NCBI GenBank assembly: GCA_023666265.1
Contig: JAMPCH010000007.1
Coordinates: 1-64,000 of the forward strand
DNA: 64,000 nt
Direction of reading: 5' to 3'
Source: Roseburia sp.
Lineage (GTDB): Bacteria > Bacillota > Clostridia > Oscillospirales > Ruminococcaceae
Part shown: positions 1-64,000 of the stretch, piece by piece
Numbering within the stretch: position 1 is the first letter of the stretch
How the letters are laid out: every line of letters begins with the position of its first letter
Position numbers and translations under genes: made by a program
The notes under the pieces: model-generated
Told to the model about the DNA's origin: nothing
Database searches by the model: none
The model's input: only the letters and a program-made list of their open reading frames with translations

Positions 1-60
1 AGATTTCTCATCCCCTTTAGTTCTCTCGCCGAATATAACGCGGCGGTCGGAAAGGAGTAG
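1..60 (+). CDS. C-terminal end of an upstream phage tail gene (partial)
   Basis: Frame 1 is open from the first base to a TAG at 58-60 and encodes 19 residues ending in AAVGKE. It stops six bases before the next gene, whose ribosome binding site (GGAAAGGAG) overlaps its end, as expected for an upstream gene of the same tail operon. Only the tail end is visible, so the product is unknown; position suggests a tape-measure or distal tail protein. Confidence 0.5.
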   Translation, partial: RFLIPFSSLAEYNAAVGKE

Positions 61-66
61 TGAAAA

Positions 67-1488
67 ATGGCAAATTTATCAACCTACGCAAAACTCATTA
101 AGCCCAAACAATTTCGGTTTGATGAGTCTGCGACTTTTCGGGTAGAATTTTCCGAAAATCTACTCTGCACCTATGCAACGCTGAAATTTTACGGAAGCAG
201 AGCCTTAAATTCCGATACGATCTATTTTACGCAATATGTTAATATGTCGTGGCTTGGAACGGGCTATGTCGAATTTACAGTCCCGCCTAATTCCCTCATC
301 TATATCCCCGAGGACGCGCCCACCCACCCGGCAGGAGGAACAGTCAGAGCGGTCGTCGAATTTGGCGTTGAGACAGACGAAAACGGGAACGCGATCCCGC
401 AATTCACAAGTAATGAGATCGCGGTCGATATTCTGGTAAATTGGAAGGGTGATTTCGGGATTACGGATACGCCGCTCACCGCCTCGGGATCGACGAAAAA
501 AATAAAGATCAAATACGTACAACGGGATTCCGTGGGCGCTTCCGACGCGACCGATGTAAATTCTTACCGCGTCGCTCTTTACGACACGGAATATAATTTG
601 ATCCAAGAAAGTGGCGCAATGTATGATTGGACGAAGTCTTATTTGTATAGGGAATACACTTTGACGGGACTTGAAGACCGCACAGAATACCTTGTTCGCG
701 TACAGGTCACGCTGAACGGAGGCTACGTCTTTGACTCGGGTTATTTGTCTCTTTCCGTCAAATACGCCGAAGAATCGATCCTCTCCCCTAATCTTCTCGT
801 TGAAAACGAACCGACCAAGGGAAGGATCAAACTCCGCGTTCAGACAGATATTTCTTATGACAGGGCAGTCGTCAGCAGAACCGTTTTAGACGCGGACGAC
901 TACATTCAGTTAAAGGAATATTCCCGTCGCGGATTTACATATTATGACTATTACGCGCTCCCGAATGTGACGTATTCGTATCGTGTAGTCTTGTACAGCG
1001 GCGATACGATCGTAGCGACCTATTATCAAAGGCTCACCCATCGGATCAGCGGGATCTGCATTGCGGATCAATACGGCGGCTATCACGCGATGGCGTTCAC
1101 GAAAAAATATCCCGTCAATAAAAACGATCGGGCGGCGATCGTTGAACCGATGGACAGTAAATATCCGTATGCCGTTATCAACGGAAACCTCGATTATGAT
1201 TCGGGAAGCATTTCGGCGACCTTCGCGCCTCTCGGCGACTGTATGCCCGACTTCTCAAATAACGCGGGGTACTCACAACGCGTTCGACATTGGCTCAACA
1301 ACGGAGAAGCAAAACTACTGAAATACTACAATGGCGAGTGCTGGCTCGTTTCGGTCTCCGGCATTACGACAGAACAGGAAGGAGATAGTGACGTATTATC
1401 TACAACGTTTAACTGGACGCAGATCGCAGACGCGACGCAAAACGAAAACTATATCAAGCTGGGAATGATGAACAATGAATCAACTTAA
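67..1488 (+). CDS. Phage tail protein with fibronectin-III-like repeats
   Basis: The 473-residue protein has no signal peptide or membrane segment and is rich in beta strands, Tyr and Thr. Two stretches (roughly residues 130-235 and 235-330) have the look of Fn3-like sandwiches, with motifs such as YTLTGLEDRTEYLVRV and LPNVTYSYRVVLY. Fn3-type domains are common in siphovirus tail and baseplate proteins, where they mediate weak surface binding. The gene overlaps the next tail gene by 14 bases, so both are translated together. A role as distal tail or baseplate hub accessory is inferred from position; no catalytic motif is visible. Confidence 0.7.
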   Translation: MANLSTYAKLIKPKQFRFDESATFRVEFSENLLCTYATLKFYGSRALNSDTIYFTQYVNMSWLGTGYVEFTVPPNSLIYIPEDAPTHPAGGTVRAVVEFGVETDENGNAIPQFTSNEIAVDILVNWKGDFGITDTPLTASGSTKKIKIKYVQRDSVGASDATDVNSYRVALYDTEYNLIQESGAMYDWTKSYLYREYTLTGLEDRTEYLVRVQVTLNGGYVFDSGYLSLSVKYAEESILSPNLLVENEPTKGRIKLRVQTDISYDRAVVSRTVLDADDYIQLKEYSRRGFTYYDYYALPNVTYSYRVVLYSGDTIVATYYQRLTHRISGICIADQYGGYHAMAFTKKYPVNKNDRAAIVEPMDSKYPYAVINGNLDYDSGSISATFAPLGDCMPDFSNNAGYSQRVRHWLNNGEAKLLKYYNGECWLVSVSGITTEQEGDSDVLSTTFNWTQIADATQNENYIKLGMMNNEST

Positions 1489-3199
1489 TGTGACCTCAAC
1501 GGACATTTCGCTTGTTTCTCAAAAGACACAAAAGCGACACGTTATGGTGCGCCTTGTCAATCGCGCAATGCAAAATGTTTTTACGTTCAGAGGACGGTTG
1601 ATTTCGGGAAGTGTCAATATCGACGACTCCTCCGCTGTCCGCCGTACCGCGAGCGTATCTATGGCGATCCCCGATACGGACATGGATCAGCTCGCCCATT
1701 TGAGCGAGGGATACTATATTCGTCTATATATCGGGATCGAAGATAATCGATCCGGGAATATAGCGTGGTATAACCAAGGAACGTTTATTATCAATCAAAA
1801 CGGCTTATCGTTTGATAAAACTTCCCGCACGCTGACGCTGAGCCTATCCGACCTGATGTTAGACTTAACGGGAGAAAGGAAGGGCGTTTTACACGCTTTC
1901 AGTTCTGTTGTAAAAAACAGCCAAAGGATCTCGGACGTGATGAAAAACGTTCTCTCTGTCTGCGGTTTTGAAAATTACGACATTACACCGATCTGCGTTT
2001 ATCGGGAGAGTAATTCCTTTTGGGATGATCAGTCGACGGAAAGCGATTACATGGTCCCCTATGATCTGGAATTTAGCGTCGGAGTGACCGCCTATGACAT
2101 ACTGGATAAGCTCGTATCTTTGTACCCGAATTGGGAAATTTTCTTCGATACGGACGGTGTGTTCGTCTGTCGACGTATGGAGACGGAAAAGGATAGCTCG
2201 TTTGTTGTATTGGACGATCAAAGAATGAGAGAGCTTGTCATCAGCGAAAGCACCACAGTCGATTTCACAAAGGTAAAAAACGTGGTAGAGGTATGGGGAA
2301 AGGACGGGAATTATTACGGCGAAGCAAGGGACGAAAATCCCGAATCGCCCTTTCAGCCTGACGCGATCGGAGAGATAAGGATGGTCGTACATTACGATCA
2401 GATTTATGACCGATATAAAGAGTCGGAGCTGGATAAACTGCAAGAACTCAATCTCGACATCGCGAAAAAGGAAGGCGAGATCGCCACGCTGACCAAACAG
2501 CTCACCGAAGCTCGGCAACAGCTAAAGATCGCCGAAGATCCGAAAGCCGAAAAGCCGGAGGGCTTACCTTCGATCGCGACCCTAAAAGGAACGATCGCGC
2601 AATGTCAAACCGATATAAAAAGCGCACAATCGGGACTTCCCGAACTACGCTCTCAAAAAAACGGGCTAATCGACATAAAAGGCGACGATATGGCGAAGGA
2701 GTGGGCGGAACAGTTGCTCTACGAAAATTGCAGACGACAAGACAGTATCACACTTCAATGCCTTTCCCTACCCTTTTTAAACGACATCAATTTTAAGATC
2801 TCCTATCGAAGCAAGGCGGACAACAAGGTCAAGATATACATTGTCCAAAGCCTTTCTCACGACTTCGCGGGGAACACAACGACTATTCAGGCAATGCGTT
2901 TTTACAACGATCAAGTGACCTCATACCAAGAACAGCTTGACCGACCCGTGATCAAGGCGTACAGCGTTGTCGGACGGGAGATCGTCGTTGAGGTCGAACC
3001 GGTTGACCACGCGGAATCGTATGTACTGTATCTGGACTTTAAAGCGATCGCGCGCGGAACAGGTACGACGATCGGATGTACCGTACCCGATTATGTAGTC
3101 GGGGAGCATATTATATCGATCACAGCCGAAGCGAACGGATACTCGGGAAGCCAGTATAGCGAAACGATTACGGTGAATATAGAGACGGAACACTCTTGA
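1475..3199 (+). CDS. Phage tail/baseplate protein with central coiled coil
   Basis: 574 residues. The N-terminal half (about 1-310) resembles siphovirus tail-associated proteins (DUF5048/Prophage-tail type; recognised by general pattern only), with many beta strands. Residues about 310-395 form a Lys/Glu/Gln-rich coiled coil (KKEGEIATLTKQLTEARQQL) that could trimerise the protein. The last 90 residues look like an Fn3-type sandwich (VSYVLYLDF region). It starts inside the previous gene, a typical tail operon overlap. It is the last structural tail gene before the accessory cargo. The exact role (hub or side tail protein) is inference. Confidence 0.7.
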   Translation: MNQLNVTSTDISLVSQKTQKRHVMVRLVNRAMQNVFTFRGRLISGSVNIDDSSAVRRTASVSMAIPDTDMDQLAHLSEGYYIRLYIGIEDNRSGNIAWYNQGTFIINQNGLSFDKTSRTLTLSLSDLMLDLTGERKGVLHAFSSVVKNSQRISDVMKNVLSVCGFENYDITPICVYRESNSFWDDQSTESDYMVPYDLEFSVGVTAYDILDKLVSLYPNWEIFFDTDGVFVCRRMETEKDSSFVVLDDQRMRELVISESTTVDFTKVKNVVEVWGKDGNYYGEARDENPESPFQPDAIGEIRMVVHYDQIYDRYKESELDKLQELNLDIAKKEGEIATLTKQLTEARQQLKIAEDPKAEKPEGLPSIATLKGTIAQCQTDIKSAQSGLPELRSQKNGLIDIKGDDMAKEWAEQLLYENCRRQDSITLQCLSLPFLNDINFKISYRSKADNKVKIYIVQSLSHDFAGNTTTIQAMRFYNDQVTSYQEQLDRPVIKAYSVVGREIVVEVEPVDHAESYVLYLDFKAIARGTGTTIGCTVPDYVVGEHIISITAEANGYSGSQYSETITVNIETEHS

Positions 3200-3258
3200 T
3201 TGGAAAGAGCCGCACATTGCCAAGCTGAAAATAATTTTTTAATTGACGCTCATGCATA

Positions 3259-3287
3259 TTGACATTCTTGTAAAAATCGGATATACT
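3259..3287 (+). promoter_or_regulatory. Consensus sigma-A promoter for the Panacea gene pair
   Basis: TTGACA at 3259-3264 and TATACT at 3282-3287 are separated by 17 bases. The promoter lies between the last tail gene and the putative antitoxin gene, so the accessory genes can be transcribed in the lysogen independently of the late tail operon. Confidence 0.8.
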
Positions 3288-3348
3288 ATACAATAAGGGA
3301 ACGTTAGAATGTTCAAGCCAAAAAAATATTAAAGGAGGAGATATTTTT

Positions 3349-3840
3349 ATGTTGACGGCAATACAGGTTGCTCAATATTTTTTATCCAAAGATCCGAATC
3401 GAGACACCTTTAATAAACAACTCGTTACTATGAATGGCAGAACATTTTATGCGGGTAACGCACGTCTGAACAAATATCTTCACATGGCTCAAAACCTTTA
3501 TATCGCAAAAACCGGAAAACAACTTTTTTCCAACAGCTTGTTCGCTTACGATAACGGTGGGGTCGTACCGGAGGTTCAAGAAAACTATGCGGTTCTGATT
3601 GAAAAAAAAGCGACGTGTCCCGAGGTGAACGAAGAGGAACTGAGATTTTTGGACAAAGTTGATTTGATTTTTCGCCACGCCTCTCTTGACGAGATGATCG
3701 AGATGTCCCACGAAGACGAGGAATGGATTCTTCATAACAAAGAATATAAAAAAGAAGATCAGCGCATGGATTCTCTTTCCCGTCTTGAGGAATACAGATT
3801 ACAATACGCAGATATTCTTAAGGTTATGGACAGGATGTGA
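3349..3840 (+). CDS. Panacea (SocA/DUF4065-like) antitoxin-type protein
   Basis: 163 residues. The N-terminal 85 residues match the Panacea pattern: a short helix (VAQYFLS), a conserved LNKYLHMAQNLYIAKTG segment, and the GGVVPEV segment that corresponds to the family's GPVVPxVY. Panacea domains act as promiscuous neutralising domains in type II toxin-antitoxin pairs; the partner lies next door. The C-terminal part is acidic and charged. The start has a strong AAAGGAGGAGA ribosome binding site. Composition is AT-richer than the tail genes, suggesting separate acquisition. Antitoxin function is inferred from family and context. Confidence 0.7.
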   Translation: MLTAIQVAQYFLSKDPNRDTFNKQLVTMNGRTFYAGNARLNKYLHMAQNLYIAKTGKQLFSNSLFAYDNGGVVPEVQENYAVLIEKKATCPEVNEEELRFLDKVDLIFRHASLDEMIEMSHEDEEWILHNKEYKKEDQRMDSLSRLEEYRLQYADILKVMDRM

Positions 3841-3844
3841 TCGC

Positions 3845-4270
3845 ATGGTGGAAGTGGGGCAAGTGTTATCCTTGCGTATCCGACTTAACAATCAAGGCAT
3901 TATTTCAACGACCAAGCACCCATATTTGATTGTTGATGTGGCAGAGAGCGACAACATCATAGAGATCGCGCAACTGGATTCTATTGCAGGGAAGGAATAT
4001 AAAGTGGCAATGAAAAGCAACAAAGCCATTTTTTATGACAACCCAACGGAAACAGTTATAGACCGAGACAGTTATATCCAAATGGACAACCGATTCCTTA
4101 TTGAGAATTTCAAAGAACTGGAACAATATAGACGGCAACCCGATAAATTAAGCCCGCAAAAGTTATCTGATGTTCTTCAATCTTATCGTGAATACCATCA
4201 TACTCACGCGATCGACGAAGACAAAATCGTATATATGGATCAGAATGAAATTCTCGGACTCAATAACTAA
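3845..4270 (+). CDS. Putative MazF/PemK-like toxin partner of the Panacea gene
   Basis: 141 residues from the ATG at 3845, chosen because an AGGAT ribosome binding site lies eight bases upstream. The ORF is also open upstream, inside the Panacea gene. It begins with a barrel-like segment (VEVGQVLSLRIRL), then TTKHPYLIVDV, which resembles the K-x-RP-x-LVI strand of MazF/PemK toxins, and ends in a helical, Gln- and Tyr-rich tail. Only four bases separate it from the antitoxin stop, so the pair is one operon. The toxin assignment is inference; a DUF of SH3-like fold is the alternative. It is AT-rich like its partner. Confidence 0.5.
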   Translation: MVEVGQVLSLRIRLNNQGIISTTKHPYLIVDVAESDNIIEIAQLDSIAGKEYKVAMKSNKAIFYDNPTETVIDRDSYIQMDNRFLIENFKELEQYRRQPDKLSPQKLSDVLQSYREYHHTHAIDEDKIVYMDQNEILGLNN

Positions 4271-4371
4271 TTGGGATTGCGACGCACCGTTTTAGTCGAC
4301 AAAGATACCGATTATCGGTTGTGATCAAAAAAAGAGCCTTTGGTCAATTTGCACAAAAAGAATTTTTTCTA

Positions 4372-4508
4372 TTGACTTTTACGAAATTTATGATATAGTA
4401 AATAGCGTAGAGAGTACGCCGATAGACGGTAACTCTCGACGGTTTATACGCGAAAACTCGAATATAATCCGCCTACTGGTTCTAGGCGGATTACTTCTTT
4501 TTCATGTA
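4372..4508 (+). ncRNA. Small-RNA unit A: promoter, structured ~100-nt RNA, terminator
   Basis: TTGACT (4372-4377), a 16-base spacer and TATAGT (4394-4399) precede about 100 nt without a convincing ORF, closed by a hairpin (ATCCGCCTA / TAGGCGGAT) followed by a T-rich run at about 4496-4508. Near its 5' end the RNA carries AGAGTACGCCGAT, shared apart from one base with the small-RNA unit near 11,750, where it reads AGAGTACGGCGAT. A hydrophobic reading frame converges on its terminator from the other strand, the layout of type I toxin-antitoxin loci. The antitoxin role is inference. Confidence 0.5.
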
Positions 4509-4513
4509 ATCTT

Positions 4514-4576
4514 TCACAATGCCGCAATTGTGACAACACAAGCGACAATGCTTACAACTGTATCAATCGAAATAAT
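4514..4576 (-). other. Possible short hydrophobic ORF converging on small-RNA unit A
   Basis: On the minus strand an AGGAG ribosome binding site (4584-4588) is followed seven bases later by a 20-codon frame encoding ISIDTVVSIVACVVTIAAL and a TGA. The peptide is one membrane span, as in type I toxins, and ends next to the terminator of the convergent RNA. The problem is the start: the codon at the right spacing is ATT, not ATG, GTG or TTG. It may be a decayed toxin, use a rare start, or be chance. Confidence 0.3.
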
Positions 4577-4635
4577 GTCTACACTCCTCTTGTGTAATTA
4601 CAACAATGCTTTTGAAAATATTGCCGTGCAACATA

Positions 4636-4665
4636 TTGACAAACACATCATCGAAGGTGTATAAT
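4636..4665 (+). promoter_or_regulatory. Promoter of the PRTase-SLOG operon
   Basis: TTGACA at 4636-4641, 18-base spacer, TATAAT at 4660-4665 (an overlapping second TATAAT is at 4665-4670). It sits about 35 bases before the start of the phosphoribosyltransferase gene and gives the cargo operon its own strong housekeeping-type promoter. Confidence 0.75.
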
Positions 4666-4701
4666 ATAATATGAGAAAATGTATATGTAGGCGTGATCAA
4701 T

Positions 4702-5271
4702 ATGAAAATATCTCCTATATCAATAGTAGGTCATTGGGATGAAGGGTATCGTCTTGACGTACATACCCAATACAGTATCCCGATTGGAGAGGATCAATTC
4801 GGTCATATGCAGTTTGACACGACTCGCACCGAGTTGGGAGAATTATTATATCAAGTCAAATACCAACACGATTATCAAAAAATACAGGATATGATAGACG
4901 CAATCGGTAATTTTGTGGTTGGCACATTTCTCGGAAGGGTTGATTGCGTAATCCCTGTTCCTCCTACTCAAAAGCGCACGGTACAGCATCTGGGGATTAT
5001 TGCCGAGGAGATTGCGAAATTACTTCATTGCGGTTACGCCGGGTCGGTTTTATCGAATAAGAGCGACGGGGCGGCAAAAGATAACCAAAGTCAAAGAAAC
5101 ATTGTCCAGACTGTATTTGCTTCATCACCGCATAATATTTTACTCGTTGACGATATAATCAACACAGGAGAAACAGCGAATGCCTGTGTAGATGTGCTTA
5201 GAAAAGACCGTTACATTAATAAGGTGTATTTTTTAGCGCTTACCGCTAGAAAACGATCCGCGTGGAGGTGA
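4702..5271 (+). CDS. ComF-like phosphoribosyltransferase of a prophage two-gene system
   Basis: 189 residues from the ATG at 4702 (a GTG at 4693 is also possible). The C-terminal half is a type I phosphoribosyltransferase: CVIPVPPTQKR resembles the ComF substrate loop, and ILLVDDIINTGET is the PRPP-binding signature with the paired Asp residues. The ComF zinc finger is absent, and residues 1-70 are an unrelated beta-rich segment. The protein probably transfers or removes ribose-5-phosphate from a base or nucleotide; the substrate is unknown. It is followed after four bases by a SLOG-domain gene. PRTases and SLOG proteins recur in nucleotide-centred conflict systems, so a defence role is plausible but unproven. 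Confidence 0.7.
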   Translation: MKISPISIVGHWDEGYRLDVHTQYSIPIGEDQFGHMQFDTTRTELGELLYQVKYQHDYQKIQDMIDAIGNFVVGTFLGRVDCVIPVPPTQKRTVQHLGIIAEEIAKLLHCGYAGSVLSNKSDGAAKDNQSQRNIVQTVFASSPHNILLVDDIINTGETANACVDVLRKDRYINKVYFLALTARKRSAWR

Positions 5272-5275
5272 TCCT

Positions 5276-5803
5276 ATGAAAGTCTTTATCGGTGGCGCAA
5301 GACAGATTCATTCCTTGGATCAGGACGTCACAAAAAAGTTGAACAATATTTTGACGAAAGGGTACGATATTCTTGTTGGGGACGCAAACGGAATTGATGC
5401 AAGCGTTCAAAAGTATTATTATGACAACGGGTATCGAAATGTCACGATTTACGCATCCAACGGCAAAGCTCGAAACAATGTAGGAAATTGGGAGATACAA
5501 CCCGTAAAAGTCGACAGCGGAGTTACGGGATTTGACTTTTACGCCGCAAAAGACCTTAAAATGGCGCAAGATTCCGATTGCGGTTTTATGATCTGGAACG
5601 GTAAAAGCCGTGGTACTTGGAACAACGTTTTAAATTTGTGCGACCGCGAAAAGCTCGTTGTGCTATATGTTTCTTTTGAAAAACGATTTTATAAAATCTT
5701 CAATACGCAACAAGCTATCGAGATAAAGAAGCAGATCGAATATTCGATAACATCGCCGCGAACGTATGACGGATCCGATCACGCACAACTACACTTGTTT
5801 TAG
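5276..5803 (+). CDS. SLOG-superfamily (YspA/cpYpsA-like) nucleotide-binding protein
   Basis: 175 residues with a near-perfect GGAGGTGATCC ribosome binding site that overlaps the stop of the previous gene. Residues 1-130 fit a Rossmann-like SLOG fold: an N-terminal strand and glycine turn (MKVFIGGARQI), a central ILVGDANGIDASVQKYYY motif in the place of the LOG/DprA nucleotide-binding G-D-x-x-G-x-D loop, and a later strand ending in CGFMIWNGKSRGTWNN. SLOG proteins bind or cleave nucleotides or NAD-like ligands in several immunity systems. Paired with the PRTase, it may sense or process a ribosylated nucleotide. A terminator follows, closing the operon. Confidence 0.7.
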   Translation: MKVFIGGARQIHSLDQDVTKKLNNILTKGYDILVGDANGIDASVQKYYYDNGYRNVTIYASNGKARNNVGNWEIQPVKVDSGVTGFDFYAAKDLKMAQDSDCGFMIWNGKSRGTWNNVLNLCDREKLVVLYVSFEKRFYKIFNTQQAIEIKKQIEYSITSPRTYDGSDHAQLHLF

Positions 5804-5834
5804 ATTTGTCGAAACTTAGAACAACATTACCATA

Positions 5835-5867
5835 AAAAGAATCCTTTGTAAAAGGGTTCTTTTTTAT
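5835..5867 (+). terminator. Rho-independent terminator after the PRTase-SLOG operon
   Basis: AAGAATCCTTT and AAAGGGTTCTT form a hairpin with a four-base loop, followed by a run of T. It separates the cargo operon from the lysis module. Confidence 0.8.
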
Positions 5868-5895
5868 TTATATCATCGAAAAAGGAGAATTTAAC

Positions 5896-6258
5896 ATGAG
5901 CTTTATAAACACTTTTTTAGAATGGCTTCCGACCCTGATCGTTGTGGTCGCGGTCGGTGTCAACGCCATTCTCCTCGTTGTCAGGATCATGAGCAACGCG
6001 GAATCAAACGTAAAGGAATGGCTTTTACTTGCCGTAACCGAAGCTGAAAAAGCGCTAGGCTCGGGGACGGGACAGTTAAAACTTCGTTAGACCTATCAGC
6101 AGTTTGTGAGCATCTTCCCTTCCTTCTCTAAGCTGGTCGGGTTCAGTACCTTTTCAGAATGGGTCGACGAGGCATTAGACAAGATGAGGCACCTCATGGA
6201 AACAAACACAAGCATTACCGCATACGTTAATACGGAATCAGACACAAAAGATGAGTAA
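5896..6258 (+). pseudogene. Phage holin (LLH-type) interrupted by an in-frame TAG
   Basis: From ATG 5896 (GGAGAAT ribosome binding site) the frame encodes an N-terminal membrane span (residues about 10-30), then EWLLLAVTEAEKALGSGTGQ and LKLR, hits TAG at 6088-6090, and continues in frame for 55 codons to TAA at 6256-6258. The downstream part (TYQQFVSIFP, then FSEWVDEALDKM) is the normal C-terminal half of LLH-family holins, in which a residue such as Tyr usually follows LKLR. Full length would be about 120 residues. Either a nonsense mutation has made a 64-residue truncated holin, or the stop is suppressed. The holin would form membrane lesions to release the amidase encoded next. Confidence 0.75.
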
Positions 6259-6282
6259 CCCAAAAGAAAGGAATGTCAACGA

Positions 6283-7410
6283 ATGGCAAAATATGTTTCA
6301 CCGAAGGACATTCGAGCAGATAAGACATACACGGTCAACGGTGTACTTTGGAATGAGTACCTTTTAAAGGATCACAATGTCAACAACATCTCACTCCCGC
6401 CGAAAAGAAAAGAGACTCTGTTGGGGATCACGATCCACAATACGGAGGATCTGGCGAACGTCTCGGACGACGGAAGGCAGTATACGGCGGCGACGATCAA
6501 CGATAATATGGGCGGCGTTTGTACGACGCTATACATTGACGAGCTTGGTGTATGGCAGAATCTCGAACTTGACTCGATGAATTACACCTGTGGCGACGGA
6601 CTGACGGGCGGCGGAAATTCACGAACGATCTCCTTTGAGGTCATTATGAACGGAACGACGGGTTCGGACAATTTAAAGGCTAGGGATAATGCCGCGCGAG
6701 TCGCGGCTTTTTTACTGTACAAATACGGATTGACCGTAAACGCGCTCTATACCCACAACTACTGGCTGAATAAGCGTAACGGCGTGAAGGGAACTTATGA
6801 TTCTCTCTGTACTACAAGAACGCCCACGCGGCATTGTCCCTATTATATCTTGACCGACGGGAACAACGGCTGGGAGAAATTCAGAAAGCTGGTCGATTCA
6901 TATCTCGTTCAGCTCGGGGGAAAGTCCGTTTATAAAGTTGTTAGCAATACAACAACCTTCACTTCCGCAACGACCGCTAAGGCTACGGCAGTTCAATATA
7001 TTATGAAATCTCTCGGAACGGCGGCGATACGTAATAAGGCGAACAAAACCGGATCGTACAGCAAACGTTGTGTTTCGGGAGATTATTATCTAATGGACGG
7101 GCTGATCGTCAATGCTCAAAAGGAAAAATGGCTAAAACATCGCGGTACAGCGACCTACTCTATGTACGAGGACGGGGATATCTTGTTCTCAAAGGCGGGG
7201 ACTTACAAAGCCTATGTCGCAACAAACAAACTGAACGTCCGCTCCGCGCCTTCCCTCTCAGGACATAAAATGGGAATTTTAAGTAGTGGCGCGACCGTGT
7301 ACGGATTTGACAAACCGACGACCGAGAAGGACGGGTATCAATGGCTTCGGATCGTCTACAATGGGAAGATCGCATATGTGGCGAAAAACTACCTGAAAGA
7401 AGGCAAATGA
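6283..7410 (+). CDS. Phage endolysin: N-acetylmuramoyl-L-alanine amidase with SH3b domain
   Basis: 375 residues. Residues about 45-195 are an Amidase_2 (type 2 amidase) domain: ITIHNT supplies the first zinc His, YTHNYW the region of the second, and TRHCPYYI the last part of the site. It cleaves the bond between N-acetylmuramic acid and the first L-alanine of peptidoglycan. Residues about 230-300 form a linker with no recognised domain, and the last 70 residues are an SH3b cell-wall-binding domain (LNVRSAPSLSGHKMG). No signal peptide is present, so export depends on the holin just upstream. Ribosome binding site is AGAAAGGAA. It is full length and looks functional. Confidence 0.9.
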   Translation: MAKYVSPKDIRADKTYTVNGVLWNEYLLKDHNVNNISLPPKRKETLLGITIHNTEDLANVSDDGRQYTAATINDNMGGVCTTLYIDELGVWQNLELDSMNYTCGDGLTGGGNSRTISFEVIMNGTTGSDNLKARDNAARVAAFLLYKYGLTVNALYTHNYWLNKRNGVKGTYDSLCTTRTPTRHCPYYILTDGNNGWEKFRKLVDSYLVQLGGKSVYKVVSNTTTFTSATTAKATAVQYIMKSLGTAAIRNKANKTGSYSKRCVSGDYYLMDGLIVNAQKEKWLKHRGTATYSMYEDGDILFSKAGTYKAYVATNKLNVRSAPSLSGHKMGILSSGATVYGFDKPTTEKDGYQWLRIVYNGKIAYVAKNYLKEGK

Positions 7411-7413
7411 GAA

Positions 7414-7884
7414 ATGAACGGTCGCAAAAAGTCAAAGAAGCTTCCGCTTTCGGCGAGTCACCTAATGCTATATGTTGCCTTGGGCGTATATCTGGTCGTA
7501 GCGGGCTTCGGAGTCGCCTCGGTCTATCTCTTGCTCCGGTCGGAATATGTTGAATACGCGGTTCAGGTGTTGATCGCGCTTTTCGGTTTTGTCGGCGTGT
7601 GCGGGAGCGTTTCGATCTCTTTTTATTCATGGAAGGCGAAGGCGGAAAACGAGATCGGTTCGTCAAACCAAAAATATAGGGATCGTCTCCAAATGGCGAA
7701 GCAAGTCTGTGACAATCTAAAAGAACAAACGATCAGCGGTCAGTCCGTCGCTCTGTTAAAGGAACTGATCAGCGATAATGACTGTAATTGCATACACGGT
7801 CGCGCCGAAACGAACGTCGTCGAAACAGAACAAACAGCATTTACGGTGGACGATATTTTAAACGATATGGAGGGACAAGGATAG
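7414..7884 (+). CDS. Phage protein with two membrane segments
   Basis: 156 residues: a basic N-terminus (NGRKKSKK), two hydrophobic segments at about residues 17-40 and 48-72, and a charged cytoplasmic C-terminal helix ending in an acidic tail. It follows the endolysin by three bases and overlaps the next gene by one base. I do not recognise a family. Position and topology suggest a second holin-like or spanin-like component of the lysis module, but no motif proves it. Confidence 0.55.
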   Translation: MNGRKKSKKLPLSASHLMLYVALGVYLVVAGFGVASVYLLLRSEYVEYAVQVLIALFGFVGVCGSVSISFYSWKAKAENEIGSSNQKYRDRLQMAKQVCDNLKEQTISGQSVALLKELISDNDCNCIHGRAETNVVETEQTAFTVDDILNDMEGQG

Positions 7885-8270
7885 TGGACATCGAAGTCGT
7901 CAAACTCATTTTACAGATCTTAAGCATGATAGGGGTCGGTACGATCATCTCGGGCGTGATCTCCCGTAAAATGACAGTCTATGAAAATCAAAAAACAGAC
8001 GATGAGCAGAGAAAGCAAAAAGAATCCGAGGACAGTCAAAATCTGATCCGCTATTTATCGGATGCGAACCGCCTCATGCTTCGCAACGCGATTTACGAGC
8101 TATGCGGAAAGGTCAAGAAGCGCGGCTATATCTATTTGTACGAAGCCGAAAACCTCCGTGAAATTTTAGAGACCTATGAGAAGCTCGGCGGAAACGGAAC
8201 AGCGCACGCTACCGCGACCCATACGCTCGAAGACTATGAGGTCATCACGGCAGAAGAGGAGATCGACTAG
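7884..8270 (+). CDS. Phage membrane-anchored protein with coiled coil
   Basis: 128 residues from a GTG at 7884, placed eight bases after GAGGGACAAG and overlapping the TAG of the upstream gene by one base. The frame is open further upstream, but that part only shadows the previous gene. One N-terminal membrane segment (residues about 6-25) is followed by a Lys/Glu/Gln-rich coiled coil and a conserved-looking NRLMLRNAIYELCGK segment. No function can be named; a lysis accessory or superinfection factor would fit the place in the operon. Confidence 0.55.
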   Translation: MDIEVVKLILQILSMIGVGTIISGVISRKMTVYENQKTDDEQRKQKESEDSQNLIRYLSDANRLMLRNAIYELCGKVKKRGYIYLYEAENLREILETYEKLGGNGTAHATATHTLEDYEVITAEEEID

Positions 8271-8290
8271 CGATCGGAAAGGAGATCAAA

Positions 8291-8581
8291 ATGATCACTT
8301 TGGACAAAATGGATCACGGGAATACCGTTCGGCTTATGTTGAGCGGTCTATCCTCGGATCAAAAGCCGACCGAACAAGTGGAGAGCGTTTACCTCACACA
8401 AGGATCGGTTTTTAAGGAAATCGATACATCCCACGTCTATTTATTCGACAAAGAAAATAAGCGCTGGGTAAAGCAGACGAACAGCGCTTCGGGCGGAAAC
8501 TCGCCGGGCGGCGGTTCCGATGCGGAGGAAAGCTACCCAACCGCCACAGCACAGGATATACGCGATTTGTGGAATCTTTAA
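8291..8581 (+). CDS. Small phage protein with C-terminal DIRDLW tag
   Basis: 96 residues with a GGAAAGGAGATC ribosome binding site. The first 70 residues are soluble and mixed; a Gly/Ser-rich linker follows, and the protein ends in TAQDIRDLWNL. The next gene carries almost the same motif (TEDDIRGLW), which suggests a shared assembly or docking tag. This combination is seen in phage genes near the tail fibre; the function is unknown. Confidence 0.55.
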   Translation: MITLDKMDHGNTVRLMLSGLSSDQKPTEQVESVYLTQGSVFKEIDTSHVYLFDKENKRWVKQTNSASGGNSPGGGSDAEESYPTATAQDIRDLWNL

Positions 8582-8648
8582 ACGGTATCTTCCGCTTTAT
8601 GCGGTTGAACAATAAATATTTTTAATAAGTCTTAGGAGGACAAACATT

Positions 8649-9086
8649 ATGGCAAACACAAAATACGTCACCCTTGAAAATCTCGGTTTAAACAACGAGC
8701 TTATGCGAAAGTACAGCGACGCGAACGATGAGACGATCAAGGCGCTTATCGACGCGGTTTCGGCTCAGATCGACGTGCTGAACGGCGACGGCGAAGGTAG
8801 CGTGAACAAGACGGTCACCGATGAGATCGCAAAGATCGTAGCGGACGCGCCCGATTCGCTCAATACACTCAAGGAACTTTCCGACTGGATCACGACGCAC
8901 ACTTCGGACGCCGCCGCGATGAATACCGCGATCGCGGAGAACAAGACGGCGGTAGAAACCTTAAACGAAAAGGTCGAGGCGCTTGAAGCGGCAGATCTGC
9001 CGGTCGCCACGGAGGACGATATTCGCGGGCTTTGGGCGACGACCGATCCCGGCGAGGACAATAGTCCCGAAACCGCGACCGAGTAA
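8649..9086 (+). CDS. Phage fibre-associated coiled-coil protein
   Basis: 145 residues, acidic, largely helical, with heptad-like Ala/Leu/Ile spacing through residues 20-115 and a segment TLKELSDWITTHTSDAAAM that recurs in Firmicutes phage tail-fibre and head-fibre proteins. It ends with DIRGLWATT, paralleling the tail of the previous protein. It has a TTAGGAGGAC ribosome binding site and its own terminator just downstream. A trimeric stalk or connector for the collagen-like fibre encoded next is the likely role (inference). Confidence 0.6.
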   Translation: MANTKYVTLENLGLNNELMRKYSDANDETIKALIDAVSAQIDVLNGDGEGSVNKTVTDEIAKIVADAPDSLNTLKELSDWITTHTSDAAAMNTAIAENKTAVETLNEKVEALEAADLPVATEDDIRGLWATTDPGEDNSPETATE

Positions 9087-9102
9087 TTTTTTTGTAGGGC
9101 AG

Positions 9103-9129
9103 GAAGTCTCATTTGAGACTTCCTGTTTT
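9103..9129 (+). terminator. Hairpin terminator before the collagen-like fibre gene
   Basis: GGAAGTCTCA and TGAGACTTCC form a perfect ten-base stem with a short loop, followed by TGTTTT. It divides the stalk gene from the fibre gene and could make fibre expression partly independent. Confidence 0.75.
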
Positions 9130-9145
9130 CCTAATAAGGAGGCGA

Positions 9146-10030
9146 ATGAAAGTGCAAGAGAAACTTGTTGATCTGCGCGGTCTGGATGTATTCAAAGAAG
9201 AGGTGGAGAAGCACCTTGGCGCAGAACCAAGTGTTTCGATCGAGAAGATTGAGCAAACCGTCAAATCTGACACGGACGATGGCAACAACATTATGACTGT
9301 CACGCTTTCCGACGGAAGAACCTTTGATTTCACGGTACAAAACGGTTCAAAAGGTACAAAGGGCGACAAGGGGGAAAAGGGATCGCCCGGAACTGAGGGA
9401 TCAAACGGGGTATCCGTTACGAAGGTGGAACAGACAAAAACATCGACGGAAGACGCGGGGACAAACACAATTACCGTCACTTTATCGAATGGAGAGAAGT
9501 TTAGCTTCGACGTAAGGAACGGGTCGAAGGGAACGGCGGGGACGAACGGAAAGGACGGTACAAACGGCGCGCAGGGTGATACGGGCGCGGCGGCGGGCTT
9601 CGGAACGCCGACCGCGACGGTCGACGCGAACGTCGGAACGCCGTCCGTCACCGTGACCGCCTCGGGCGCGAACACCGCAAAGGTGTTCAGCTTCGCGTTC
9701 AAAAACCTAAAGGGCGCGAAGGGGGATAAAGGAGACACAGGAGCGACCCCGACGATCAAAGCGGCGGCAGGTACGAATATCGGCACGGTCGGTACGCCTT
9801 CCGTAACGGCGACGACGAGCGGGACGACGACGACCTTTACGTTTAACAACCTAAAGGGCGCAAAGGGAGACACAGGCGCGACGGGCGCGAAAGGCGCTAC
9901 CGGGGCGACGGGAGCGACAGGAGCGACGGGTCCTCAAGGTCCTGCGGGTCCCGGACTGCTTAAAGTCGGGACAGCCGCGCCGACCACGACCACCTGTCCC
10001 GCGAACGCTTGGTACGGGCAGTACAGTTAA
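9146..10030 (+). CDS. Collagen-like phage tail fibre
   Basis: 294 residues from the ATG at 9146, which follows AAGGAGG at optimal spacing (an earlier ATG at 9113 lies inside the terminator). The protein alternates short beta repeats ([14 protein letters not shown] type) with Gly-X-Y tracts such as [14 protein letters not shown] and a final run of GAT triplets ending GPQGPAGPG. Collagen triplets in phage fibres form trimeric triple helices. The C-terminal 25 residues end in NAWYGQYS. Repeat number is prone to slippage, which can change fibre length. Receptor binding is the likely function. Confidence 0.8.
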
Positions 10031-10041
10031 GGGGGGCTTTC

Positions 10042-10503
10042 ATGGGCATTACGGCAAATGTTGGCGGGGTCTTAAAGACGCTTCGAAAGGTCACGGCGAA
10101 CGTAAGCGGCGTGTTGAAGGGGCTGAACCCGATCCACGCGAATGTGAACGGGATATTAAAGGTAATACACGGTTTAATACCCGATACGATCACGGGATCA
10201 AATTCAACTTCGGCGATGACACGGACGCTTGCGACAGGTATAACGCTGTATAGCACTTGTACCATCACGTTTAGTGCAAACATTACGGGATCAATCTCTA
10301 ACTACAGCACAGGAGCGAGAACGCTCATTATCGTCAATGCCTCCAATGAAGACGTTTTTCAAGGAACTGTCGGAGACAGAACCGATATGTATAAGCAAGT
10401 CGTACTGCCGGCAGGCGTTTATAGCATTAAGGTTGCCGTGTTCGACGTATATAGGACTTCCTATGCTTACCCGACGGTCACGTATACGATCACTTTTTCA
10501 TAA
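10042..10503 (+). CDS. Phage fibre decoration protein with tandem ANV-GVLK repeats
   Basis: 153 residues from ATG 10042, which follows AAGGGGGG. The N-terminus has three tandem repeats of about 14 residues built on the pattern [AT]-N-V-x-G-[VI]-L-K (ANVGGVLK, ANVSGVLK, ANVNGILK). The rest is Ser/Thr-rich and beta-sheet-like with alternating hydrophobic residues (GVYSIKVAVFDV). The next gene encodes a paralogue with the same layout. The repeats probably anchor the protein along the fibre or virion; the C-terminal sandwich may bind carbohydrate. No family name recognised. Confidence 0.6.
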   Translation: MGITANVGGVLKTLRKVTANVSGVLKGLNPIHANVNGILKVIHGLIPDTITGSNSTSAMTRTLATGITLYSTCTITFSANITGSISNYSTGARTLIIVNASNEDVFQGTVGDRTDMYKQVVLPAGVYSIKVAVFDVYRTSYAYPTVTYTITFS

Positions 10504-10525
10504 CAACGGAAGGAGGAATCGCACT

Positions 10526-11029
10526 ATGGGAATTTTTGTCAACGCAAATGGCACAATCAAGGAACTAAAGACCGTCAATGTGAATGTAAATGGTGCGATC
10601 AAATCACTATCTTCCGTATACGCAAACGCGGGGGGGATAAAGAAAATATTCCCTTTGGAAGCTTTCAAAGTGTTGAAGGGGACTTTACAAAGCGGTGGTC
10701 ACAATCAAGCCGAAACCGCTACAAGCCTTACCAATATAGCTATCTCGAAGTCATGCACGGCTAAAATTAAGGTGCACATTGACGCTATCGGCACAGGTAG
10801 CAACGGTACTGTTAGAAGCGTAGCGATCGCCGGCTCTGAAAATAAAAGTGTAGAGCTGAGAACGGCAGACGGCTTCTCTTCAAGTGGTGCTAATATTGAT
10901 TGGTATGGTGAGACACAGCTATCACCGGGTGCATATAGCTTTAGCTTTTTTGTCTTTAACGTGTCCGCGTCAAGCGCGGGCGTCTCTTATTCGACATCAA
11001 CCTTTACGTACGAAATATCGTTTTTTTAA
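10526..11029 (+). CDS. Paralogous phage fibre decoration protein
   Basis: 167 residues from ATG 10526 with a GGAAGGAGGAAT ribosome binding site; the frame is open upstream but overlaps the previous gene. Three N-terminal repeats (VNANGTIKEL, VNVNGAIKSL, ANAGGIKKI) match those of the previous gene product. The C-terminal 115 residues differ in sequence but share the pattern, ending with SPGAYSFSFFVFNVS and FTYEISFF. Duplication followed by divergence of the distal domain is the usual route to altered host recognition. Confidence 0.6.
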   Translation: MGIFVNANGTIKELKTVNVNVNGAIKSLSSVYANAGGIKKIFPLEAFKVLKGTLQSGGHNQAETATSLTNIAISKSCTAKIKVHIDAIGTGSNGTVRSVAIAGSENKSVELRTADGFSSSGANIDWYGETQLSPGAYSFSFFVFNVSASSAGVSYSTSTFTYEISFF

Positions 11030-11041
11030 GGAGAAAAATTT

Positions 11042-11452
11042 ATGGCACAAACGATCACATTTAAGGACGGGACGGTCGTTCCCGTTCTTGCGGTTTATAG
11101 CAACAAGGATCTCATTCAGGGCGCGTATCGTGAATCCTACGAGATTCGGTTTTCGCCCGAGGCGACGACGTATGAAGCGCTTTTGGCGCTCGCAAACTCG
11201 GAGAATTTGTCGGAGCTGATCCTTACAGAATTGGACGAAGCGGGCGAGGTGACGGCGCGGTTCTCACACTTTAACTTCACGATCGTGACGGGTATGGGCG
11301 TAAAGACCGACCCGATCGACGGTTCGCGGTATCTCTATCTCTCGGTCGCGCAGAAGTCGGACGCGGAGCTCGCGATCGAGAAGCTGACGAGGGAGAACGA
11401 GGACATTCAAATGGCGCTGGTGGAGCTGGCGGAAATTATTTCGGAGGTGTAA
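11042..11452 (+). CDS. Small phage protein with C-terminal coiled coil
   Basis: 136 residues. The first 95 look like a compact alpha/beta domain (ITFKDGTVVPVLAVYSN), and the last 40 form a helix with heptads (AIEKLTRENEDIQMALVELA). Such proteins are often found just before the CD1375/XkdX micro-protein in Clostridia prophages. The stop overlaps the ribosome binding site of the next gene. The function is unknown. Confidence 0.55.
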   Translation: MAQTITFKDGTVVPVLAVYSNKDLIQGAYRESYEIRFSPEATTYEALLALANSENLSELILTELDEAGEVTARFSHFNFTIVTGMGVKTDPIDGSRYLYLSVAQKSDAELAIEKLTRENEDIQMALVELAEIISEV

Positions 11453-11455
11453 AAA

Positions 11456-11557
11456 ATGGCGAAAATTTATGTCAATCAGATTAAGGCGGGAAATATCACG
11501 ATCGAAAAAGTCCCGGCGAGATGGCGGGAACAGGTGGAAGAACTGCTTAAAAAGTAA
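11456..11557 (+). CDS. CD1375/XkdX-type phage micro-protein
   Basis: A 33-codon gene with a GGAGGTG ribosome binding site formed by the end of the preceding gene. The product pattern MAKIYVNQIKAG...TIEKVPARWREQV is that of the CD1375 family found at the end of tail modules in many Clostridia prophages. It is too short for ordinary gene callers. Function unknown; a structural or assembly micro-protein is likely. A strong terminator follows four bases later, ending the late operon. Confidence 0.75.
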   Translation: MAKIYVNQIKAGNITIEKVPARWREQVEELLKK

Positions 11558-11561
11558 AATT

Positions 11562-11599
11562 TAGGGGTAGACCTTCTTGGGGTCTGCCCCTATTTTTTT
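11562..11599 (+). terminator. Terminator of the prophage late operon
   Basis: TAGGGGTAGACC pairs with GGTCTGCCCCTA around a seven-base loop, followed by seven T. It ends the fibre operon. Confidence 0.9.
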
Positions 11600-11648
11600 A
11601 AATTTCGACACGTTACGACAAATTGCGCGGTAAATCTTTCAAAAAGAC

Positions 11649-11798
11649 TTGACACGCAAATATTTGTCTGTTATAATACAGGTGTCATTTAACTCGCTGT
11701 ACTCTGACAAAGGAAACACATAAAATAAGAATGAAGAATATAACAAAGAGTACGGCGATTGATTTTAGGCAGTCGCTTTTGGTGACTGCCTCCTTTTT
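11649..11798 (+). ncRNA. Small-RNA unit B: consensus promoter, ~115-nt RNA, terminator
   Basis: TTGACA (11649-11654), 17-base spacer, TATAAT (11672-11677) drive a transcript of about 115 nt. It ends at a hairpin (AGGCAGTC at 11767-11774, GACTGCCT at 11784-11791) with a T run. GTACTCT at 11699-11705 can pair with AGAGTAC at 11747-11753. The motif AGAGTACGGCGAT differs by one base from the same motif in unit A. A 23-codon frame starting at ATG 11732 runs through the terminator but has no good ribosome binding site. The opposite strand carries a hydrophobic frame covered by this RNA, as in antisense type I antitoxins. Confidence 0.5.
11685..11786 (-). other. Hydrophobic antisense ORF, candidate type I toxin (no canonical start)
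   Basis: The minus strand has AAAGGAGG directly before a 33-codon frame whose product is polar, then strongly hydrophobic (SIAVLFVIFFILILCVSF), then basic (VRVQRVK), the typical layout of membrane toxins of type I systems. It is fully covered by small-RNA unit B, and the terminator hairpin of that RNA would sequester the ribosome binding site. The first usable codon is GTC rather than GTG or ATG, so translation is uncertain and the gene may be decayed. Confidence 0.3.
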
Positions 11799-11836
11799 AT
11801 AAGGACGGCTATTTTGCAGTTTTTAAGCCTATGTTC

Positions 11837-12277
11837 TTATTGATAAAGTAGTTCATTTAAAGTGTTGCCATCAGCCGCCATATCCTCCACAATATCCGCG
11901 ATCGGGTCGCCCTTCGACTGGAGGTACGCCGCCGTAAACGGAACGCCCGCCGCGCTCGCGGGATATACGCCGTTCGCGTGGTCGATGTAATAGCTCCCGT
12001 TCCCATATCGGTCAAAGCTCTTCGCCCCCTCGCCCTTCGTGAGCTGGGTGACGATGCTCCCGATCATCTCGAGGTGCGAGAGCTCCTCCGTCCCTATATC
12101 CGTCAAAAGCGCGATCCCGCGCTTATCCTTTTGCCCAAATCGCTGGGAAAGATAGCGGAGCGAGGCGGCGAGCTCGCCGTCGGGACCGCCATACTGGCTC
12201 AAAATAAACCCCGCGAGCCTCGGGTTTCGATTTTTGATCTTGACCGGAAATTCCGTTCGTTTTTCAAATATAAACAT
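11837..12277 (-). pseudogene. cotJC: Spore coat protein CotJC, 3' end replaced by prophage
   Basis: 146 residues. Residues 1-135 match CotJC, a manganese-catalase-like (ferritin-fold) coat protein: GGPDGELAASLRYLSQRF, GTEELSHLE and GVPFTAAYLQSKGDPIADI are all present, giving metal-ligand candidates Glu35, Glu65, His68 and Glu131. Family members run to about 190 residues; here the last 50 or so, including the final helix with its His/Glu ligands, are replaced by ten foreign residues and a stop. This coincides with the prophage edge. The protein should be inactive unless prophage excision restores the gene. It is the third gene of the cotJABC operon. Confidence 0.8.
11860..11880. other. Probable prophage attachment junction within cotJC
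   Basis: Reading cotJC on the minus strand, the family-conserved segment E-D-M-A-A is encoded up to about 11,873. Family members then continue with an E-Q-K-A-R type helix, but here the frame switches to unrelated residues and stops at 11,837. Phage genes lie on the other side. The crossover therefore lies at or just beside the stretch reading TCAGCCGCCATATCC on the plus strand. The matching left junction is outside the window. Confidence 0.6.
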
Positions 12278-12289
12278 ATCGCTCCCCCC

Positions 12290-12556
12290 TTACATCATCT
12301 GCTCGCCCGGCCATACGCCAAAAAGCCAGTCCCACTCGCCGTTTTTTCCCGCGCCGCAGGCGCGGAGCGGATAACAACAGCTCTCAAAAGCCTCGCGACA
12401 GGTCTCGTATTGACGACACGCCTCGCGAAACAGCTCGAGCGCGCGCGGATCGTCCGGGTGGGTGTCTAAATAAAGCTGGAGGTCGGTCGCGTAAAAGCCC
12501 GCCTCGCTGACGTTTTTGAGGAGCTGAGCGTAGCTCGGCTTCGCGTTATTTTCCAT
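12290..12556 (-). CDS. cotJB: Spore coat protein CotJB
   Basis: 88 residues from the ATG at 12556, which is preceded by AGAGGGGGATC; an in-frame ATG at 12574 lies inside cotJA. The pattern LYLDTHPDDPRALELF is diagnostic of CotJB, and the C-terminus (WDWLFGVWPGE) also fits. CotJB is an inner coat or coat-associated protein made in the mother cell. It overlaps cotJA by 11 bases and lies 12 bases before cotJC. Confidence 0.85.
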   Translation of the reverse strand: MENNAKPSYAQLLKNVSEAGFYATDLQLYLDTHPDDPRALELFREACRQYETCREAFESCCYPLRACGAGKNGEWDWLFGVWPGEQMM

Positions 12557-12725
12557 TCCAGATCCCCCTCTCATATTCCTCGATCGTGATGTTCAGCTCG
12601 GGAAAGACCGTCCCGTTCTGCAGCGCGGCGGACGGCGAATAGACCTTCCCGATCCGCTGAACGGGGACGTATGCGTAGCCGACCCTCGGCTCGCGACAGG
12701 TCTCGTTTTCATTTGGATTGATCAT
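12546..12725 (-). CDS. cotJA: Spore coat-associated protein CotJA
   Basis: 59 residues, first gene of cotJABC. GYAYVPVQRIGKVYSPSAAL and the following NGTVFPEL match the CotJA core (family: Q-x-[FY]-x-P-x-x-A-L-x-x-G-T-L-x-P-x-L). The ATG at 12725 has a GGAAAGGAAT ribosome binding site. Expression in the mother cell under sigma-E is known for the family; a CATAGAAT box lies about 60 bases upstream, but I could not find a convincing matching -35. Confidence 0.8.
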   Translation of the reverse strand: MINPNENETCREPRVGYAYVPVQRIGKVYSPSAALQNGTVFPELNITIEEYERGIWNGK

Positions 12726-12915
12726 AAAATTATTCCTTTCCGACGCGGGGCGAACCCGCTGTCCGTGATCGGCGGTGATCCCGCTATGTCATTCTATGCC
12801 GCCCCGCCGAAGGCGGTTCCTTTTTTATTTTTGAGAAGGCGTGCGCTTTTTCACACACGATCAAATTTCAGGGCTTCGGCTTTTCGCCTTCCCGAAAAAA
12901 TTTTTCAAAAAACGG

Positions 12916-12944
12916 TTGCATTTTCGGGAAAAATGTACTATAAT
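12916..12944 (+). promoter_or_regulatory. Promoter of the antiporter gene
   Basis: TTGCAT (12916-12921), 17-base spacer, TATAAT (12939-12944). The start of the antiporter is about 200 bases downstream, so the leader contains the whole 160-bp palindromic repeat listed next. Confidence 0.65.
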
Positions 12945-12962
12945 GTTAGCCGAAGAATATGA

Positions 12963-13122
12963 GAGCATGTGTTCATAGGCTATTGCACATATCTTTTTGG
13001 CAAATTTTTCCGATAACTTCGTCAAAATTTTTTGACTTGCGAAAGCAAGCCTGCAAAATTTTTCCTTGTTCTCGAAAAAATTTGTCCAAAAATCTATGCA
13101 CAAACCCTATGACCACAAGCTC
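12963..13122. repeat. 160-bp palindromic repeat, copy 1
   Basis: The ends GAGCATGTGTTCATAGG and CCTATGACCACAAGCTC are inverted repeats (15 of 17 matches). Internal features include TCTTTTTGGCAAA near the left end, CTTCGTCAAAATTTTTTGAC in the middle and a CAAAAATC block near the right end. Another element of exactly the same length, with the same layout and closely related termini, is at 46892-47051. A short terminal-repeat element without coding capacity is MITE-like. Here it forms most of the antiporter leader. Confidence 0.8.
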
Positions 13123-13143
13123 CGAAAAAAGAGGCGAATTTAA

Positions 13144-14394
13144 GTGAGTTCGATTGATCTGTTTCTCGACCTCGCCGTCATTATCCTCGCCGCGAAGCTT
13201 TGCGGGCTTCTCGCGGGGAAGCTCAAAGCGCCGCAGGTCGTCGGAGAAATTTTAGCGGGGCTTTTGATCGGTCCTTGTTGTCTCGGCTGGGTCGACCAGT
13301 CCGACCTCCTCGCGAGTATGGCGGAGATCGGGGTCGTCCTCCTGATGTTCGGCGCGGGACTTGAGACGAATATGAAGGAGCTTTTAAAGACCGGACCAAA
13401 GGCGCTCTTGATCGCGTGTATGGGGGTCGCGGTCCCGCTCCTCGGGGGCTTTGTCTTATATAGCGGCTTTTACGGCTTTTCGGCGGTCGGCTCGGACGAG
13501 TTTTACCGCGCGCTCTTTACCGGGACGATCATGACCGCGACCTCGGTCGGGATCACCGTCCAGACGCTGAAGGAGCTCGGTCGGCTCAAGGGCGAGATCG
13601 GGACGCTCATTGTCAGCTCGGCGATCATCGACGACATTATCGGGATCGTCGTCCTGACCTTCGTCGTCGGGTTAAAGACCCCCGACGCCGCGCCGCTCGA
13701 CGTAGTAAAAAACACCTTTTTCTTCTTCCTCTTTTGTATCGGGGTCGGGCTTATCACTTATTATGTCTTTAAAATTATCGATAAGCGCTATCCCCATAAG
13801 CGGCGTATCCCGATCCTCGGTCTAGCCCTTTGTATGATCATGGCGTACAGCGCCGAGCATTTCTTTGGGATCGCGGATATCACCGGCGCTTATGTCGCGG
13901 GGCTGATCCTTTGTAACCTCCGCGACTCGGAATACATCGCCGAAAAAATGGACATCAGCTCTTATATGATGTTCGGTCCCGTCTTTTTCGCGAGTATCGG
14001 GCTAAAGACCGAGCTGTCGGGGCTGACGCCGTCGCTCCTCGTCTTTTCGCTCCTTTTCGCGGGGGTCGCGCTCTTAACAAAGATCGTCGGCTGTGGGCTG
14101 GCGGGTAAGCTTTGCGGCTATCGCTTAAAGGAATGTGTCAAGATCGGGGTCGGTATGATGACGCGCGGCGAGGTCGCCTTGATCGTCTCGCAAAAGGGGC
14201 TGGCGGTCGGGCTGCTCGACCCGATCTATTTTACCTCGGTGATCCTCCTGATCATTATCTCGTCCGTACTTACGCCGATCATTATGAAGCTCCTCTTTCG
14301 CGGCGAGCCGCTCCCCGGCGAGGGCGAGACCGCCAAGCCCGCCGAACCCGCCGAGATCTTCGCGCCCGCCGAGGCGCAGACCTGCCCAAAATAA
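13144..14394 (+). CDS. CPA2-type Na+/H+ or K+/H+ antiporter
   Basis: 416 residues from a GTG preceded by AGAGGCGAA. There are about twelve hydrophobic segments. Features of the monovalent cation:proton antiporter-2 fold are visible: PQVVGEILAGLLIGP near residue 30, EIGVVLLMFGAGLE near 66, a paired acidic motif SSAIIDDIIG near 160 where the Asp pair should carry the ions, and ASIGLKTEL near 284. The C-terminus is a Pro/Ala/Glu-rich tail with no TrkA-N domain. It exchanges a cation for protons across the cytoplasmic membrane; the ion specificity cannot be read from sequence. It stands alone with its own promoter. Confidence 0.85.
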   Translation: MSSIDLFLDLAVIILAAKLCGLLAGKLKAPQVVGEILAGLLIGPCCLGWVDQSDLLASMAEIGVVLLMFGAGLETNMKELLKTGPKALLIACMGVAVPLLGGFVLYSGFYGFSAVGSDEFYRALFTGTIMTATSVGITVQTLKELGRLKGEIGTLIVSSAIIDDIIGIVVLTFVVGLKTPDAAPLDVVKNTFFFFLFCIGVGLITYYVFKIIDKRYPHKRRIPILGLALCMIMAYSAEHFFGIADITGAYVAGLILCNLRDSEYIAEKMDISSYMMFGPVFFASIGLKTELSGLTPSLLVFSLLFAGVALLTKIVGCGLAGKLCGYRLKECVKIGVGMMTRGEVALIVSQKGLAVGLLDPIYFTSVILLIIISSVLTPIIMKLLFRGEPLPGEGETAKPAEPAEIFAPAEAQTCPK

Positions 14395-14452
14395 CCTAAA
14401 TAAAAATTTTTTTACGGAAGGCTCAAAAGCTCTCCCGCTATCATAAAAGATC

Positions 14453-14724
14453 GACCGCCGTTTCGTTCATCGGATACGGCGGTCTCAGACTGTCGAAAAA
14501 GTCAAAATCGACTTATTTCGGAAGGAAAAGGAGCTTGAGGAAAAACCATTAGGGTTTTTCCTCAAATCCTAATCATAGCCTAAAAATCGGAAAAATCCAA
14601 AGGATTTTTTTGATTTTGGATTTTTGGCTTTGCCAAAAATCGGCGACAGCTTGTCGGAGAACCGACCGAAGGGAGGTTTTTCGACAAGTTGCGACCGCCG
14701 TTTCGTTCATCGGATACGGCGGTC
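14453..14724. repeat. Insertion-like element flanked by duplicated 32-bp hairpins
   Basis: Two identical 32-base hairpins (GACCGCCG...CGGCGGTC) lie at 14453-14484 and 14693-14724, exactly 240 bases apart. Between them are about 208 bases bounded by inverted ends (ACTGTCGAAAAA on the left, TTTTTCGACAAGT on the right) and containing two AT-rich hairpins (GAGGAAAAACC/GGTTTTTCCTC and AAAAATCC/GGATTTTT). This looks like a small mobile palindrome that duplicated the antiporter terminator on insertion. The second hairpin has a T run and can still terminate. No ORF is present in this 440-base gap. Confidence 0.7.
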
Positions 14725-14754
14725 TTTTTCGCGAAAAAAATTTCCCCAAAGGGG

Positions 14755-14820
14755 TTGACATCCCCGACTTTTTATGCTATATTTAAAACAGATGTTTTAA
14801 AACGTGCGATTTAAAACAGA
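14755..14820 (+). promoter_or_regulatory. Promoter and palindromic operator of the TetR-ABC operon
   Basis: TTGACA (14755-14760), 17-base spacer, TATATT (14778-14783). A perfect inverted repeat TTTAAAAC-AGAT-GTTTTAAA (14782-14801) overlaps the -10 and start region, and a further half site TTTAAAACAG lies at 14811-14820. The TetR-type protein encoded 15 bases later is the expected repressor, giving autoregulation (inference). Confidence 0.75.
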
Positions 14821-14834
14821 AGGGAGGCGATCTG

Positions 14835-15401
14835 ATGCCGCCGAAAGCGAAATTCACCGAGGCGGAGATCGTCAAAGCCGCCCTCGCGATCGTCCGGGAG
14901 GAGGGCTTTGACGCGCTCACCGCGCGGGCGCTCGGCGAAAGGCTCGGAAGCTCGGCGAGACCGATCTTTACCGTCTTTAAGAGTACGGACGAGATCCGTC
15001 AAGCCGTGATCGCGGCGGCGAGGGCGATGTATCGGGAATACATTCGGCGCGGTCTCGCGGAAACGCCCGCGTTTAAGGGCGTCGGGAGACAGTATATCCT
15101 TTTTTCCGTTGACGAGCCGAAGCTTTTTCGCCTGTTGTTTATGAACGAATACGCCGAAACGCCCACGCTCGCGAACGTCCTCCCGATCATCGACGAGAAT
15201 TACGAGACGATCCTCGCGTCCGTCAAGGACGGCTATGATCTCCCCCGCGACGCCGCCGAGCGGCTCTATCGCCACCTTTGGATCTATACCCACGGGATCG
15301 CCGCCCTCTGTGCGACAAGGACCTGTCGCTTTACGGGCGAGGAGATCGATACGATGATGACCGAGGTTTTTATCGGTCTGTTAAAAAGCTTAAAAAATTG
15401 A
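14835..15401 (+). CDS. TetR-family transcriptional regulator
   Basis: 188 residues with a GAAGGGAGG ribosome binding site. Residues 8-55 form the TetR helix-turn-helix (EIVKAALAIVREEGFDALT then RALGERLGSS...FTVFKS). The rest is the helical ligand-binding and dimerisation domain, with a WIYTHGIAALCAT segment typical of the WHG subgroup. It heads an operon with an ABC ATPase and FtsX-like permease, and a matching palindrome overlaps the promoter, so it most likely represses this exporter until an inducer binds. The inducer is unknown. Confidence 0.85.
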   Translation: MPPKAKFTEAEIVKAALAIVREEGFDALTARALGERLGSSARPIFTVFKSTDEIRQAVIAAARAMYREYIRRGLAETPAFKGVGRQYILFSVDEPKLFRLLFMNEYAETPTLANVLPIIDENYETILASVKDGYDLPRDAAERLYRHLWIYTHGIAALCATRTCRFTGEEIDTMMTEVFIGLLKSLKN

Positions 15402-15419
15402 ATTATGGAGGCTTATCCT

Positions 15420-16112
15420 ATGATCGAAGCAAGAGAGATCACCAAGTTTTACGGGCGAGGCGAGAGCCGCTTTCAGGCGCTGAAAAATATCAGTCTAAAG
15501 ATCGAGGACGGCGCTTTTACCGTCATTCTGGGCGCGTCGGGGTCGGGGAAATCGACGCTTTTAAACGTCCTCTCCTCCCTCGAGCGTCCCGACGAAGGCA
15601 CTATATCCTACGACGAAAAGGACATCACGGCGCTTACGGACGACGAACTCGCCAAGCTTCGCCGGGATCAGATCGGCTTTATCTTTCAGCAATACTACCT
15701 CCTCCCGAATATGAACGTCGACAAAAACGTAAAAATGGGCGCGGACTTAGCGGGGAATAAGGATTATCGCGCCGTGATCGAGGCGGTCGGTCTCGGCGGG
15801 AAGCTCAAAAAATACCCGAGCGAGCTGTCGGGCGGCGAACAACAGCGCGTCTCGGTCGCGCGGGCGCTCGCCAAAAAGCCGAAGGTCTTATTCCTCGACG
15901 AGCCGACGGGCGCGCTCGACGAGGAAACGGGTCGCCAAGTCCTCGACTATCTCTCCGCCCTCCAAAGCGAATACGGCTTTACGGTCGTGATGGTGACCCA
16001 TAACGCGAACATCGCGGAAATGGCGGATACGGTCATCCAAATGAACAGCGGTAAAATTTCGGCCTTTCGCTCGAACCCGTCGCGAAAGACCGCTTATGAG
16101 ATCGGGTGGTGA
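15420..16112 (+). CDS. ABC transporter ATP-binding protein (MacB/LolD type)
   Basis: 230 residues from the ATG at 15420 with GGAGG upstream; an earlier ATG at 15405 would place the ribosome binding site inside the gene. Walker A (GASGSGKST) is near residue 37, the Q-loop region is [12 protein letters not shown], the signature is [15 protein letters not shown], Walker B is [12 protein letters not shown], and the H-loop is VTHN. This subgroup energises FtsX-type permeases that move lipids, peptides or antibiotics out of the membrane. It follows the TetR gene and precedes the permease by four bases. Confidence 0.9.
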
Positions 16113-16116
16113 TAAA

Positions 16117-17256
16117 ATGCTGATCGGGATAAAAGATATTGCGAAGCTTTTCGCGATTGCGGTCGTGACCTGTTGCGCGGTCTTTGTGTGCGCGCTTTTT
16201 TTGAATTATAATATCGATATTGCCGCGATCGGGGACGAGATCGTTTCGGAGCAGGGGCTGATCCTCTACGAGGCTCAGGTCGCGACCGGGAAGGTCGTCG
16301 CGGGCGTTTCGGGCGGGTCTCTGGTCGCGACGACCGCAGTACTTCTGATCTTTTACATCAAAAACTATATCGACGTTCACGGGAAGGAGCTCGGTATTTT
16401 AAAGGCGCTCGGCTATTCAAACCTCAACATCGCGCGGCGCTTTTGGGTCTTTGGGATCAGCGTACTGGTCGGTACGGTCGTCGGCTATACCGCCGCCGCG
16501 CTCTATATGCCGACCTTTTACGACGTTCAAAACGATAGCGGGCTTTTCCCGGATATGACCCCGACGCTCAATATCCCCCTCGCCCTTTCGCTGATCGTCC
16601 TACCGACGCTTACTTTTACGCTCCTCGCGATCCTTTACGCGTTTTTTACGCTAAAGCGCCCCGTCCTCGACCTCCTTCGCGAGGCGCGGGACGCGAAGGT
16701 CAAAACGGGGAAGCCCGACAAAACGGATCTCTCCTTTTTGGCGGGTCTAAAAAAGAGTACGCTCGGGAGCAGGAAGATCCTCGTTTTTTTCGTCGGATTT
16801 TCGGCGTTTTGTTTCTCCGCGATGACCCAAATGGCGATGTCGATGGACGAGCTGTCGAGCGAGACCTTTTCGTTTATGATCCTCTCGATCGGGCTGATCC
16901 TCGCGTTTATGACGCTTTTAATGTCGCTTACGAGCGTGGTCAAGGCGAACACCAAAACGATCGCGATGATGAAGGTTTTCGGCTATTCGAGGAAGGAGTG
17001 CGGTCGTTCGATCCTCGGCGGCTATCGCCCCGTCTCTTATATCGGCTTCGCGCTCGGGACGACGTATCAATACCTCCTCCTAAAGATCGTGGTAAGCTTG
17101 TTCTTCGCCGACTTTGAGGATATTCCCGAATTTCACTTCAGCTTTAAGGCGCTCGCGATCTCGCTCGCCGCCTTCCTCGCGGCTTACGAGATCATCCTCG
17201 CGGTCTATTCGCGGCGGATCGGCGGACAGTCGATAAAAAGCATTATGCTCGAATGA
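16117..17256 (+). CDS. FtsX-like ABC permease
   Basis: 379 residues from the ATG at 16117 (GGTGGTGAT upstream). There are two halves, each with FtsX-like membrane segments: the first around residues 50-185 with KELGILKALGYS following the first span, the second around 215-375 with TIAMMKVFGYSRKE. The large extracellular domain of MacB is absent, so the protein resembles the short 'two FtsX' permeases that accompany TetR regulators in Firmicutes. Together with the ATPase it forms a probable exporter. The substrate is unknown. The bidirectional terminator downstream closes the operon. Confidence 0.8.
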   Translation: MLIGIKDIAKLFAIAVVTCCAVFVCALFLNYNIDIAAIGDEIVSEQGLILYEAQVATGKVVAGVSGGSLVATTAVLLIFYIKNYIDVHGKELGILKALGYSNLNIARRFWVFGISVLVGTVVGYTAAALYMPTFYDVQNDSGLFPDMTPTLNIPLALSLIVLPTLTFTLLAILYAFFTLKRPVLDLLREARDAKVKTGKPDKTDLSFLAGLKKSTLGSRKILVFFVGFSAFCFSAMTQMAMSMDELSSETFSFMILSIGLILAFMTLLMSLTSVVKANTKTIAMMKVFGYSRKECGRSILGGYRPVSYIGFALGTTYQYLLLKIVVSLFFADFEDIPEFHFSFKALAISLAAFLAAYEIILAVYSRRIGGQSIKSIMLE

Positions 17257-17279
17257 GAACCGACCCGCCGAAAGGCAGT

Positions 17280-17340
17280 CCTTCCCTAAAAAATAAAAAC
17301 GACGTACCGTTAAAATACGTCGTTTTATTTTTAGGGAAGG
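17280..17340. terminator. Bidirectional terminator between convergent genes
   Basis: A long palindrome runs from CCTTCCCTAAAAA through ACGACGTA to TACGTCGT and ends TTTTTAGGGAAGG. Both strands show a GC stem followed by T-rich sequence. It serves the ABC operon on the plus strand and the membrane-protein gene on the minus strand. Confidence 0.85.
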
Positions 17341-17901
17341 TCATCTCCCCCGCGTGAGCCGATCGAGCTTCGGCTTTAGGAAATTCCGATAGATCCTCGC
17401 GACGGTGTCGAGGAAAAAATCGTAGAGGACAAAAGCGAGATTGCCGCTCCCCCAAAGGATATAGACCGCGTAAACGCCGAAATCCTCCAGCCCCTCGAGC
17501 ATTTGATCGACCGAGAGGAGGGCGCAAAGGACTTGATAGGTCAAAACGACCGCCGCGTTAAAGATCAAAAGCTTGACGATATAGCGTAGGACGCGGTTCT
17601 TGATCCGCGAGAGCGCCGTCCTGAGCGTCGGGTAATAGCCGAAAAAGCTCAGGAAAAAAAAGTCCGCCTCGAGCTCGGGGATCAGGATAAACGAGAGGAG
17701 CGCGACGGTGAGATAGGAGAGATACGCCCATTTCCGCCCGAGCTGTTCCCCGACGAAGTAGATCAAGATCCCCGCGAAGGCGGGGACGGCGTAGGCGAAC
17801 GAGGGGATCAGCGACCCGAACATCATCACGACCGCGAACGCGGAAACGATCCCGCAAAAGGCGACCGAGAGGCTCAGCCGCGCGGAGTTGTTTTTAGCCA
17901 T
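17341..17901 (-). CDS. Conserved membrane protein of unknown function
   Basis: 186 residues with about five hydrophobic segments (near 10-30, 35-52, 58-75, 105-130 and 140-165) and a basic C-terminus (KPKLDRLTRGR). No motif is recognised. It overlaps the end of tyrA by eight bases, so it is co-transcribed as the second gene of that unit. The topology resembles ECF-type S components or small integral proteins found beside cell-division genes in Clostridia, but that is only a resemblance. Confidence 0.6.
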   Translation of the reverse strand: MAKNNSARLSLSVAFCGIVSAFAVVMMFGSLIPSFAYAVPAFAGILIYFVGEQLGRKWAYLSYLTVALLSFILIPELEADFFFLSFFGYYPTLRTALSRIKNRVLRYIVKLLIFNAAVVLTYQVLCALLSVDQMLEGLEDFGVYAVYILWGSGNLAFVLYDFFLDTVARIYRNFLKPKLDRLTRGR

Positions 17902-18769
17902 GCGGATTACCCTTTCCCGACGCGTGTTCGTCGTATAGGCGTAGGCTCGCCTCCTTTAGCTCGCGCCCGTCGCGTAATATCTCGATGAGGCGGTCGAGCC
18001 GACCGTCGCGGATCGCGTCGCGATATTCGGCGATCTTTTCCAAGATACAGTCGATCTCGTTTAAAAGCGCCTCGCGGTTACACATAAAAAGCTCCGACCA
18101 CATATATTCGTTGAGCTTCGCGACGCGCGTGAGATCCTGAAAGCTCCCCGCCGAGAAGCCGTCAAAATTGAGCATCGTCGGGCTTTTTACATACGCGTTC
18201 GAGACGACGTGGGCGAGCTGAGAGGTATAAGCGATGATCTCGTCGTGACGCTTCGGCGTCGAGACGACGGCTTTCCCAAAGCCGAGGCTCCCCGCTAAGG
18301 TCTGGAGGAGGTCGACCGCGATCTGCGGCGTTTCGTCGGTCGGGGTGATGATATAGCTCGCGCCCTCAAAGAGATCGTCGGTCGAATAGTCAAAGCCCGA
18401 AAATTCGCGCCCCGCCATGGGGTGAGTCCCGACAAAGATCACGCCCTTCTCGGCGAGGATCGGCGTACACCGCGAGACGACGTATTCCTTTACGCCGCAG
18501 GAATCGGTCACGATCCCGCCCTTTTTAAAGCGGTCGGCGTTCTCGCGGACAAAATCGACGATCGCCTCGGGATAAAGACAGAGGATCGTTAAGTTCGCCT
18601 CCGAGAGGCGGTCTACCTCGATCTCCTCGTCGATCGCGCCGCTCTCGAGCGCCTTACGGATCGTCTCGGGGTCGCGGTCGATCCCCATGATCCGATGAAA
18701 CGTATGCTTTTTGAGGGTGCGACAGAATGATCCGCCGATCAGCCCGAGCCCCACTATCGCGATATTCAT
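17894..18769 (-). CDS. tyrA: Prephenate dehydrogenase
   Basis: 291 residues from the ATG at 18769, which follows AGGAACAGGAG; the frame extends upstream into a repeat element and is not coding there. The N-terminal Rossmann domain starts IAIVGLGLIGGS (NAD binding). GTHPMAGRE is the prephenate dehydrogenase signature, and the C-terminal helical domain contains AYTSQLAHVVSNA. It oxidatively decarboxylates prephenate to 4-hydroxyphenylpyruvate in tyrosine synthesis. No ACT domain is present, so any feedback control acts by another route. No other aromatic-pathway gene is next to it. Confidence 0.9.
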   Translation of the reverse strand: MNIAIVGLGLIGGSFCRTLKKHTFHRIMGIDRDPETIRKALESGAIDEEIEVDRLSEANLTILCLYPEAIVDFVRENADRFKKGGIVTDSCGVKEYVVSRCTPILAEKGVIFVGTHPMAGREFSGFDYSTDDLFEGASYIITPTDETPQIAVDLLQTLAGSLGFGKAVVSTPKRHDEIIAYTSQLAHVVSNAYVKSPTMLNFDGFSAGSFQDLTRVAKLNEYMWSELFMCNREALLNEIDCILEKIAEYRDAIRDGRLDRLIEILRDGRELKEASLRLYDEHASGKGNPHG

Positions 18770-18825
18770 GCTCCTGTTCCTTCCTTTTCCTTGCGTTTTA
18801 TTTTTGTTTTTATTTTGGGAATTTG

Positions 18826-19049
18826 GGCTACACCGCGCAATTATTGTCGTTCGAGTGGCAGTCAGATTTTTTGTCAGATTGTACAGAATTTTTGCAGGAA
18901 GGCTGTTCTTTCGGTCAGCCCCTCTGTCACTGCGTGACACCTCCCCCGCCCGGGGGAGATCACCTTTCAAAAAAATTCTGTGCAATATGGCGGAAAATAT
19001 GGCTGTCAATCGGACGGCAAAGCCGCAGGCGGTAATTGTGCGGTGTTGC
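18826..19049. repeat. MITE-like repeat with 16-bp terminal inverted repeats, copy 1
   Basis: It begins GGCTACACCGCGCAAT and ends ATTGTGCGGTGTTGCC, inverted repeats with two differences. Inside are a CAGATTGTACAGAATTTTTG segment, a CTCTGTCACTGCGTGACAC palindrome and a CCCCCGCCCGGGGG hairpin. A related copy in the opposite orientation is at 40083-40381. No coding capacity is present; the open frames inside are artefacts. It fills the gap between xer-like and tyrA genes. Confidence 0.8.
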
Positions 19050-19064
19050 CCTAGCCTTGTGCGG

Positions 19065-20075
19065 TCACGTCGCCTTCTTCCCCTTTTCGTCCGCCGTGAT
19101 CCCGGCGAGGGGATTACGGTCGATCGCGCTTTTCATCTGTTCGTTGGCGACGTGGGTATAGATCTGGGTCGTCCCGAGGTTCTCGTGACCGAGAACCTCT
19201 TTTAAGACGCGAACGTCTACGCCGTTTTGATACATGAGCGTCGCCGCCGTATGGCGGAGCTTATGGACGGAGAAGCCCAGCCCGCTCAGTCCGCTCTGCT
19301 TTAGCTTTTCCTCGATGATCTGTTCGACGCGGCGGTTCGAGATCCGCTTCCCGCGCCCGCTTAAAAAGAGCGCCTTATCCGTCTTATCCCTCGGCGCGGG
19401 GCGTACCTTTAAATACCGCGCGTAAGCGTCGTTACAGGCGGCGTTTAAATAGACGATCCGCTCCTTACTCCCCTTCCCGAGGATCTTCATATACGTGACC
19501 CTTTCGCCGCCGACGGTCGTCTCGGTATAATCCGTCACGTCGATCCCCGTCAGCTCCGAGAGCCGCATCCCGCAGTTCAAAAAAAAGGTCACGATACAAA
19601 AATTACGATAGTCCGTCCACTCCTTCAGCTCGGAACAGCTTTTTAAAAGCTCGGTCGCCTGTTCGATCGTGAGATGCTTGGGGAGGGCGTTTTTGGGCGA
19701 AGGGAGCTCGAGCTCTTGGGCGGGGCTCGACGTGAACCAAAGCTTTTTCGTCGTGAGGTATTTAAAAAACTGGCGGAGGGTGACCGCCTTCCGTGCGCGC
19801 GCCTTCGCCTGATTCCCGCGCTCGGAGAGCGCGAAGGAGAGAAAGGCGAGGAGGTCGGTCAGCGTGACCGAGCGGATCAGCTCCTCGGGGACGTCGGCGA
19901 TCGCGATCTCGTCAAAGGGCAGGTCGCCGCTAAGCCCCCGATCCTGTTTTAAAAAACGGAGAAAAAGCCTGAGATCGGTATAATAATTCTTAACGGTCAG
20001 CTCCGAGCGCATCTTGATCGTCGCCATATAGTCGAGAAATTCCTTTACATACGGGGGACAGTCGTCAAACCGCAT
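19065..20075 (-). CDS. Tyrosine recombinase, XerC/XerD-like
   Basis: 336 residues with a GGAAGGGAGGG ribosome binding site. Residues 1-120 form the SAM-like core-binding domain. The catalytic domain shows Arg in CGMRLSELTGID, Lys in GKGSKER, HKLRHTAATLM, LGHENLGTTQ and the Tyr in QIYTHV, so all conserved catalytic positions are present. Such proteins resolve chromosome dimers at dif. The short insert before the catalytic Arg and the place beside a repeat leave a mobile integrase possible, but there is no phage gene nearby. It ends 16 bases from the MITE-like repeat. Confidence 0.8.
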   Translation of the reverse strand: MRFDDCPPYVKEFLDYMATIKMRSELTVKNYYTDLRLFLRFLKQDRGLSGDLPFDEIAIADVPEELIRSVTLTDLLAFLSFALSERGNQAKARARKAVTLRQFFKYLTTKKLWFTSSPAQELELPSPKNALPKHLTIEQATELLKSCSELKEWTDYRNFCIVTFFLNCGMRLSELTGIDVTDYTETTVGGERVTYMKILGKGSKERIVYLNAACNDAYARYLKVRPAPRDKTDKALFLSGRGKRISNRRVEQIIEEKLKQSGLSGLGFSVHKLRHTAATLMYQNGVDVRVLKEVLGHENLGTTQIYTHVANEQMKSAIDRNPLAGITADEKGKKAT

Positions 20076-20185
20076 CGCTTACCCTCCCTTCCGTCTTATC
20101 CTATTGTACCATATTCGGCGAAAAAAGTCAATGATCGAAAAAACGTCGTTGTTTCCCCGTGTAATTTTCGCGCGAAAATCAGGGG

Positions 20186-20214
20186 TTGCAAAATTCAAAA
20201 AAATGTGGTATACT
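20186..20214 (+). promoter_or_regulatory. Promoter of the M23 peptidase gene
   Basis: TTGCAA (20186-20191), 17-base spacer, TATACT (20209-20214), about 50 bases before the chosen start codon. Confidence 0.65.
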
Positions 20215-20261
20215 ATGGGAGTATGAAAAAATCGACCGTTCGGAAAGGAGGACGACCCTAT

Positions 20262-22025
20262 ATGGACAGCGAAAACACGGCGGCGAAGCCCGAGGACACA
20301 GCCGCGCCGAAAAAAGCGGCGGCTCTTAAAAACGCTTCGGCGGTCGCGGCGCTCTTTTTGTCGAGGTTCGGGCGCTATATCTGTTCGGTCTCCGTCCTCC
20401 TCCTGATCCACCTCGGGAAGAACCTCCTCCGCTTTTTCCGTATGATCTGGGAACGTTTACGCCTTCTCAGAAGGGCGACGGCGCGGGGGTTAAGCTATCT
20501 CGGCGTCCTAATCGCCTCGCCCTTTTTAAGCTTTCGTAACGCCTTCTCCCGTACAAAAGAGGCGTATCGCGCGGCGAAGGAGACGGGCGGTACGCCCGCA
20601 GCGCTTCGCGCGGCGGGGAACGTCCTCGGCGACTTTATTTTCGGGAAATCGGGGATCGCCGTCTCTCTTTTTAATATCGCCGCCCCGATCGTCTGCGCGG
20701 TATTCTTCTTTAATATCGTCGCCTACGCCGGCTCGCTCAACTACGCCGTTAAGCTCGTCGTGAACGATAAATTCCTCGGCTATATCGAGAATGAACAGGT
20801 CTATTACGACGCGGAGGCGATCCTAAAGGAGCGTATCAACTATCTCGGGAGCAACGAGAGTATCCGCCTCGAGCCGGAATTTTCGATCGCGCTGATCGAG
20901 AGCCCCGATACGCTGACGAAGTTTCGAGTCGCGGATAAAATGCTCGAGTATTCCGACCTTACCGTCGATTACGCCTACGGCTTTTATTTGAACGGCTCGT
21001 TTATGGGCGCGATGTTTGACAATACCGAGGTAAAAGCGACCCTCGAGGGGATCCTCGACCGCTACCGCGCGGTCTATCCGAACGCCGAGGTCGCCTTTGA
21101 GGATCGGATCGAATGTGACACCGGCGGTCTCTATCTCTCGGGGAGTATCATCGACACCGACTGGCTCATCTCTCAGCTTACCGGCGTTCAGCGTCAGGCG
21201 GGCTATTATATCGTCGAGGACGGCGATTCTCATTCGCTGATCTGTGATAAATTAAATCTCACGATGGCTCAGCTCGAGCTTTTAAACCCCGGCTTCGCCG
21301 ATATGGAGCTTCACGGCGGCGATCGGATCAAGAGCCGCGACGAGATCCCCTTCCTCTCCGTCGGGGTGACCGTGATGGAGAATTACGAGCTTTACGTCGA
21401 TTACGATACCGAGTATTATTATGATGATACGCTTTACGTCGGCGTTTCGCGGACGACGACCCCGGGTGAGAAGGGGGTCAACAGCGTGACCGCCCGCGTC
21501 ACCTATGTCAACAGTATCGAGACCAAGCGCGAGATCACCTATACCGCGATCGTCTCGCGCCCCGTCACCGAGCGGATCGCCCAAGGGACAAAGCCCACGC
21601 CCGAGAGCCTCTATTCGCCCGAGGACGCGGGGTACGGGAAATTCATCTGGCCGACGGAGGGCGGCGGGATCAGCGAGCCGACCTTTTGGGACGGCGGATA
21701 CAGCGGTCACCTCGGGGTCGACATCGTCGCCTATTATGGCGCGCCGATCTTCGCGGGCGCGAGCGGTACGGTCGTCTACGCCGGCTCAAATTACGGCTTT
21801 GGAAATCACGTCATCATCGACCACGGCGACGGCGTCCAAACGCTCTACGCGCATTGTAGCGCGCTTTACGTCACCGTCGGTCAACAAGTCACACAGGGCG
21901 AGTTTATCGCCGCGATGGGCGCGACGGGCTGGGCGCAGGGGACGCACGTTCACTTTGAGGTCATTGTAAACGGGATCAATAAAAACCCGGTCGACTATCT
22001 CGAATCGATCCGCTGGTCGCGATAG
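20262..22025 (+). CDS. Membrane-anchored LysM-G5-M23 peptidoglycan endopeptidase
   Basis: 587 residues from ATG 20262, which follows GGAAAGGAGG at good spacing. After a Lys/Ala-rich N-terminus there are hydrophobic stretches, the clearest a membrane segment near residues 130-155. A domain of unknown type follows (160-310), then a LysM-like segment (about 320-370), a G5-like domain (about 375-445, VTYVNSIETKREI) and a C-terminal M23 domain. Zinc ligands are seen in GHLGVDI and in the HVHFE motif near the end. M23 enzymes cut peptide cross-bridges of peptidoglycan; LysM and G5 bind the wall. The active site is complete. A role in envelope remodelling or sporulation is likely. Confidence 0.85.
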   Translation: MDSENTAAKPEDTAAPKKAAALKNASAVAALFLSRFGRYICSVSVLLLIHLGKNLLRFFRMIWERLRLLRRATARGLSYLGVLIASPFLSFRNAFSRTKEAYRAAKETGGTPAALRAAGNVLGDFIFGKSGIAVSLFNIAAPIVCAVFFFNIVAYAGSLNYAVKLVVNDKFLGYIENEQVYYDAEAILKERINYLGSNESIRLEPEFSIALIESPDTLTKFRVADKMLEYSDLTVDYAYGFYLNGSFMGAMFDNTEVKATLEGILDRYRAVYPNAEVAFEDRIECDTGGLYLSGSIIDTDWLISQLTGVQRQAGYYIVEDGDSHSLICDKLNLTMAQLELLNPGFADMELHGGDRIKSRDEIPFLSVGVTVMENYELYVDYDTEYYYDDTLYVGVSRTTTPGEKGVNSVTARVTYVNSIETKREITYTAIVSRPVTERIAQGTKPTPESLYSPEDAGYGKFIWPTEGGGISEPTFWDGGYSGHLGVDIVAYYGAPIFAGASGTVVYAGSNYGFGNHVIIDHGDGVQTLYAHCSALYVTVGQQVTQGEFIAAMGATGWAQGTHVHFEVIVNGINKNPVDYLESIRWSR

Positions 22026-22106
22026 TCTCGATAAACTAAATCCCATAAAAATAAAACGAACGGATCGGCGAAAAAATTGTCGAAACGGAAAAAGGGGGGA
22101 CGAAAT

Positions 22107-23078
22107 ATGACGGAACTGGAAGAAGCGATCATGGGGAAGCCCGCCCCGGCGGACGCGAACGAAAAGCCGGGGGCGAAGCCCTTGGACGACCGCGCGCCCG
22201 AGCCGGAGGAGGGGGCTACGCCCGACGCGCCCGACGAGCTGATCCGCGACAGTATCGACGCCGTTCGCCGTATGACGGAACAGCTCCAGCTCGATAACGA
22301 GCGGCTCGAGCGGAACTTTACAAAGCTCCAACAACAACAGTCTCAACCCACCCGTAAGCCCGCCCCAAAGCGAAAGTATGTCTATGTCGGGACGCTCTCC
22401 GCGTCGCTCTCGCTGATCGTGATGGGGATCGCGATGATCTTTTCGCTCTTCTCCCCGATCGGGATCCTCGGGGCGTTTAAGCTCGCGCCGATCATGCTCG
22501 TCTTCCTCGGGGTCGAGGTGCTTCTCGCGGTCGTCCTCAACCGTAACGTCCGCCTTCGCTTTCATAAGCGGAGTATCGTCCTGACGGTCGCGCTCCTCGC
22601 GGTGACCTTCCTGATGTCGCTCATCTCGGTCAATAACTCCGTGACCGAGGGCGAACGCGCCCACGCCGAGGATCGCCTTTGTAATATGCTCTCCCACGAG
22701 CTTCGCGATCAGCTCCCCGCCGAGAATATCCGAAACGTCGGGATCGAGATGTTTCTCTACGGCGACGACCCGAACGCCTATAACGCGCTCACCGACCTCG
22801 AGGACACCGACCTCATCAACCTCTCGGTCGAATACGCCAAGATCCAAGAGAATACCTACCGCTTCGCGGAGGACTCGCGGCGGATCCTCGACGCGCTCGG
22901 GGCGCTCCCCTACCGCTTCGGCGAGATCGACTTCGTCGCTGACGACGGCGGGAATCGCTATTCCCTCGAGCTGAGCTGGCTCTATCAGTCCGACCTGACG
23001 ACCGCCGAGCTTGTCCCGCTCGTCGGCTATTACGGCGAGGACGTCGTCTCCGATATCCCCGACCTGATCGACGATTAG
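22107..23078 (+). CDS. Integral membrane protein of unknown function
   Basis: 323 residues from ATG 22107 with AAAGGGGGGACG upstream; a TTG at 22077 is less likely. The first 90 residues are disordered, acidic then Gln-rich (LQQQQSQ). Four hydrophobic segments lie between about residues 95 and 200 (two pairs), and the rest is soluble, acidic and helical. No family was recognised. It follows the M23 gene by 81 bases in the same direction and is probably co-transcribed, since no terminator is seen between them. Confidence 0.6.
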   Translation: MTELEEAIMGKPAPADANEKPGAKPLDDRAPEPEEGATPDAPDELIRDSIDAVRRMTEQLQLDNERLERNFTKLQQQQSQPTRKPAPKRKYVYVGTLSASLSLIVMGIAMIFSLFSPIGILGAFKLAPIMLVFLGVEVLLAVVLNRNVRLRFHKRSIVLTVALLAVTFLMSLISVNNSVTEGERAHAEDRLCNMLSHELRDQLPAENIRNVGIEMFLYGDDPNAYNALTDLEDTDLINLSVEYAKIQENTYRFAEDSRRILDALGALPYRFGEIDFVADDGGNRYSLELSWLYQSDLTTAELVPLVGYYGEDVVSDIPDLIDD

Positions 23079-23125
23079 TTTAGTTTATTTTATTTAGTGA
23101 AGGCGGCGGCTTTTCATCAAAAAAG

Positions 23126-23167
23126 AAATGACCCGGAGAGGAAAAGTTCCTCCCGGGTCTGTTTTTT
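23126..23167. terminator. Terminator between convergent genes
   Basis: GACCCGGAGAGGAA pairs imperfectly with TTCCTCCCGGGTC around AAAG, followed on the plus strand by TGTTTTTTCTT. It closes the M23 unit; the minus-strand DinB-like gene ends just beyond it. Confidence 0.75.
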
Positions 23168-23168
23168 C

Positions 23169-23669
23169 TTATTCGTCGTACAGTCCGCGCTCCAAGCGTT
23201 CGACGGTATGCGGGCTGACGTAAACGGGGAATTTCCCCGTCCGCTCGATCGTCTGACCGTTCAACATCCCCGTGTGGAAGTTCATGTGGCGAAATTGGAT
23301 CAAAACCAGCTCCAACCGCGTAAACGGACATTCGGGCGGGCGCTCGTACAACTCCCGATCCGTCAGCGCGTTCAGATAGTCGTAGGTCTTCCGCTCTATC
23401 CGATCGAGAAGCTCCAACAGCTCCCCGTCGCTCAACACGACCGAACACGGGCGATCGGGGTCGTCCATTCCCTCCTCGTGAAACGGCGGCTCATCGTAGA
23501 GCGAGGGGTTAAAAAACCACCGATCCGCCGAATGGAGCGTATGATAGACGTACCGCCACGCGGGCGCGCCGCAAACGAGCGCTTCCCGATCATAGGTTTT
23601 AAGGCAAGTCTCGAGGTTGCGGAAATTCGCCGAGACCTGTTCCGCGATCGTCTCACAAAGCGTTTTCAC
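23169..23669 (-). CDS. DinB-like metal-binding protein
   Basis: 166 residues, helical. The segment YHTLHSADRWFF near residue 42 and FRHMNFHTGML near residue 127 give the three-His pattern of the DinB/YfiT four-helix bundle. Members include thiol transferases that use bacillithiol or mycothiol and many uncharacterised proteins, so the reaction cannot be stated. The start overlaps the stop of the upstream lipoprotein gene by four bases (ATGA). Confidence 0.75.
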   Translation of the reverse strand: MKTLCETIAEQVSANFRNLETCLKTYDREALVCGAPAWRYVYHTLHSADRWFFNPSLYDEPPFHEEGMDDPDRPCSVVLSDGELLELLDRIERKTYDYLNALTDRELYERPPECPFTRLELVLIQFRHMNFHTGMLNGQTIERTGKFPVYVSPHTVERLERGLYDE

Positions 23670-23926
23670 GATCCGTCTCCTTCCCCGTGTTCATATTCGA
23701 CCGTCCTTACCCATTCTCCGCCGACCTTTTCGAGGGTATAGACCGCGCCGACCGTTTCGCTCTCCCCCGAAACGGTCACGGCTTCAAGGATCGCCGCGCA
23801 CTCCTCCGTCTCGGAGGACGAAGCCTCCCCCGTCTCGGAGGGCGGCGGGGAGCCGCCCCTGTCATAACAGCCCGAGACAGAAAGGGAAAGCGCGAAAGCC
23901 GTCAAAAGCGCGCAAAAACGTTTCAT
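23666..23926 (-). CDS. Small lipoprotein
   Basis: 86 residues with a type II signal: basic start (KRF), hydrophobic core and lipobox LSVSGC, so the mature protein starts at Cys20 and is anchored on the outer face of the membrane. A Ser/Glu-rich linker is followed by a short beta-rich domain (VGAVYTLEKVGGEWVRTVEY). The ribosome binding site is GGAGG. It lies between metG and the DinB-like gene on one operon. The function is unknown. Confidence 0.7.
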   Translation of the reverse strand: MKRFCALLTAFALSLSVSGCYDRGGSPPPSETGEASSSETEECAAILEAVTVSGESETVGAVYTLEKVGGEWVRTVEYEHGEGDGS

Positions 23927-25942
23927 TTATTTTTCCTCCGAGGCGAACTGGCTCGGGTGGCGCGTAAAGAAATCCACGCGCGGCTCGAGGAATTTTAACT
24001 CGTGATCCGCGCCGCCCGTGAACGCCGCGAGCGGCTCAAAAATACGCTCCCAGCTCCAGAACGAGCGGTCGAGCCGCAGATACTCGAGGAGCATTTCCGT
24101 CCCCTTCGGCGCCATCGGGTGGAGGAGGACCGCCGCCGTCCGGATCATATGAAAGACTTGGATCAGCGTATGGCGGCGAAGGTCGCCGTCCTCGGTCTTA
24201 TCCGCCTCGACGAGATTTTTCGCCATATATTTGCTCGCCTTACGGATATAGCTGTCGAGGACGTAGGTCGCCTGATGAAACTCGAAACGGTAAAGAAAGC
24301 GCTCGTAGTCGAGGATCGCCTTTTTGGCGTCGGCGAGGATCGGCTCGTCGATCTCCCCGACCGGCATTTTCCCGCCATAATGCTTTTGTACCGTATAAAA
24401 ACAGGTGCGGATCATACGGTTGAAGACATTCGAGAGGAGGAAGCCGTCCTTTAGGACGGGATCGGGTTCGTCGGGGTTCGCCGTCGGGTTGAGCGGCTTG
24501 GGCTGAAAGCTTACGCTCCGCTGACCGAGCCCTAAGCCGAGGAAGTGCATACGGAGCTGTTCCGCCGTGTAATAGTCGAGAAGCTCCGCCGCCATCGGCG
24601 GCTTCACCGCCCCCGAGCTGGACGCCTTTTTATCCAAAAAGAGAATGTGGTGGTTCGCGCAAAGGGTCGGGAGCTGTATTTCCCCCTCGGGCGGATCGAT
24701 CTCCGCCTCGCCGCCCTTTAGCCCCATAAACATCGCCATTTCGGCTACGCCGTAGAAGTAGATATTGTCCGCGCCGATGAACTGGTAGACCCGCGCGTCC
24801 TTCGAGCACCAAAAATCCTTCACGAGCGCCTTATCCCGTCCCTGCGCCTCGAGCGCGGCGGCGGTGAAGGAGATCGGCGCCCAGAGCGACTCGGGCCATA
24901 CCCAAACGGTGAGCGGCTCTTCCCCCTCGAGGACGGGCGCTTTTACCCCCCACTCGATATTCCCCGTCAGGCGAAAGGGGACGAGCGTCTTCCCCGTCCG
25001 AAAGCGTATCCCGTTCGCCGAGAGGATCGCGCAGGCGCGGTTCATCTCATCGAGCTCGGCGAAAACGAGCGTAAACGACGGCTTTTTCTTTTCCTCTAAA
25101 TATTCGTGCGCGGGAAGCTGAGCCTTCACCGCCTCGTAATTCGCGAAAAGCTCGTTTTTGATATGGATCACGGGGGGCTGTAAAAATTCGTCGATCGTCT
25201 TTGAGACGAGGGGGCGGACGTTCTTTTCCCGGGAAATTTTTTCGGTGTACGCCTTCATCGCCTCGCGATAGGACGGGAGGTCAAAGTACCAGTTCTCGAC
25301 GTCCTTCATGACGGGCGTTTCGCCGGTGAGGGTACTTTTGGGGTCGACGAGGTTCTCGGGCATATACTGATGCCCGAGGTCGCATTCGTCGGCGTAGCCC
25401 TTCTCCGAGTTACAGCCGTCCACCGGGCATTTCCCGACGACCTGTCGCCCGTTTAGGAAGCAGCCCGCTTTTTCGTCGTAAAACTGCTTGGTCGTGATCT
25501 TTTTTAAATGCCCGTTTTCATAAAGCCTACGGATAAAGCGATCCGAGACGAGGTCGTGAAGCTCGGCGGTACGCCCGAGACCCGACGCGCCGAAAACGTT
25601 CGGGCTGATGAGATAGTCGTCGAGCGTTTTTTTCTGCGCCTTATGATTTTTTTCGACAAAGTCGCGGATCGTCCCCTCAAACTTCCCCTCGGCGAGGAGC
25701 TTACGATAGCCCTCGGCGATCGGCGAGCCGTAACAGTCCGTCCCCGAGACAAAGATCACGTTCTCCTCGCCGATCCGATCGCGGAGAAACCGCGCGTAAA
25801 CGTCGGCAAAGACAAAAACGCCGCCGATATGCCCAAAGTGGAGTTCCTTATTCCCATAGGGCATTCCCCCGGTCACGACCGCGCGCTTTGGAAACTCCGG
25901 GCGGGGGATCTCGCGCTTAAAGTCTTTCTTTTCTTCGTTCAT
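23927..25942 (-). CDS. metG: Methionyl-tRNA synthetase, atypical
   Basis: 671 residues, class I aminoacyl-tRNA synthetase. The HIGH-like motif is HFGH in KELHFGHIGGV, preceded by the MetRS-typical GGMPYGN. A zinc-finger segment has CPVDGC and ECDLGH. The catalytic domain resumes with GNIEWGVKAP and LTVWVWPESL. Two oddities: about 70 extra residues lie before GNIEWGV, and the KMSKS loop reads KKASSSG, lacking the second canonical Lys. The C-terminus is an anticodon-binding helical domain without the EMAP-like domain. It charges tRNA-Met. Whether this is the only MetRS cannot be seen here. Confidence 0.8.
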   Translation of the reverse strand: MNEEKKDFKREIPRPEFPKRAVVTGGMPYGNKELHFGHIGGVFVFADVYARFLRDRIGEENVIFVSGTDCYGSPIAEGYRKLLAEGKFEGTIRDFVEKNHKAQKKTLDDYLISPNVFGASGLGRTAELHDLVSDRFIRRLYENGHLKKITTKQFYDEKAGCFLNGRQVVGKCPVDGCNSEKGYADECDLGHQYMPENLVDPKSTLTGETPVMKDVENWYFDLPSYREAMKAYTEKISREKNVRPLVSKTIDEFLQPPVIHIKNELFANYEAVKAQLPAHEYLEEKKKPSFTLVFAELDEMNRACAILSANGIRFRTGKTLVPFRLTGNIEWGVKAPVLEGEEPLTVWVWPESLWAPISFTAAALEAQGRDKALVKDFWCSKDARVYQFIGADNIYFYGVAEMAMFMGLKGGEAEIDPPEGEIQLPTLCANHHILFLDKKASSSGAVKPPMAAELLDYYTAEQLRMHFLGLGLGQRSVSFQPKPLNPTANPDEPDPVLKDGFLLSNVFNRMIRTCFYTVQKHYGGKMPVGEIDEPILADAKKAILDYERFLYRFEFHQATYVLDSYIRKASKYMAKNLVEADKTEDGDLRRHTLIQVFHMIRTAAVLLHPMAPKGTEMLLEYLRLDRSFWSWERIFEPLAAFTGGADHELKFLEPRVDFFTRHPSQFASEEK

Positions 25943-26050
25943 CTTTCTAACAATTCCTTTCCATCTGACGGTTTTTTTCTTGATTGTTTTATGGAAGGAG
26001 GCGCTTCCCCCCCGAGCTTGGGCTTTCGGCGGCTTCCCCTTCCCGTTTTT

Positions 26051-27505
26051 TTATGACAGGAGGCGCTCCCGCCCGACCTTCAGCCTTCGGAGCGATTCCT
26101 CCTTCCCGAGTACGTCCATCAGCTCCGTCGCGCCGCCGGGCGTGACCGCGAGACCCGAGACCGCGATCCTTATGACCCACATCACAGCGCCCGCCTTTAG
26201 CCCGAGCGCCTCGGCGAGCTCTTTTAAGAGGGCAAAAAGCGCGTCGTTGCTCCAGTCGCCGCATTCCTCGAGCCTCGGGATCGCCGCCGTGAGAACGTCC
26301 TTCGCCGTCTCGGCGGTCGTCTTGTTCTTTTTATTCTCAAAAAGCGAAAGCTCGTAATCGGGGAGCGCGGCGGCGAACGCCGCCTTTTCGTTCACCTCGG
26401 GGAAGCTCGAGATCCGGGTCTGTACCATCGCGGCGAGCTTCTTATTATCGGCGAAGGGCTTCAGCTCGTCGTTATAATACGGCTTCGCCTTCTCCATAAA
26501 GTCCTCGAGCGACAATTCCTTAATATAGTGATTGTTGAACCAAAGGAGCTTTTCGTAATCGAATACGGCGGGGGACTTACTGATCCCGTCGATCGAGAAA
26601 ATTTTTTCCAGCTCGGCGAGCGTAAAAAATTCCTCGTTCGTCTCCTTGGGACACCAGCCGAGGAAGGCGATATAATTCACGATCGCCTCGGGGAGGAAGC
26701 CGTTCGCGGTGAGGTCTTGGAAGCTTACCGAGCCATGGCGCTTCGAGAGCTTTGAGGTCGTCCCGTCCTCGTTACGCCCCATGAGCATGGGGAGGTGACA
26801 ATAGACGGGAAGCTCCCAGCCGAAGGCTCTGTATAAGAGAACGTACTTCGGGGTCGAGGTGAGGTATTCGTTCCCGCGAATGACGTGGGTGACCCCCATG
26901 AGGTGGTCGTCGACGACGTGACAGAAGTTATAGGTCGGATAGCCGTCCGCCTTTAGGAGGATCTGATCCTGCATCTCGCTGTTCTCGATCTCGATATGAC
27001 CGAAGATCGCATCGTCATAGCCCGTCACGCCCGTGAGCGGCATCTTCTGACGAATGACATAGGGAAGCCCCGCCGCGAGGTTTTTATCGACCTCCTCCTT
27101 CGTGAGATCGCGACAGTGGCGGTCGTACCCCGCGCCGAGCTCGCCGTTCTCATGGATCGCGTCGAGCCGCTCTTTTGTACAGAAGCAGTAATAAGCCGCG
27201 CCCCGCTCGATCAGCTCGAGCGCGTATTTCTTATAAATTTCCTTCCGCTCGCTCTGGATATACGGTTCGTTCGCGCCGCCGACGTCGGGTCCCTCGTCGT
27301 GGGTGATCCCCGCCGTCTCGAGCGAGCGATAGATCACGTCCTCCGCCCCCTCGACATAGCGCTCGCGGTCGGTATCCTCGATCCTTAAAATAAATTTCCC
27401 GTGGTTCGCCCGCGCGATAAGATAGGCGTAAAGCGCCGTCCTAAGATTTCCGATATGCATATACCCCGTCGGACTGGGCGCAAATCTTGTTACAAAATCA
27501 GCCAT
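26051..27505 (-). CDS. gltX: Glutamyl-tRNA synthetase
   Basis: 484 residues from the ATG at 27505, which overlaps the stop of the upstream amylase gene (ATGGCTGA) and follows GGAAAGGAACG. The HIGH motif is in FAPSPTGYMHIGNLRT; KMSKS appears as SKLSKRHG; LLWFNNHYIKE marks the stem-contact region. The length is normal for a bacterial discriminating or non-discriminating GluRS. It attaches glutamate to tRNA-Glu for translation and, where present, tetrapyrrole synthesis. The motifs are intact. Confidence 0.93.
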   Translation of the reverse strand: MADFVTRFAPSPTGYMHIGNLRTALYAYLIARANHGKFILRIEDTDRERYVEGAEDVIYRSLETAGITHDEGPDVGGANEPYIQSERKEIYKKYALELIERGAAYYCFCTKERLDAIHENGELGAGYDRHCRDLTKEEVDKNLAAGLPYVIRQKMPLTGVTGYDDAIFGHIEIENSEMQDQILLKADGYPTYNFCHVVDDHLMGVTHVIRGNEYLTSTPKYVLLYRAFGWELPVYCHLPMLMGRNEDGTTSKLSKRHGSVSFQDLTANGFLPEAIVNYIAFLGWCPKETNEEFFTLAELEKIFSIDGISKSPAVFDYEKLLWFNNHYIKELSLEDFMEKAKPYYNDELKPFADNKKLAAMVQTRISSFPEVNEKAAFAAALPDYELSLFENKKNKTTAETAKDVLTAAIPRLEECGDWSNDALFALLKELAEALGLKAGAVMWVIRIAVSGLAVTPGGATELMDVLGKEESLRRLKVGRERLLS

Positions 27506-29483
27506 TGTCGTTTTCGTTCCTTTCCGTGTTGTTGTCGGGCGCGGTCGCCGTCTCATCGGTCATCGCCGCTGTCCGCGCCTGCCCTAAAGGATCATCGCGA
27601 AGCTCGCTCCGGTCGGCGGGGAAGCGATAGGTCACGATCCCGAAGTCAAACGGCGCGATCTTGATATTCTTTTCGTCGGGCTTCGCGCCGCGCAGGATCT
27701 CGGTCGGGTAGGGCGTTAGCTTAGAGAGCCGACGGATCATCGTCTTACGCGAGCGGTTTAAAAGGATCACCGCCCCCTCGCCGATCGCGCGGTCGGTACG
27801 CGAAAAGATCGCGTGATCGCTCGCCACGTCGAGGAAGCGCAGATCGCCCCGCGCGAGCATCTTCATCGATCGACGGAGCCGCCCCAGCTCTTTTACGAAG
27901 GCGATCAGCCGCTCGTCCTCGTGTCCCCAAGGATAGGTGCGGCGGTTAAAGGGGTCTTTATACCCCTCCTGAGCCGCCTCGTCCGCGTAATAGATACAGG
28001 GGATCCCCGGGAGGAAGTACTGTAACACCATCGCGCACCGCATCAGCGTCACGCCGTAGACAAATTCCTGATCGCTCAGAGTATGCTCCGCCTGCCAGTC
28101 CCGCCCGTTCCAGCCTACGTCCTCGCCCGCGAGCCTCGTGATCGCGCGCTCGGTATCGTGGGTCGATAAAAAGTTCATCAATATATCCGTACAGGGCTTT
28201 GGGTAATGCTCGACGATCGTCATAACGCCCTCGACGAGCGTTCGCGGGTCGCCCTTTTTGATGTATTCGAGGATCGCCTCCTTAAAGGGGTAATTCATGA
28301 CGCTGTCGAGCTGACCGCCGACGAGATAGCGCCGACGGACGCCATAGCTCTCCTTATTCGTCGCGTCCTCCCATACCTCGCCATAGATCGCCATATCCTC
28401 GCCCTTCGCCTTAACGGCGCGGTTAAGTCGGTCGATAAACTCGTCGGGGAGCTCGTCCGCCACGTCGAGCCGCCACCCGCTCGCCCCGAGGTCGAGCCAT
28501 TTTTGTAAAATCCCCCCCTCGCCGCAGATATAGTGGAGATAGGCGGGGTTCGTCTCGATCACGTTCGGGAGCGTCGTGATCCCCCACCACGACTCATAGA
28601 CCTCGGGATACCGAGAAAAGCTGTACCATTCGCGATACGGGCTCTCGGGGTCGCGATACGCGCCCGTGTGTTCGCCATAGCGCCCGAACTTGTTAAAATA
28701 GATCGAGTCCGCGCCCGTATGGGAGAAAACGCCGTCGAGAATGATCCGTATCCCGTATTCCCGCGCGGTCTTACAGAGACTGACAAAATCCTCCTCCGTC
28801 CCGAGGAGCGGATCGATCTTTTCATAATTCGCGGTGCAGTAGCGGTGGTTCTCGTGCGCCTCAAAGATCGGGTTAAGATAGATCACCGAAACGCCGAGCT
28901 CCGCGAGATAACCGAGCTTTTGTTCGATCCCCTTCAGGTCGCCGCCAAAAAAGTCGCTGTTCGTGATCTGACCGCGATGATCGGGCTTCCAGAGCGGGGT
29001 ATCGTCCCAGTCGGTATGAATTTGTCGGTCGGCGGGGACATATTCGCGGCATTCGCCGCTCTTCGCGAAGCGATCGGGGAAGATCTGATACATGATCCCG
29101 CCCTTGAGCCATTCGGGGGTCGTCATCGCCTCGTCATATACCGTGAGCTGAAAGAGATCGCCGTTATCGACGACGCCCTCGCTCGCGCCGCTTCGCTTGA
29201 TATAGTGACGGCTATGGTCGATCAGGAGCGAGAAGTAGTAATAATGCAGTCCGAGATCCCCGGGCGTATAGGTACAGCCAAAGATCCGACAGCCGTAGGA
29301 CTCCTCTAAAAGCTCCATGCGCTGAAAGCGCTCCCGCTCGCCGGGGCGAAAGCAGATCAGCATGACCTCCTCGATCACGGTCTGTTCGGGGAAGCGCAGG
29401 CGAAACTCACAAGCCTCCCCCCGTCTTACCGCGCCGAACGGCTTTTTATATTCCTCCCGATACGAATCATAGATCGGCTCCAT
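27498..29483 (-). CDS. Glycoside hydrolase family 13 alpha-glucan hydrolase (neopullulanase-like)
   Basis: 661 residues from ATG 29483 (AGGAAAGGAAGGG upstream). Residues about 1-120 form a CBM34-like N-terminal domain. The catalytic barrel starts at GGIMYQIFPDRF; DGVFSHTG, GWRLDVADE (nucleophile Asp), IYGEVWEDA (acid Glu) and LSTHDTERA (third Asp) give the GH13 set of conserved regions. There is no signal peptide, so it works in the cytoplasm on maltodextrin or glycogen, consistent with the glycogen phosphorylase gene just upstream. The C-terminal beta domain ends with an acidic tail. Confidence 0.88.
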   Translation of the reverse strand: MEPIYDSYREEYKKPFGAVRRGEACEFRLRFPEQTVIEEVMLICFRPGERERFQRMELLEESYGCRIFGCTYTPGDLGLHYYYFSLLIDHSRHYIKRSGASEGVVDNGDLFQLTVYDEAMTTPEWLKGGIMYQIFPDRFAKSGECREYVPADRQIHTDWDDTPLWKPDHRGQITNSDFFGGDLKGIEQKLGYLAELGVSVIYLNPIFEAHENHRYCTANYEKIDPLLGTEEDFVSLCKTAREYGIRIILDGVFSHTGADSIYFNKFGRYGEHTGAYRDPESPYREWYSFSRYPEVYESWWGITTLPNVIETNPAYLHYICGEGGILQKWLDLGASGWRLDVADELPDEFIDRLNRAVKAKGEDMAIYGEVWEDATNKESYGVRRRYLVGGQLDSVMNYPFKEAILEYIKKGDPRTLVEGVMTIVEHYPKPCTDILMNFLSTHDTERAITRLAGEDVGWNGRDWQAEHTLSDQEFVYGVTLMRCAMVLQYFLPGIPCIYYADEAAQEGYKDPFNRRTYPWGHEDERLIAFVKELGRLRRSMKMLARGDLRFLDVASDHAIFSRTDRAIGEGAVILLNRSRKTMIRRLSKLTPYPTEILRGAKPDEKNIKIAPFDFGIVTYRFPADRSELRDDPLGQARTAAMTDETATAPDNNTERNENDNG

Positions 29484-29582
29484 AAGCCCCTTCCTTTCCT
29501 GTCGAAAAAAATTTGCATTATGCGAATACAACGGGGAGCAAATCAATGCGCCCCGTTGCGTCCGCTACCGTTAATGATTAAA

Positions 29583-31979
29583 TTATAAAACATGCCAAAT
29601 ATCGCGCGCATAGTCGGTGACCGCGCGGTCGGCGGAGAATACCCCCGCCCCCGAGATATTCACGAGCGACATTTTATTCCACTTTAAGGGGGTACGATAG
29701 ATCGCGCTCGCCTTCGCCTGAGCCTCGCGATAGCTCTCAAAGTCCGCGAGACACATATAGCGGTCGACATAGCGAATCTCGTTCGCGACCTCGTCAAATT
29801 TCGCGCCGTTAAAGCCGTTATACATCATATCGATCGCGGCGTGGATCACGCTGTTATGGTTATAATAGCCCTCGGGCGAATACCCGTTTTGCTTCATAAC
29901 GGTGACCTCGGGGGTCGACATACCAAAGATAAAGATATTATCGTCGCCGACCTGTTCGTGAATCTCGACGTTCGCGCCGTCGTATGTCCCCATCGTGATC
30001 GCCCCGTTTAACATGAGCTTCATATTCCCCGTTCCGCTCGCCTCCGTCCCGGCGAGCGAGATCTGCTCCGAAATTTCACTCGCGGGCATCAACAGCTCGG
30101 AGAGCGTTACGCGATAATCCTCGAGGAATACGACCGAGAGCTTTTCGCCGAGCTTGGGGTCTTTTTTAAGCTCCTCGCCGATACACCAGATCAGCTTGAT
30201 GATCTGCTTCGCCATATAATAGCCCGGTGCCGCCTTTGAGGCGAAGATATAGGTCTTTGGGACAAAGTCCGCGTCCGGGTTCTCGCGAAGGAAGTTATAC
30301 TCCGAGATAATGTTGAGCGCGTTGAGCTGTTGGCGCTTATATTCGTGAAGGCGCTTGACCTGGACGTCAAAGATACTGTCGAGATTGAGCTTTGTCCCCG
30401 TCGTGTTATAGACATACTTCGCGAGATCGGCTTTATTCTCGCGCTTGATCTCGGCGAGACGGGTCAAAACCTTTTCGTCCTTCTCAAAGAGGCGGAATTT
30501 TGACAGCTCCTGACCGTACTTCTTAAACCCGTCGCCGATACAGTCGGCGAGGAGGGCGGTAAGCTTGGGGTTCGACTGGAGAAGCCAGCGGCGGTACGCG
30601 ATCCCGTTCGTCACGTTTTTAAATTTCGTCGGCTTATCCTGATATTCGTCGCGGAATACGCTCTCTTTGATGATCTCGCTGTGGAGCTTCGAGACCCCGT
30701 TGACGGAATGAGACGCGTCCACGCAGATATTCGCCATTCTGATCGTATTGTTGCTGATGATCGACATTCTCTCCACCTTCTCGTGCGGGAGGCGGTTCGA
30801 TAAGCCCTCACAGTAGCGGCGGTTGATCTCGCAGATAATGGAGTAAATGCGCGGTAAAATACGCTGGATGAGATCCTTATCCCACTTCTCGAGCGCCTCG
30901 GCGAGGACGGTGTGGTTCGTATAGGCGAAGGTGTTCGAGACGATATGCCAAGACTTCGACCAGCTGTAACCGCAGTCGTCGAGGAGGATACGCATCAGCT
31001 CGGGGATCGCGAGGGTCGGGTGAGTGTCGTTGATCTGGATCGCGACCTTATCGTGGAGGTTATCGAGCGTCCCATAGACGTTCATATGGCGCATAACGAT
31101 GTCGCCGATCGACGCCGCGCACATAAAGTACTGCTGGCGGAGACGGAGCGCCTTCCCCTCGAGGTGGTTATCGTTCGGATATAATACCTTCGTGAGCGCG
31201 TGGGCGATGTTGTTCGCGCCGAGCGCCTTAGCGTAGTCGCCCGCGTTAAACGCGCTCATGTCAAAGGACATACTCTGAGCGCTCCAAAGGCGGAGCTTTG
31301 AGACCCCCTCGCTGTCGTACCCGGAGACATACATATCGTAGGGGACCGCCATAACGGGGGTATAGTTGACGTGAGAAACATGGTGATACTCGTTATCCCA
31401 GTATTCGTGGATCTCGCCGTCAAAATGGACCTCGATCGCCTGATCGGGGACGGGCATGAGCCAGCTCTCGCCGCCGGGGAGCCAGTTGTCGGGAAGCTCG
31501 GTCTGCCACCCGTCGATGATCTTTTGTTTAAAGATCCCGTATTCATAAAGGAGCGAATAGCCCGTCGCGGGGTAGGCGCAAGACGCCATACCGTCCATAT
31601 AACAGGCGGCGAGCCGCCCGAGACCGCCGTTCCCGAGACCGGCGTCCGGCTCCTCGTCATAGATCGTGTCGATCTTAACGTCATAGTCCTTTTTAAGAAC
31701 CTCCTCGGCGACCTCGTTCATCCCGAGGTTATAAAGCGAGGTCTTGAGCGAGCGCCCCATGAGAAACTCCATCGAGATATAATAGACCTGTTTTTTCCCT
31801 TGAGAATTACACTTTGTTAAAAAGCTCGTTCTTTTCTCCTTGAGGTGATTGACGATGATCTTAGAGAGCGCCTTATAGATCTGCGCCGTGTTCGCTTCAT
31901 TCTGTTGAACGCGGAAGTCATTCTGAAGATTATCCCTTAAAGCTTTACTGAGTTCTTCTGCCGTAAAAGGAGAAGTCAT
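29583..31979 (-). CDS. glgP: Glycogen/maltodextrin phosphorylase
   Basis: 798 residues, family GT35. The pyridoxal-phosphate lysine lies in ASGTGNMKLMLNGA near residue 650, followed by GTYDGANVEI. The N-terminus has YISMEFLMGRSL and DAGLGNGGLGRLAACYMD, both diagnostic. It releases glucose-1-phosphate from alpha-1,4-glucan with phosphate. It lies 99 bases before the GH13 gene and has its own promoter, so the two form a glycogen-use unit. The sequence looks complete. Confidence 0.95.
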   Translation of the reverse strand: MTSPFTAEELSKALRDNLQNDFRVQQNEANTAQIYKALSKIIVNHLKEKRTSFLTKCNSQGKKQVYYISMEFLMGRSLKTSLYNLGMNEVAEEVLKKDYDVKIDTIYDEEPDAGLGNGGLGRLAACYMDGMASCAYPATGYSLLYEYGIFKQKIIDGWQTELPDNWLPGGESWLMPVPDQAIEVHFDGEIHEYWDNEYHHVSHVNYTPVMAVPYDMYVSGYDSEGVSKLRLWSAQSMSFDMSAFNAGDYAKALGANNIAHALTKVLYPNDNHLEGKALRLRQQYFMCAASIGDIVMRHMNVYGTLDNLHDKVAIQINDTHPTLAIPELMRILLDDCGYSWSKSWHIVSNTFAYTNHTVLAEALEKWDKDLIQRILPRIYSIICEINRRYCEGLSNRLPHEKVERMSIISNNTIRMANICVDASHSVNGVSKLHSEIIKESVFRDEYQDKPTKFKNVTNGIAYRRWLLQSNPKLTALLADCIGDGFKKYGQELSKFRLFEKDEKVLTRLAEIKRENKADLAKYVYNTTGTKLNLDSIFDVQVKRLHEYKRQQLNALNIISEYNFLRENPDADFVPKTYIFASKAAPGYYMAKQIIKLIWCIGEELKKDPKLGEKLSVVFLEDYRVTLSELLMPASEISEQISLAGTEASGTGNMKLMLNGAITMGTYDGANVEIHEQVGDDNIFIFGMSTPEVTVMKQNGYSPEGYYNHNSVIHAAIDMMYNGFNGAKFDEVANEIRYVDRYMCLADFESYREAQAKASAIYRTPLKWNKMSLVNISGAGVFSADRAVTDYARDIWHVL

Positions 31980-32023
31980 GATTGCATTACCTGCCCTTCG
32001 TAGTACTGTCGGTTTTTACTGTT

Positions 32024-32052
32024 ATTATAACGCATTTTCGCGGAAATTTCAA
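32024..32052 (-). promoter_or_regulatory. Promoter of glgP
   Basis: Minus strand: TTGAAA (32052-32047), 17-base spacer, TATAAT (32029-32024), about 45 bases before the start codon. Confidence 0.7.
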
Positions 32053-32105
32053 TAGTTTTTCGCGTATTACAGCTTTTTAAACAAAATCCGAAGCATCTTT
32101 TTGCC

Positions 32106-32783
32106 TTAATTTGTCGTTTTTTTCAACTTTAAGGCGCGACGAACCTCGCCGACCGTCCCGGTCTCCGACACGATGAGGAGGGTATCGCCCGACATGAGCT
32201 TTGTCCGCCCGCGCGGGATAATGAGCTCGCCCCCTCGCGTGACCGAAATAATGTTACAGCTCTCGGGTAAGCCGATATTGACCAGCTCGCGCCCCGAATA
32301 GGCGAAATCCTCGGGAAGCTCGACCTCATAGACCGCCGCCCTCCCGTCGTTTAGGGGGATCATCTCGCGGATCGCGCGGTGGTCGACCTCGCGCTCAAAA
32401 AGGCGGATGATACTGTCCGTCGCCGAGATGACGATGTCGACCCCGAGGCGCTTCATACTCTCGACGTTTTTGGGGTTATTGACCTTGGCGATCGTCTTGG
32501 GCGCTTGATAAACGAGCTTGGCGATCTCACAGGCGATCAGGTTGACCTCGTCCTTCCCCGTGACGGCGATCAGCGCCTCCGCCTCGCGGACGCCCGCCCG
32601 CCCGAGAACCGCCGCCGTACTCCCGTCGCCCCAAATCACGGGGACGTCGAGCGTATTCGCGACCTCTTTACAGACGCGCCGATCATGCTCGATGAGGACG
32701 ATGTCGCGCTTTCGCTCGCTGAGCGCCCGGATTAGGTAATAGCCGACCCGTCCGCCCCCGACGATGATGACCTTTTTTCCCAC
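32106..32783 (-). CDS. TrkA-type potassium channel regulator (RCK domains)
   Basis: 225 residues from a GTG at 32783, chosen because GGAAAGGAG lies upstream and the Rossmann strand follows at once (KKVIIVGGGRVGYYLI). Residues 1-135 are a TrkA-N/RCK domain that binds NAD(H) or nucleotides; residues 145-222 are TrkA-C. Such subunits gate Trk/Ktr-type K+ transporters on the inner face of the membrane. A second TrkA-type gene follows, but no membrane subunit lies in the window. The upstream spacer holds a GAAGGCGCGC-type repeat. Confidence 0.85.
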   Translation of the reverse strand: MGKKVIIVGGGRVGYYLIRALSERKRDIVLIEHDRRVCKEVANTLDVPVIWGDGSTAAVLGRAGVREAEALIAVTGKDEVNLIACEIAKLVYQAPKTIAKVNNPKNVESMKRLGVDIVISATDSIIRLFEREVDHRAIREMIPLNDGRAAVYEVELPEDFAYSGRELVNIGLPESCNIISVTRGGELIIPRGRTKLMSGDTLLIVSETGTVGEVRRALKLKKTTN

Positions 32784-32986
32784 CTTCCGCGCTCCTTTCC
32801 GAGTAATTTTTAAAAATTTATTATTTTTTGGGGAAGGCGCGCTCGCGGCAAGCACACCGATCCTACGGCTTCTCGCGTAAAACCCCGGGGCTTACGCCGT
32901 CTCACCGACGATCGCCGTATGATATAGCCGATCTTTGACAAAACGCTTGCTTGCGGCGGCGCACGCCTTCCCAAAAAAGAAAGCGC

Positions 32987-33607
32987 TCAATCGATCACTT
33001 TAGAAAATATCAGCGTCTCCCCCTCGTTCAGCGGGATATTATAGTTATTGACGAGGCGAAGCTCGCCGTCCGCGCCGATGATCGCGTAGAGGATCTCGTT
33101 CTCCTCGAGCGAGATCGAGAGAGCGCGCTCGCCGTAAAGCTCGCGCGGGACGGGGACGGAGAACATCTTGATCGCGTGGTTTTTGACGCGAAAGAACGTC
33201 TCCTCGGTGTATTCGCCGAAGGCGGAGAGGAGCGAATCGACCGAGAGATTCGTCGGACAGACGGTCACGATCCCCGTCGCGCCGAAGATCTCTTCCTTTT
33301 CGCTGTCGCTGACGCGGGCGATGACCCGCCCGACGCCGAATACCGTCTTGGCGAGCTGGGCGGTCATAAGATTGACGTTATCGTCCGCCGACGCCGCGCA
33401 AAGCACGTCACAGCTCCGTATCCCCGCCTTGACGAGAACGTCCTCGTCGATCGGTACGCCGCAAAAGGTCAGCCCGCCGAAATCGTCGGGGAGGTTGTCA
33501 AAATTTTCCTCATACTGGTCGATGACGGCGACGTCGTGACCCGCCTCCGAGAGGCGCTTCGCGAGCTCCGCGCCGATCTTACCGCAGCCCACCACAAAAA
33601 TATTCAT
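32987..33607 (-). CDS. Second TrkA-type regulator
   Basis: 206 residues. The N-terminus IFVVGCGKIGAELAKRL is the dinucleotide-binding loop of an RCK domain; the C-terminus (about 130-206) is a shorter TrkA-C domain. It is about as long as its neighbour but clearly diverged. Pairs of RCK proteins can form hetero-rings on one transporter. It starts at the very base where the upstream metallo-hydrolase gene ends (33607), so these two are co-transcribed. Confidence 0.85.
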   Translation of the reverse strand: MNIFVVGCGKIGAELAKRLSEAGHDVAVIDQYEENFDNLPDDFGGLTFCGVPIDEDVLVKAGIRSCDVLCAASADDNVNLMTAQLAKTVFGVGRVIARVSDSEKEEIFGATGIVTVCPTNLSVDSLLSAFGEYTEETFFRVKNHAIKMFSVPVPRELYGERALSISLEENEILYAIIGADGELRLVNNYNIPLNEGETLIFSKVID

Positions 33608-34455
33608 TAAAACTCAAGCTCCTCTCCCGTCTGAAGGTATTGGAGGCGATCGCCGAGGAGGGGCTTCATGATCCCGTAGGCCGCGAGCCCGGTACAATGA
33701 CAGGTATATAAAACCCCCGTCTCGATCGCCTTTAGCTCGTTGACGGTCTTATCGATATACTCGGTCGAACAGCACAGCTTTTTCTCCGACCCGCCCATCA
33801 TATGAAATCCCCCGACAACCGCGAGGATCGGCGTCCCCGGGAAGCGGAGCTTCACCGTCTTTAACACGTTCACGATCCCACAGTGGGAACAGGCGGAGAT
33901 CACGACACACCCGCTCTCGCGCCGCCCCTCGGGGAAGAGGACAAAAAACGCCTCGTGGGAATAATCGTCGCGGACAAGCCGCGCCCCGCTCTTACGATAA
34001 AGGCGCTTTTCCTCGGCGTACATCGTATAATCGGGGATCTCGTTCGCCATCGCGTAAAACCCCTCGCCGATCCGCTGGAAGTTATTATATAAAACGAAAT
34101 TATCGGTGTACTCCTCATAAAGGTCGGCGAGCTGACCGACCGAGACGCGGATCATACCGTATTTCATAAAATACTCCGCGTTCCCCGCCGCGCGGGCGTA
34201 AATTTGGACGTCCGGCTTCTTTCGGATCAGGGTCTCGAGCCCGCCGGTGTGATCCGAGCGGTTATGAGAGAGCGCGACCTTCCCGACGGTCGCGGGGTCG
34301 ATCCTAAGGCGGGCGGCGTTGGTAAAAAATCGGTCGGACGCGCCCGCGTCGATGAGATAGCGTTCCCCCGCGTTCTCGACGTAAAGGCATAGCCCATGCT
34401 CCGCCTTCAGGCGCTCCGCCGCGCTCGTATTTTCGATAAGGACAACGATCCGCAT
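33607..34455 (-). CDS. Metallo-beta-lactamase-fold hydrolase (DHPS-like)
   Basis: 282 residues. Fold markers are LIDAGAS, LSHNRSDHTGG, ACSHCGIVN, GGFHMMGG and CHCTGLAA, which match the subfamily related to the archaeal dihydropterin phosphate synthase-like protein. The usual metal motif H-x-H-x-D-H reads H-N-R-S-D-H, so the second metal His is replaced by Arg while Asp and the last His remain. This may alter metal binding. Substrate unknown. It is in an operon with the TrkA-type gene. Confidence 0.75.
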   Translation of the reverse strand: MRIVVLIENTSAAERLKAEHGLCLYVENAGERYLIDAGASDRFFTNAARLRIDPATVGKVALSHNRSDHTGGLETLIRKKPDVQIYARAAGNAEYFMKYGMIRVSVGQLADLYEEYTDNFVLYNNFQRIGEGFYAMANEIPDYTMYAEEKRLYRKSGARLVRDDYSHEAFFVLFPEGRRESGCVVISACSHCGIVNVLKTVKLRFPGTPILAVVGGFHMMGGSEKKLCCSTEYIDKTVNELKAIETGVLYTCHCTGLAAYGIMKPLLGDRLQYLQTGEELEF

Positions 34456-34472
34456 ATTCGCACTCCTTCCCG

Positions 34473-35270
34473 TTACGTTAAAGTCACAAGTAAAAGCTCG
34501 GGGCGGTTAAAGATCCGCGGGATCAGGATACAGGAGAGATTACGATAGAGTCCGCAGCTCACGAGCATGGTCGATCCGTTTCTCTCATACCGCCCGCCCG
34601 CGTACTTCGGTAAAAATCCCTCGTCCGGGGCGTAAAGCCCGTTTAATAGCCCGGGGATCCGCCATTGTCCGCCATGCTCATGCCCCGCGAGGACGAGGTC
34701 AAAGCCCATCTCCGATACGTCGGCGAAATCGGCGGGATAATGGTATAAAAGGATCGAATAGCGCTCGTCGAGCGCCTTCGCCGCTTTTTCGAGCGAGCCG
34801 TCGTATCGCCCGTCCGCGCCGAGGAGGCGAAGCTCGCGTCCCCCGACCGAAACGACCGCGCTCGTCCCCGAGAGGACGGTCACGCCCCGCCGCGCCATCT
34901 CGCTTTTATACGCCTCGACCTTCCCCGTCCTTATCTCGTGATTTCCGACCGCGTAATAACAGGGGTATCGCTCGGCGAGCGCGTCGACGAGCGCCCAAGA
35001 ATTTTCCTCCCCGTTATGCTCGTCAAAAAGATCGCCGCCAAAAAGGACGAGATCCGCGCCGAAATCGTCGATCGCCCCGATCAGCTCGCTCTGACCGCCG
35101 CCGTAAAGGCTGTTATGGACGTCGGAGAGGAAGGCGAGCTTTATCGGCTCACCCGCTTCCCCCGTCTCGACCGTGTACGAGACGCGACTCAGCGTATGCC
35201 CCGCCGCGATCGCCCCCGCGAATACCGCCGCTAAAACGGCGGCGACCCCGCGCTTTTTTCGCTTCGTCAT
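34473..35270 (-). CDS. Membrane-anchored metallophosphoesterase
   Basis: 265 residues. A basic N-terminus and one hydrophobic segment (residues 8-27) anchor the enzyme with its active site outside. Calcineurin-type motifs: LSDVHNSLYG (D-x-H), FGGDLFDE (G-D), VGNHEIR (G-N-H-E), LYHYP and AGHEHGGQWRIPG. The pattern is close to YkuE/YaeI-like phosphodiesterases acting on lipids or lipoteichoic-type substrates. It overlaps trpS by four bases (ATGA). Confidence 0.85.
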   Translation of the reverse strand: MTKRKKRGVAAVLAAVFAGAIAAGHTLSRVSYTVETGEAGEPIKLAFLSDVHNSLYGGGQSELIGAIDDFGADLVLFGGDLFDEHNGEENSWALVDALAERYPCYYAVGNHEIRTGKVEAYKSEMARRGVTVLSGTSAVVSVGGRELRLLGADGRYDGSLEKAAKALDERYSILLYHYPADFADVSEMGFDLVLAGHEHGGQWRIPGLLNGLYAPDEGFLPKYAGGRYERNGSTMLVSCGLYRNLSCILIPRIFNRPELLLVTLT

Positions 35271-36277
35271 CGCGGAAGCTCGTAAAAGCCGACCTTTTTA
35301 TAGACCTTTCTTAGCGTCTTGAGCGACGCGCGATACGCCTTCTCCGCGCCGAGCCTCATACATTCCTCGAGGTATTTTTTATCGGCGCTGATCCGACGAA
35401 ACTCCGCCTGCATCGGCGCGAGAAGGTCGGCGGTCGCCTCGCCGACGGCGAGCTTAAAGTCGCCGTAGCCCTTCCCCTTAAATTCGCGCTCGATCTCATC
35501 GAAGGACTTCCCCGTCACCGCCGAATAGATCGACATAAGGTTCGCGATCCCCTCTTTCCCTTCCCCGACGCGTACCTCCGCGCCGCTGTCGGTGACGGCT
35601 CGCTTAAACTTCCTGATGATCGTGTCGCGGTCGTCGAGGATGAGGATGCTCGCGTTCGGATTCTCGTCCGATTTACTCATTTTTTTCGTCGGATTTTGGA
35701 GCGAGTTGATCTTTTCGGTGGATTTCACGATATACGGCTCGGGGATCGTGAATACGTCGCCGTAGACCGCGTTAAAGCGCTGGGCGACGTTACGCGTCAG
35801 CTCTAAATGCTGCTTCTGGTCGATCCCGACGGGGACGAGATCCGCCTGATATAAAAGAATATCCGCCGCCATCAAAACGGGGTAGGTAAAAAGCCCCGCG
35901 TTGATATTTTCGGGGTGCTTGGCGCTTTTATCCTTAAACTGGGTCATACGCGAGAGCTCACCGAACTGGGAGTAGCAGGATAACACCCAAGCGAGCTCCG
36001 CGTGGGCGGGGTTATGCCCCTGTACAAAAACGATCGACCGCTCGGGGTCGGCGCCCATCGCGAGTAGGATCGCGTAGCTCTCGGCGATCTGTGCGCGGAG
36101 CTTTTTTGGGTCTTGTCTTACGGTGATCGAGTGGAGGTCGGCGATCGCGTAGGCACAATCGTAGTCGTCCTGGAGCTTGATCCAGTTCACGAGCGCCCCG
36201 AGATAATTCCCGAGGTGGGGCGTATTCGTCGGCTGGATCGCGCTTAAAATGCGTTTCTTTTCGGTCTGTTCCGTCAT
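35267..36277 (-). CDS. trpS: Tryptophanyl-tRNA synthetase
   Basis: 336 residues from the ATG at 36277 with AAAGGA upstream. Class I motifs: the HIGH-like HLGN in TNTPHLGNYLGAL and KMSKS in NPTKKMSKSDEN. DLVPVGIDQKQHLELTRN is the conserved Trp-site region. It charges tRNA-Trp. Unlike the MetRS in this window, all its catalytic motifs are canonical. No T-box leader was recognised. The upstream aminotransferase ends 41 bases before. Confidence 0.93.
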   Translation of the reverse strand: MTEQTEKKRILSAIQPTNTPHLGNYLGALVNWIKLQDDYDCAYAIADLHSITVRQDPKKLRAQIAESYAILLAMGADPERSIVFVQGHNPAHAELAWVLSCYSQFGELSRMTQFKDKSAKHPENINAGLFTYPVLMAADILLYQADLVPVGIDQKQHLELTRNVAQRFNAVYGDVFTIPEPYIVKSTEKINSLQNPTKKMSKSDENPNASILILDDRDTIIRKFKRAVTDSGAEVRVGEGKEGIANLMSIYSAVTGKSFDEIEREFKGKGYGDFKLAVGEATADLLAPMQAEFRRISADKKYLEECMRLGAEKAYRASLKTLRKVYKKVGFYELPR

Positions 36278-36318
36278 TTGGGGTTCGTCCTTTCTCTTGT
36301 TCTTTTTCTTGAAGGAGA

Positions 36319-37503
36319 TCACTTATACATGGTCTTCGCGACGGCGGCGAGGATATCCGTCCCCTGCTCGATCTGTTCCTCCGTCGGCGTGGAATAGTTG
36401 ATCCTAAAGGAAAGCGTCGGCTCGCTCTCGTTGACGAGGAAGGCGTTCCCCGGGACGACCGCGACCTTATTCTCGACCGCTTTTTTACAGAAGTAGTTCA
36501 TATCCCCCTCGGGGAGCGTCCCCCAGATAAAAAGCCCGCCGTCCGGCTCGGTGAAGGAGATCGAGCGCGGCATTTTATATTTCAGGCAGTTTAACATCAG
36601 CTCGCATTTTTTCCGATAGATCTCGCGAAGCCGATCGATATGCGCGTTAAAGTCGTATCGGGTCACAAAGCCGTGGACGATCCGCTGAGAGAGGATACTC
36701 GTATGGACGGTCGAGACCTGTAGAGCGCAGACCGCCTTTGAGATGATGCTCTTATCCGCGCACATATACCCGACCCTTAACCCCGGGGCGAGCGTTTTTG
36801 AGAACGTCCCCGCGTAGATGACGTGACCCTTTTCGTCGAGTGAGCGGATCGAGGGGACGTCCTCCCCCGCGAAGCGAAGATCGCCGTAGGGGTTATCCTC
36901 TAAAATGAGGACGTTATATTTATACGCGAGCTCGAGAATCTCCTTTCGCCGCTTGAGCGAGGTCGTCTTCCCCGTCGGGTTCTGGAAATTCGGGATCACA
37001 TAGATAAACGCCGTGCGCGGATTTTTCTTGAGCGTTTCCTCTAAAAGGACGGGGTCGATCCCCTCGTCGTCCATCGGTACGCCGATCAGGCGCGAGTTAT
37101 ACGAGCGAAAGGCGTTGAGCGAGCCGACGAAGCTCGGCGCCTCGCAAAGGATCGCGTCCCCCTCGTTACAGATCACCTTCGCCGCCATCTCAATGCATTG
37201 CTGAGCCCCGGCGGTGACGATCACGTCGTCGCTGTTCCAGCGAAAGATCCCCTTGTTGGCGAGATCGTCCTTGATCCAGTCGCGTAGCGGCGTATAGCCC
37301 TCCGAGACGGAATATTGGAGCGCCCCGGCGGGGTCGCTCTCGAGAAGCCCCGCCGTGATCTCCTTGATCTCGTCGACGGGGAAGGCTTCGGGCGCGGGAT
37401 TTCCGCCCGCGAAGCTGATGACCGAGGGGTCGGACGTAAATTTTAAGATTTCGCGGATCGCCGAGGGCTGCAGCCCCTGTATCCGATAAGAAAAAGCATT
37501 CAT
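36319..37503 (-). CDS. PLP-dependent aminotransferase (LysN/MocR-type class I)
   Basis: 394 residues, fold type I. FAGGNPAPEAFP near the start, NFQNPTG, the Asp in LEDNPYGDL and the PLP lysine in AGTFSKTLAPGLRVGY are all present, as is the C-terminal substrate Arg in SFRINYS. This subgroup includes 2-aminoadipate, branched-chain and aromatic aminotransferases; the exact amino acid cannot be read from sequence. No helix-turn-helix domain is fused, so it is an enzyme and not a MocR regulator. Confidence 0.88.
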   Translation of the reverse strand: MNAFSYRIQGLQPSAIREILKFTSDPSVISFAGGNPAPEAFPVDEIKEITAGLLESDPAGALQYSVSEGYTPLRDWIKDDLANKGIFRWNSDDVIVTAGAQQCIEMAAKVICNEGDAILCEAPSFVGSLNAFRSYNSRLIGVPMDDEGIDPVLLEETLKKNPRTAFIYVIPNFQNPTGKTTSLKRRKEILELAYKYNVLILEDNPYGDLRFAGEDVPSIRSLDEKGHVIYAGTFSKTLAPGLRVGYMCADKSIISKAVCALQVSTVHTSILSQRIVHGFVTRYDFNAHIDRLREIYRKKCELMLNCLKYKMPRSISFTEPDGGLFIWGTLPEGDMNYFCKKAVENKVAVVPGNAFLVNESEPTLSFRINYSTPTEEQIEQGTDILAAVAKTMYK

Positions 37504-37616
37504 CGCTCCTTGACCTCCATACTCGTTGTTTTTATAAAACCGTTATTTTTATTTTACCATATTTTTCCCGAAATTTCAAGCCCTAATCGAATAAAGCGCG
37601 GAAATCGCGAAAAAGC

Positions 37617-37645
37617 TTGACAATGAAAAAATTTTCCTGTATAAT
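37617..37645 (+). promoter_or_regulatory. Promoter of the ComFB-SCP2 operon
   Basis: TTGACA (37617-37622), 17-base spacer, TATAAT (37640-37645), 52 bases before the start codon. It is one of the few perfect consensus promoters in the window. Confidence 0.85.
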
Positions 37646-37697
37646 AAGAGACAGTAAAACTTGATCAATTCCGCCCCGGCGGAGGAAAGGAAGTGCC

Positions 37698-37985
37698 ATG
37701 GCTTTGCTAAATGTAATGGAAGAGGTCGTCGAAACACGACTGAACGAGCTTATGAAAAACAGCGATTGCTGTACCTGTGACCTATGCCGCGAGGACATTA
37801 AATGCCTCGCGCTCAACACGCTTCCCCCCAAGTACGTCAGCACCCTCAAGGGTAAGCTTTTTTCAAAGCTATCGACCGCGACGATCAACCAGCATATGAT
37901 CGACGTGAACATCGCCTGTATCAACGCGATCGAATTTGTAAAAGAGCGCCCGCGCCACGACCGAGAGGAGAGTGAGAGACAATGA
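37698..37985 (+). CDS. ComFB-family protein
   Basis: 95 residues with GGAAAGGAAG upstream. The sequence NVMEEVVETRLNELM...CCTCDLCREDIKCLALNTLPPKY is the ComFB signature, with three Cys that could bind zinc. ComFB is encoded in competence loci but its biochemical role is unsettled; related proteins in cyanobacteria bind cyclic di-nucleotides. No other competence gene is nearby. It overlaps the SCP2 gene by four bases. Confidence 0.85.
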   Translation: MALLNVMEEVVETRLNELMKNSDCCTCDLCREDIKCLALNTLPPKYVSTLKGKLFSKLSTATINQHMIDVNIACINAIEFVKERPRHDREESERQ

Positions 37986-38308
37986 CCTTTAACGAGCTTT
38001 TGGAGAAGATCCGCGAAAGGGCGGCGGCGATCGACCCCGCCGGGGTCGGCTTTCTCGCCGTCCAGGTCAACATCACCGATAAGGACGAGGGCGGCGTTTT
38101 TTACGTCGAGATCAAGGACGGCGCGATCAACATCGAGCCCTATGACTATCACGATCGGAGCTGTGACTTTACCGTGAGCCAAAATAATTTCCTACGGATC
38201 ATGGAGGGGAAGCTCGACCCCGTCGTCGCCTTTAGTACGGGGCGGCTCAAGGTCGACGGCGACCTCGGGAAGGCGCTCGAATTTTCCAAGCTGTTAAAAG
38301 CGAAATAG
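37982..38308 (+). CDS. SCP2 sterol-transfer-domain protein
   Basis: 108 residues filling one SCP2 domain: a strand-rich first half (VQVNITDKDEGGVFYVEIKDG) and the conserved end FLRIMEGKLDPVVAFSTGRLKVDGDL. SCP2 domains bind hydrophobic ligands such as lipids or fatty acids. It is translated from an ATGA overlap with the ComFB gene and followed by a strong terminator, so the two form a closed operon. Ligand unknown. Confidence 0.88.
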   Translation: MTFNELLEKIRERAAAIDPAGVGFLAVQVNITDKDEGGVFYVEIKDGAINIEPYDYHDRSCDFTVSQNNFLRIMEGKLDPVVAFSTGRLKVDGDLGKALEFSKLLKAK

Positions 38309-38320
38309 ACCCGATAGGAT

Positions 38321-38368
38321 AAGCGCGGATCGCGTATTTTTACGAGACCCGCGCTTTTTTCTTTTTTT
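38321..38368 (+). terminator. Terminator of the ComFB-SCP2 operon
   Basis: AAGCGCGGATCGCGTA pairs with TACGAGACCCGCGCTT (two mismatches) around TTTT, followed by a long T run. Confidence 0.9.
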
Positions 38369-38432
38369 CCTTTGGGGAAGGAGTGCGCCCCCGCGCACTC
38401 CTTCACAAAAAAACAAAGCATAAGCCCTCAAC

Positions 38433-39185
38433 TTATACTTTGGTATTCCGTTCGTCTCCGAAAAGCAGGTCAAAAACGCCGTCGGGGCGATCGAGGATCC
38501 GCTTGGTGAGCTGATAATGGCTTGTCTGTCGGTATTCGGTCGGGGCGATCCCCCGCTCGGAGAACCATAAAATTTCCGCGCCCGGGTACGCCAGTAGGAT
38601 CGGCGAATGGGTGGCGATGATAAACTGAGAATCCTCCCGTTCGAGCCGCGCGATATGCCCCATCATGGTCAAGACCCCGACGGGAGAAAGAGCGGAATCC
38701 GGCTCATCCAACAGGTAAAGCCCCCGCCCGCGAAACCGTTCCCCGACCGCCGCGAGGAAGCTTTCGCCATGCGAGCGTAAGTGGAGCGAACCGCCGTAAG
38801 CCGGCGTGATCGGCGCGCCGCAGGGAAGCTCGTCCAGCTCCTCGATATGGGTCGCGACATTATAAAGGCTCTCCGCCCGAAGGAAATAGCCGTCCTTCGG
38901 ACGATAGATCCCTCGGGAGAGCGTTAGGCTCTCGTGTAGACCCGAGTGGGTCTCACGGGTCGAGAAGCTGAAATTCCGCGAGCCGCCCTCGGCGTTAAAA
39001 CCCGCCGCGACCGCGATCGCCTCCATGAGCGTGGACTTCCCCGCGCCGTTCTCCCCCGCGAAAAAGGTGACCGTCGCGCGAAGCGTCAGTTCCTTTTCCC
39101 GTTCGAGCCACCGAACGGCGGGAAGCTCCTTTAGATACCCGTCCGCGATCGCGCCGGTGAGCTTGATACTTTCGATATACTTCAT
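38433..39185 (-). CDS. AAA ATPase of the ABC/SMC-like (COG3910) type
   Basis: 250 residues. Walker A is GENGAGKST near residue 44, the signature-like motif is in GGSLHLRSHGES, Walker B is GLYLLDEPDSALSP and the H-loop is IIATHSP. These predicted P-loop ATPases are standalone, soluble proteins with unknown partners. It lies alone between a terminator and a secreted-protein gene. Operation in phage defence or DNA metabolism has been suggested for relatives, but nothing in the neighbourhood supports a choice. Confidence 0.8.
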   Translation of the reverse strand: MKYIESIKLTGAIADGYLKELPAVRWLEREKELTLRATVTFFAGENGAGKSTLMEAIAVAAGFNAEGGSRNFSFSTRETHSGLHESLTLSRGIYRPKDGYFLRAESLYNVATHIEELDELPCGAPITPAYGGSLHLRSHGESFLAAVGERFRGRGLYLLDEPDSALSPVGVLTMMGHIARLEREDSQFIIATHSPILLAYPGAEILWFSERGIAPTEYRQTSHYQLTKRILDRPDGVFDLLFGDERNTKV

Positions 39186-39240
39186 GCCTTCCCCCGATCC
39201 GCCCGAGCTCCGAATATTTCAGAATTTCCCGCGCGGATCG

Positions 39241-40053
39241 TCATTCGTCCCGCTCGATCGCGGCGAGCGCGCCCTTGATCCATACGCCCGCGACGGAGGA
39301 ATAATTCTTTTCGTCGAGCTTGTCGCCCCATTTCTCGGCGGTGATCAGCGCGCCGTTCTCAAAAAAGAAGGTCACCGTATTCGCCGAGCCGCCGGCGGGA
39401 AAGTCGTCGGTATAATACTTCGACGGGTCGGGGACGATCTCGCTCGGGATCGCCGCGTCCGGGTCGTCCGCCGTGCTTTTTACCCAAATCATATCGCCCG
39501 TATAGGGGTCGATCCGCGTAATGACCGCCGCGAGCGGCTTTTTCGCGATCTCGGCGAGGTCGCTGTCGGTCTCGCCGAGACAGACGATGCTCCCGCCGAT
39601 CCCCTTTTGTTTTAGGGTGCTTTTTTCGCCGACGGATAAACCGCCCCTCGGTGAAACGTAAAGGACGCCCCCGACGCGGACATACGACTCGTCCTCGATC
39701 TTGACCTTCCCGTCCGAGACGATCGAGCCGCCGATCGTCGCCGTCCCCGCGCGAAACGTCAGCGTCCCGCCGTTCTCGATATAGACGCTCCCGTTGATCC
39801 TAGCTCCTTTTTTGAGAATGAGCGTTTTACCGCTCGGGATCACTAAAAATCCGTCCTCCGAGACGTCAAGCGCTTTTGAGATCGAGACGCTTTTTGTTAA
39901 GACCGCGATCTCCGCGCTAAGTACCTCCTCGACGCGAACGCTTTTAAGCCCCGCGATCGCGGGGCTTTTATCCGCCTCGTCCGCCGCCGAAGCGCCAAAG
40001 CCCGCGCCTAGGAATAAACACGCCGCTAAAATAACCCCGATGATCCTATTCAT
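39241..40053 (-). CDS. Secreted protein with bactofilin-like beta-helix repeats
   Basis: 270 residues from the ATG at 40053 with GGGAGGTG upstream. A signal peptide (NRIIGVILAACLFLGAGFG then ASA) leads to a domain (about 60-165) of short beta repeats such as LILKKGARINGSVYIENGG and KVKIEDESYVRVGGVLY, like polymer-forming or pectate-type coils. The last 100 residues are acidic and Asp/Thr-rich. Exported structural or adhesive role is inferred. The long upstream frame is inside the MITE-like repeat and is not coding. Confidence 0.65.
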   Translation of the reverse strand: MNRIIGVILAACLFLGAGFGASAADEADKSPAIAGLKSVRVEEVLSAEIAVLTKSVSISKALDVSEDGFLVIPSGKTLILKKGARINGSVYIENGGTLTFRAGTATIGGSIVSDGKVKIEDESYVRVGGVLYVSPRGGLSVGEKSTLKQKGIGGSIVCLGETDSDLAEIAKKPLAAVITRIDPYTGDMIWVKSTADDPDAAIPSEIVPDPSKYYTDDFPAGGSANTVTFFFENGALITAEKWGDKLDEKNYSSVAGVWIKGALAAIERDE

Positions 40054-40082
40054 GATGACACCTCCCGTTGTCCTTATGTTAA

Positions 40083-40381
40083 GGCAACACCGCGCAATGA
40101 CCACCTGCGGTTTTGACACACAGCTGCACGACATCTTTTCCGCCATATTGCACAGAAATCTTTTGACATACGTGATCTCCCCCCTGTGGGGGAGGTGTCA
40201 CGAAGTGACAGAGGGGCTGACCGACAGACCAGTATGCCTGCAAGATTTCTGTACAATCTGACCGCAACAGGATGTTGCGTAACATTCGTCCCAAGCGCCG
40301 CACGGACGCGGCGCAAAGCAAAGCGAATGTTAGAGAAATTTCTGCCGCACATCTGTATGCCAATCATTGTGCGGTGTAGCC
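40083..40381. repeat. MITE-like repeat, copy 2 (inverted orientation)
   Basis: It starts GGCAACACCGCGCAAT and ends ATTGTGCGGTGTAGCC, matching the ends of the copy at 18826-19049 but reversed. Shared internal parts include ATATTGCACAGAA, CTCCCCCCTGTGGGGGAG, GTGTCACGAAGTGACA and TTTCTGTACAATCTGAC. This copy is about 75 bases longer, with an extra inner segment around 40,265-40,345 containing GCGCCGCACGGACGCGGCGC. No coding capacity. Confidence 0.8.
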
Positions 40382-40432
40382 TTAAAAAACGTCGGGGCTA
40401 TTCGCGAAGCCCCGACGATCACATATAAAATG

Positions 40433-40834
40433 TTAGTCTTCCTTAACAATATTCCGCCAATCGAGGTCGCCGCGCTCGAGCGCGTGGATCAGCGCTTCGC
40501 CCGTCGCCATATTCGTCGCGACCGGGATATTATGGACGTCGCACAGTCGCAGGAGCGTCATCTCGTTCGGCTCATGCGCCTTGGCGTTGAGCGGATCGCG
40601 GAAGAAAAAGAGTACGTCGATCTCGTTACACGAGATCCGCGCAGCGATCTGTTGATCCCCGCCCTGAGCGCCGCTCAGATAGCGCTGGATCCTTAGTCCC
40701 GTCGCCTCGGCGACAAGCTTACCGGTCGTACCCGTCGCACAAAGACTGTGCTGGCTCAGAATGCCGCAGTAAGCGATACAGAACTGGGTCATCAGTTCCT
40801 TTTTTGAATCATGCGCGATCAATGCAATATTCAA
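40433..40834 (-). CDS. mgsA: Methylglyoxal synthase
   Basis: 133 residues from a TTG at 40834. AAGGAAGG lies eight bases upstream, and this start gives the family N-terminus MNIALIAHD; the earlier GTG at 40843 touches the ribosome binding site. [22 protein letters not shown] (catalytic Asp) and [16 protein letters not shown] are diagnostic. It converts dihydroxyacetone phosphate into methylglyoxal and phosphate. It ends the mre-min cluster on the minus strand, as in other Clostridia. Confidence 0.95.
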
Positions 40835-40979
40835 AACAAACACCTTCCTTTATGTATATTTGGCGCACCGACCCTTCGCGGTCGGTACAGTCGGATAAAA
40901 CCGTCTTTTTCGGATTTCGATATACCCCGATAAAACCCCGAAAGGCGGACGCTATCGCCCGCGTTACGGAGTTAGCAAC

Positions 40980-41717
40980 TCAGTTGATATTGATCGAGAG
41001 CGGGACGTCCTCGCCGAGAAGCCGCCGCGATACCGAGTCATAAGCCTTAAAGCCCGCGCTCGTCTTGGGGAGGGGAATACCCTTTGAGCCGCAGATACGG
41101 ATCTCGCTGTCCTCGGGGACAACGCCGATCAGCGGGATACCGACGGTATCCATCACGACGTCGAGGTCGTCGACGATCTCCTCGTCCTTAAAGCGGACGG
41201 GGACTTTATTGATGATAAGCTTTTGGTTCGTACAGCCCTTTAAATAGAGAAAGTCGGAGAGCGCCGCGCCGTCGCGCATACATACCGTATCCGGCGTCGT
41301 GACCATAAGGACGAGATCCGCCGCCTTGATAACGCCAAAGACCGAGCTACCCACCCCGGCGGTATCGACCACGATATAGTCAAAATACTCGCGCATCTCG
41401 TTACATACGCCGATGATCTTATCGGGGTTTATATCCATAAAGGGGTTTCGCGTGGCACAGACGAGCGACAGGTTGTCGCTCCGATCGACCTTCGTCGTCG
41501 CGGTGATGATGTCGATCTTACCCTCGAGATATTCGCCGATGTCGTGTTTGACCTCGCTTTTTACGCCGAGCATAATATCCTGACAGCGTAGCCCAAAGTC
41601 GAGCTCGACGACGAGCGTTTTTTTCCCGCGATACGCGAGACAAGAGGCGACGTTCGCCGAGGTCGTCGACTTCCCCGTCCCGCCTTTACCCGCCGTTACC
41701 GCAATAATCTGTCCCAT
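40980..41717 (-). CDS. minD: Septum-site ATPase MinD-like
   Basis: 245 residues. The deviant Walker A KGGTGKST is near residue 11, followed by VELDFGLRCQDIMLG and VVDTAGVGSS (usual MinD: D-T-P-A-G; here the Pro is absent). It sits between PBP2 and mgsA as MinD does in Clostridia. The C-terminal amphipathic membrane-targeting helix of MinD (usually K/F/L-rich after residue 250) is not seen: the protein ends EDVPLSININ. No minC or minE is present. Assignment to MinD rather than another ParA-type ATPase rests mainly on context. Confidence 0.75.
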   Translation of the reverse strand: MGQIIAVTAGKGGTGKSTTSANVASCLAYRGKKTLVVELDFGLRCQDIMLGVKSEVKHDIGEYLEGKIDIITATTKVDRSDNLSLVCATRNPFMDINPDKIIGVCNEMREYFDYIVVDTAGVGSSVFGVIKAADLVLMVTTPDTVCMRDGAALSDFLYLKGCTNQKLIINKVPVRFKDEEIVDDLDVVMDTVGIPLIGVVPEDSEIRICGSKGIPLPKTSAGFKAYDSVSRRLLGEDVPLSININ

Positions 41718-41901
41718 AAGCCTACCTCCGTACTGTTACCGAAATTTCCGAATTATAAAGTCCTAATCATATAATACCATATTTTTCGCGTTTTTGAAAG
41801 TGTTTTTTTCGCAGAATGAAAAATTTGTGAATATTATATTGAAATCCCGGATAATTTTTGTCTAAAATGCTATGAGATCGCGCGTAAAACCGCCCAAAAG
41901 C

Positions 41902-43965
41902 TCACCGAACCGTCGTTTTTGCGGCGCTCCAGCGCTTCCACGGGGTCTTGACGTTCCCCTCCTCGTCGAGATCCGGCTCATAACAGTCGTAAAAATACGC
42001 GTCAATGACGTTTCTCACCATATAGCGGGAATACTCCCCCTTCTCCAAAACGATCCCAAAGGCGATCTCGGGGTCGTCGGCGGGGTAATAGCCCATCACG
42101 GTCGAGGTATAATAGCCGTCGCCCGTCTCCGCCGTTCCCGTCTTGATCGCGACCTTTGAGGGAAGGTAGTCGAAATTCCAGAGCGCGGAGCTCGTCGGCC
42201 AGTTGACGAGCGTCGAGACCGCGATCATCCCCTCGCGGACGGTCGCGAAGGCGTCGTTTTGATCCTCGATCACCGCCGCGACCTTAGGCTCGGTACGATA
42301 AAGCGTCTCGCTCCCGTCATAGCTCACGACCGCGTCGACGAGATAGGGGCGATACCTTACGCCGTCGTTCGCGAGGGTGAGCGCCTGTACCGCGAGGTGG
42401 AGCGGCGTCACGAGGGTATCCATCTGACCGATCGCCGCTTGGAGCGTGTTTCCCTCGGTCCATGGCTCTCCCCTTAGGCTCTCATAGACCTCGGGCGAGG
42501 ACATCTGACCCGATAGCCCCCCGATCTCGAGCCCGAGGCTCTCGCCATAGCCGAATTTCGCCGCGAAGGAGGACAGCTCCTCGATCCCGAGCCGCCGCCC
42601 GAGGTCGTAAAAAAAGATATTACACGACCATTTTAAACAGTCGATGACCGTACTCCCGTAGTGATAGCCGGTACATTTCGGGCGATAATCCGAGGCGGCG
42701 TAATAGGTATAGACCCCCGTACAGATCGAGCGGCTGTTTCGATCGATCAAGCCGCTGATCAGTCCGTCGGTCGCCGTGATCGTCTTAAACGCCGAGCCGG
42801 GGCGATAAAGCCCGCTGATACAGCGATTATACATCGGGTTACCCGGGCGGTTTAAGACCTCGGCGTAATTCTCGACCGACTCGGCGAGATTATAGGTCGG
42901 ATAAGACGCCATTCCCCTTACCGCGCCCGTTTTAACGTCGAGGACGACGACCGCCCCCGCGTCACAGTCGTTTCCCCGATCGGCGTTATGGTTGAGCCAG
43001 TTGATCTGATTCGCGAGGATCGTCTGGAGCTCGTTTTGAAAGTCATAGTCGATCGTGAGCCGAACGCTGTCGCCCGCGCTCACCTCGCGCGTGATCTCGT
43101 CCGAGACGGCGTTCCCGTCGATGTCGCGCGTGATCGTCCGCTCGCCGTTCTTCCCGCGTAATACGCTCTCCATCGCGAGCTCGATCCCATATTTTCCGAT
43201 CCTGTCGTTATAGCGATATCCTTCCTCCTTGAGAAGGGCGTATTCCTCGGGCGAGACCGCGCCGACCGCGCCGAGGACATGGGGCGCGGTGTCGCTCTCG
43301 ATATAGTCGCGCTCGCTCGCCTCGACGAGGTCGACCCCGCGAAGGAGAAAGCTCTGTTCCTTGAGCGCGGTCACCGCCTCAAAGGATATATCGTCCGCGA
43401 GGACGAAGTAATTCTCGTGGGAGAAGTCCCTTAGCTCCATCTCAAAGCGAAGCCCCGCGATGACCCGCGTCTCCTCGGGCGTATATCCGCCGTCGATCGC
43501 GTACCTCTCGGCGAGGAGGGCTAAACAGTCCGCCGCGTCCGCCTCGGACGGGGCGTCGAGCCGCTCCTTTAGCTCGGCGACGGAGGTCTTAGGCTCGGGG
43601 AGGAAGGTAAACGGCTCGCCCCCCGAGATCGGGAGGGAATCGTTTAACCCGACGCCGTTTTTTTTGAGGATCTCCGCCGCGCGAAGGAGGATCTCGTTCT
43701 CCGTCCCGCTCTCTAAAAAGCTCTTTTGGATCACGGCGCGATAGACCGTTCGGTTCGTCGTGAGCGGTCGCCCGTTTACGTCCATGATCTGTCCGCGCGT
43801 CGCGACCAGCTCCTGCTTCGCGGTATAGGTCGCCGTCGTCATCGCGAGATAGTCCGCGCCGTCGACGATCTGGAGCTTTAAAAGCCTCAGCACGCATAAA
43901 AACAGCGCCAAAAAAACGAACGCGATCAAGACCGCCGTCCGTATGATCCTCGATACCCTCGTCAA
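41902..43965 (-). CDS. mrdA: Penicillin-binding protein 2 (elongasome transpeptidase)
   Basis: 687 residues from the TTG at 43965: AAGGAG lies six bases before it, whereas the TTG at 43983 has no ribosome binding site. One N-terminal membrane span, a dimerisation domain (about 40-320), and a transpeptidase domain with RPGSAFKTITATDG (active Ser in S-x-x-K), KWSCN (S-x-N) and AIKTGTAETGDG (K-T-G). It makes peptide cross-links in lateral peptidoglycan with the MreBCD complex, whose genes lie just upstream. Catalytic residues are intact. Confidence 0.92.
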   Translation of the reverse strand: MTRVSRIIRTAVLIAFVFLALFLCVLRLLKLQIVDGADYLAMTTATYTAKQELVATRGQIMDVNGRPLTTNRTVYRAVIQKSFLESGTENEILLRAAEILKKNGVGLNDSLPISGGEPFTFLPEPKTSVAELKERLDAPSEADAADCLALLAERYAIDGGYTPEETRVIAGLRFEMELRDFSHENYFVLADDISFEAVTALKEQSFLLRGVDLVEASERDYIESDTAPHVLGAVGAVSPEEYALLKEEGYRYNDRIGKYGIELAMESVLRGKNGERTITRDIDGNAVSDEITREVSAGDSVRLTIDYDFQNELQTILANQINWLNHNADRGNDCDAGAVVVLDVKTGAVRGMASYPTYNLAESVENYAEVLNRPGNPMYNRCISGLYRPGSAFKTITATDGLISGLIDRNSRSICTGVYTYYAASDYRPKCTGYHYGSTVIDCLKWSCNIFFYDLGRRLGIEELSSFAAKFGYGESLGLEIGGLSGQMSSPEVYESLRGEPWTEGNTLQAAIGQMDTLVTPLHLAVQALTLANDGVRYRPYLVDAVVSYDGSETLYRTEPKVAAVIEDQNDAFATVREGMIAVSTLVNWPTSSALWNFDYLPSKVAIKTGTAETGDGYYTSTVMGYYPADDPEIAFGIVLEKGEYSRYMVRNVIDAYFYDCYEPDLDEEGNVKTPWKRWSAAKTTVR

Positions 43966-43993
43966 AGCGCACTCCTTCCCCAAAAATAAAAAA

Positions 43994-44590
43994 TCAAACG
44001 TTCTCCCCGCTCTCGTCGCCGTCCCCGTCGGTCGGCGTATAGCGCTCGCCCCCGCTCTCGTCGCCGAATCGCGCCGAGATCGCCTTTATAAGGAAGTAGA
44101 CGAGCGGCGAAACGACGACCGTCGCCGCGACGGTCGGTAAGATCGACTCGGTCAATAAGACCTCGCGGTTCGGGAGATCCCAAACCACCGCGTAAAACAG
44201 GTAATCCATAAAAAACTCGACGAGCGTCGCGGCGGCGGAGAGCCAAAGGAAGTTCAAAAAATTCCGCTGGACGAGATTTCGCGCGAGGAGCGACGCGCTA
44301 ACCCCCATAAGGATCAGCCAAAACGCGCTGAAGCCAAAGACAAAGCCGTAGGCACAGTCGATATAAAGCCCGCAAAAAAACGAAAAGACCGAAGACGACA
44401 GCTCCTGCTCCCGCATGGCGACCGCCGTCGAGAGCGGGATCAAAAGGACGGGCTGGACGCCCCGAAAAGCCCCCGATCGCATCAGCGCGTAAAAAAGGAC
44501 GAGCGCCGCCGCGTATAAAAGCCATTTCGCGATCACGCGCTTACGCCCGCTTTTGGTGACCGCGACATTCCCCAAGACCCGATATTTCAT
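43994..44590 (-). CDS. mreD: Rod shape-determining protein MreD
   Basis: 198 residues from the ATG at 44590. Five or so hydrophobic segments, with a charged C-terminal tail (TPTDGDGDESGENV). MreD is poorly conserved; the call rests on size, membrane topology and the strict place between mreC and PBP2. It anchors the elongation machinery in the membrane. It lies one base after the mreC stop and 28 bases before the PBP2 start. Confidence 0.85.
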   Translation of the reverse strand: MKYRVLGNVAVTKSGRKRVIAKWLLYAAALVLFYALMRSGAFRGVQPVLLIPLSTAVAMREQELSSSVFSFFCGLYIDCAYGFVFGFSAFWLILMGVSASLLARNLVQRNFLNFLWLSAAATLVEFFMDYLFYAVVWDLPNREVLLTESILPTVAATVVVSPLVYFLIKAISARFGDESGGERYTPTDGDGDESGENV

Positions 44591-44591
44591 G

Positions 44592-45437
44592 CTATTCCTT
44601 TTCCTGTCCCTCAAAAGAGGTGATGACGAATACGTTCGTGACCGTAAAAACGTCCTCCGCCGGCTCGATCACGGCGTGGAGCGTGAGCCCGTTCGCGTCG
44701 GGATAGACCTCGCGTACCCGCCCGACGATGAGGTCGGCGGGTAATTCGCCGCTCCCCGAGGTGATCACGAGGTCGCCCGCCGCGATCTCGCTCTCCTTTT
44801 TAATGTAGCTCATGAGGCAGTAGCCCTTTGACGCGGTGAGCGCGTCGTTCTCGACGATCCCGACGACGTTACGCTCGGCGGTGATGACCCCGATCCCAAA
44901 GTCGGGCGATAAAAGCGTCGTGACCGAGGCGTAATGCTCCGATAGCTCGGTGATCCGCCCGACGAAGCCGACCGTCGTAAAAACGGGGTCATAAAGCTCG
45001 ATCCCGTCCACGCTCCCGCGATTGATCGTAAAGCCGCCAAAAAGTCCGTTCGCGCTCCTCGCGATCACGGCGCAGGGCGCGGACCATTCATAGTCGGGGT
45101 TCTCCGAGGCGATCTCGAGCATCCCGCGAAGCTGTTCGTTCTCGTCGTCGGTCTTACGCTTATCGATCAGCTCGGCGTAAAGCTCGCTCAGCTTCTCGCG
45201 GAGCATCTCGTTCTCGTCGCGGTATTTCTCGGCGTTTAAAAACGCGTCGAGCTTTTCCTCCGTCCAGCCCGAGATCGCATTCGCCGCGCTCACGAAGGGC
45301 TGGGCGGCGGTCTCGAGGACGCTTTTGGGGAAGATCACGTTCCCCCCCGAGACGGCGGCGTAGATCATAAACCCGACCACGAGCGCGAGGAGACAGACGA
45401 TCGCCCGGAATTTCCATGTCCTGAAAAAATCGCGCAT
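44592..45437 (-). CDS. mreC: Rod shape-determining protein MreC
   Basis: 281 residues. One N-terminal membrane span (about 12-32), a coiled coil (about 62-110, EKYRDENEMLREKLSELYAE) and two beta-barrel domains, with the pattern AVIARSANGLFGGFTINRGS followed by GVVTERNVV-like turns. MreC is the scaffold between MreB and PBP2. The ribosome binding site is AAAGGGAT. A multi-hairpin element and 355 bases separate it from mreB. Confidence 0.9.
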   Translation of the reverse strand: MRDFFRTWKFRAIVCLLALVVGFMIYAAVSGGNVIFPKSVLETAAQPFVSAANAISGWTEEKLDAFLNAEKYRDENEMLREKLSELYAELIDKRKTDDENEQLRGMLEIASENPDYEWSAPCAVIARSANGLFGGFTINRGSVDGIELYDPVFTTVGFVGRITELSEHYASVTTLLSPDFGIGVITAERNVVGIVENDALTASKGYCLMSYIKKESEIAAGDLVITSGSGELPADLIVGRVREVYPDANGLTLHAVIEPAEDVFTVTNVFVITSFEGQEKE

Positions 45438-45572
45438 ATCCCTTTCGCCGCCCCCTTTCGCGCCGTGTTTTTTTATTTAGGGAAGGCGTGCGCCGTCCCG
45501 CGCTTGGCGCTTTCTCGGGTGAGCCGAGACCCGCCACCTTAGCTCCTGTCATAAAATCAAAAAGCGCTTTTA

Positions 45573-45763
45573 ATACGAATAACCATTAAAAAAGCGAATA
45601 ACTCGCTTTTTTAATGCCTTGCCGATAGGCGGCAAGGCGCAGGAGCGCGCTCCTGCGGTTATTCGTATTGTACAACATAACCTGACGCCGGGCGGCGTCC
45701 CTTCGGCTACGCCGAAGTGTTTGAGCTGCGGATCATATCCGCAGCTCAAACGGTTATTAGTAT
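45573..45763. repeat. Multi-hairpin palindromic element between mreB and mreC
   Basis: Two similar modules lie in tandem. Module 1 (45573-45668) has a 12-bp outer stem ATACGAATAACC/GGTTATTCGTAT closed around three perfect hairpins: CATTAAAAAAGCGA/TCGCTTTTTTAATG, CCTTGCC/GGCAAGG and GCAGGAGCGCGCTCCTGC. Module 2 (45672-45763) has ATAACC/GGTTAT around GACGCCGGGCGGCGTC, TTCGGCTACGCCGAA and TTGAGCTGCGGAT/ATCCGCAGCTCAA. The last 12 bases (GGTTATTAGTAT) also match the first stem with one change. This is far more structure than a terminator needs. It lies in the leader of mreC and may be mobile. Confidence 0.75.
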
Positions 45764-45792
45764 AAGGCGACCTCAAAAACGCTTTCCCATCA

Positions 45793-46812
45793 TCAATATC
45801 TCGAATCATCGTCGCTCAAAACGTCGACAAGCTTATCGATATTCTCGAGAACCTTCCCCGTCCCGTCCGCGACGCAATCCAGCGGGCGCTCGGCGATCTT
45901 GACGGGCATCCCCGTTTCCTCGTTGATGAGCCGATCGAGTCCCTTTAAGAGCGCCCCGCCGCCCGCGAGCATGATCCCCTGATCGATGATGTCCGCCGCG
46001 AGCTCGGGCGGCGTTTTTTCGAGCGTGACCTTGATCGCGTCGACGACGTGACTGAGCGGTTCGGCGAGCGCCTCGCGGATCTCCGCCGCCGTGATCGTGA
46101 TATTCTCGGGGAGACCGTTTAAGAGGTTACGCCCCTTGATGTCCATATCCGGCTCGCTCTCGGCGAAGGGGAACGCCGACCCGATCTGGATCTTGACGTT
46201 CTCCGCCGTCCGCTCCCCGATGAGGAGGTTATATTTTTTCTTGATATAATTGATAATCGCGTTATCAAATTCGTCGCCCGCGACCCTCACCGACTTTGAG
46301 GTGACGATCCCGCCGAGCGAGATAACGGCGACCTCGCTCGTCCCGCCGCCGATGTCGACGATCATACTCCCGGTCGGCTCCGCGACGGGTAGCCCCGCGC
46401 CGATCGCCGCCGCCATCGGCTCCTCGATGATCGAGACGCGCTTCGCGCCCGCGCTCTGAGTCGCCTCTTTTACGGCGCGGCGCTCGACCGCCGTCACGCC
46501 CGAGGGGATACAGATAATGACGCGCTTTTTAAAAATGCGACTCCCCTTCGACGCCTTTGAGATAAACTCCTGTAACATACTCGTCGTCATATCAAAGTCC
46601 GCGATCACGCCGTCCTTCAGCGGACGGACCGCGACGATCGAGCCGGGCGTCCGCCCGATCACGTCCTTCGCCTCCTGTCCGACGTAGCGGACGCGCTCGT
46701 ATTTAACGTCGACCGCGACCACGCTCGGCTCGCGGATAATGATCCCCTTCCCCCGCATATAGACGAGCGTATTCGCCGTCCCGAGGTCGATCCCTATATC
46801 TTTCGTAAACAT
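45793..46812 (-). CDS. mreB: Rod shape-determining actin homologue MreB
   Basis: 339 residues from the ATG at 46812 (ATAGGAGGAATC upstream). Actin-fold motifs: [13 protein letters not shown] (phosphate 1), [25 protein letters not shown] (phosphate 2) and [11 protein letters not shown] (adenosine loop). It forms membrane-bound filaments that guide lateral wall synthesis by PBP2 and RodA. First gene of the shape cluster; the wide gap to mreC suggests partial uncoupling. The sequence is complete. Confidence 0.95.
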
Positions 46813-46827
46813 GATTCCTCCTATCAA

Positions 46828-46845
46828 TATACTACGCATAGTATA
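46828..46845 (-). promoter_or_regulatory. mreB promoter -10 region with a small inverted repeat
   Basis: TATACTA-CGCA-TAGTATA is an inverted repeat with seven-base arms. On the minus strand its outer end contains TATACT (46845-46840), a -10 box about 25 bases before the ribosome binding site. The matching -35 is poor. The symmetry suggests a regulator site at the start of the shape cluster, unless it is chance in an AT-rich stretch. Confidence 0.45.
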
Positions 46846-46891
46846 CCCGAACAAAGCCGAAAAAAAGAAAAAAGTCCTCTTTTTTATGTAA

Positions 46892-47051
46892 GAACATGTT
46901 CCAATAGGGTCAGCGCACGTCTTTTTGTCGAAAATTTCCGTGCTCTTCGTCAAAAATCCTTGAAATACATCAAGTATTCCTGCGGATTTTTTTCTTGATC
47001 ACGAAAATCTTCGATCAAAAATCCGCACACTGCCCCTATTGGAACAAGTTC
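46892..47051. repeat. 160-bp palindromic repeat, copy 2
   Basis: Ends GAACATGTTCCAATAGG and CCTATTGGAACAAGTTC (16 of 17 inverted matches) enclose TCTTTTTGTCGAAAATTTCC, CTTCGTCAAAAATCC, a TTGAAATACATCAA hairpin and a CAAAAATCCGCACA block. The size is exactly that of copy 1 at 12963-13122, and the order of blocks is the same, but identity is only partial. It lies upstream of mreB. Apart from this element, the mreB -10 region and the AraC-gene promoter, nothing was seen in the 470-base gap. Confidence 0.8.
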
Positions 47052-47224
47052 TGAATTTTTCCTACCGTATTTTTCTACTTTTTATTCTATCACAATTACG
47101 GGTAATGTCAAGGGGGATTTTTAAAGAATTTTAAATTTTGTGGATATGCCTAAGTGAGATTTATCGAGGGGCGGTGCTTTCGTACAGTTTCATAAGCGGC
47201 GATCTTCACGGCGCTTGACGGCGC

Positions 47225-47253
47225 TTGCGCTTTTCGCCGAAGTATGCTATACT
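47225..47253 (+). promoter_or_regulatory. Promoter of the AraC-family gene
   Basis: TTGCGC (47225-47230), 17-base spacer, TATACT (47248-47253), about 30 bases before the start codon at 47285. The -35 is weak, which would suit an activated or autoregulated promoter. Confidence 0.55.
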
Positions 47254-47284
47254 GGTTTCAACACTTTTAAAAGGGGGAAAGCAT

Positions 47285-48088
47285 ATGCTCCCGATCGTGA
47301 AATACCGCCCGCTGACCGCCGCGCCGTTTCGGCGAAACCGATCATACCGCGAGCTAGCGCCCCGCGCGGCGCTAAGCCCGTATATCCGCTGTTTTTGGGG
47401 AAGGGACGGCGCGGCAGGGGCGGCGGGCGACAACTCGCTCGTGATCCCCGATACCTGTACGGATATTCTCTTTTTTAGAGACGCGCCGCCCGTCTACTGC
47501 GGCTTGGACGAGCGGGCGCACACCGCCGGCGCGGACGGGGACGACGTCCTTTTCGCGATCCGCTTTTACGGCTGGACGGCGGTTTATTTCGCCGACCGCG
47601 ACCTCTCGCGGACGAAGAACCGCGCCGTCCCCGCCGAGGAATATTTCGGGCGGCTCCTCGTCGGATTAAAAGAACACCTCCCCGACGCTGCGACCCTCGG
47701 CGCCCGCGCCGCGCTCGCGGAGCGGGCGCTTATCGCGCGGCTCGACCCCGCGCGGGAGAGCGCCGACCTCTTAAACGCCGTCTCTCTCATGCTCGACGGC
47801 GCGGGGCGGACGCGGATCGCCGAGCTCTCGCGGCGTACCGCCGTTTCCGAAAAAACGCTCGAGCGCCTTTTCCTCGCCCATACGGGGCTGTCGCCCAAGT
47901 CCTTCTCCTCCCTCCTGCGCTATCAGCTTTTATGGCGCGACGTCCTCTCCTCCCCCGATCTCTCCGCCCTCGACGCGGTGGAGAAATTCGGCTACGCCGA
48001 TCAGGCGCACCTCCTCAACGACTTTCGGAAGCGCCACGGAATGACCCCGCGGGAGGCGAGGGATTACGCGTTTAAAAATAAATTTTAG
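47285..48088 (+). CDS. AraC-family transcriptional regulator
   Basis: 267 residues from ATG 47285 (AAAGGGGGAAAG upstream). The N-terminal 150 residues contain SPYIRCFWG and LVIPDTCTDILFF, the DUF6597-type sensor domain found before AraC helix-turn-helix domains. The C-terminal part has both helices: RIAELSRRTAVSEKTLERLF and the FGYADQAHLLNDFRKRHGMTP motif. It binds DNA; the ligand and targets are unknown. It stands alone between promoter and bidirectional terminator. Confidence 0.88.
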   Translation: MLPIVKYRPLTAAPFRRNRSYRELAPRAALSPYIRCFWGRDGAAGAAGDNSLVIPDTCTDILFFRDAPPVYCGLDERAHTAGADGDDVLFAIRFYGWTAVYFADRDLSRTKNRAVPAEEYFGRLLVGLKEHLPDAATLGARAALAERALIARLDPARESADLLNAVSLMLDGAGRTRIAELSRRTAVSEKTLERLFLAHTGLSPKSFSSLLRYQLLWRDVLSSPDLSALDAVEKFGYADQAHLLNDFRKRHGMTPREARDYAFKNKF

Positions 48089-48129
48089 GGCAGGAGTACA
48101 AACGCGCCGGCTTGTACTCCTGCCCTAAA
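48084..48129. terminator. Perfect bidirectional terminator
   Basis: TTTAGGGCAGGAGTACAA and its exact complement surround ACGCGCCGGC, giving an 18-bp stem. It ends both the AraC gene and the converging ABC operon. The stop codon of the AraC gene lies in its first bases. Confidence 0.9.
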
Positions 48130-48139
48130 GCGTAAAAGA

Positions 48140-48853
48140 TCAATTCACGGGCGGTAGTCCCACCATCGCCCTCGACGAGCGCCGCCGATAGCATTTTTTC
48201 GCGATCGCGACCGAGAGCGGTATCCCGACCGCGAAGGCGGCGACTAAAAGGATCGCCGAGAGCCATGTCGGTAACCCGAAGCCGTAGCGGCAAAGCCGAT
48301 CGAGCGCGCTCCCCGGGATCGTGACCTCCGTCCCGATCGAAAAGACGAACATCAAGATCCCGAACGCCAACCCCAGAAACCCCGCCCCGCCGACTTGATA
48401 AAGCGCGTAACAGAGGAGGAGCAAAAACGACGTGGCGGCGCAGACCGCGAGCGTATCGCTCATACGATTCCCGTCCGTCAGCCCGAGCGTAAGCCCGACC
48501 GCCGTCGTCCCGACGGCGAGGACGGTCTGGACGGCGCAGATCGCCGCGCCGAGGAGCGGGAGCCCGACCGTGATCGCCTTTTTCGCCATCGGCGCGGCGT
48601 AGAGGAAGCGGCTCGACCCCATCAGCGAGAACGATAAAAGCACCATAAAATTCGGAAGGTAATACGCCAGGACGAGGAAAAAGACCGAGGTAAAATAATC
48701 CTCGTCGCCGATATACGCGCCGAGGAAGGCGCAGGCGCACGTCATAGCCGCGCCGAGCGCGGAAAAAACGATCAACATCACCCGATAACCCGTCGATTGA
48801 AAGAGGATCGAGCGGATCAGCCCGCCCGCCGTTTGTTTTGGTTTTTGTGTCAT
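48140..48853 (-). CDS. ABC-2-like membrane subunit 2
   Basis: 237 residues with about six hydrophobic segments (from residue 22 on) and a basic C-terminus (KKCYRRRSSR). No motif beyond topology. It is the last gene of an operon YtrA-like regulator, ATPase, two membrane proteins, overlapping its upstream gene by four bases (ATGA). Together the two membrane proteins should form the permease for the ATPase (inference). Substrate unknown. Confidence 0.65.
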   Translation of the reverse strand: MTQKPKQTAGGLIRSILFQSTGYRVMLIVFSALGAAMTCACAFLGAYIGDEDYFTSVFFLVLAYYLPNFMVLLSFSLMGSSRFLYAAPMAKKAITVGLPLLGAAICAVQTVLAVGTTAVGLTLGLTDGNRMSDTLAVCAATSFLLLLCYALYQVGGAGFLGLAFGILMFVFSIGTEVTIPGSALDRLCRYGFGLPTWLSAILLVAAFAVGIPLSVAIAKKCYRRRSSRAMVGLPPVN

Positions 48854-49491
48854 TTTCTTTCACCGCTCCTTTCCGAATACGCGCGCGCCCAAAGCTTATC
48901 GAGATCCTTATATAAAAGGATCGTAGCGACCAGCCATACCGCACCGAGAACCGCGATCGGGATCAAAAGACCGGTCTCCGTGACCCCGTCCCCGCCAAAG
49001 AGGAACGCCCCGAAACCGCCGACCATCCCGCCGCCGCCCGAGATCGTGAGCGTATACTGTACCCGCGTTTTCGCGCGGATCGCGAAACGCATGGTGTTTA
49101 AAACGATCAGCGACATTAAGAGGAGAGCCAGTACCCGACGCGTACCGAAGTCCCCCAAGCCCACGAAAAGACAGCTCGCCGCCGTGACCGCCAAGCCGAG
49201 GAGATCGCATTGATAAAGCGTCCGACGAAAGCGGCGATAAGCGCCCGGGACGGAGCGAAAGTACTTCATCCCCTCCCCCGGGATGACCGCGAACGTCAGC
49301 GCGGACGAGGCGTTGATCGCGGTTATATAGGCGATTATGACGAACGCCGTCGCCGCGATCGCGGGGACGCCGCCCGGTGTGCGCTCCATGATCAGACATT
49401 CGTAGCCGACAAAAAGCGCCGCGATCCCGAGCGCGATGAGGTAAAATCGCGGCTTTGGGAAGAGCCGATAAAGCCGATTTTCGTTTAACAT
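48850..49491 (-). CDS. ABC-2-like membrane subunit 1
   Basis: 213 residues with about five hydrophobic segments, a charged loop GEGMKYFRSVPGAYRRFRRT and a basic end. The FRSVPG loop resembles the cytoplasmic coupling region of ABC-2 permeases of the YtrC/BcrB kind. It overlaps the ATPase stop by one base and the next permease gene by four bases, so the three are made together. Confidence 0.65.
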   Translation of the reverse strand: MLNENRLYRLFPKPRFYLIALGIAALFVGYECLIMERTPGGVPAIAATAFVIIAYITAINASSALTFAVIPGEGMKYFRSVPGAYRRFRRTLYQCDLLGLAVTAASCLFVGLGDFGTRRVLALLLMSLIVLNTMRFAIRAKTRVQYTLTISGGGGMVGGFGAFLFGGDGVTETGLLIPIAVLGAVWLVATILLYKDLDKLWARAYSERSGERK

Positions 49492-50384
49492 TATGACCGC
49501 TCCTTTCCTTCGCTCTCCTCCGACAGCTTAAGAAGCTCGATACTGAGCTGTTGGAGGTTCGGGATCTCCGCCGCCGCGCCGATCGCCTCGATCTTCTCCC
49601 GATCGCGGGCGAGGGCGAGACCGCTGTATACCGTGCTGTTTTTTGAGCGGGTGAGGAGGAGGGGCTTTACCCGCTCATAGGTCGCGACGTCGTCGCGCAC
49701 CATAATATATTTCTCCTTTAAGTCCTCGGTAAAGCCGCGCTCGACGATCCGCCCCGCCGACATAAAGATCACATAATCCGCCGCGTTCTCCATATCCGAG
49801 ATATTGTGGGTCGAGAAGAGGATCGTTTTTTCGCCGTCGCCGTCCTCTATGTACTTCCTAAAGCGGTCACAGAGCCGATCGCGCATCAGCGGGTCGAGGT
49901 TTGACCCCGGCTCGTCGAGGACGAGGAGGTCGGTCTCCCGCGCGAAGACCGCCGCGAGATAAACGCGCATCTTATTCCCGTCCGAGAGCTTCATAAGCGG
50001 CTTTTTCTTCTTCCCGAGCTCCGAGCTTACGCCCATCTCCTCACAGAGCGCGGCGAATTTCTCACGGCTAAAGCCCCGGAACGCCGTTTCGCAGGAGACC
50101 GCCACGTCGCGGAGCGTCCACGTCAGCGGGAACATCGCCTGCGCCGCGCAGTAGCCGATCCGCTCCTTGACCTCCTCGACGTCCGTCTCGCTCCCGAAAT
50201 AGGTGACCGCCCCCGCGCTCTTCTCAATGATCCCACAGAGTACGTCGAGGAGGGTCGTTTTCCCCGCCCCGTTCGCGCCGATCAGCGCCGTCGAGAAGCC
50301 CGCCGGGATCTCAAAGTCGAGTCCCCCGAGCGTAAATCCCTTAAATTTTTTTGCCAGTCCTTCCGCCTTGATCGCGTTTTTCAT
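49491..50384 (-). CDS. ABC transporter ATP-binding protein (YtrB-like)
   Basis: 297 residues. Walker A is GANGAGKTT near residue 36, the signature region reads MKLSDGNKMRVYLAA (variant of L-S-G-G-Q with Asp at the second Gly and Asn for Gln), Walker B is LLVLDEPGSNLDP and the H-loop is FSTHN. The C-terminal 80 residues are an extra domain common in YtrB/bacitracin-type exporters. It is the second gene of a GntR-controlled operon, which in relatives responds to cell-wall antibiotics. The altered signature may be a family feature. Confidence 0.85.
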   Translation of the reverse strand: MKNAIKAEGLAKKFKGFTLGGLDFEIPAGFSTALIGANGAGKTTLLDVLCGIIEKSAGAVTYFGSETDVEEVKERIGYCAAQAMFPLTWTLRDVAVSCETAFRGFSREKFAALCEEMGVSSELGKKKKPLMKLSDGNKMRVYLAAVFARETDLLVLDEPGSNLDPLMRDRLCDRFRKYIEDGDGEKTILFSTHNISDMENAADYVIFMSAGRIVERGFTEDLKEKYIMVRDDVATYERVKPLLLTRSKNSTVYSGLALARDREKIEAIGAAAEIPNLQQLSIELLKLSEESEGKERS

Positions 50385-50436
50385 TGTTCAGATCATTCCT
50401 TCCTGTTTTTTTACATAATTTTTTTGTGAAGGCGTG

Positions 50437-50808
50437 CTACTCGTCGAGTCCGCTCAAAGCGCGGAGCATTTCGACGACCTCGTCCGTCCCGATCCCCGCC
50501 GCGCGCGCCGCGTCGAGCGCGTTCAAAAGATATTCCTCGAGGCGGCGTAAGTGCTGTTCGCGGATCATTTCCCGATCCTGAGGGTTGACGATATAGCCCT
50601 TCCCTTGGATCGGGGAGATCAGCCCCTCCGCCGCCAGCTCCTCATACGCCTTCATGGTCGTGATGACGCTGATCTTGAGGTCGCGCGCGAGACCTCGGAT
50701 ACTCGGGAGGTATTCCCCCTCCCCGCGCTTCCCGCTCATGATCTCCTCGCGGAGCTGGGCGGAGATCTGTTTATAGATCGGGATCTCCGAATTTTGAAGA
50801 ATTTTCAA
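50437..50808 (-). CDS. GntR-family regulator of the YtrA subgroup
   Basis: 123 residues from a TTG at 50808: AAGGAGG lies seven bases upstream, while the GTG at 50814 is too close. PIYKQISAQLREEIMSGKRGEGEYLPSIRGLAR is the winged helix-turn-helix, and the short C-terminal helical tail is typical of YtrA proteins, which bind no large ligand domain. A 16-bp palindrome overlaps the -10 of its own promoter. It probably represses the ABC operon that follows and is released by envelope stress (inference from family). Confidence 0.88.
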   Translation of the reverse strand: MKILQNSEIPIYKQISAQLREEIMSGKRGEGEYLPSIRGLARDLKISVITTMKAYEELAAEGLISPIQGKGYIVNPQDREMIREQHLRRLEEYLLNALDAARAAGIGTDEVVEMLRALSGLDE

Positions 50809-50850
50809 TCCCACACCTCCTTTCGGATCTAACTGTTAATGTGTTCTATA

Positions 50851-50882
50851 AACAGTATATACTGTTAAGGTGGATTTGTCAA
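50851..50882 (-). promoter_or_regulatory. Promoter and 16-bp operator of the YtrA operon
   Basis: Minus strand: TTGACA (50882-50877), 17-base spacer, TATACT (50859-50854). The perfect palindrome AACAGTATATACTGTT (50851-50866) covers the -10, and further half sites read AACTGTT at 50831 and ACTGTTAAGG beside it. This is the expected binding site of the YtrA-type regulator. Confidence 0.85.
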
Positions 50883-50956
50883 GGGGTTTTTTAAAAAATT
50901 TTTGATTTTTTAAAATTTTGAGAGAGGGGAGAGAAGATGAGAGAAAGAAGAGAGGC

Positions 50957-51203
50957 AAAGAGGTAAAGACCGGGGGCTTTGCCCCCAGACCCCCACTACT
51001 TTTTGTGCCAAAAAGTAGCAAAAATCAATATTGCGTCATCAAATCTCATCAAAATCGGAAATCCCCGCGTTTATACAAAATTTGTCGAATAGTAGAAATG
51101 ATCATTCCGAAAAAACTTGTCTAAAGATTATAAAAGTTTAGGTCAACCCTTTTCAAAGGGTTGTGGGGGTTCGGGGGCAAAGCCCCCGCTCTTACCTCTC
51201 TTT
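50957..51203. repeat. 247-bp element with long GC-rich inverted ends
   Basis: AAAGAGGTAA...GGGGGCTTTGCCCCC...GACCCCCAC on the left mirrors GTGGGGGTTCGGGGGC...GCCCCCGCTC...TTACCTCTCTTT on the right. A TACTTTTTGTGCC/AAAAAGTA hairpin and a CAACCCTTTTC/GAAAGGGTTG hairpin lie inside. The GGGGGCAAAGCCCCC / GAACCCCCAC motif recurs at 53155-53200. No gene is in this 410-base gap; the element is probably a decayed or nonautonomous mobile repeat. Confidence 0.7.
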
Positions 51204-51294
51204 ACATCTCTTTTTTTCTCCCACCGCTTCAGTTTTTCGGTTTTCTGCCGATAATACTATTAAAAGTTATTTCTTAAAATAAGGAGGGATCGGT

Positions 51295-51825
51295 ATGAAC
51301 CTAAAATTAGACGGCTTTTCGCCCGTATTTACGCCGACAATGACGAAGGCGGGGAAGGTCGATCAGACGGCGAAGGGCTTAAACTCGGCGGGGTCGCCCG
51401 AGACGGCGGATCAAGCGCCTTCCGCCAAAACGGATCTTTTTGAGAATAAGAGTGATCGGCTCGCCATGCTCGAGGAAATGCTCAAAAACAGCCGCGAACA
51501 GTCGGAGAACTCGGCGGAGGAATTTGACAGCCTCTCAAAATGTATGACGATCGCGGCGCGGATCATGAACGGCGACCATGTCCCCCAAAAGGATCATAAA
51601 TACCTCGCCGAGAAGTACCCCGAGCTTTACGAACAGGCGATCTTACTCCGCCGCGTGAACCGCGACCCGAAGGATTATAAGGCGCTCACCGAGGACGACG
51701 AGGAGGACAACCCGCTCGATCCCGAGGGAGAAGGCTCGACGATCGGCGGACCTTCGCCCTTGGGCGCGACCGCCTCGGAGATGGTGACGGAGATCGTTTC
51801 GGCGAGCTTCGACACGGAGGGCTAA
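51295..51825 (+). CDS. Conserved soluble protein of unknown function
   Basis: 176 residues with an AAATAAGGAGGGAT ribosome binding site. Residues 1-50 are Thr/Ala/Lys-rich and disordered; residues 58-130 are helical (LAMLEEMLKNSREQSEN, MTIAARIMNGDHVPQKDHKYLAEKYPELYEQAI); the C-terminus is acidic then Gly/Ser-rich. The middle resembles a conserved domain of unknown function in Clostridia, in which the phrase HVPxKDxxYL is typical. No terminator lies before smpB, but smpB has its own promoter. Confidence 0.65.
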   Translation: MNLKLDGFSPVFTPTMTKAGKVDQTAKGLNSAGSPETADQAPSAKTDLFENKSDRLAMLEEMLKNSREQSENSAEEFDSLSKCMTIAARIMNGDHVPQKDHKYLAEKYPELYEQAILLRRVNRDPKDYKALTEDDEEDNPLDPEGEGSTIGGPSPLGATASEMVTEIVSASFDTEG

Positions 51826-51883
51826 AAACCGTCCCATAAACGACCCGAAAGCAACGTCTGCCGCAAAAATTTTCCGAAACCGG

Positions 51884-51912
51884 GTGACAAACCCGGGAAA
51901 ATATGGTATACT
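51884..51912 (+). promoter_or_regulatory. Promoter of smpB
   Basis: GTGACA (51884-51889), 17-base spacer, TATACT (51907-51912). An inverted CCGGGT/ACCCGG pair overlaps the -35. The start codon lies 84 bases on. Confidence 0.6.
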
Positions 51913-51995
51913 GTTTTATACAAAGAGCGACCCGCCGACCGCAGGGAGCAAAGTTCACAAAATAAAAAAACGAAAGAAAGGAAAAGCGTAGAAAA

Positions 51996-52457
51996 ATGGC
52001 GGAAAACATCAAAACCATCTCGGAGAACCGTCAGGCGCGGCACGAATATTTTATCCTCGAGAGTATCGAGGCGGGGATCGAGCTGAGCGGGACGGAGGTC
52101 AAGTCCATTCGTCAAGGCGGCGTTAATCTAAAGGACGCGTGGATCGCGATCACGAACGGCGAGGCTTACGTCAAACAGATGCACATCAGCCCCTATGAAA
52201 AGGGCAATATCTTTAATAAAGACCCGCTCCGCGAGCGGCGGCTCTTAATGCATAAGCGCGAGATCCTCCGCCTCTTTGGTCAGGTCAAACAGGGGGGGCT
52301 TACCCTCGTACCGATCTCGCTTTATTTTAAAGGAAGCCGCGTAAAGGTACAGGTCGGGCTTTGTAAGGGTAAAAAGCTCCACGATAAGCGCGACACGATC
52401 GCCGAGCGGGACGCCAAGCGGACGATCGACCGCGCCTTAAAGGAGCGCAACCGTTGA
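51996..52457 (+). CDS. smpB: tmRNA-binding protein SmpB
   Basis: 153 residues. [33 protein letters not shown] and [16 protein letters not shown] are diagnostic of SmpB. It carries the tmRNA to stalled ribosomes. The tmRNA gene ssrA was not seen in the window. The stop TGA overlaps the TTG start of the next gene by four bases. Confidence 0.95.
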
Positions 52458-53122
52458 GGCGGGCGGCGGCGCTGATCGGCGCGTTTTTAGCGCTCCTCCT
52501 TTTTACGCTCCCCTCTTACGCGGAGAGCGGCGTAAAATCCAAAAACCGCCTCGCCGCGTATCAAAGCGCCGAATGGACGGGCGACCCGCTCGAATATGAC
52601 CCCGGGAGCGGGACGCTCGCCTTCTCGGGCGAGGGCGCGGCGAAAAGCGCCGCGCTCGTCCTCGAGACCGAGGGGGCGCGGGGATTTTGGTTCTACACCG
52701 ATCTCGGGAATTTTGAGAACGCGGGGGTCGGCGGCGTTTTCGTCGAGCTTCTCGACGGGGACGGGAACGTCCTCGAAAAATACGAGACCGATAAAACGGC
52801 GGGGGACGGGAGCTTTCACCGCTATACGCTCGGGGACGAGGAGAGCTACGCGCGGCTACCCGACGGGACGGAAGCCCTTCGCCTCACGCTCTTTTTTGAG
52901 AGCGGGACAACGCCCTATTTCCGTAACCTCGGGCTTTATCTCGACGGCGCGAAGCCCGTCAACGCGGACGCGCCGGAGTGGCGCGTTTCGGGGAAGCTTA
53001 CGCTCGTCCAAGTCGGGGTGACAAAAACGCAGTACTGGAGCTGGGTCTTTTTGATCGCCGCCGTTCCGATCGTGATGTACGGGGCGCGGAAATGGCTCGA
53101 ACGGACGAAGAAGATGAGATGA
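52454..53122 (+). CDS. Exported protein with C-terminal membrane anchor
   Basis: 222 residues from the TTG at 52454, inside the smpB stop. A signal peptide ([17 protein letters not shown]), a beta-rich domain of carbohydrate-binding appearance (about 25-180: [22 protein letters not shown]), and a last hydrophobic segment ([14 protein letters not shown]) followed by [10 protein letters not shown], giving a type I membrane protein. The length and anchor suggest a surface or envelope role. No family recognised. Confidence 0.65.
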
Positions 53123-53154
53123 GATTAGATGAGACGGAATGAGACGGAACGAGA

Positions 53155-53200
53155 TTACGCGGGGGCGTTGCCCCCGAACCCCCACTCAAGGAAATAATTT
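53155..53200. repeat. GC-rich palindromic repeat with CCCCCAC tail
   Basis: The GGGGGC/GCCCCC hairpin followed by GAACCCCCACTCAAGG repeats the motif at 50957-51203. A TCAAGGAAAT/ATTTCCTTGA hairpin (53187-53208) follows. The 310-base gap between the exported protein and the flavodoxin-like gene otherwise holds a hairpin terminator and a promoter. Confidence 0.55.
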
Positions 53201-53306
53201 CCTTGAGAATCCTTTATACCCACTGCTACTTTTCTTCTAATTTCAACTCTGCGACCGTAAGGTCGTAAGGTCGAGCAAAACGGCGTTTTTTACGGAAGCT
53301 TATGCG

Positions 53307-53335
53307 CCCCGATCCTTCGATCGGGGATTTTTCTT
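53307..53335 (+). terminator. Hairpin terminator
   Basis: CCCCGATC-CTTC-GATCGGGG with a T-rich tail (ATTTTTCTTTTTT). It probably ends transcripts from the smpB operon. Confidence 0.8.
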
Positions 53336-53361
53336 TTTTCGCGAAATTTCGCTAAAAAGTC

Positions 53362-53390
53362 TTTACTTTCATAAAAAAATATGGTAAAAT
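53362..53390 (+). promoter_or_regulatory. Promoter of the flavodoxin-like gene
   Basis: TTTACT (53362-53367), 17-base spacer, TAAAAT (53385-53390), 43 bases before the start codon. Confidence 0.55.
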
Positions 53391-53432
53391 AAACAAAACG
53401 CCAACCGGCGAAAGAAAGGAAGGTCTTTTCCC

Positions 53433-53954
53433 ATGAAAATCGTTGCACTACTCGGCAGTCCCCATAAAAAGGGGTCGTCAAACCTCCTCGCGGAGCAATT
53501 CATCAAGGGGGCTCAGGAGGCGGGTCATACCGTCGAGACGCTCGACGTCGCGCATATGAATATCCGCCCTTGTGTCGCCTGTAACGCCTGTAAGGCGAGC
53601 GGGGAATGCGTCCAAAAGGACGATATGGTCGCCGTCCGCGCCGCGCTCGAGTCCGCCGACCTGATCGCCCTCGTGACCCCGGTCTATTACATGAATATGT
53701 CCGCCCAGTTAAAGCTCGTCATCGACCGTTTTTACGCCTTCGGCGAAAAGCTGAAGGGGAAAAAGACCGTCTTGATCACCGCCTCCGCGAGCGAAAACAT
53801 CACCGGGATCCTCGTCGAGAATTATAAGGCGATCGACAGCTATCTCGGTCTCGAGGATCGCGGTATGGTCTTGGGCGAGGGATGTCCCGTCCCGCCCGTG
53901 ACCGCCGGATCGCCGTTCGTCGGAAAAGCTTATGAATTCGGAAAAAGCCTTTGA
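53433..53954 (+). CDS. Flavodoxin-fold NAD(P)H-dependent oxidoreductase
   Basis: 173 residues. The FMN-binding first loop is ALLGSPHKKGSSNLL; CVACNACKASGECVQKDD is the cysteine cluster of iron-sulfur flavoproteins or of the related reductases; TPVYYMNMSAQLKLVIDRF is the second signature. The protein reduces an unknown partner with FMN and perhaps an Fe-S cluster. It overlaps the acetyltransferase gene by 23 bases in another frame, so the two are translated together. Confidence 0.85.
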   Translation: MKIVALLGSPHKKGSSNLLAEQFIKGAQEAGHTVETLDVAHMNIRPCVACNACKASGECVQKDDMVAVRAALESADLIALVTPVYYMNMSAQLKLVIDRFYAFGEKLKGKKTVLITASASENITGILVENYKAIDSYLGLEDRGMVLGEGCPVPPVTAGSPFVGKAYEFGKSL

Positions 53955-54426
53955 CCTCGCGTTAAGGAAGGCTAAGGAGCGGGATTTCCCGCTCCTTATC
54001 GCGCTCTATCGGTCGGCGGTCGGCTCGCCGGGTCTCCCGTGGACGGAGGATTACCCAAGTATCGACCATATCCGCGGCGACTACGCGAGCGGGGCGCTTT
54101 ACGTCTTGACGCGCGGGGGCGAGCCGATCGGCGCGGTCTCGGCGCTCCCCTCCGAGGAAGGCGCTGAGACCCGCGAGCTTTCGCGGATCGCGGTCGCGCG
54201 GGACTTTCGCCGAAAGGGATACGCCAAGGAAATGCTGCGGCTTTTATTCGCCGCGCTCTCGGACGAAGGCTGTCAAAAAGTCGCGCTTTACGTCGCGGTC
54301 GGGAACGAGGCGGCGATCCGCCTCTATCGCTCGCTCGGCTTCTCCTTCCTCGGGAGGACGTCCCTCCCCGACTGGGGCGGGGAATTTTACGCTTGTGAGA
54401 GGGTTCTCGAGCCTTCCCCAAAATAA
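53932..54426 (+). CDS. GNAT-family N-acetyltransferase
   Basis: 164 residues. The acetyl-CoA motif A is REL SRIAVARDFRRKGYAKEM, where R-K-G-Y-A takes the place of Q/R-x-x-G-x-A/G, followed by NEAAIRLYRSLGF (motif B). It transfers acetyl groups to an unknown amine. It lies inside an operon with the flavodoxin-like gene, and its start precedes that gene's end. Confidence 0.85.
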   Translation: MNSEKAFDLALRKAKERDFPLLIALYRSAVGSPGLPWTEDYPSIDHIRGDYASGALYVLTRGGEPIGAVSALPSEEGAETRELSRIAVARDFRRKGYAKEMLRLLFAALSDEGCQKVALYVAVGNEAAIRLYRSLGFSFLGRTSLPDWGGEFYACERVLEPSPK

Positions 54427-54451
54427 AACATATCAAAACAGGATATAACAT

Positions 54452-55870
54452 ATGAAGAAGATCCTTTCCCTTTTTCTTACCGTTTCCCTCCTCGCCTCCT
54501 GCGCGGGCGCGCCGGGGGAAGCGACTTTGTCGGAGACCGAGCTTTCGTCCCCGTCGGAGACCGAGCTTTTGTCCTCGTCGGAAACCAAAGCTTCGGCTTC
54601 CTTGACGGGAAGCGAAGCGCCGCTTTCCGAAACGAAGGCAACGACCGCCGTCTCGGCGACAACGACGACCCTCGCGGGGAACAGCGCCTTCCCCCAAGCG
54701 ATCCCCGCAATGGCGACCGCCGAGGAGACGGTCGAAACGACCGCCGAAGCGACCGAGCCGCGTTATGCCCTGCCCGATCCGCCCGCGCTGGAGGACTTTG
54801 ACCGCGCGGTCGGCGAGATCGCCGAGAGGTACGCCACGACGGGGCTGAGTCTTTGCGTCTTTTCGGGCGGCGAGATCGTACATAGCGTTTATCTCGGCTA
54901 CGCCGATAAAGAGGCGGATATCCCCTCCGATCAAGAGACGCTCTACCGCGTGGCGAGCGTCTCTAAGCTTGTTTCCGCGATCGTCCTGATGACGCTCGTC
55001 GACGAAGGGGCGATCGACCTTAACGACGACCTCGAGGAGCTGACGGGGCTTCCCTATAACTTCCCCGGCTCGACCGACCGCGTCCTTTTATGGCATCTTT
55101 TGAGCCATACGGCGGGGCTGACGGACAGCTATATCTATGAGGAGCTGGCGACGACGAGCTATTTTAGCGCCCCCTATGTCTTAGAGAGCGGCTATCTCTA
55201 CGCCGCGCCGGGGACGGTCTATAACTACTCTAACTTTGGCGCGGGGACGATCGGCGCGGTCGTCGAGCGCCTGACGGGCGAGTTTTTTCACGATTACGCC
55301 GATCGGGCGCTTTTTGCCCCGCTCGGGATGAACGCCGCCTACTGCGCCGATCGGCTAAAGGATCGTCAAAAATGCGCGACCCTCTATCTCGCGGGCGAGA
55401 TCAATTTTGACCCTAAGACGTGGGGGCGGCTCTCCGCCTATTATGAGCGCTTCGGTCTCGGGAACAGCTATCTCGCCGCCCAATGTGAGCTTTTGATCTC
55501 CGCCGCCGATCTCGCGCGGCTCGGGATCGTCCTCGCGGGGGACGGGCGCGTCGACGGCGTCGAGATCCTGAGCCGCGCGGCGGTCAACGCGATCAATACG
55601 CCCTATTTTGACGCGCCCGCCTATCGTCAGGGGCTGATCACGCGGATCTATCCCGATACGATCGTCGCGGGGCGGACGATCTATGGTCACCCCGGCTACG
55701 CGCTCGGGAATGTCAACGGGCTTTATTACGACCCCTCCGACGGGACGGGGGTCGCGCTCTGTACAAACGGCTGTTACGCGGCGGTAAAGCCAAACGGCGT
55801 CTATTCGATCCTCGACGAGAGTATCAAGCTCGTTTATGAGAGCTTCTTCGCGGAGGGACAAGATGAGTAA
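54452..55870 (+). CDS. Beta-lactamase-fold serine hydrolase lipoprotein
   Basis: 472 residues. The lipobox LLASC at residue 16 makes it a lipoprotein; a Ser/Thr/Glu-rich linker (about 20-105) with three S-E-T-E-L/K repeats spaces it from the membrane. The serine hydrolase fold follows: ASVSKLVSAIVL (S-x-x-K), YNYSNFGAG (Y-x-N) and GHPGYALG (replacing H-T-G). It could act on peptidoglycan peptides or another amide or ester. The next gene overlaps by eight bases and also encodes a lipoprotein with a Ser/Thr tether. Confidence 0.85.
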   Translation: MKKILSLFLTVSLLASCAGAPGEATLSETELSSPSETELLSSSETKASASLTGSEAPLSETKATTAVSATTTTLAGNSAFPQAIPAMATAEETVETTAEATEPRYALPDPPALEDFDRAVGEIAERYATTGLSLCVFSGGEIVHSVYLGYADKEADIPSDQETLYRVASVSKLVSAIVLMTLVDEGAIDLNDDLEELTGLPYNFPGSTDRVLLWHLLSHTAGLTDSYIYEELATTSYFSAPYVLESGYLYAAPGTVYNYSNFGAGTIGAVVERLTGEFFHDYADRALFAPLGMNAAYCADRLKDRQKCATLYLAGEINFDPKTWGRLSAYYERFGLGNSYLAAQCELLISAADLARLGIVLAGDGRVDGVEILSRAAVNAINTPYFDAPAYRQGLITRIYPDTIVAGRTIYGHPGYALGNVNGLYYDPSDGTGVALCTNGCYAAVKPNGVYSILDESIKLVYESFFAEGQDE

Positions 55871-57098
55871 AATAAAAAAATATCTTTTATTTTTTATGGC
55901 AGGACTTCTCCTCGGCGGGTGCGGCTCAAATTCGTCGGTCTCGTCTCCGCCGCCCGAGACGGCGGCGGTCCCGGCGACCCCCGCGACGACGGCTTCCCCG
56001 TCGGAGACGACTATCGCGACCGAAACAACGACCGCGCCGGAGACGACGACCGCGACCGAGGAGACCGTGCCGCCGAAGACCGTACACTTCTGCGCCGTCG
56101 GCGACAACATCATCCATTCCCCGATCTATCGTCAGGCGTATCTCGACGGCGGCGGCGAATATGATTTCACCGCCGCCTACGACGGGGTCGCGGAGCTGAT
56201 CGCGGCGGCGGATCTCGCCGTCGTCAATCAAGAGACGCTGATCTGTGACGATAAGTATGAGCCGAGTAACTATCCGCTCTTTAATACGCCGACCGCGCTC
56301 GGCGACCATATGATCGGGATCGGCTTTGACGTTTTTACCCTCGCGAATAACCATTGTCTCGACTACGGCGAGGAGGGGGTCGGCTATACGCTCGATTACT
56401 GGGAGCGGACGGGCGTTCCCTTCGCCGGGATACGGCGTAAGGACGAAAAAGCGTATACCCTCGGCGAATATAACGGCGTGACCTTCTCCTTCCTCTCGTA
56501 TACCGAGGCGCTGAACGGCTTCTCCCTCCCGCCCGGATCGGGCTATGTGATCGGGAACGCCAACGACCGCGAAACGGTACTCGCCGAGGTCACCGAGGCG
56601 AAGGAAAGCTCCGACGTTTGCGTCGTCGCGCTCCATTGGGGGATCGAATACTCCGACGAGATCACCGAAGCCCAGCGCGAATACGCGATAGCGCTCTCGG
56701 AGGCGGGCGCGGACGTCATCATCGGAAATCACCCGCACGTTATGCGCGGGATCGAGCTGATCGAGACGGCGGAGCGCGACACCGTCTGCGCTTATTCCCT
56801 CGGGAACTTTATCTCGGCGCAAAATCACGCCGCGAATATGGTGAGCGGCGTTCTCGAGCTGGATATTACCTTCACAGACCGCTCCGAGCGGGTCAAGCTG
56901 ACGAATATCCGCCTGACCCCGACCGTCACGCATTACGATTACAATTACCAAAACCTTAGGGTCATTAGGCTTGCCGACTATACCCCCGAGCTCGCGGCGA
57001 AGCACGGCGTACAAAAATACGGCGACGCTTTTAGCTATGACTACGTGGTCGCGCTCCTTCAAAAAACGATCGACGAGCGGTTTTTAAACTTATCATAA
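55863..57098 (+). CDS. CapA-family (poly-gamma-glutamate-type) lipoprotein
   Basis: 411 residues from ATG 55863, which follows GGAGGG; the lipobox is LLLGGC. A Thr/Glu-rich linker (about 25-75) precedes a calcineurin-like CapA domain: HFCAVGDNIIHS, VVNQETLI, DVFTLANNHCLDYGEEG, VVALHWGIEY and IIGNHPHVMRGIE. CapA proteins are found in polyglutamate capsule synthesis and in many envelope loci of unknown role. With the neighbouring hydrolase and amidase it suggests an envelope or spore cortex function. Confidence 0.85.
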   Translation: MSKIKKYLLFFMAGLLLGGCGSNSSVSSPPPETAAVPATPATTASPSETTIATETTTAPETTTATEETVPPKTVHFCAVGDNIIHSPIYRQAYLDGGGEYDFTAAYDGVAELIAAADLAVVNQETLICDDKYEPSNYPLFNTPTALGDHMIGIGFDVFTLANNHCLDYGEEGVGYTLDYWERTGVPFAGIRRKDEKAYTLGEYNGVTFSFLSYTEALNGFSLPPGSGYVIGNANDRETVLAEVTEAKESSDVCVVALHWGIEYSDEITEAQREYAIALSEAGADVIIGNHPHVMRGIELIETAERDTVCAYSLGNFISAQNHAANMVSGVLELDITFTDRSERVKLTNIRLTPTVTHYDYNYQNLRVIRLADYTPELAAKHGVQKYGDAFSYDYVVALLQKTIDERFLNLS

Positions 57099-57177
57099 TA
57101 TCGGATAACATAATCCCACGGCTTGTATCATAAGATAGTACAAACTATATCGCGATCTTATGAAAGGCAGTGTGACT

Positions 57178-57957
57178 ATGAAAATCTTAAACCGACTGAA
57201 AAAGCGGATACCGCTCGTTCTTACGATCTTTTGTTGTTGTATCGTCGCGGCGATCTCGGGCGCGGTCAACCAAGGGGTCGCCGCGCGCGAGGTCGCCGTC
57301 GGCGCGGTCCCCAAAAAGGTCGTCGTGATCGACGCGGGACACGGCGGGATCGACGGGGGCTGTGTCGGGACGAACGGCGTTTATGAGAAGGACATCAATC
57401 TCGCGATCGCGAAGGATCTCGGGGCGCTTTTGAGCTTCGCGGGCTATGAGGTCATCTATACGCGGAGCGAGGACGTCTCGATCTATGACGAGGGCGTGAC
57501 CGGGATCAGAAATCAAAAGATCTCGGATATGGAGAACCGTCTCGAGATCATCCAAAGCTATCCCGACAGCGTCTTCCTCTCGATCCACCAAAACCAGTTC
57601 ACCCAAAGCGAATACTTCGGCGGACAGATGTTTTATACCACCAACCATAAGGATAACTTTCGCCTCGCGACGATCATGCAAGGGCTTTTTTCGACGCTCC
57701 AGCCGGGGAACGACCGCGAGATCAAGCTGATCGATAACGGCTTATACTTATTTAAGGACACCAAACAGCCTGCCCTTTTGATCGAATGCGGCTTCCTCTC
57801 GAACCCGAACGACGCGGCGAATTTATCGAGCGCGGAATATCAAAAAAAGGTCGCCTTTACGATCTATAAGGGTCTGACGGAATATTTAAAGGAAACGGAA
57901 ACAAAAAAGGAGAACCCCGACCATGGCGAAACAGAGAGCTTCCTATATATGCAGTGA
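57178..57957 (+). CDS. cwlD: Amidase CwlD (spore cortex N-acetylmuramoyl-L-alanine amidase)
   Basis: 259 residues from ATG 57178, with AAAGGCAGTG upstream. An N-terminal membrane anchor, then an Amidase_3 domain: VVIDAGHGGIDGG (His), YEKDINLAIAK (Glu), LSIHQNQF (His) and LIECGFLSNPNDA (Glu). CwlD makes the muramic-lactam of the cortex with PdaA and is required for germination. It is near radA in several Clostridia. The upstream gap carries CATAAGAT/ATCTTATG, an inverted repeat. Its end overlaps the start of radA by 35 bases. Confidence 0.88.
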   Translation: MKILNRLKKRIPLVLTIFCCCIVAAISGAVNQGVAAREVAVGAVPKKVVVIDAGHGGIDGGCVGTNGVYEKDINLAIAKDLGALLSFAGYEVIYTRSEDVSIYDEGVTGIRNQKISDMENRLEIIQSYPDSVFLSIHQNQFTQSEYFGGQMFYTTNHKDNFRLATIMQGLFSTLQPGNDREIKLIDNGLYLFKDTKQPALLIECGFLSNPNDAANLSSAEYQKKVAFTIYKGLTEYLKETETKKENPDHGETESFLYMQ

Positions 57958-59308
57958 GTGCGGTCACGTTTATCCGAAATGGGTGGGGCGGTGTACCGAG
58001 TGCGGCGAATGGAACACCGTCTCGGAGGAGCCCGAGCTTCCCCGCGTAGCGGTCAAAAGCGGGCGCGTCTTAAAGCCAAAAAATCTCTCCGAGATCACGG
58101 GCGAGAGCGAGATCCGTATGAAGACGGGGTCGGCGGAGCTCGACCGCGTCCTCGGCGGGGGGCTTGTCGCGGGGTCGCTCGTCCTTTTAAGCGGCGACCC
58201 CGGGATCGGGAAGTCGACCCTCCTCCTCCAGATCTGTAAGGATCTCGATCCAAAGAAAAAGATCCTCTATGTCTCGGGCGAGGAGAGCGAGCGCCAGATC
58301 AAGCTTCGCGCCGACCGCCTCGGGGTCGAGGGCGAGAATTTATACCTCCTCTCGGATAACGACTGTGAGGCGGTGAACGCCGCGATCCTCGAGGAAAAGC
58401 CCGACGCGGTCATCATCGACTCGATCCAGACCATGCAGATCACGGATGTTTCCTCGGCTCAGGGGAGCGTCACACAGGTACGGGAATGTACCTCGCTCTT
58501 CCTCCGAACGGCGAAAAGTCGGGGCATCCCCTTTTTTATCGTCGGTCACGTCAATAAAGACGGCGGGATCGCCGGACCAAAGGTACTCGAGCATATCGTC
58601 GATACCGTCCTCTATTTCGAGGGGGATAAACAGCTCTCTCACCGCCTCCTTCGCGCGGTCAAGAACCGTTTCGGCTCGACGAACGAGATGGGCGTCTTTC
58701 GTATGAGCGGTTCGGGACTCGAGGAGGTCGCTAACCCCTCGGAAATGCTCCTCTCGGGGCGACCCGAGGGCGCGAGCGGGATCAGCGTCCTTTGTACGAT
58801 GGAGGGGACGCGCCCGCTCCTCGCCGAGGTACAGGCGCTCGTCGCCAAGACGGGCTTCTCCGCGCCGCGACGCGCCGCGACGGGCTTTGACTATAACCGC
58901 CTTTGTCTGATCCTCGCGGTACTTGAGAAGCGGACAGGCTATCTTTTCGGCGCTTTTGACGTGTATATCAACGTGACGGGCGGGCTAAGGCTCGACGAGC
59001 CGGCGGCGGACGCGGCGGTCGCGCTCGCGCTTTTTTCGGGGCTTTGCGATCGCGTTCTCCCCGACGACCTCGCGGTATTCGGCGAGATCGGTCTCGGCGG
59101 CGAAATTCGCGGCGCGATCCACGCGGGCGAGCGTATCCGCGAGTGTCGCCGTATGGGCTTTAAGACCTGTATCATCCCAAAAAGCGCGCTCTCGACGCTG
59201 ACGAAGGAGGACTGCGCGGGGATCCGCGTCCTCGGCGTATCGAACCTGACCCAGCTTTTTCGCGCGGCGGAGAGCGTCAACCAAAAGGCGGAAAAAACCA
59301 ACGCCTAG
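57923..59308 (+). CDS. radA: DNA repair ATPase RadA/Sms
   Basis: 461 residues. A C4 zinc finger at the N-terminus (CSECG...CTECG), a RecA-like core with Walker A GDPGIGKST, the KNRFGS motif specific to RadA, and a Lon-like C-terminal domain from about residue 320. RadA helps branch migration and processing of recombination intermediates. It starts within cwlD in another frame. A terminator follows at 59388-59435. Confidence 0.95.
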   Translation: MAKQRASYICSECGHVYPKWVGRCTECGEWNTVSEEPELPRVAVKSGRVLKPKNLSEITGESEIRMKTGSAELDRVLGGGLVAGSLVLLSGDPGIGKSTLLLQICKDLDPKKKILYVSGEESERQIKLRADRLGVEGENLYLLSDNDCEAVNAAILEEKPDAVIIDSIQTMQITDVSSAQGSVTQVRECTSLFLRTAKSRGIPFFIVGHVNKDGGIAGPKVLEHIVDTVLYFEGDKQLSHRLLRAVKNRFGSTNEMGVFRMSGSGLEEVANPSEMLLSGRPEGASGISVLCTMEGTRPLLAEVQALVAKTGFSAPRRAATGFDYNRLCLILAVLEKRTGYLFGAFDVYINVTGGLRLDEPAADAAVALALFSGLCDRVLPDDLAVFGEIGLGGEIRGAIHAGERIRECRRMGFKTCIIPKSALSTLTKEDCAGIRVLGVSNLTQLFRAAESVNQKAEKTNA

Positions 59309-59387
59309 CCGTCTCACGCGGCTCGGGCGAAGCGCACGCCTTCCCAAAAAATAAAAAATTTACCCCTATTTTGGGGCAGGAGCGGAA

Positions 59388-59435
59388 GATCCCCGTTTCG
59401 TGAGCCTTTTCGGTCTCCGAAAGCGGGGATTTTTC
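59388..59435 (+). terminator. Terminator after radA
   Basis: GATCCCCGTTTC and GAAAGCGGGGAT form a stem with a 19-base loop, followed by TTTTTCC. A GCGCACGCCTTC motif (59332-59343) of the dispersed intergenic family lies just before. Confidence 0.75.
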
Positions 59436-59507
59436 CGATTTGTCGGATTTTTCGGCGAAACGTAACCAAAAATAACATTTTTTTCGCTCCCCGTTATCGG
59501 TGGTTGG

Positions 59508-59536
59508 TTGAAGATCGCGAAAAAACACGGTATAAT
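59508..59536 (+). promoter_or_regulatory. Promoter of the XRE-AbrB/ABC operon
   Basis: TTGAAG (59508-59513), 17-base spacer, TATAAT (59531-59536), 25 bases before the start codon. Confidence 0.7.
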
Positions 59537-59560
59537 AATAAAAGACGAAAGGGGTCGGAC

Positions 59561-59977
59561 ATGGAGATCGAATTAAAGCAAAATCTAAAGGGGCTAAGGA
59601 AGCTGAACGGCTATACGCTCGAGGCGGTCGCCGAGAAGCTCGGCGTCTCGCGCCAAGCGGTCGCGAAATGGGAAAAGGGCGACAGCGTCCCCGACATCGC
59701 GAACTGTCTCGCGCTCGCCGAGCTTTATGACGTGACGCTCGATACCCTCGTCCGAAACGCGGAGAAGCGCGGCGAGCGGACGATGATCCGACCGAACGGG
59801 AAGCACGTCTTCGGTATGGTGCGCGTCAACGAAAAGGGTCAGATCACGATCCCCGCCCGTGCGCGGAAGATCTTCGGGCTCGAGAACGGAACGATGCTCC
59901 TGATCCTCGGGGACGAGGAACAGGGGATCGCCATGGTAAAGGTCGAGAGCGAGCTTCCCGAGGACGCTTTTGAATAA
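59561..59977 (+). CDS. Fusion regulator: XRE helix-turn-helix plus AbrB/SpoVT domain
   Basis: 138 residues from ATG 59561, which follows AAAGGGGTCGG; the frame is open upstream but not coding. Residues 5-60 are an HTH_3 domain (LRKLNGYTLEAVAEKLGVSRQAVAKWEKGD). Residues 85-128 (GMVRVNEKGQITIPARARKIFGLENG) are a swapped-hairpin AbrB/SpoVT domain. Both are DNA-binding, which is an unusual pairing. It is followed at once by an ABC ATPase gene, so it probably controls this exporter. No ligand domain. Confidence 0.85.
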   Translation: MEIELKQNLKGLRKLNGYTLEAVAEKLGVSRQAVAKWEKGDSVPDIANCLALAELYDVTLDTLVRNAEKRGERTMIRPNGKHVFGMVRVNEKGQITIPARARKIFGLENGTMLLILGDEEQGIAMVKVESELPEDAFE

Positions 59978-59999
59978 CACGGAAAGGAAACCAAGCGAT

Positions 60000-60740
60000 A
60001 TGAACGCGGTCGAAACCAAAAACCTCACAAAAAAATACGGAGATAAAACGGCGGTCGACGCGATCGGCTTCTCCGTCGCCGAGGGAGAGCTTTTTGCCCT
60101 CCTCGGGGTAAACGGCGCGGGGAAAACGACGACGATCCGTATGCTCTGCTGTCTCTCGAAACCCGATTCGGGCGAGGCGCTCGTTTACGGGAAAAATACC
60201 GCCGCCGACCCGAACGGGGTCAAGCGCCTCGTCGGGATCTCGACTCAAGACACCGCCGTCGCGCCGAACCTCACCGTCCGCGAAAATCTCGAATTTGCGG
60301 CGGGGATCTACGGACTTCCCAAAGAGAGGATCAAGGAAAAGGTCGCGGAGATCGTCGCGGCGTTTCACCTCGAGGAGGTCGAAAAAAGCCGCGCCAAGAC
60401 CCTCTCGGGCGGGTGGCAAAGAAAGGTCAGTATCGCCATGGCGCTCATCTCCGCGCCAAGGGTCTTGTTTCTCGACGAGCCGACGCTCGGGCTCGACGTC
60501 CTCGCGCGGCGGGAGCTTTGGCGGGTCATCGGCGAGCTAAAGGGTAAGATCACGATCGTCCTCACGACCCATTATATGGAGGAGGCGGAGGCGCTCTCCG
60601 ACCGGATCGGGATCATGGCGGGCGGGCGGCTGATCGCCTGTGGGACGCTCGCGGAGCTGGAACAAAGCTCGGGCGAAGCGGGACTGGAGAACGCGTTTAT
60701 CAAGATCGTCGAAAAATCGGGGATCAAGGGGGGAGAATAA
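60000..60740 (+). CDS. ABC transporter ATP-binding protein
   Basis: 246 residues from ATG 60000 with GGAAAGGAAACC upstream; a TTG at 59970 lies inside the regulator. Walker A GVNGAGKTT, Q-loop ISTQDTAV, signature LSGGWQRKVSIAMAL, Walker [13 protein letters not shown] and H-loop LTTHYMEEAE. The layout is that of drug or polyketide-exporter (DrrA/CcmA-like) subunits. It is the second gene of a three-gene operon. Confidence 0.92.
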   Translation: MNAVETKNLTKKYGDKTAVDAIGFSVAEGELFALLGVNGAGKTTTIRMLCCLSKPDSGEALVYGKNTAADPNGVKRLVGISTQDTAVAPNLTVRENLEFAAGIYGLPKERIKEKVAEIVAAFHLEEVEKSRAKTLSGGWQRKVSIAMALISAPRVLFLDEPTLGLDVLARRELWRVIGELKGKITIVLTTHYMEEAEALSDRIGIMAGGRLIACGTLAELEQSSGEAGLENAFIKIVEKSGIKGGE

Positions 60741-60742
60741 AA

Positions 60743-61507
60743 ATGAGACGGATTTTACTTTTTTCGGGAAGGAACATAAAAGAGATCCTCCGCGATCCGC
60801 TGAGCTATCTTTTTTGTCTCGGCTTCCCGATCGTGATGCTGATCGTGATGGCGGTCGTCAACGAGAGTATCCCGCCCGAGGCGGGGATGCATATCTTCGA
60901 GGTCGAGATGCTGACCCCGGCGGTCGCAGTCTTTGGGCTGATGTTTACGATGCTTTTCGCGGCGTTACAGGTGTCTAAGGATCGGGGCGGCTCGTTCCTG
61001 ATCCGCCTTTACGCCTCGCCGATGCGCGCCGCCGACTTTATCGCGGGCTACTTCCTCCCCTGTCTCCTGATCGCGGCGATCCAGCTCCTGCTCTGTATGC
61101 TCTGTGGGCTTGTGATCGGGGCGGTGAACGGGACGGCGCTCGATTTCGGGAACCTCCTCCTCTCGGCGCTGATCATCCTCCTCCCCGCCGCGCTTTTTAT
61201 CGGCTTCGGGATCCTGTTCGGGAGCCTTTTCAGCGATAAAGCCGCGCCCGGGCTATGCTCGATCATTATCTCGGTGGGGACGATGCTCGGCGGGGTATTT
61301 ATGGACGTCGACGCGCTCGGCGGCGTAATCTATCAAATTTGCGCCGTCCTCCCCTTTTATCATAGCGTAAAAATGGGGCGCGCCGCGCTCGCGGGCGACT
61401 TCGGCGCGGTCGCCGAGGCGCTCCCGATCGTGTTGATCTACGCCGCCGCCGTGCTGTTCCTCGCGGCGTTCGCCTTCGGTCGTAAGATGAAAGCGGATCT
61501 TTGTTAA
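60743..61507 (+). CDS. ABC-2-type permease
   Basis: 254 residues with six hydrophobic segments: about 20-38, 55-75, 105-130, 135-160, 165-185 and 225-245. The N-terminal RRILLFSGRNIKEILRDP is the amphipathic interface helix of ABC-2 permeases. It follows the ATPase by two bases. Together they form an exporter of unknown substrate. The terminator downstream ends the operon. Confidence 0.85.
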   Translation: MRRILLFSGRNIKEILRDPLSYLFCLGFPIVMLIVMAVVNESIPPEAGMHIFEVEMLTPAVAVFGLMFTMLFAALQVSKDRGGSFLIRLYASPMRAADFIAGYFLPCLLIAAIQLLLCMLCGLVIGAVNGTALDFGNLLLSALIILLPAALFIGFGILFGSLFSDKAAPGLCSIIISVGTMLGGVFMDVDALGGVIYQICAVLPFYHSVKMGRAALAGDFGAVAEALPIVLIYAAAVLFLAAFAFGRKMKADLC

Positions 61508-61549
61508 GCTTTCGTTTTGTTTTTGTTTTAATTTTTTGAGAAGGATCAA

Positions 61550-61596
61550 AAGCCCCCGCGTGCGCGTGAATTTTCACGGCAGGCGGGGGCTTCGTT
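61550..61596 (+). terminator. Terminator after the ABC operon
   Basis: AAGCCCCCGCG and CGGGGGCTT are paired around a looser inner stem (CGTGAA/TTCACG), followed by CGTTCCCTT. The T run is interrupted. Confidence 0.6.
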
Positions 61597-61611
61597 CCCT
61601 TCCGGGACGGA

Positions 61612-61640
61612 TTGACATTTTGATCATGCCGTGGTATAAT
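61612..61640 (+). promoter_or_regulatory. Consensus promoter of the toxin/immunity-like pair
   Basis: TTGACA (61612-61617), 17-base spacer, TATAAT (61635-61640), 20 bases before the start codon. It is a perfect housekeeping promoter for a short AT-rich operon. Confidence 0.85.
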
Positions 61641-61659
61641 AGAAGCGGGAAGTGAAACA

Positions 61660-62076
61660 ATGTATCGAAAAAAATCAAACTTTAAGATCGAACCGATGCC
61701 TAAAGAACAGTTGCATCGTATTGAAAAAAATTTTAAAGCGCTCGGCGGTATCATTCAATACGACGAGGAGACGGACAAGTATTTAAAAAGCAAGAATGCC
61801 GAAGCAATCACTTATAATGCCACAACAATTTTGATAAAGCGCAATGTCGGAAGAGCCGGTGTTTTTGAAGAACTCATCCATGCGACCCAATATCGCAATG
61901 GCGAAAACGACGGTACATATATCAGTCGTCTCAGATGTGAAATCGCCGCTCAAAAAAAGCTTATCAAGAACGCAAAGGCTTATCAATTAACTTCCGACGA
62001 GATCATTCAAACGAAACACGCCTTAGAAGCGTATGAAAAGGAACTACACGAATATATTAAAAACGGAGGTATATGA
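61660..62076 (+). CDS. Orphan polymorphic-toxin-like domain (putative metallopeptidase type)
   Basis: 138 residues, much AT-richer than the flanking genes. The pattern KNFKALGGIIQYDEETDKYL...NAEAITYN, then AGVFEELIHATQYRNGEND, recalls C-terminal toxin domains of Rhs/YD-repeat and phage MuF-type polymorphic toxins. The E-E-x-x-H-x-x-Q motif could bind a metal. The C-terminus is helical and basic. No secretion or delivery domain is attached, so this looks like a free toxin cassette. The next gene, two bases on, resembles its immunity protein. Activity is inference. Confidence 0.55.
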   Translation: MYRKKSNFKIEPMPKEQLHRIEKNFKALGGIIQYDEETDKYLKSKNAEAITYNATTILIKRNVGRAGVFEELIHATQYRNGENDGTYISRLRCEIAAQKKLIKNAKAYQLTSDEIIQTKHALEAYEKELHEYIKNGGI

Positions 62077-62077
62077 T

Positions 62078-62311
62078 ATGTATAGGGTTTTAGATGTTTT
62101 TCCTGTCGGTAAAATGCTTTCGGTTACTTTAGAGGGGATCTGCGAAAAAATTTCCAACGGAACAAAGCTTGTCGATAGGGAAGGGAATATTGTGATTGTA
62201 CGATCTGTTGCCATGACGAGGCATAACGACCCGTCGGACATTAAAAAAAATACGACCCTCTTAATTGAATTTTGTAACATTCAAAAAGGGGCGGAGCTGT
62301 CGATCGCTTGA
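62078..62311 (+). CDS. Putative immunity protein
   Basis: 77 residues from ATG 62078, which follows ACGGAGGTATATGAT and is preceded by the stop of the toxin-like gene. The protein is beta-rich (VLDVFPVGKMLSVTLEG...KLVDREGNIVIVRSVAM...DPSDIKKNTTLLIEFCNI) and looks like a small barrel as in EF-Tu domain II. The toxin-then-immunity order, the shared promoter and the shared AT-rich composition support a pair. Not proven. Confidence 0.5.
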   Translation: MYRVLDVFPVGKMLSVTLEGICEKISNGTKLVDREGNIVIVRSVAMTRHNDPSDIKKNTTLLIEFCNIQKGAELSIA

Positions 62312-62363
62312 GTAACAAAAGCCGTATCGGACGACGGGAAAGACACGAGAGAAGAGGTATGCA

Positions 62364-63032
62364 ATGTCACCGCAAAGCATTTCGGATTATAGCGCGGAAA
62401 GAATGAACCTTCTCCTCCTCCACGGCTTGGGTCGGGACGAAAAAAGCTGGGACGGGGTCGTCTCGCTTCTTCCCGAGGAATGGTCGATCGAGCGCCCCGC
62501 GCTCCGCGATCTCATGGACGAGGGCTTTACCTACGAAGCCTTGTATAAAAACCTGCGCGATACGGTCGAGGAGCGCGGCGCGCCGACCGCCGTATGCGGG
62601 CTTTCGCTCGGCGCGGTACTCGCGCTCAATCTCTCGTTCGACGCGCCCGCGCTCGTAAGCTCGCTCATTCTGATCGCGCCGCAATTTCAAATGCCGAAGG
62701 GAACGCTAAAGCTCCAAAGTCTCCTCTTTCGCCTCATGCCGAACCGCGCGTTTGAGGAGATCGGACTTCCCAAAAAAGGAATGATCGCGTTGACCGACTC
62801 CATGGCGCGGCTCGATTTTACCGATCGGCTCGATCGGGTAAAATGCCCCGCGCTGATCCTTTGCGGCGAGCGGGATCGTGTCAACAAAAAAGCCGCCGAA
62901 AGGCTCGGCGACCGATTACAAAACTCCGAAAGCGCGCTCGTTCCGGGCGCGGGTCACGAGGCGAACCTCGACAATCCCCGCGCCCTCGCGGAGCTTATCC
63001 TTCAAACGCTTTCATCGCGAACATATGATTGA
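62364..63032 (+). CDS. Alpha/beta-hydrolase
   Basis: 222 residues with an AGAGG ribosome binding site. The oxyanion segment is LLLHGLGRDEKSW, the nucleophile is Ser in CGLSLGAVLAL, the acid is in LCGERDRVN and the catalytic His in PGAGHEANLDNP. Substrate unknown (ester, lactone or thioester). Its last 38 bases overlap the end of thiD, which runs in the opposite direction. Confidence 0.85.
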   Translation: MSPQSISDYSAERMNLLLLHGLGRDEKSWDGVVSLLPEEWSIERPALRDLMDEGFTYEALYKNLRDTVEERGAPTAVCGLSLGAVLALNLSFDAPALVSSLILIAPQFQMPKGTLKLQSLLFRLMPNRAFEEIGLPKKGMIALTDSMARLDFTDRLDRVKCPALILCGERDRVNKKAAERLGDRLQNSESALVPGAGHEANLDNPRALAELILQTLSSRTYD

Positions 63033-63798
63033 GCGGACCCGCGCCCTGTCCAAAAGGGAGAGAAGCGCGAAGCGCCCCCGTTAGGTACGCCTTCGCCCGT
63101 TTTACGCTCTCCTCGACGGAGAGCCCTTCCGCCAGTCCGCAGGCGATCGCCGACGAGAGCGTACAGCCCGTCCCATGTGAATTTTCGGTATTTACCCGCT
63201 CGGAAACGAAGCGGGTGAATTTTTTTTCACGATAGAGGAGGTCGACCGCCTCCCCCGCGAGATGACCGCCCTTAACGAGGATCGCGCCGGGGAGCTTTTT
63301 CGCCAGCTCCTCCGCCGCGCGGCGCATCCCCGCCTCGTCCTCTGCCTTTACGCCGCAAAGCGCGAACGCCTCGGGTAAGTTCGGCGTGACGACCGTCCCG
63401 AGCGGGAGGAGGGTCCTCAGAAGCTCCTCCTCCGCGTCCTCGCCGAGAAGCCGCCGCCCGCTCGACGAAACCAAAACCGGGTCGATCACGACGTTTTTGA
63501 GCCGATACTTTAAGAGCTTCGACGCGATCACGCGGATCGCCTCGGCGCTCGCGGTCATACCGATCTTGACGCTGTCGGGACGAAGGTCGCGGATCACCGC
63601 GTCGAGCTGTTCCCCGATAAAATCCGCCGGGACGTTTAAGATCGCGCGGACGCCGACGGTATTCTGAGCGGTGAGCGCCGTGACCGCCGTCTCGGCGTAT
63701 AGCCCAAAGGCGGTGATCGTCTTGACGTCCGCCTGTATCCCCGCGCCGCCGCCGCTGTCCGACCCGGCGATCGATAAGACCCGTTTGATCTCCTTCAT
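62995..63798 (-). CDS. thiD: Hydroxymethylpyrimidine/phosphomethylpyrimidine kinase
   Basis: 267 residues from the ATG at 63798. Starts further upstream (63810, 63870) were rejected because GGAAGGGA lies directly at them or the frame is not conserved. IAGSDSGGGAGIQADVKTI, VVIDPVLVSSSGRRLL and NSHGTGCTLSSAIA match ThiD, and MTASAEAIRVIA fits too. It phosphorylates HMP to HMP-pyrophosphate for thiamine synthesis. It follows a thiE-like gene on the minus strand. No TPP riboswitch was seen in this stretch. Confidence 0.92.
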   Translation of the reverse strand: MKEIKRVLSIAGSDSGGGAGIQADVKTITAFGLYAETAVTALTAQNTVGVRAILNVPADFIGEQLDAVIRDLRPDSVKIGMTASAEAIRVIASKLLKYRLKNVVIDPVLVSSSGRRLLGEDAEEELLRTLLPLGTVVTPNLPEAFALCGVKAEDEAGMRRAAEELAKKLPGAILVKGGHLAGEAVDLLYREKKFTRFVSERVNTENSHGTGCTLSSAIACGLAEGLSVEESVKRAKAYLTGALRASLPFGQGAGPLNHMFAMKAFEG

Positions 63799-63898
63799 AC
63801 TTATGACCATTCCCTTCCTCCGGAGGCAGTTTGTGCCGAGAAGTGCAACTTTGCTACTGCCGAGGCACAAACAACGGGTTTGAAAAATCTTCGATTTT

Positions 63899-64000
63899 TC
63901 AAACTTTCTCCTCTGTCATCTCGCGACAGAGCGCCAAAAGCGCGCGGCACTCCGCCTCGATGTCCTCCGCCGAAAAGATCGCCGAGACGAGCGCCGCGCC
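63899..64000 (-). CDS. thiE: C-terminal end of a probable thiamine-phosphate synthase (partial)
   Basis: The minus strand is open from the window end to TGA at 63901-63899. The 33 residues include AALVSAIFSAEDIEAECRAL, which matches the last strand and helix of ThiE (family pattern: G-I-A-V-V-S-A-I-F/I). This fits the place directly before thiD. Only this end is visible, so the call is tentative. The 100 bases between the two genes hold two hairpins (TTTGTGCC/GGCACAAA and TTGAAAAATC/GATTTTTCAA) and no promoter I could place. Confidence 0.6.
   Translation of the reverse strand, partial: GAALVSAIFSAEDIEAECRALLALCREMTEEKV

What the first reader, a model, noticed from the sequence alone, without database searches (positions are those of the whole stretch)
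4636..5867. PRTase-SLOG two-gene operon in prophage cargo: candidate undescribed conflict system
Seen: a consensus promoter, a ComF-like phosphoribosyltransferase without its zinc finger, a SLOG (YspA-like) protein after four bases, and a terminator, all in AT-rich DNA between tail and lysis genes. Known: SLOG domains and PRTases occur in nucleotide-centred immunity and signalling networks. Inference: one protein makes or consumes a ribosylated nucleotide that the other senses or cleaves, possibly blocking competing phages. I know of no named system with exactly these two proteins.
Basis: partly seen in the sequence, partly recalled or inferred. Interest (0 to 1): 0.75.

Follow-up and report, generated by a model that had tools for sequence, protein, structure and literature searches.

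The report
Likely two-gene toxin–antitoxin module in prophage
A bacterial virus lying dormant in a Clostridia-type genome carries a small self-contained gene pair, an enzyme that probably poisons cells plus a partner that probably holds it in check, and the same pair turns up on plasmids, prophages and defence islands across many bacterial phyla, which points to an overlooked relative of the ShosTA and PsyrTA phage-defence toxin–antitoxin systems.

Summary
Window 4702-5271 encodes a ComF-like PRTase without the zinc finger; 5276-5803, four bases on, a SLOG protein; a perfect sigma-70-type promoter and a terminator flank them in AT-rich prophage cargo between tail and lysis genes. The pair is no accident: of the 80 best SLOG relatives in GTDB genomes, 56 have an intact PRTase directly upstream, 18 a partial or broken one, 6 none, always in the same order; 14 of 15 PRTases found independently in viral contigs have the SLOG directly downstream. 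It recurs in E. coli P2-like prophages, conjugative plasmids and RM/CBASS/Wadjet islands. Signs of toxin (PRTase) and antitoxin (SLOG): SLOG fusions to an 'addiction module antidote' HTH, broken PRTases beside intact SLOGs, a far stronger SLOG ribosome site, and analogy with RqlHI/PsyrTA and ShosTA. It is not a sequence member of either: no RecQ domain, no full-length DprA, curated models hit at generic level, PRTases in their own clade. Best reading: a new, widespread variant of the PRTase/SLOG toxin–antitoxin kind, probably abortive-infection or addiction cargo. Toxicity, neutralisation, target and defence are inferred.

The parts
4636..4665 (+). sigma-70-type promoter, TTGACA-18-TATAAT, of the pair
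   Evidence: 12/12 consensus; 0.00045 expected per shuffled spacer
4702..5271 (+). PRTase gene (189 aa from ATG 4702; 192 aa from GTG 4693): family-specific N-terminal G-x-W-x-x-G domain (1-45) plus ComF-like PRTase core with PRPP loop ILLVDDIINTG (D150-D151); predicted toxin
   Evidence: PF00156/TIGR00201 hits; PsyrT/ShosT models 6e-8/2e-6; 20 of 21 family columns conserved at >=90% are kept; ATG start by alignment
5263..5273 (+). near-perfect Shine-Dalgarno GGAGGTGATC of the SLOG gene, overlapping the PRTase stop codon
   Evidence: duplex -19.2 kcal/mol against -10.9 for the PRTase start
5276..5803 (+). SLOG gene (175 aa), predicted antitoxin/regulator
   Evidence: 28 of 29 family columns conserved at >=90% are kept, incl. 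GD-x2-G-x-D-x3-Q, RNN-x-G-x-W, KD, D-x-G-x3-W-x3-S-x-GT; weak DprA-like hits
5834..5864 (+). intrinsic terminator of the pair
   Evidence: hairpin of 14 pairs plus T run
4465..4493 (+). terminator upstream that separates the pair from the preceding genes
   Evidence: fold z = -3.2 for 4404-4502

Best explanation
A prophage-borne toxin-antitoxin module of the PRTase/SLOG kind. The PRTase, when free, uses PRPP to phosphoribosylate (or otherwise consume PRPP on) an acceptor that is still unknown and thereby stops growth; the SLOG protein, translated from a stronger ribosome site in the same transcript, holds it inactive, most likely by direct binding to the PRTase as RqlI binds RqlH. When a competing phage disturbs the cell (nucleotide pools, DNA damage, ssDNA) or the operon is lost, the SLOG brake fails and the PRTase aborts infection or kills the cured cell. 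Shown here: operon anatomy, conserved pairing and order, mobility, antitoxin-type HTH fusions, intact active-site residues, bias towards broken PRTases. Inferred: toxicity, neutralisation, trigger, acceptor, benefit to the prophage.
For: Pairing: 56/80 intact plus 18/80 partial or broken PRTases directly upstream, order always PRTase then SLOG, 29 with the exact 4-bp overlap; 14/15 PRTases found from the other side have the SLOG directly downstream. Antitoxin signs: SLOG fused to a TIGR02684/PF21716 addiction-antidote HTH above the curated cut-off or followed by a separate HTH gene; 17/80 SLOGs carry a C-terminal extension of >=80 aa. Toxin signs: 17 partial or broken PRTases beside intact SLOGs; two plasmids that lack the SLOG have a broken PRTase. 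Expression: SLOG ribosome site -19.2 against -10.9 kcal/mol. Catalytic residues kept. Mobile/defence context: P2-like prophage slots, plasmids, CBASS, RM, Wadjet, ABC-3C, SIR2. [quoted passage not shown] DprA+PRTase in a P2 hotspot protects against T7 and lambda.
Against: No toxicity, binding or plaque data exist for this pair. One genome (G332, 96% complete) has an intact PRTase of the family and no SLOG, though its contig ends near the gene. In E. coli L220 a first PRTase is intact with a degraded SLOG, but a second complete pair follows. The broken-PRTase bias comes from a SLOG-first sample ranked by SLOG score, and frameshifts in draft genomes may be sequencing errors. Several SLOGs occur without any PRTase (6/80; rhizobial and cyanobacterial plasmids). 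SLOG similarity to PsyrA/DprA is weak (hhalign probability 11-24%). In the RqlH work the isolated PRTase domain was not toxic on its own.
Confidence: 0.62

Rival explanations
1. Nucleotide signalling pair: the PRTase makes a ribosylated nucleotide signal on infection and the SLOG senses it or cleaves it.
For: SLOG domains bind or cleave nucleotides in Thoeris and LOG proteins (literature); the SLOG loops are conserved; pairing is near obligate.
Against: The SLOG carries no effector domain in most members; fusions are to antitoxin HTH, not to effectors; 17 PRTases are partial or broken while the SLOG stays intact, odd for a signal receiver left without its signal.
Confidence: 0.13
2. Writer and eraser: the PRTase adds phosphoribosyl to a base in DNA, RNA or a nucleotide, and the SLOG, acting like a nucleosidase, removes it, so that the SLOG is an enzymatic antitoxin (the model proposed for RqlHI).
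For: RqlHI model in PMC4670107; links to RM genes, including a SLOG fused to an N6/N4 DNA methyltransferase (L101) and a SLOG between type III mod and res (L067).
Against: No enzymatic activity known for this SLOG; RqlI binds the PRTase domain directly, which is enough for inhibition.
Confidence: 0.17
3. DNA-handling pair derived from competence proteins (ComF and DprA) that serves phage or plasmid DNA entry or recombination, not conflict.
For: ComF and DprA both handle ssDNA in transformation (established knowledge); the PRTase core is closest to ComF by profile (E 1e-34).
Against: Antidote-HTH fusions, defence-island and prophage-cargo placement, loss of the ComF zinc finger, own tree clade apart from ComF; patchy presence (5 of 391 class genomes by SLOG).
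Confidence: 0.05

Closest known systems
ShosTA (PRTase ShosT + DprA-like ShosA)
   Same: Two genes, free-standing PRTase plus SLOG-superfamily protein, toxin-antitoxin and phage defence, carried in P2-like prophage hotspots (PMC9122126)
   Different: ShosA is a DprA-like protein (model 303 positions, rings on housekeeping DprA); here the SLOG is 175 aa and reaches ShosA only at E 0.0026 in 2 of 12 members; ShosT model best E 1.5e-9, in the window over the PRTase core only
PsyrTA / RqlHI (RecQ-PRTase + DprA-like)
   Same: PRTase gene first, SLOG gene directly after; PRTase is the toxic part; also found inside RM and BREX operons
   Different: No RecQ helicase; SLOG without the N-terminal and C-terminal parts of PsyrA; PRTase in a separate clade (97/87)
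ComF / ComFC competence PRTase
   Same: PRTase core (hhalign E 1e-34)
   Different: No zinc finger (0 against 3-11 Cys); a family-specific N-terminal G-x-W...YALD-x-H stretch instead; not housekeeping
Type III-A retron PRTase effectors
   Same: PRTase as defence effector; weak model hits (1e-4 to 1e-3)
   Different: No reverse transcriptase gene beside it in the window

Membership tests
ShosTA | Toxin matches the ShosT model at member level over its length | tested here: not met
   Window 25.9 bits, E 2e-6, residues 72-185 only; best of 7 members 1.5e-9. An authentic ShosT was not available for a direct tree (rang nowhere)
ShosTA | Partner is a DprA-like ShosA of about 300 aa | tested here: not met
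   Window SLOG 175 aa, no ShosA hit; best member 0.0026 while ordinary DprA reach 1e-58 to 1e-75
ShosTA | PRTase toxic, DprA neutralises, protects from phage | not testable with these tools
   Needs expression and plaque assays
PsyrTA / RqlHI | PRTase domain fused to a RecQ helicase | tested here: not met
   PRTase is free-standing, 189 aa; none of the neighbouring ORFs scanned between 67 and 7410 is a helicase
PsyrTA / RqlHI | PRTase groups with PsyrT PRTases | tested here: not met
   Family forms one side of a branch, 97/87, 98% of bootstraps, apart from 3 PsyrT and 27 ComF
PsyrTA / RqlHI | Same gene order, SLOG-type partner directly downstream | tested here: met
ComF | N-terminal cysteine-rich zinc finger | tested here: not met
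   0 Cys in first 70 aa
ComF | Score above the TIGR00201 cut-off | tested here: not met
   24.3 bits against 233.55
Protein toxin-antitoxin module (kind) | Conserved adjacent pair, fixed order, coupled genes | tested here: met
   56 intact + 18 partial or broken of 80; 29 with 4-bp overlap
Protein toxin-antitoxin module (kind) | Antitoxin with DNA-binding antidote domain in part of the family | tested here: met
   TIGR02684 83.4 bits over cut-off 53.7 (L044); PF21716 1.8e-18 (L095). The window member itself lacks it
Protein toxin-antitoxin module (kind) | Toxicity and neutralisation | not testable with these tools
   Bench work needed
YspA/YAcAr SLOG (PF10686) | Pfam match above cut-off | tested here: not met
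   Window no hit; best member 0.054
SLOG/DprA Rossmann superfamily | SLOG fold | tested here: inconclusive

The most novel reading that the evidence does not exclude
The family is a free-standing guard module, not in the curated defence catalogue searched (PADLOC 2023), in which the SLOG ties a PRTase toxin to the state of cellular DNA metabolism or of a neighbouring restriction-modification system (SLOG fused to an N6/N4 DNA methyltransferase behind its PRTase in L101; SLOG inside a type III mod-res operon in L067), and sets the PRTase free when a phage disturbs it.
Probability: 0.2. Interest if true: 0.75.

Novelty: new variant of a known kind. Interest (0 to 1): 0.52.

Why it matters
What the PRTase toxins of ShosTA, PsyrTA and type III retrons do chemically is, as far as I could find, still open. 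Here is a compact (about 1.1 kb), widespread, two-protein version without helicase, reverse transcriptase or full DprA, present in a Clostridia prophage, Listeria and enterobacterial plasmids and E. coli P2-like prophages. It would let the PRTase reaction and the SLOG brake be studied in the smallest system, and its genes are at present annotated only as 'ComF family protein', 'amidophosphoribosyltransferase' or 'hypothetical protein'.

Tried and rejected
Single-protein scans of viral contigs with each window protein found nothing; the SLOG had no match in INPHARED phages, and the three phage hits of the PRTase were ordinary ComF genes on scaffolds with bacterial genes. The ShosA model proved useless as a genome probe because it rings on nearly every DprA. 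The ShosT model at 1e-25 rang in no genome or control, so ShosT could not enter the tree. PRTase profile search of 382 genomes mostly returned ComF, but with a clean gap: three family members at 1e-60 to 1e-68, ComF from 1e-25 down and mostly without the N-terminal 40-odd positions. Rfam gave nothing credible around the pair. Sequence search of the PDB gave no SLOG relative and only generic PRTases. Literature: no paper found that names this pair; the DefensePredictor paper (PMC13092281) lists a validated E. coli system with a PRTase in a figure legend, whose identity could not be read; Brenes and Laub 2025 and Payne 2024 are not held. Rejected: housekeeping ComF or competence role, chance adjacency, retron effector.

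Full report
What is there. A 12/12 sigma-70-type promoter (4636-4665) is followed by a PRTase gene, a SLOG gene four bases later and a hairpin terminator at 5834-5864. A perfect promoter is expected 0.00045 times in shuffles of the spacer. The start ATG 4702 fits the family alignment better than GTG 4693. The pair has 41.8% GC, against 47.6% in the tail genes and 56.7% in the rest of the window. It lies between a phage tail gene and a holin-like gene plus amidase endolysin. A terminator at 4465-4493 separates it from the genes before. So it looks like an autonomous cargo unit. The contig starts at window position 1, so the left part of the prophage is not visible.

The PRTase. Pfam and NCBIfam see a generic PRTase core (PF00156 2e-5, ComF 2.6e-5). 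PADLOC sees PsyrT (6e-8) and ShosT (2e-6). Homologues share an N-terminal stretch of about 45 residues (G-x-W-x-x-G-Y-A-L-D-x-H ... G-H) that ComF lacks, and they lack the cysteines of the ComF zinc finger: 0-2 Cys in the first 70 residues, 3-11 in 27 Clostridia ComF proteins. In a search of 382 genomes the family stands clear of ComF: three hits at 1e-60 to 1e-68, then nothing until 1e-25. In a maximum-likelihood tree of the core the family is one side of a branch against 27 ComF and 3 PsyrT domains (97/87; 98% of bootstrap trees). Profile comparison puts ComF nearer (E 1e-34) than PsyrT (1e-15). The window copy keeps 20 of 21 columns conserved at 90% or more, with the PRPP-loop Asp pair D150-D151.

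The SLOG protein. Relatives are numerous: 207 confirmed loci in the GTDB contig scan, of which 80 are held, from Bacillota, Pseudomonadota, Chloroflexota, Planctomycetota, Acidobacteria, Nitrospirales and others by record titles. Invariant motifs are GD-x2-G-x-D-x3-Q, RNN-x-G-x-W, KD and D-x-G-x3-W-x3-S-x-G; the window keeps 28 of 29 columns conserved at 90% or more. Some members touch DprA (PF02481, best 1.4e-4) and fewer YAcAr (0.054); profile comparison with DprA is suggestive only.

Pairing. Of the 80 best SLOG loci, 56 have an intact PRTase directly upstream, 18 a partial or broken one (frameshift, truncation, in one case a contig edge), and 6 none; the order is always PRTase then SLOG, with an exact 4-bp overlap in 29. 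From the other side, 14 of 15 PRTase-first hits in viral contigs have the SLOG directly downstream; the fifteenth is a weak, possibly unrelated hit. The plasmid tables agree, from Listeria innocua pLI100 to Agrobacterium, Xanthomonas and Klebsiella plasmids.

Why toxin and antitoxin. (1) In alphaproteobacteria the SLOG can be fused to an HTH domain that NCBI calls addiction module antidote protein (TIGR02684, 83.4 bits over a cut-off of 53.7; also PF21716 in L095), or be followed by a separate HTH gene; 17 of 80 SLOGs have a C-terminal extension of 80 aa or more. (2) Seventeen intact SLOGs sit behind a partial or broken PRTase, whereas two plasmids without SLOG have a broken PRTase (Xanthomonas perforans split in two frames, Citrobacter braakii cut short next to an IS1). 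This is what a poison and its antidote leave behind, with the caveat that the main sample was ranked by SLOG score. (3) In the window the SLOG ribosome site is near perfect (-19.2 kcal/mol) and the PRTase site weaker (-10.9). [quoted passage not shown] a DprA plus PRTase pair in a P2-like prophage hotspot protects against T7 and lambda (PMC9122126). Exceptions: an intact lone PRTase in G332, and a tandem in E. coli L220 where one PRTase has a degraded SLOG but a complete second pair follows.

Context. In E. coli, 85 of 5,426 genomes give a DNA match, most of them short. Complete pairs sit in P2-like prophages, between the tail gene D region and ogr (L218) and between the portal gene and the replication genes (L219). 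Elsewhere they lie beside type II RM (L043), CBASS and VapC (L044), an ABC-three component system on a conjugative element (L220), and SIR2 (L274). Neighbour genes of 50 loci include phage integrases, serine recombinases, type III Res, type I specificity subunits, AbiEi and Wadjet JetA, but many ordinary genes too: the unit travels alone and has no fixed third gene. SLOGs with little or no PRTase are often in RM or Wadjet settings: between type III mod and res (L067), beside HsdM (L055), beside JetA (L074); in L101 the SLOG is fused to an N6/N4 DNA methyltransferase behind its PRTase. PsyrTA itself lies inside a type I RM operon and a BREX operon in two of the examples read, a parallel worth following. 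In the Clostridia class the SLOG is in 5 of 391 genomes, the window's own included, and in none of 8 other genomes of the genus examined, as expected of mobile cargo. A prophage with a related tail gene (35% identity) carries a Panacea gene pair at that place and no PRTase-SLOG.

Mechanism proposed. The PRTase uses PRPP through its intact Asp-Asp loop on an unknown acceptor; the SLOG, made in excess, holds it. A competing phage or loss of the prophage removes the brake. Shown: anatomy, pairing, motifs, antidote fusions. Inferred: everything about activity. Confidence 0.62 that the PRTase is a toxin neutralised by the SLOG; whether the benefit is phage exclusion or addiction is not decided by the data.

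Membership and novelty. It works like ShosTA and PsyrTA but fails their sequence tests: no RecQ, no full DprA, model scores at the level of generic similarity, separate clade. I could not put an authentic ShosT in the tree. No curated model in PADLOC 2023, Pfam, PHROGs or NCBIfam names the pair, and no held paper was found that does. The DefensePredictor paper lists a validated E. coli system with a PRTase whose identity I could not read, so part of this family may already have been tested. Verdict: a new variant of a known kind.

Noticed in passing
window 3349-4270: A second toxin-antitoxin-like pair directly upstream in the same slot: SocA/Panacea-domain gene (PF13274, 4.6e-10) followed by a partner of phrog_13386; a related prophage (L254, reverse strand) has a Panacea gene plus another small partner at the same place.
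   Followed up: partly
window 4366-4502: Possible small RNA gene: promoter-like TTGACT-16-TATAGT, about 95 nt that fold unusually well (z -3.2) and end in a strong terminator, between the Panacea pair and the PRTase gene; single copy in the genome, no Rfam or phage match.
   Followed up: partly
L101 5411-10855: PRTase followed by a SLOG fused in frame to an N6/N4 DNA methyltransferase (784 aa) and then a helicase-like gene, as in a type III RM operon.
   Followed up: partly
L067 4073-9642: A SLOG of this family with no PRTase lies between type III mod and res genes.
   Followed up: partly
L074 5412-11286: A SLOG lies next to a Wadjet (JetA) operon; only a 17-residue PRTase trace upstream.
   Followed up: no
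L269 2354-5871; L270 2405-5934: PsyrTA (RecQ-PRTase plus DprA) embedded inside a type I RM operon and inside a BREX operon.
   Followed up: no
L042 5426-6540: In Neisseria gonorrhoeae (a chromosome-sized record filed as a plasmid) the pair sits directly before carB.
   Followed up: no
L220 4016-6603: E. coli conjugative element with two PRTases in tandem, a degraded SLOG between them and an intact SLOG with HTH-type extension at the end.
   Followed up: partly
L224 1495-2085 (L255): An intact PRTase of the family in a genome without any SLOG relative, beside a GNAT-like gene; the contig ends close by.
   Followed up: partly
L045, L046, L047: SLOG relatives without PRTase on rhizobial and Planktothrix plasmids, the rhizobial ones near DUF2493 genes, so the SLOG also has another life.
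   Followed up: no

Follow-up and report, generated by a model that had tools for sequence, protein, structure and literature searches.

The coat gene cotJC of a Roseburia sp. is cut at codon 136 by a prophage, and its missing 3' part lies undamaged at the other end of that prophage, beside a large serine recombinase (LSR). From the sequence alone we are very nearly certain that this is a site-specific insertion by the LSR and that cotJC is restorable from its two parts. Judged from where the breaks fall in its relatives, cotJC is moreover shown to be hit again and again, at a small set of fixed codons, by several lineages of LSR. How, then, might a spore former with such a gene come by an intact coat protein? 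By analogy with known elements, we think it quite probable that the cotJC elements are skin-like (excised in the mother cell during sporulation to rebuild the gene), with the timing of excision inferred.

Two halves of a gene at two ends of a prophage

By the window we mean the whole stretch of DNA that was analysed, the first 64,000 nucleotides of contig C77 (C77:1-64000) in a genome, G000, of 98 contigs. C77 starts inside the prophage, and since the window starts at base 1 of the contig, we looked for the left end of the prophage on other contigs. The window holds the following features.

1..11870, forward strand: right-hand prophage part (tail and lysis end), with phage families, running leftward off the contig
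1475..3199, forward strand: phage tail protein (DUF5048, phrog_1887)
6283..7410, forward strand: phage endolysin (amidase 2 and SH3)
9113..10030, forward strand: collagen-like tail fibre
11649..11798, forward strand: promoter-terminator unit, a possible small RNA of ~105 nt (12/12 sigma-70 consensus; 11-pair terminator-like stem)
11837-12277, reverse strand: truncated cotJC reading frame of 146 aa, whose residues 1-136 match Mn_catalase PF05067
11837..11870, reverse strand: ten foreign codons and stop, the phage half of the attachment site, without CotJC similarity past codon 136
11871..11872, reverse strand: core dinucleotide GA of codon 136, the crossover point, found also at the 3' exon junction on contig C66 and at all other codon-136 insertions examined
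11873..12277, reverse strand: cotJC 5' exon, codons 1-135 (PF05067), aligning without gaps to the intact CotJC of sister species
12290..12574, reverse strand: cotJB (PF12652, 7.9e-21)
12546..12725, reverse strand: cotJA (PF11007, 7.8e-12)

CotJC is a manganese-catalase-like coat protein, and its gene, placed downstream of cotJA and cotJB, is broken inside the coding part. The truncated frame covers profile positions 1-150 of 284 in PF05067 (5.4e-36), and its residues 1-137 are 77-85% identical to the intact CotJC (185 aa) of sister species. After Ala135, at codon 136, it closes with the ten foreign codons GNTLNELLYQ; the break falls at 11870-11872, where the codon reads GAT here and GAA or GAG in relatives. 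Alignment to the sister species thus bears out the original prediction, made from the window by itself, that cotJC is intact as far as E-D-M-A-A and then gives way to ten unrelated codons where the phage ends. Phage arms resembling the one at 11837..11870 are present at other codon-136 insertions. As a separate matter, the possible small RNA on the phage side of the junction has a 91-base copy, 91% identical, at the end of another contig (G000:C51:17937-18027); an Rfam search near the window junction, this unit included, gave nothing at gathering score.

When the genome was searched with the C-terminal 50 residues of the relatives' CotJC, one strong place emerged, C66:30149-30298 on the forward strand (E 5.5e-24), in the following setting.

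C66:28416-30002: LSR of 528 aa, with Resolvase, Recombinase, zinc-ribbon and DUF4368 domains
C66:30149-30301, forward strand: cotJC 3' exon, its frame running without defect to the stop, occurring once in the genome
Window 11801-11817 (forward strand) and G000:C66:28381-28397: the 17-mer AAGGACGGCTATTTTGC, with only these two copies in 2.8 Mb

What had been predicted was a 3' fragment of cotJC at the far end of the prophage, with a serine or tyrosine recombinase beside it, and the LSR ends ~150 bp upstream of the 3' exon; the case that would have counted as refutation, no such fragment at the left prophage edge, was checked for and did not occur. Because the matching 3' part occurs once in the same genome, and beside a recombinase, the break in cotJC is not chance. 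Phage genes fill C66:1-30148 (a DnaB-like helicase, a primase, DNA polymerase III alpha, an Erf-like protein, NrdD and a dUTPase), so that the prophage is at least 42 kb long, assembled in two pieces, the C77 end and the C66 end.

What ties these two ends together? Gene order around cotJC is not conserved among relatives, and synteny gives no confirmation of the pairing; for the middle of the prophage, terminase-like matches exist on other contigs, none of them assignable to it. An independent tie comes from the 17-mer AAGGACGGCTATTTTGC, which is exclusive to the two prophage ends: one copy is 53 bp away from the window junction, and the other lies immediately upstream of the LSR on C66. That C66 and C77 are directly adjacent in the assembly was considered and rejected, the contig starts having no overlap. 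The 17-mer copy at the LSR makes up an inverted repeat together with the promoter spacer, perhaps an operator, and the prophage also encodes a cysteine-desulfurase-like aminotransferase (L054:4705-5814) and a DNA methylase (L054:5912-6727).

The attachment core, which had been placed near TCAGCCGCCATATCC, proves to be the GA at window 11871-11872. The 5' junction reads ATGGCGGCT-GA-TGGCAACAC and the 3' junction GTGGCACCA-GA-ACAAAAAGCC; joining the two pieces at GA, with ATGGCGGCT-GA-ACAAAAAGCC as the predicted attB joint, gives 185 codons with the canonical sequence ...EDMAA-E-QKAR..., and the circle predicted to be released carries the attP GTGGCACCA-GA-TGGCAACAC. Around GA the two phage halves mirror each other as an imperfect inverted repeat, which would fit the attP of a serine integrase. 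Our initial reading of the core, a crossover at TGGC, was dropped, since GA yields the exact conserved sequence and matches an assembly fork in a related genome, G033 (below). A core of 2 bp is weak alone, and the weight rests on the presence of GA at all codon-136 sites and on that fork. Each of the 20 pairs of pieces that we joined, from 20 genomes, met in frame and without a stop, with shared cores of 2-13 bp.

A recurrent target in the genus and the order

The genus was surveyed in 71 genomes. A cotJC match is present in 55 of them, and with the categories read from the match table, ~21 carry the gene at full length and ~27 carry it split at codon 31 (site A), 51 (B), 62 (C) or 136 (D). 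In four others the sole alteration is at codon 175 (E), a class in which cotJC was assessed without the fate of its last ten codons. Against the break there is nearly always an LSR (for ~30 of them the distance to a broken end of cotJC is at most 170 bp), and some genes hold two or three elements: the breaks of G094 are at A, C and E, those of G085 at A and codon 125, those of G061 at C and E, and G018, G022 and G093 have two broken sites each. The second exon of the G094 gene has a mere 31 codons, and its three exons, once joined, give one open frame. Where a piece went undetected, as in some genomes, the incompleteness of metagenome-assembled genomes (MAGs) may be the reason.

Codons 31, 62, 136 and 175 fall in the most conserved motifs of the protein (GGPDGE, DIGTEELxH, EDxAAEQKAR and HFQRFGE), which presumably hold the metal ligands, as in manganese catalases generally. 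A recombinase that targets the DNA of a conserved cotJC motif has a host available in nearly every species.

One genome holds both states of the site. In G033, contig C50 carries the occupied joint and contig C41 an empty joint with an intact gene; C41 starts 52 bp into the exon that C50 carries, matches C50 letter for letter through ...GCAGCAGA, and then runs into the intact gene, so that the assembly forks exactly after GA. The sampled population held both occupied and empty forms, and excision cannot be distinguished from the presence of uninfected cells.

The relatives offer several further oddities. In G094 (L168:7714-9897) an LSR frame continues stop-free into cotJC exon 3 as a 728-codon open frame, possibly a recombinase-CotJC fusion before excision. 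Extra copies of cotJC from codon 133 onward stand apart from a complete or otherwise split gene in G011 (L167:6498-6626) and G005 (L176:480-635), perhaps as scars of earlier elements. Just upstream of codon-62 LSRs in relatives there is a short reading frame with a common pattern near its end (L039:8380-8745, L049:9177-9413, L218:5561-5755), a candidate directionality factor for which there are no functional data. In G014, a one-contig genome, the two pieces (C1:198617-198805 and 873263-873643; L036, L035) lie on the same strand, in the wrong order and 675 kb apart, and the pieces in G065:C25 (L148, L149) are likewise on the same strand in the wrong order. Excision from such an order would split the chromosome; whether through rearrangement or assembly error, it is unexplained.

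Beyond the genus we sampled 177 genomes of the order, each at least 90% complete, of which 148 had a match, which in some was to nothing closer than a distant paralogue. Among the matches listed, 83 genes are of full length and at least 43 are broken at the same three main sites (11 breaks start at codons 23-30, 20 at codons 45-63, and 12 end at 136-140), so that cotJC is split in about a third of the sampled species that have it. Ten of the order loci that were fetched have an LSR directly against the break. On single contigs the elements measure 8.6 kb in the one-contig genome G207, 4.0 kb in G226, ~3.2 kb in G150, 13.2 kb in G129 and 16.7 kb in G107; the small ones, of 3-10 kb, keep the LSR and have, by eye, no evident phage genes. 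The ~3.2 kb element of G150 holds a complete Fe/Mn superoxide dismutase gene (L217:16403-17032). In four loci (L222, L224, L228 and L232, from G145, G147, G227 and G181) the contig stops within ~130-500 bp of the break, which would be the outcome if integrated and excised forms were both present or if the element were repeated.

Might the splitting be no more than an artefact of assembly or binning? Most of these genomes are fragmented MAGs, several contigs stop within a few hundred bases of the joint, and the piece order in G014 and G065 is odd. Yet identical codons, the GA core and the LSR clade return in many independent assemblies, and G207 and the highly contiguous G226 and G210 have both cotJC pieces and the LSR on one contig; we give the idea next to no credence.

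IMG/VR, searched with the recombinase alone, returned ten relatives, seven of them with usable flanks. Six of these seven contigs carry a cotJC piece broken at codon 136 (L066 has none), with the LSR within ~250 bp in five and at 3.3 kb in L065. In L059 and L063 a middle cotJC exon is flanked by two different LSRs, and in L064 a further LSR, at codon 175, comes after the exon past codon 136. Judging by the id scheme, three of the record ids, 2846178487, 2846205631 and 2878502230, seem to be those of isolate genomes. No close relative of the recombinase (at least 60% identity) was found in named phages.

The recombinases themselves follow the sites. On a 60-row tree, LSR clades track the insertion site with 15 label changes against a shuffled mean of 27.6 (0 of 200 shuffles as low); codon-136 LSRs form one tree neighbourhood, whereas codon 62 has been taken as a site by at least two lineages far apart on the tree, and codon 31 by two. 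Long branches enter into some of the joins, which call for caution. Leaving aside a second G018 copy (C39), the full-length relatives of the LSR in the genus at 45% identity or more number nine, and all nine are on contigs with a codon-136 break; eight of them abut the break, and that of G033 lies 6.6 kb away.

The truncated frame in the window would also suit a dead gene, one broken by the prophage and with both parts now decaying, and decayed copies do exist: a few relatives, G013 and G098 among them, lack pieces or carry stops (three in G098). The 3' part in our genome is intact, however, every tested joint is in frame, and the pieces of 24 split genes hold no stop codon and evolve much as intact genes do, with pooled pN/pS by region of 0.18-0.25 between split genes against 0.15-0.25 between intact ones. 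Only in the last exon is the split value somewhat higher (0.23 against 0.15 for intact). These ratios have their limits, synonymous sites being near saturation and insertion ages unknown; the constraint supports a function for the pieces but gives no date. The insertion in the window may also be a young one, and constraint on its own pieces would then tell us little. For the genus as a whole decay is already contradicted, and we consider it very improbable.

Excision and its possible link to sporulation

We return to the reading that we prefer, the skin-like element, for which the analogy rests on skin, SPbeta, gin and yin (PMC5025042, PMC4191935, PMC5595907, PMC10747680). In it, the LSR integrated the prophage at codon 136, and recombination of both GA joints by the same enzyme would restore full-length cotJC and release the attP circle. 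The switch to excision would be made by a directionality factor encoded on the element, during sporulation and in the mother cell; the dying mother cell would then make intact CotJC, and the spore would inherit the integrated element. Known from B. subtilis, cotJC is a mother-cell gene. The genome in the window looks like that of a spore former, on the evidence of an intact spoIVA only, the sole sporulation marker tested, which is present and intact in 58 of the 71 genus genomes.

That the prophage may rebuild cotJC in the manner of skin had been part of the original prediction. It has gained support from purifying selection, from the order-wide recurrence and from the empty joint in G033; excision tied to sporulation has not been shown. 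We identified no promoter or directionality factor that would tie excision to sporulation, and no directionality factor in the window element; a scan for sigma-E promoters upstream of the LSRs gave no signal, its positive control, cotJA, being weak too, and G000's own assembly has no sign of an excised form. The LSR of the window prophage is preceded by a promoter of sigma-A type, which would fit the C. difficile scheme (below) but proves nothing.

An ordinary temperate phage that uses cotJC as its attB, and whose lysogens lack CotJC except for occasional excision or induction with no sporulation link, has to be weighed here. With its tail, lysis and replication genes the window element resembles a complete phage, LSR phages often use conserved genes, the LSR promoter is of the constitutive type, and the empty joint of G033 could stem from uninfected cells. 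What such a phage leaves unaccounted for is the recurrent retention of constrained pieces in at least 43 genomes across the order, the survival of the LSR in 3-10 kb elements without evident phage genes, and the readability of every piece in genes that hold two or three elements. We judge it unlikely, and still prefer the skin-like reading.

A larger picture can be sketched, one about which we keep more doubt than belief. The order's CotJC may commonly be encoded in pieces, with one to three independent recombinases putting them together in the mother cell alone and so, in places, through several excisions; unrelated LSR lineages would have converged on the codons around the conserved catalytic motifs, and the elements domesticated there would range from complete prophages to islands of ~3 kb.

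Known interruptions of sporulation genes

Elements in sporulation genes are known from other spore formers, mostly as single cases in single species. SPbeta, in spsM of Bacillus subtilis, is a phage with an LSR at one end whose precise excision rebuilds the gene (PMC4191935). Ours is likewise a structural-gene phage in a mother-cell spore-envelope gene, with an LSR at one end; it differs in its cotJC target, its bacterial class, and the many insertions at several sites of one gene, and its excision timing is only inferred. The skin element interrupts sigK in B. subtilis and C. difficile, and in the latter the LSR is constitutive and a directionality factor controlled by sigma-E and SpoIIID sets the timing (PMC5025042). 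As in skin, the LSR adjoins the junction, the core is short and joining restores the frame; unlike sigK, a regulator, cotJC encodes a coat enzyme, and its element has no identified directionality factor.

Other spore formers, too, have prophage-like elements in their late sporulation genes, among them yin in yabG of C. botulinum (PMC10747680), vfbin in spoVFB and vrin in spoVR (both named in PMC4191935). These are single cases in single strains, whereas the cotJC elements recur order-wide at fixed codons. With gin, a non-phage island of 28.6 kb with three recombinases in gerE of B. cereus ATCC10987 (PMC5595907), the relatives' 3-10 kb elements share an LSR within a sporulation gene; the window element, having tail, endolysin and replication genes, does not meet gin's non-phage criterion. 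Recurrence is a feature, too, of the heterocyst interruption elements of cyanobacteria, where one gene can hold several (nifD of Rivularia PCC 7116 has four; PMC4874684) and where genes used in a terminal cell are again interrupted repeatedly, though in a different phylum, cell type and set of target genes.

In the open literature (subscription papers and preprints were not covered) we came across no paper that names cotJC as a target or describes such recurrence in spore formers. Should excision be demonstrated, sporulation in gut Clostridia would commonly involve programmed rearrangement of DNA, cotJC would have escaped gene finders in many species, and the cotJC set would offer many pairs of recombinase and attachment site with known targets. 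Single interruptions of sporulation genes were already known; what sets the present case apart is one coat gene hit recurrently across an order, by up to three elements at a time.
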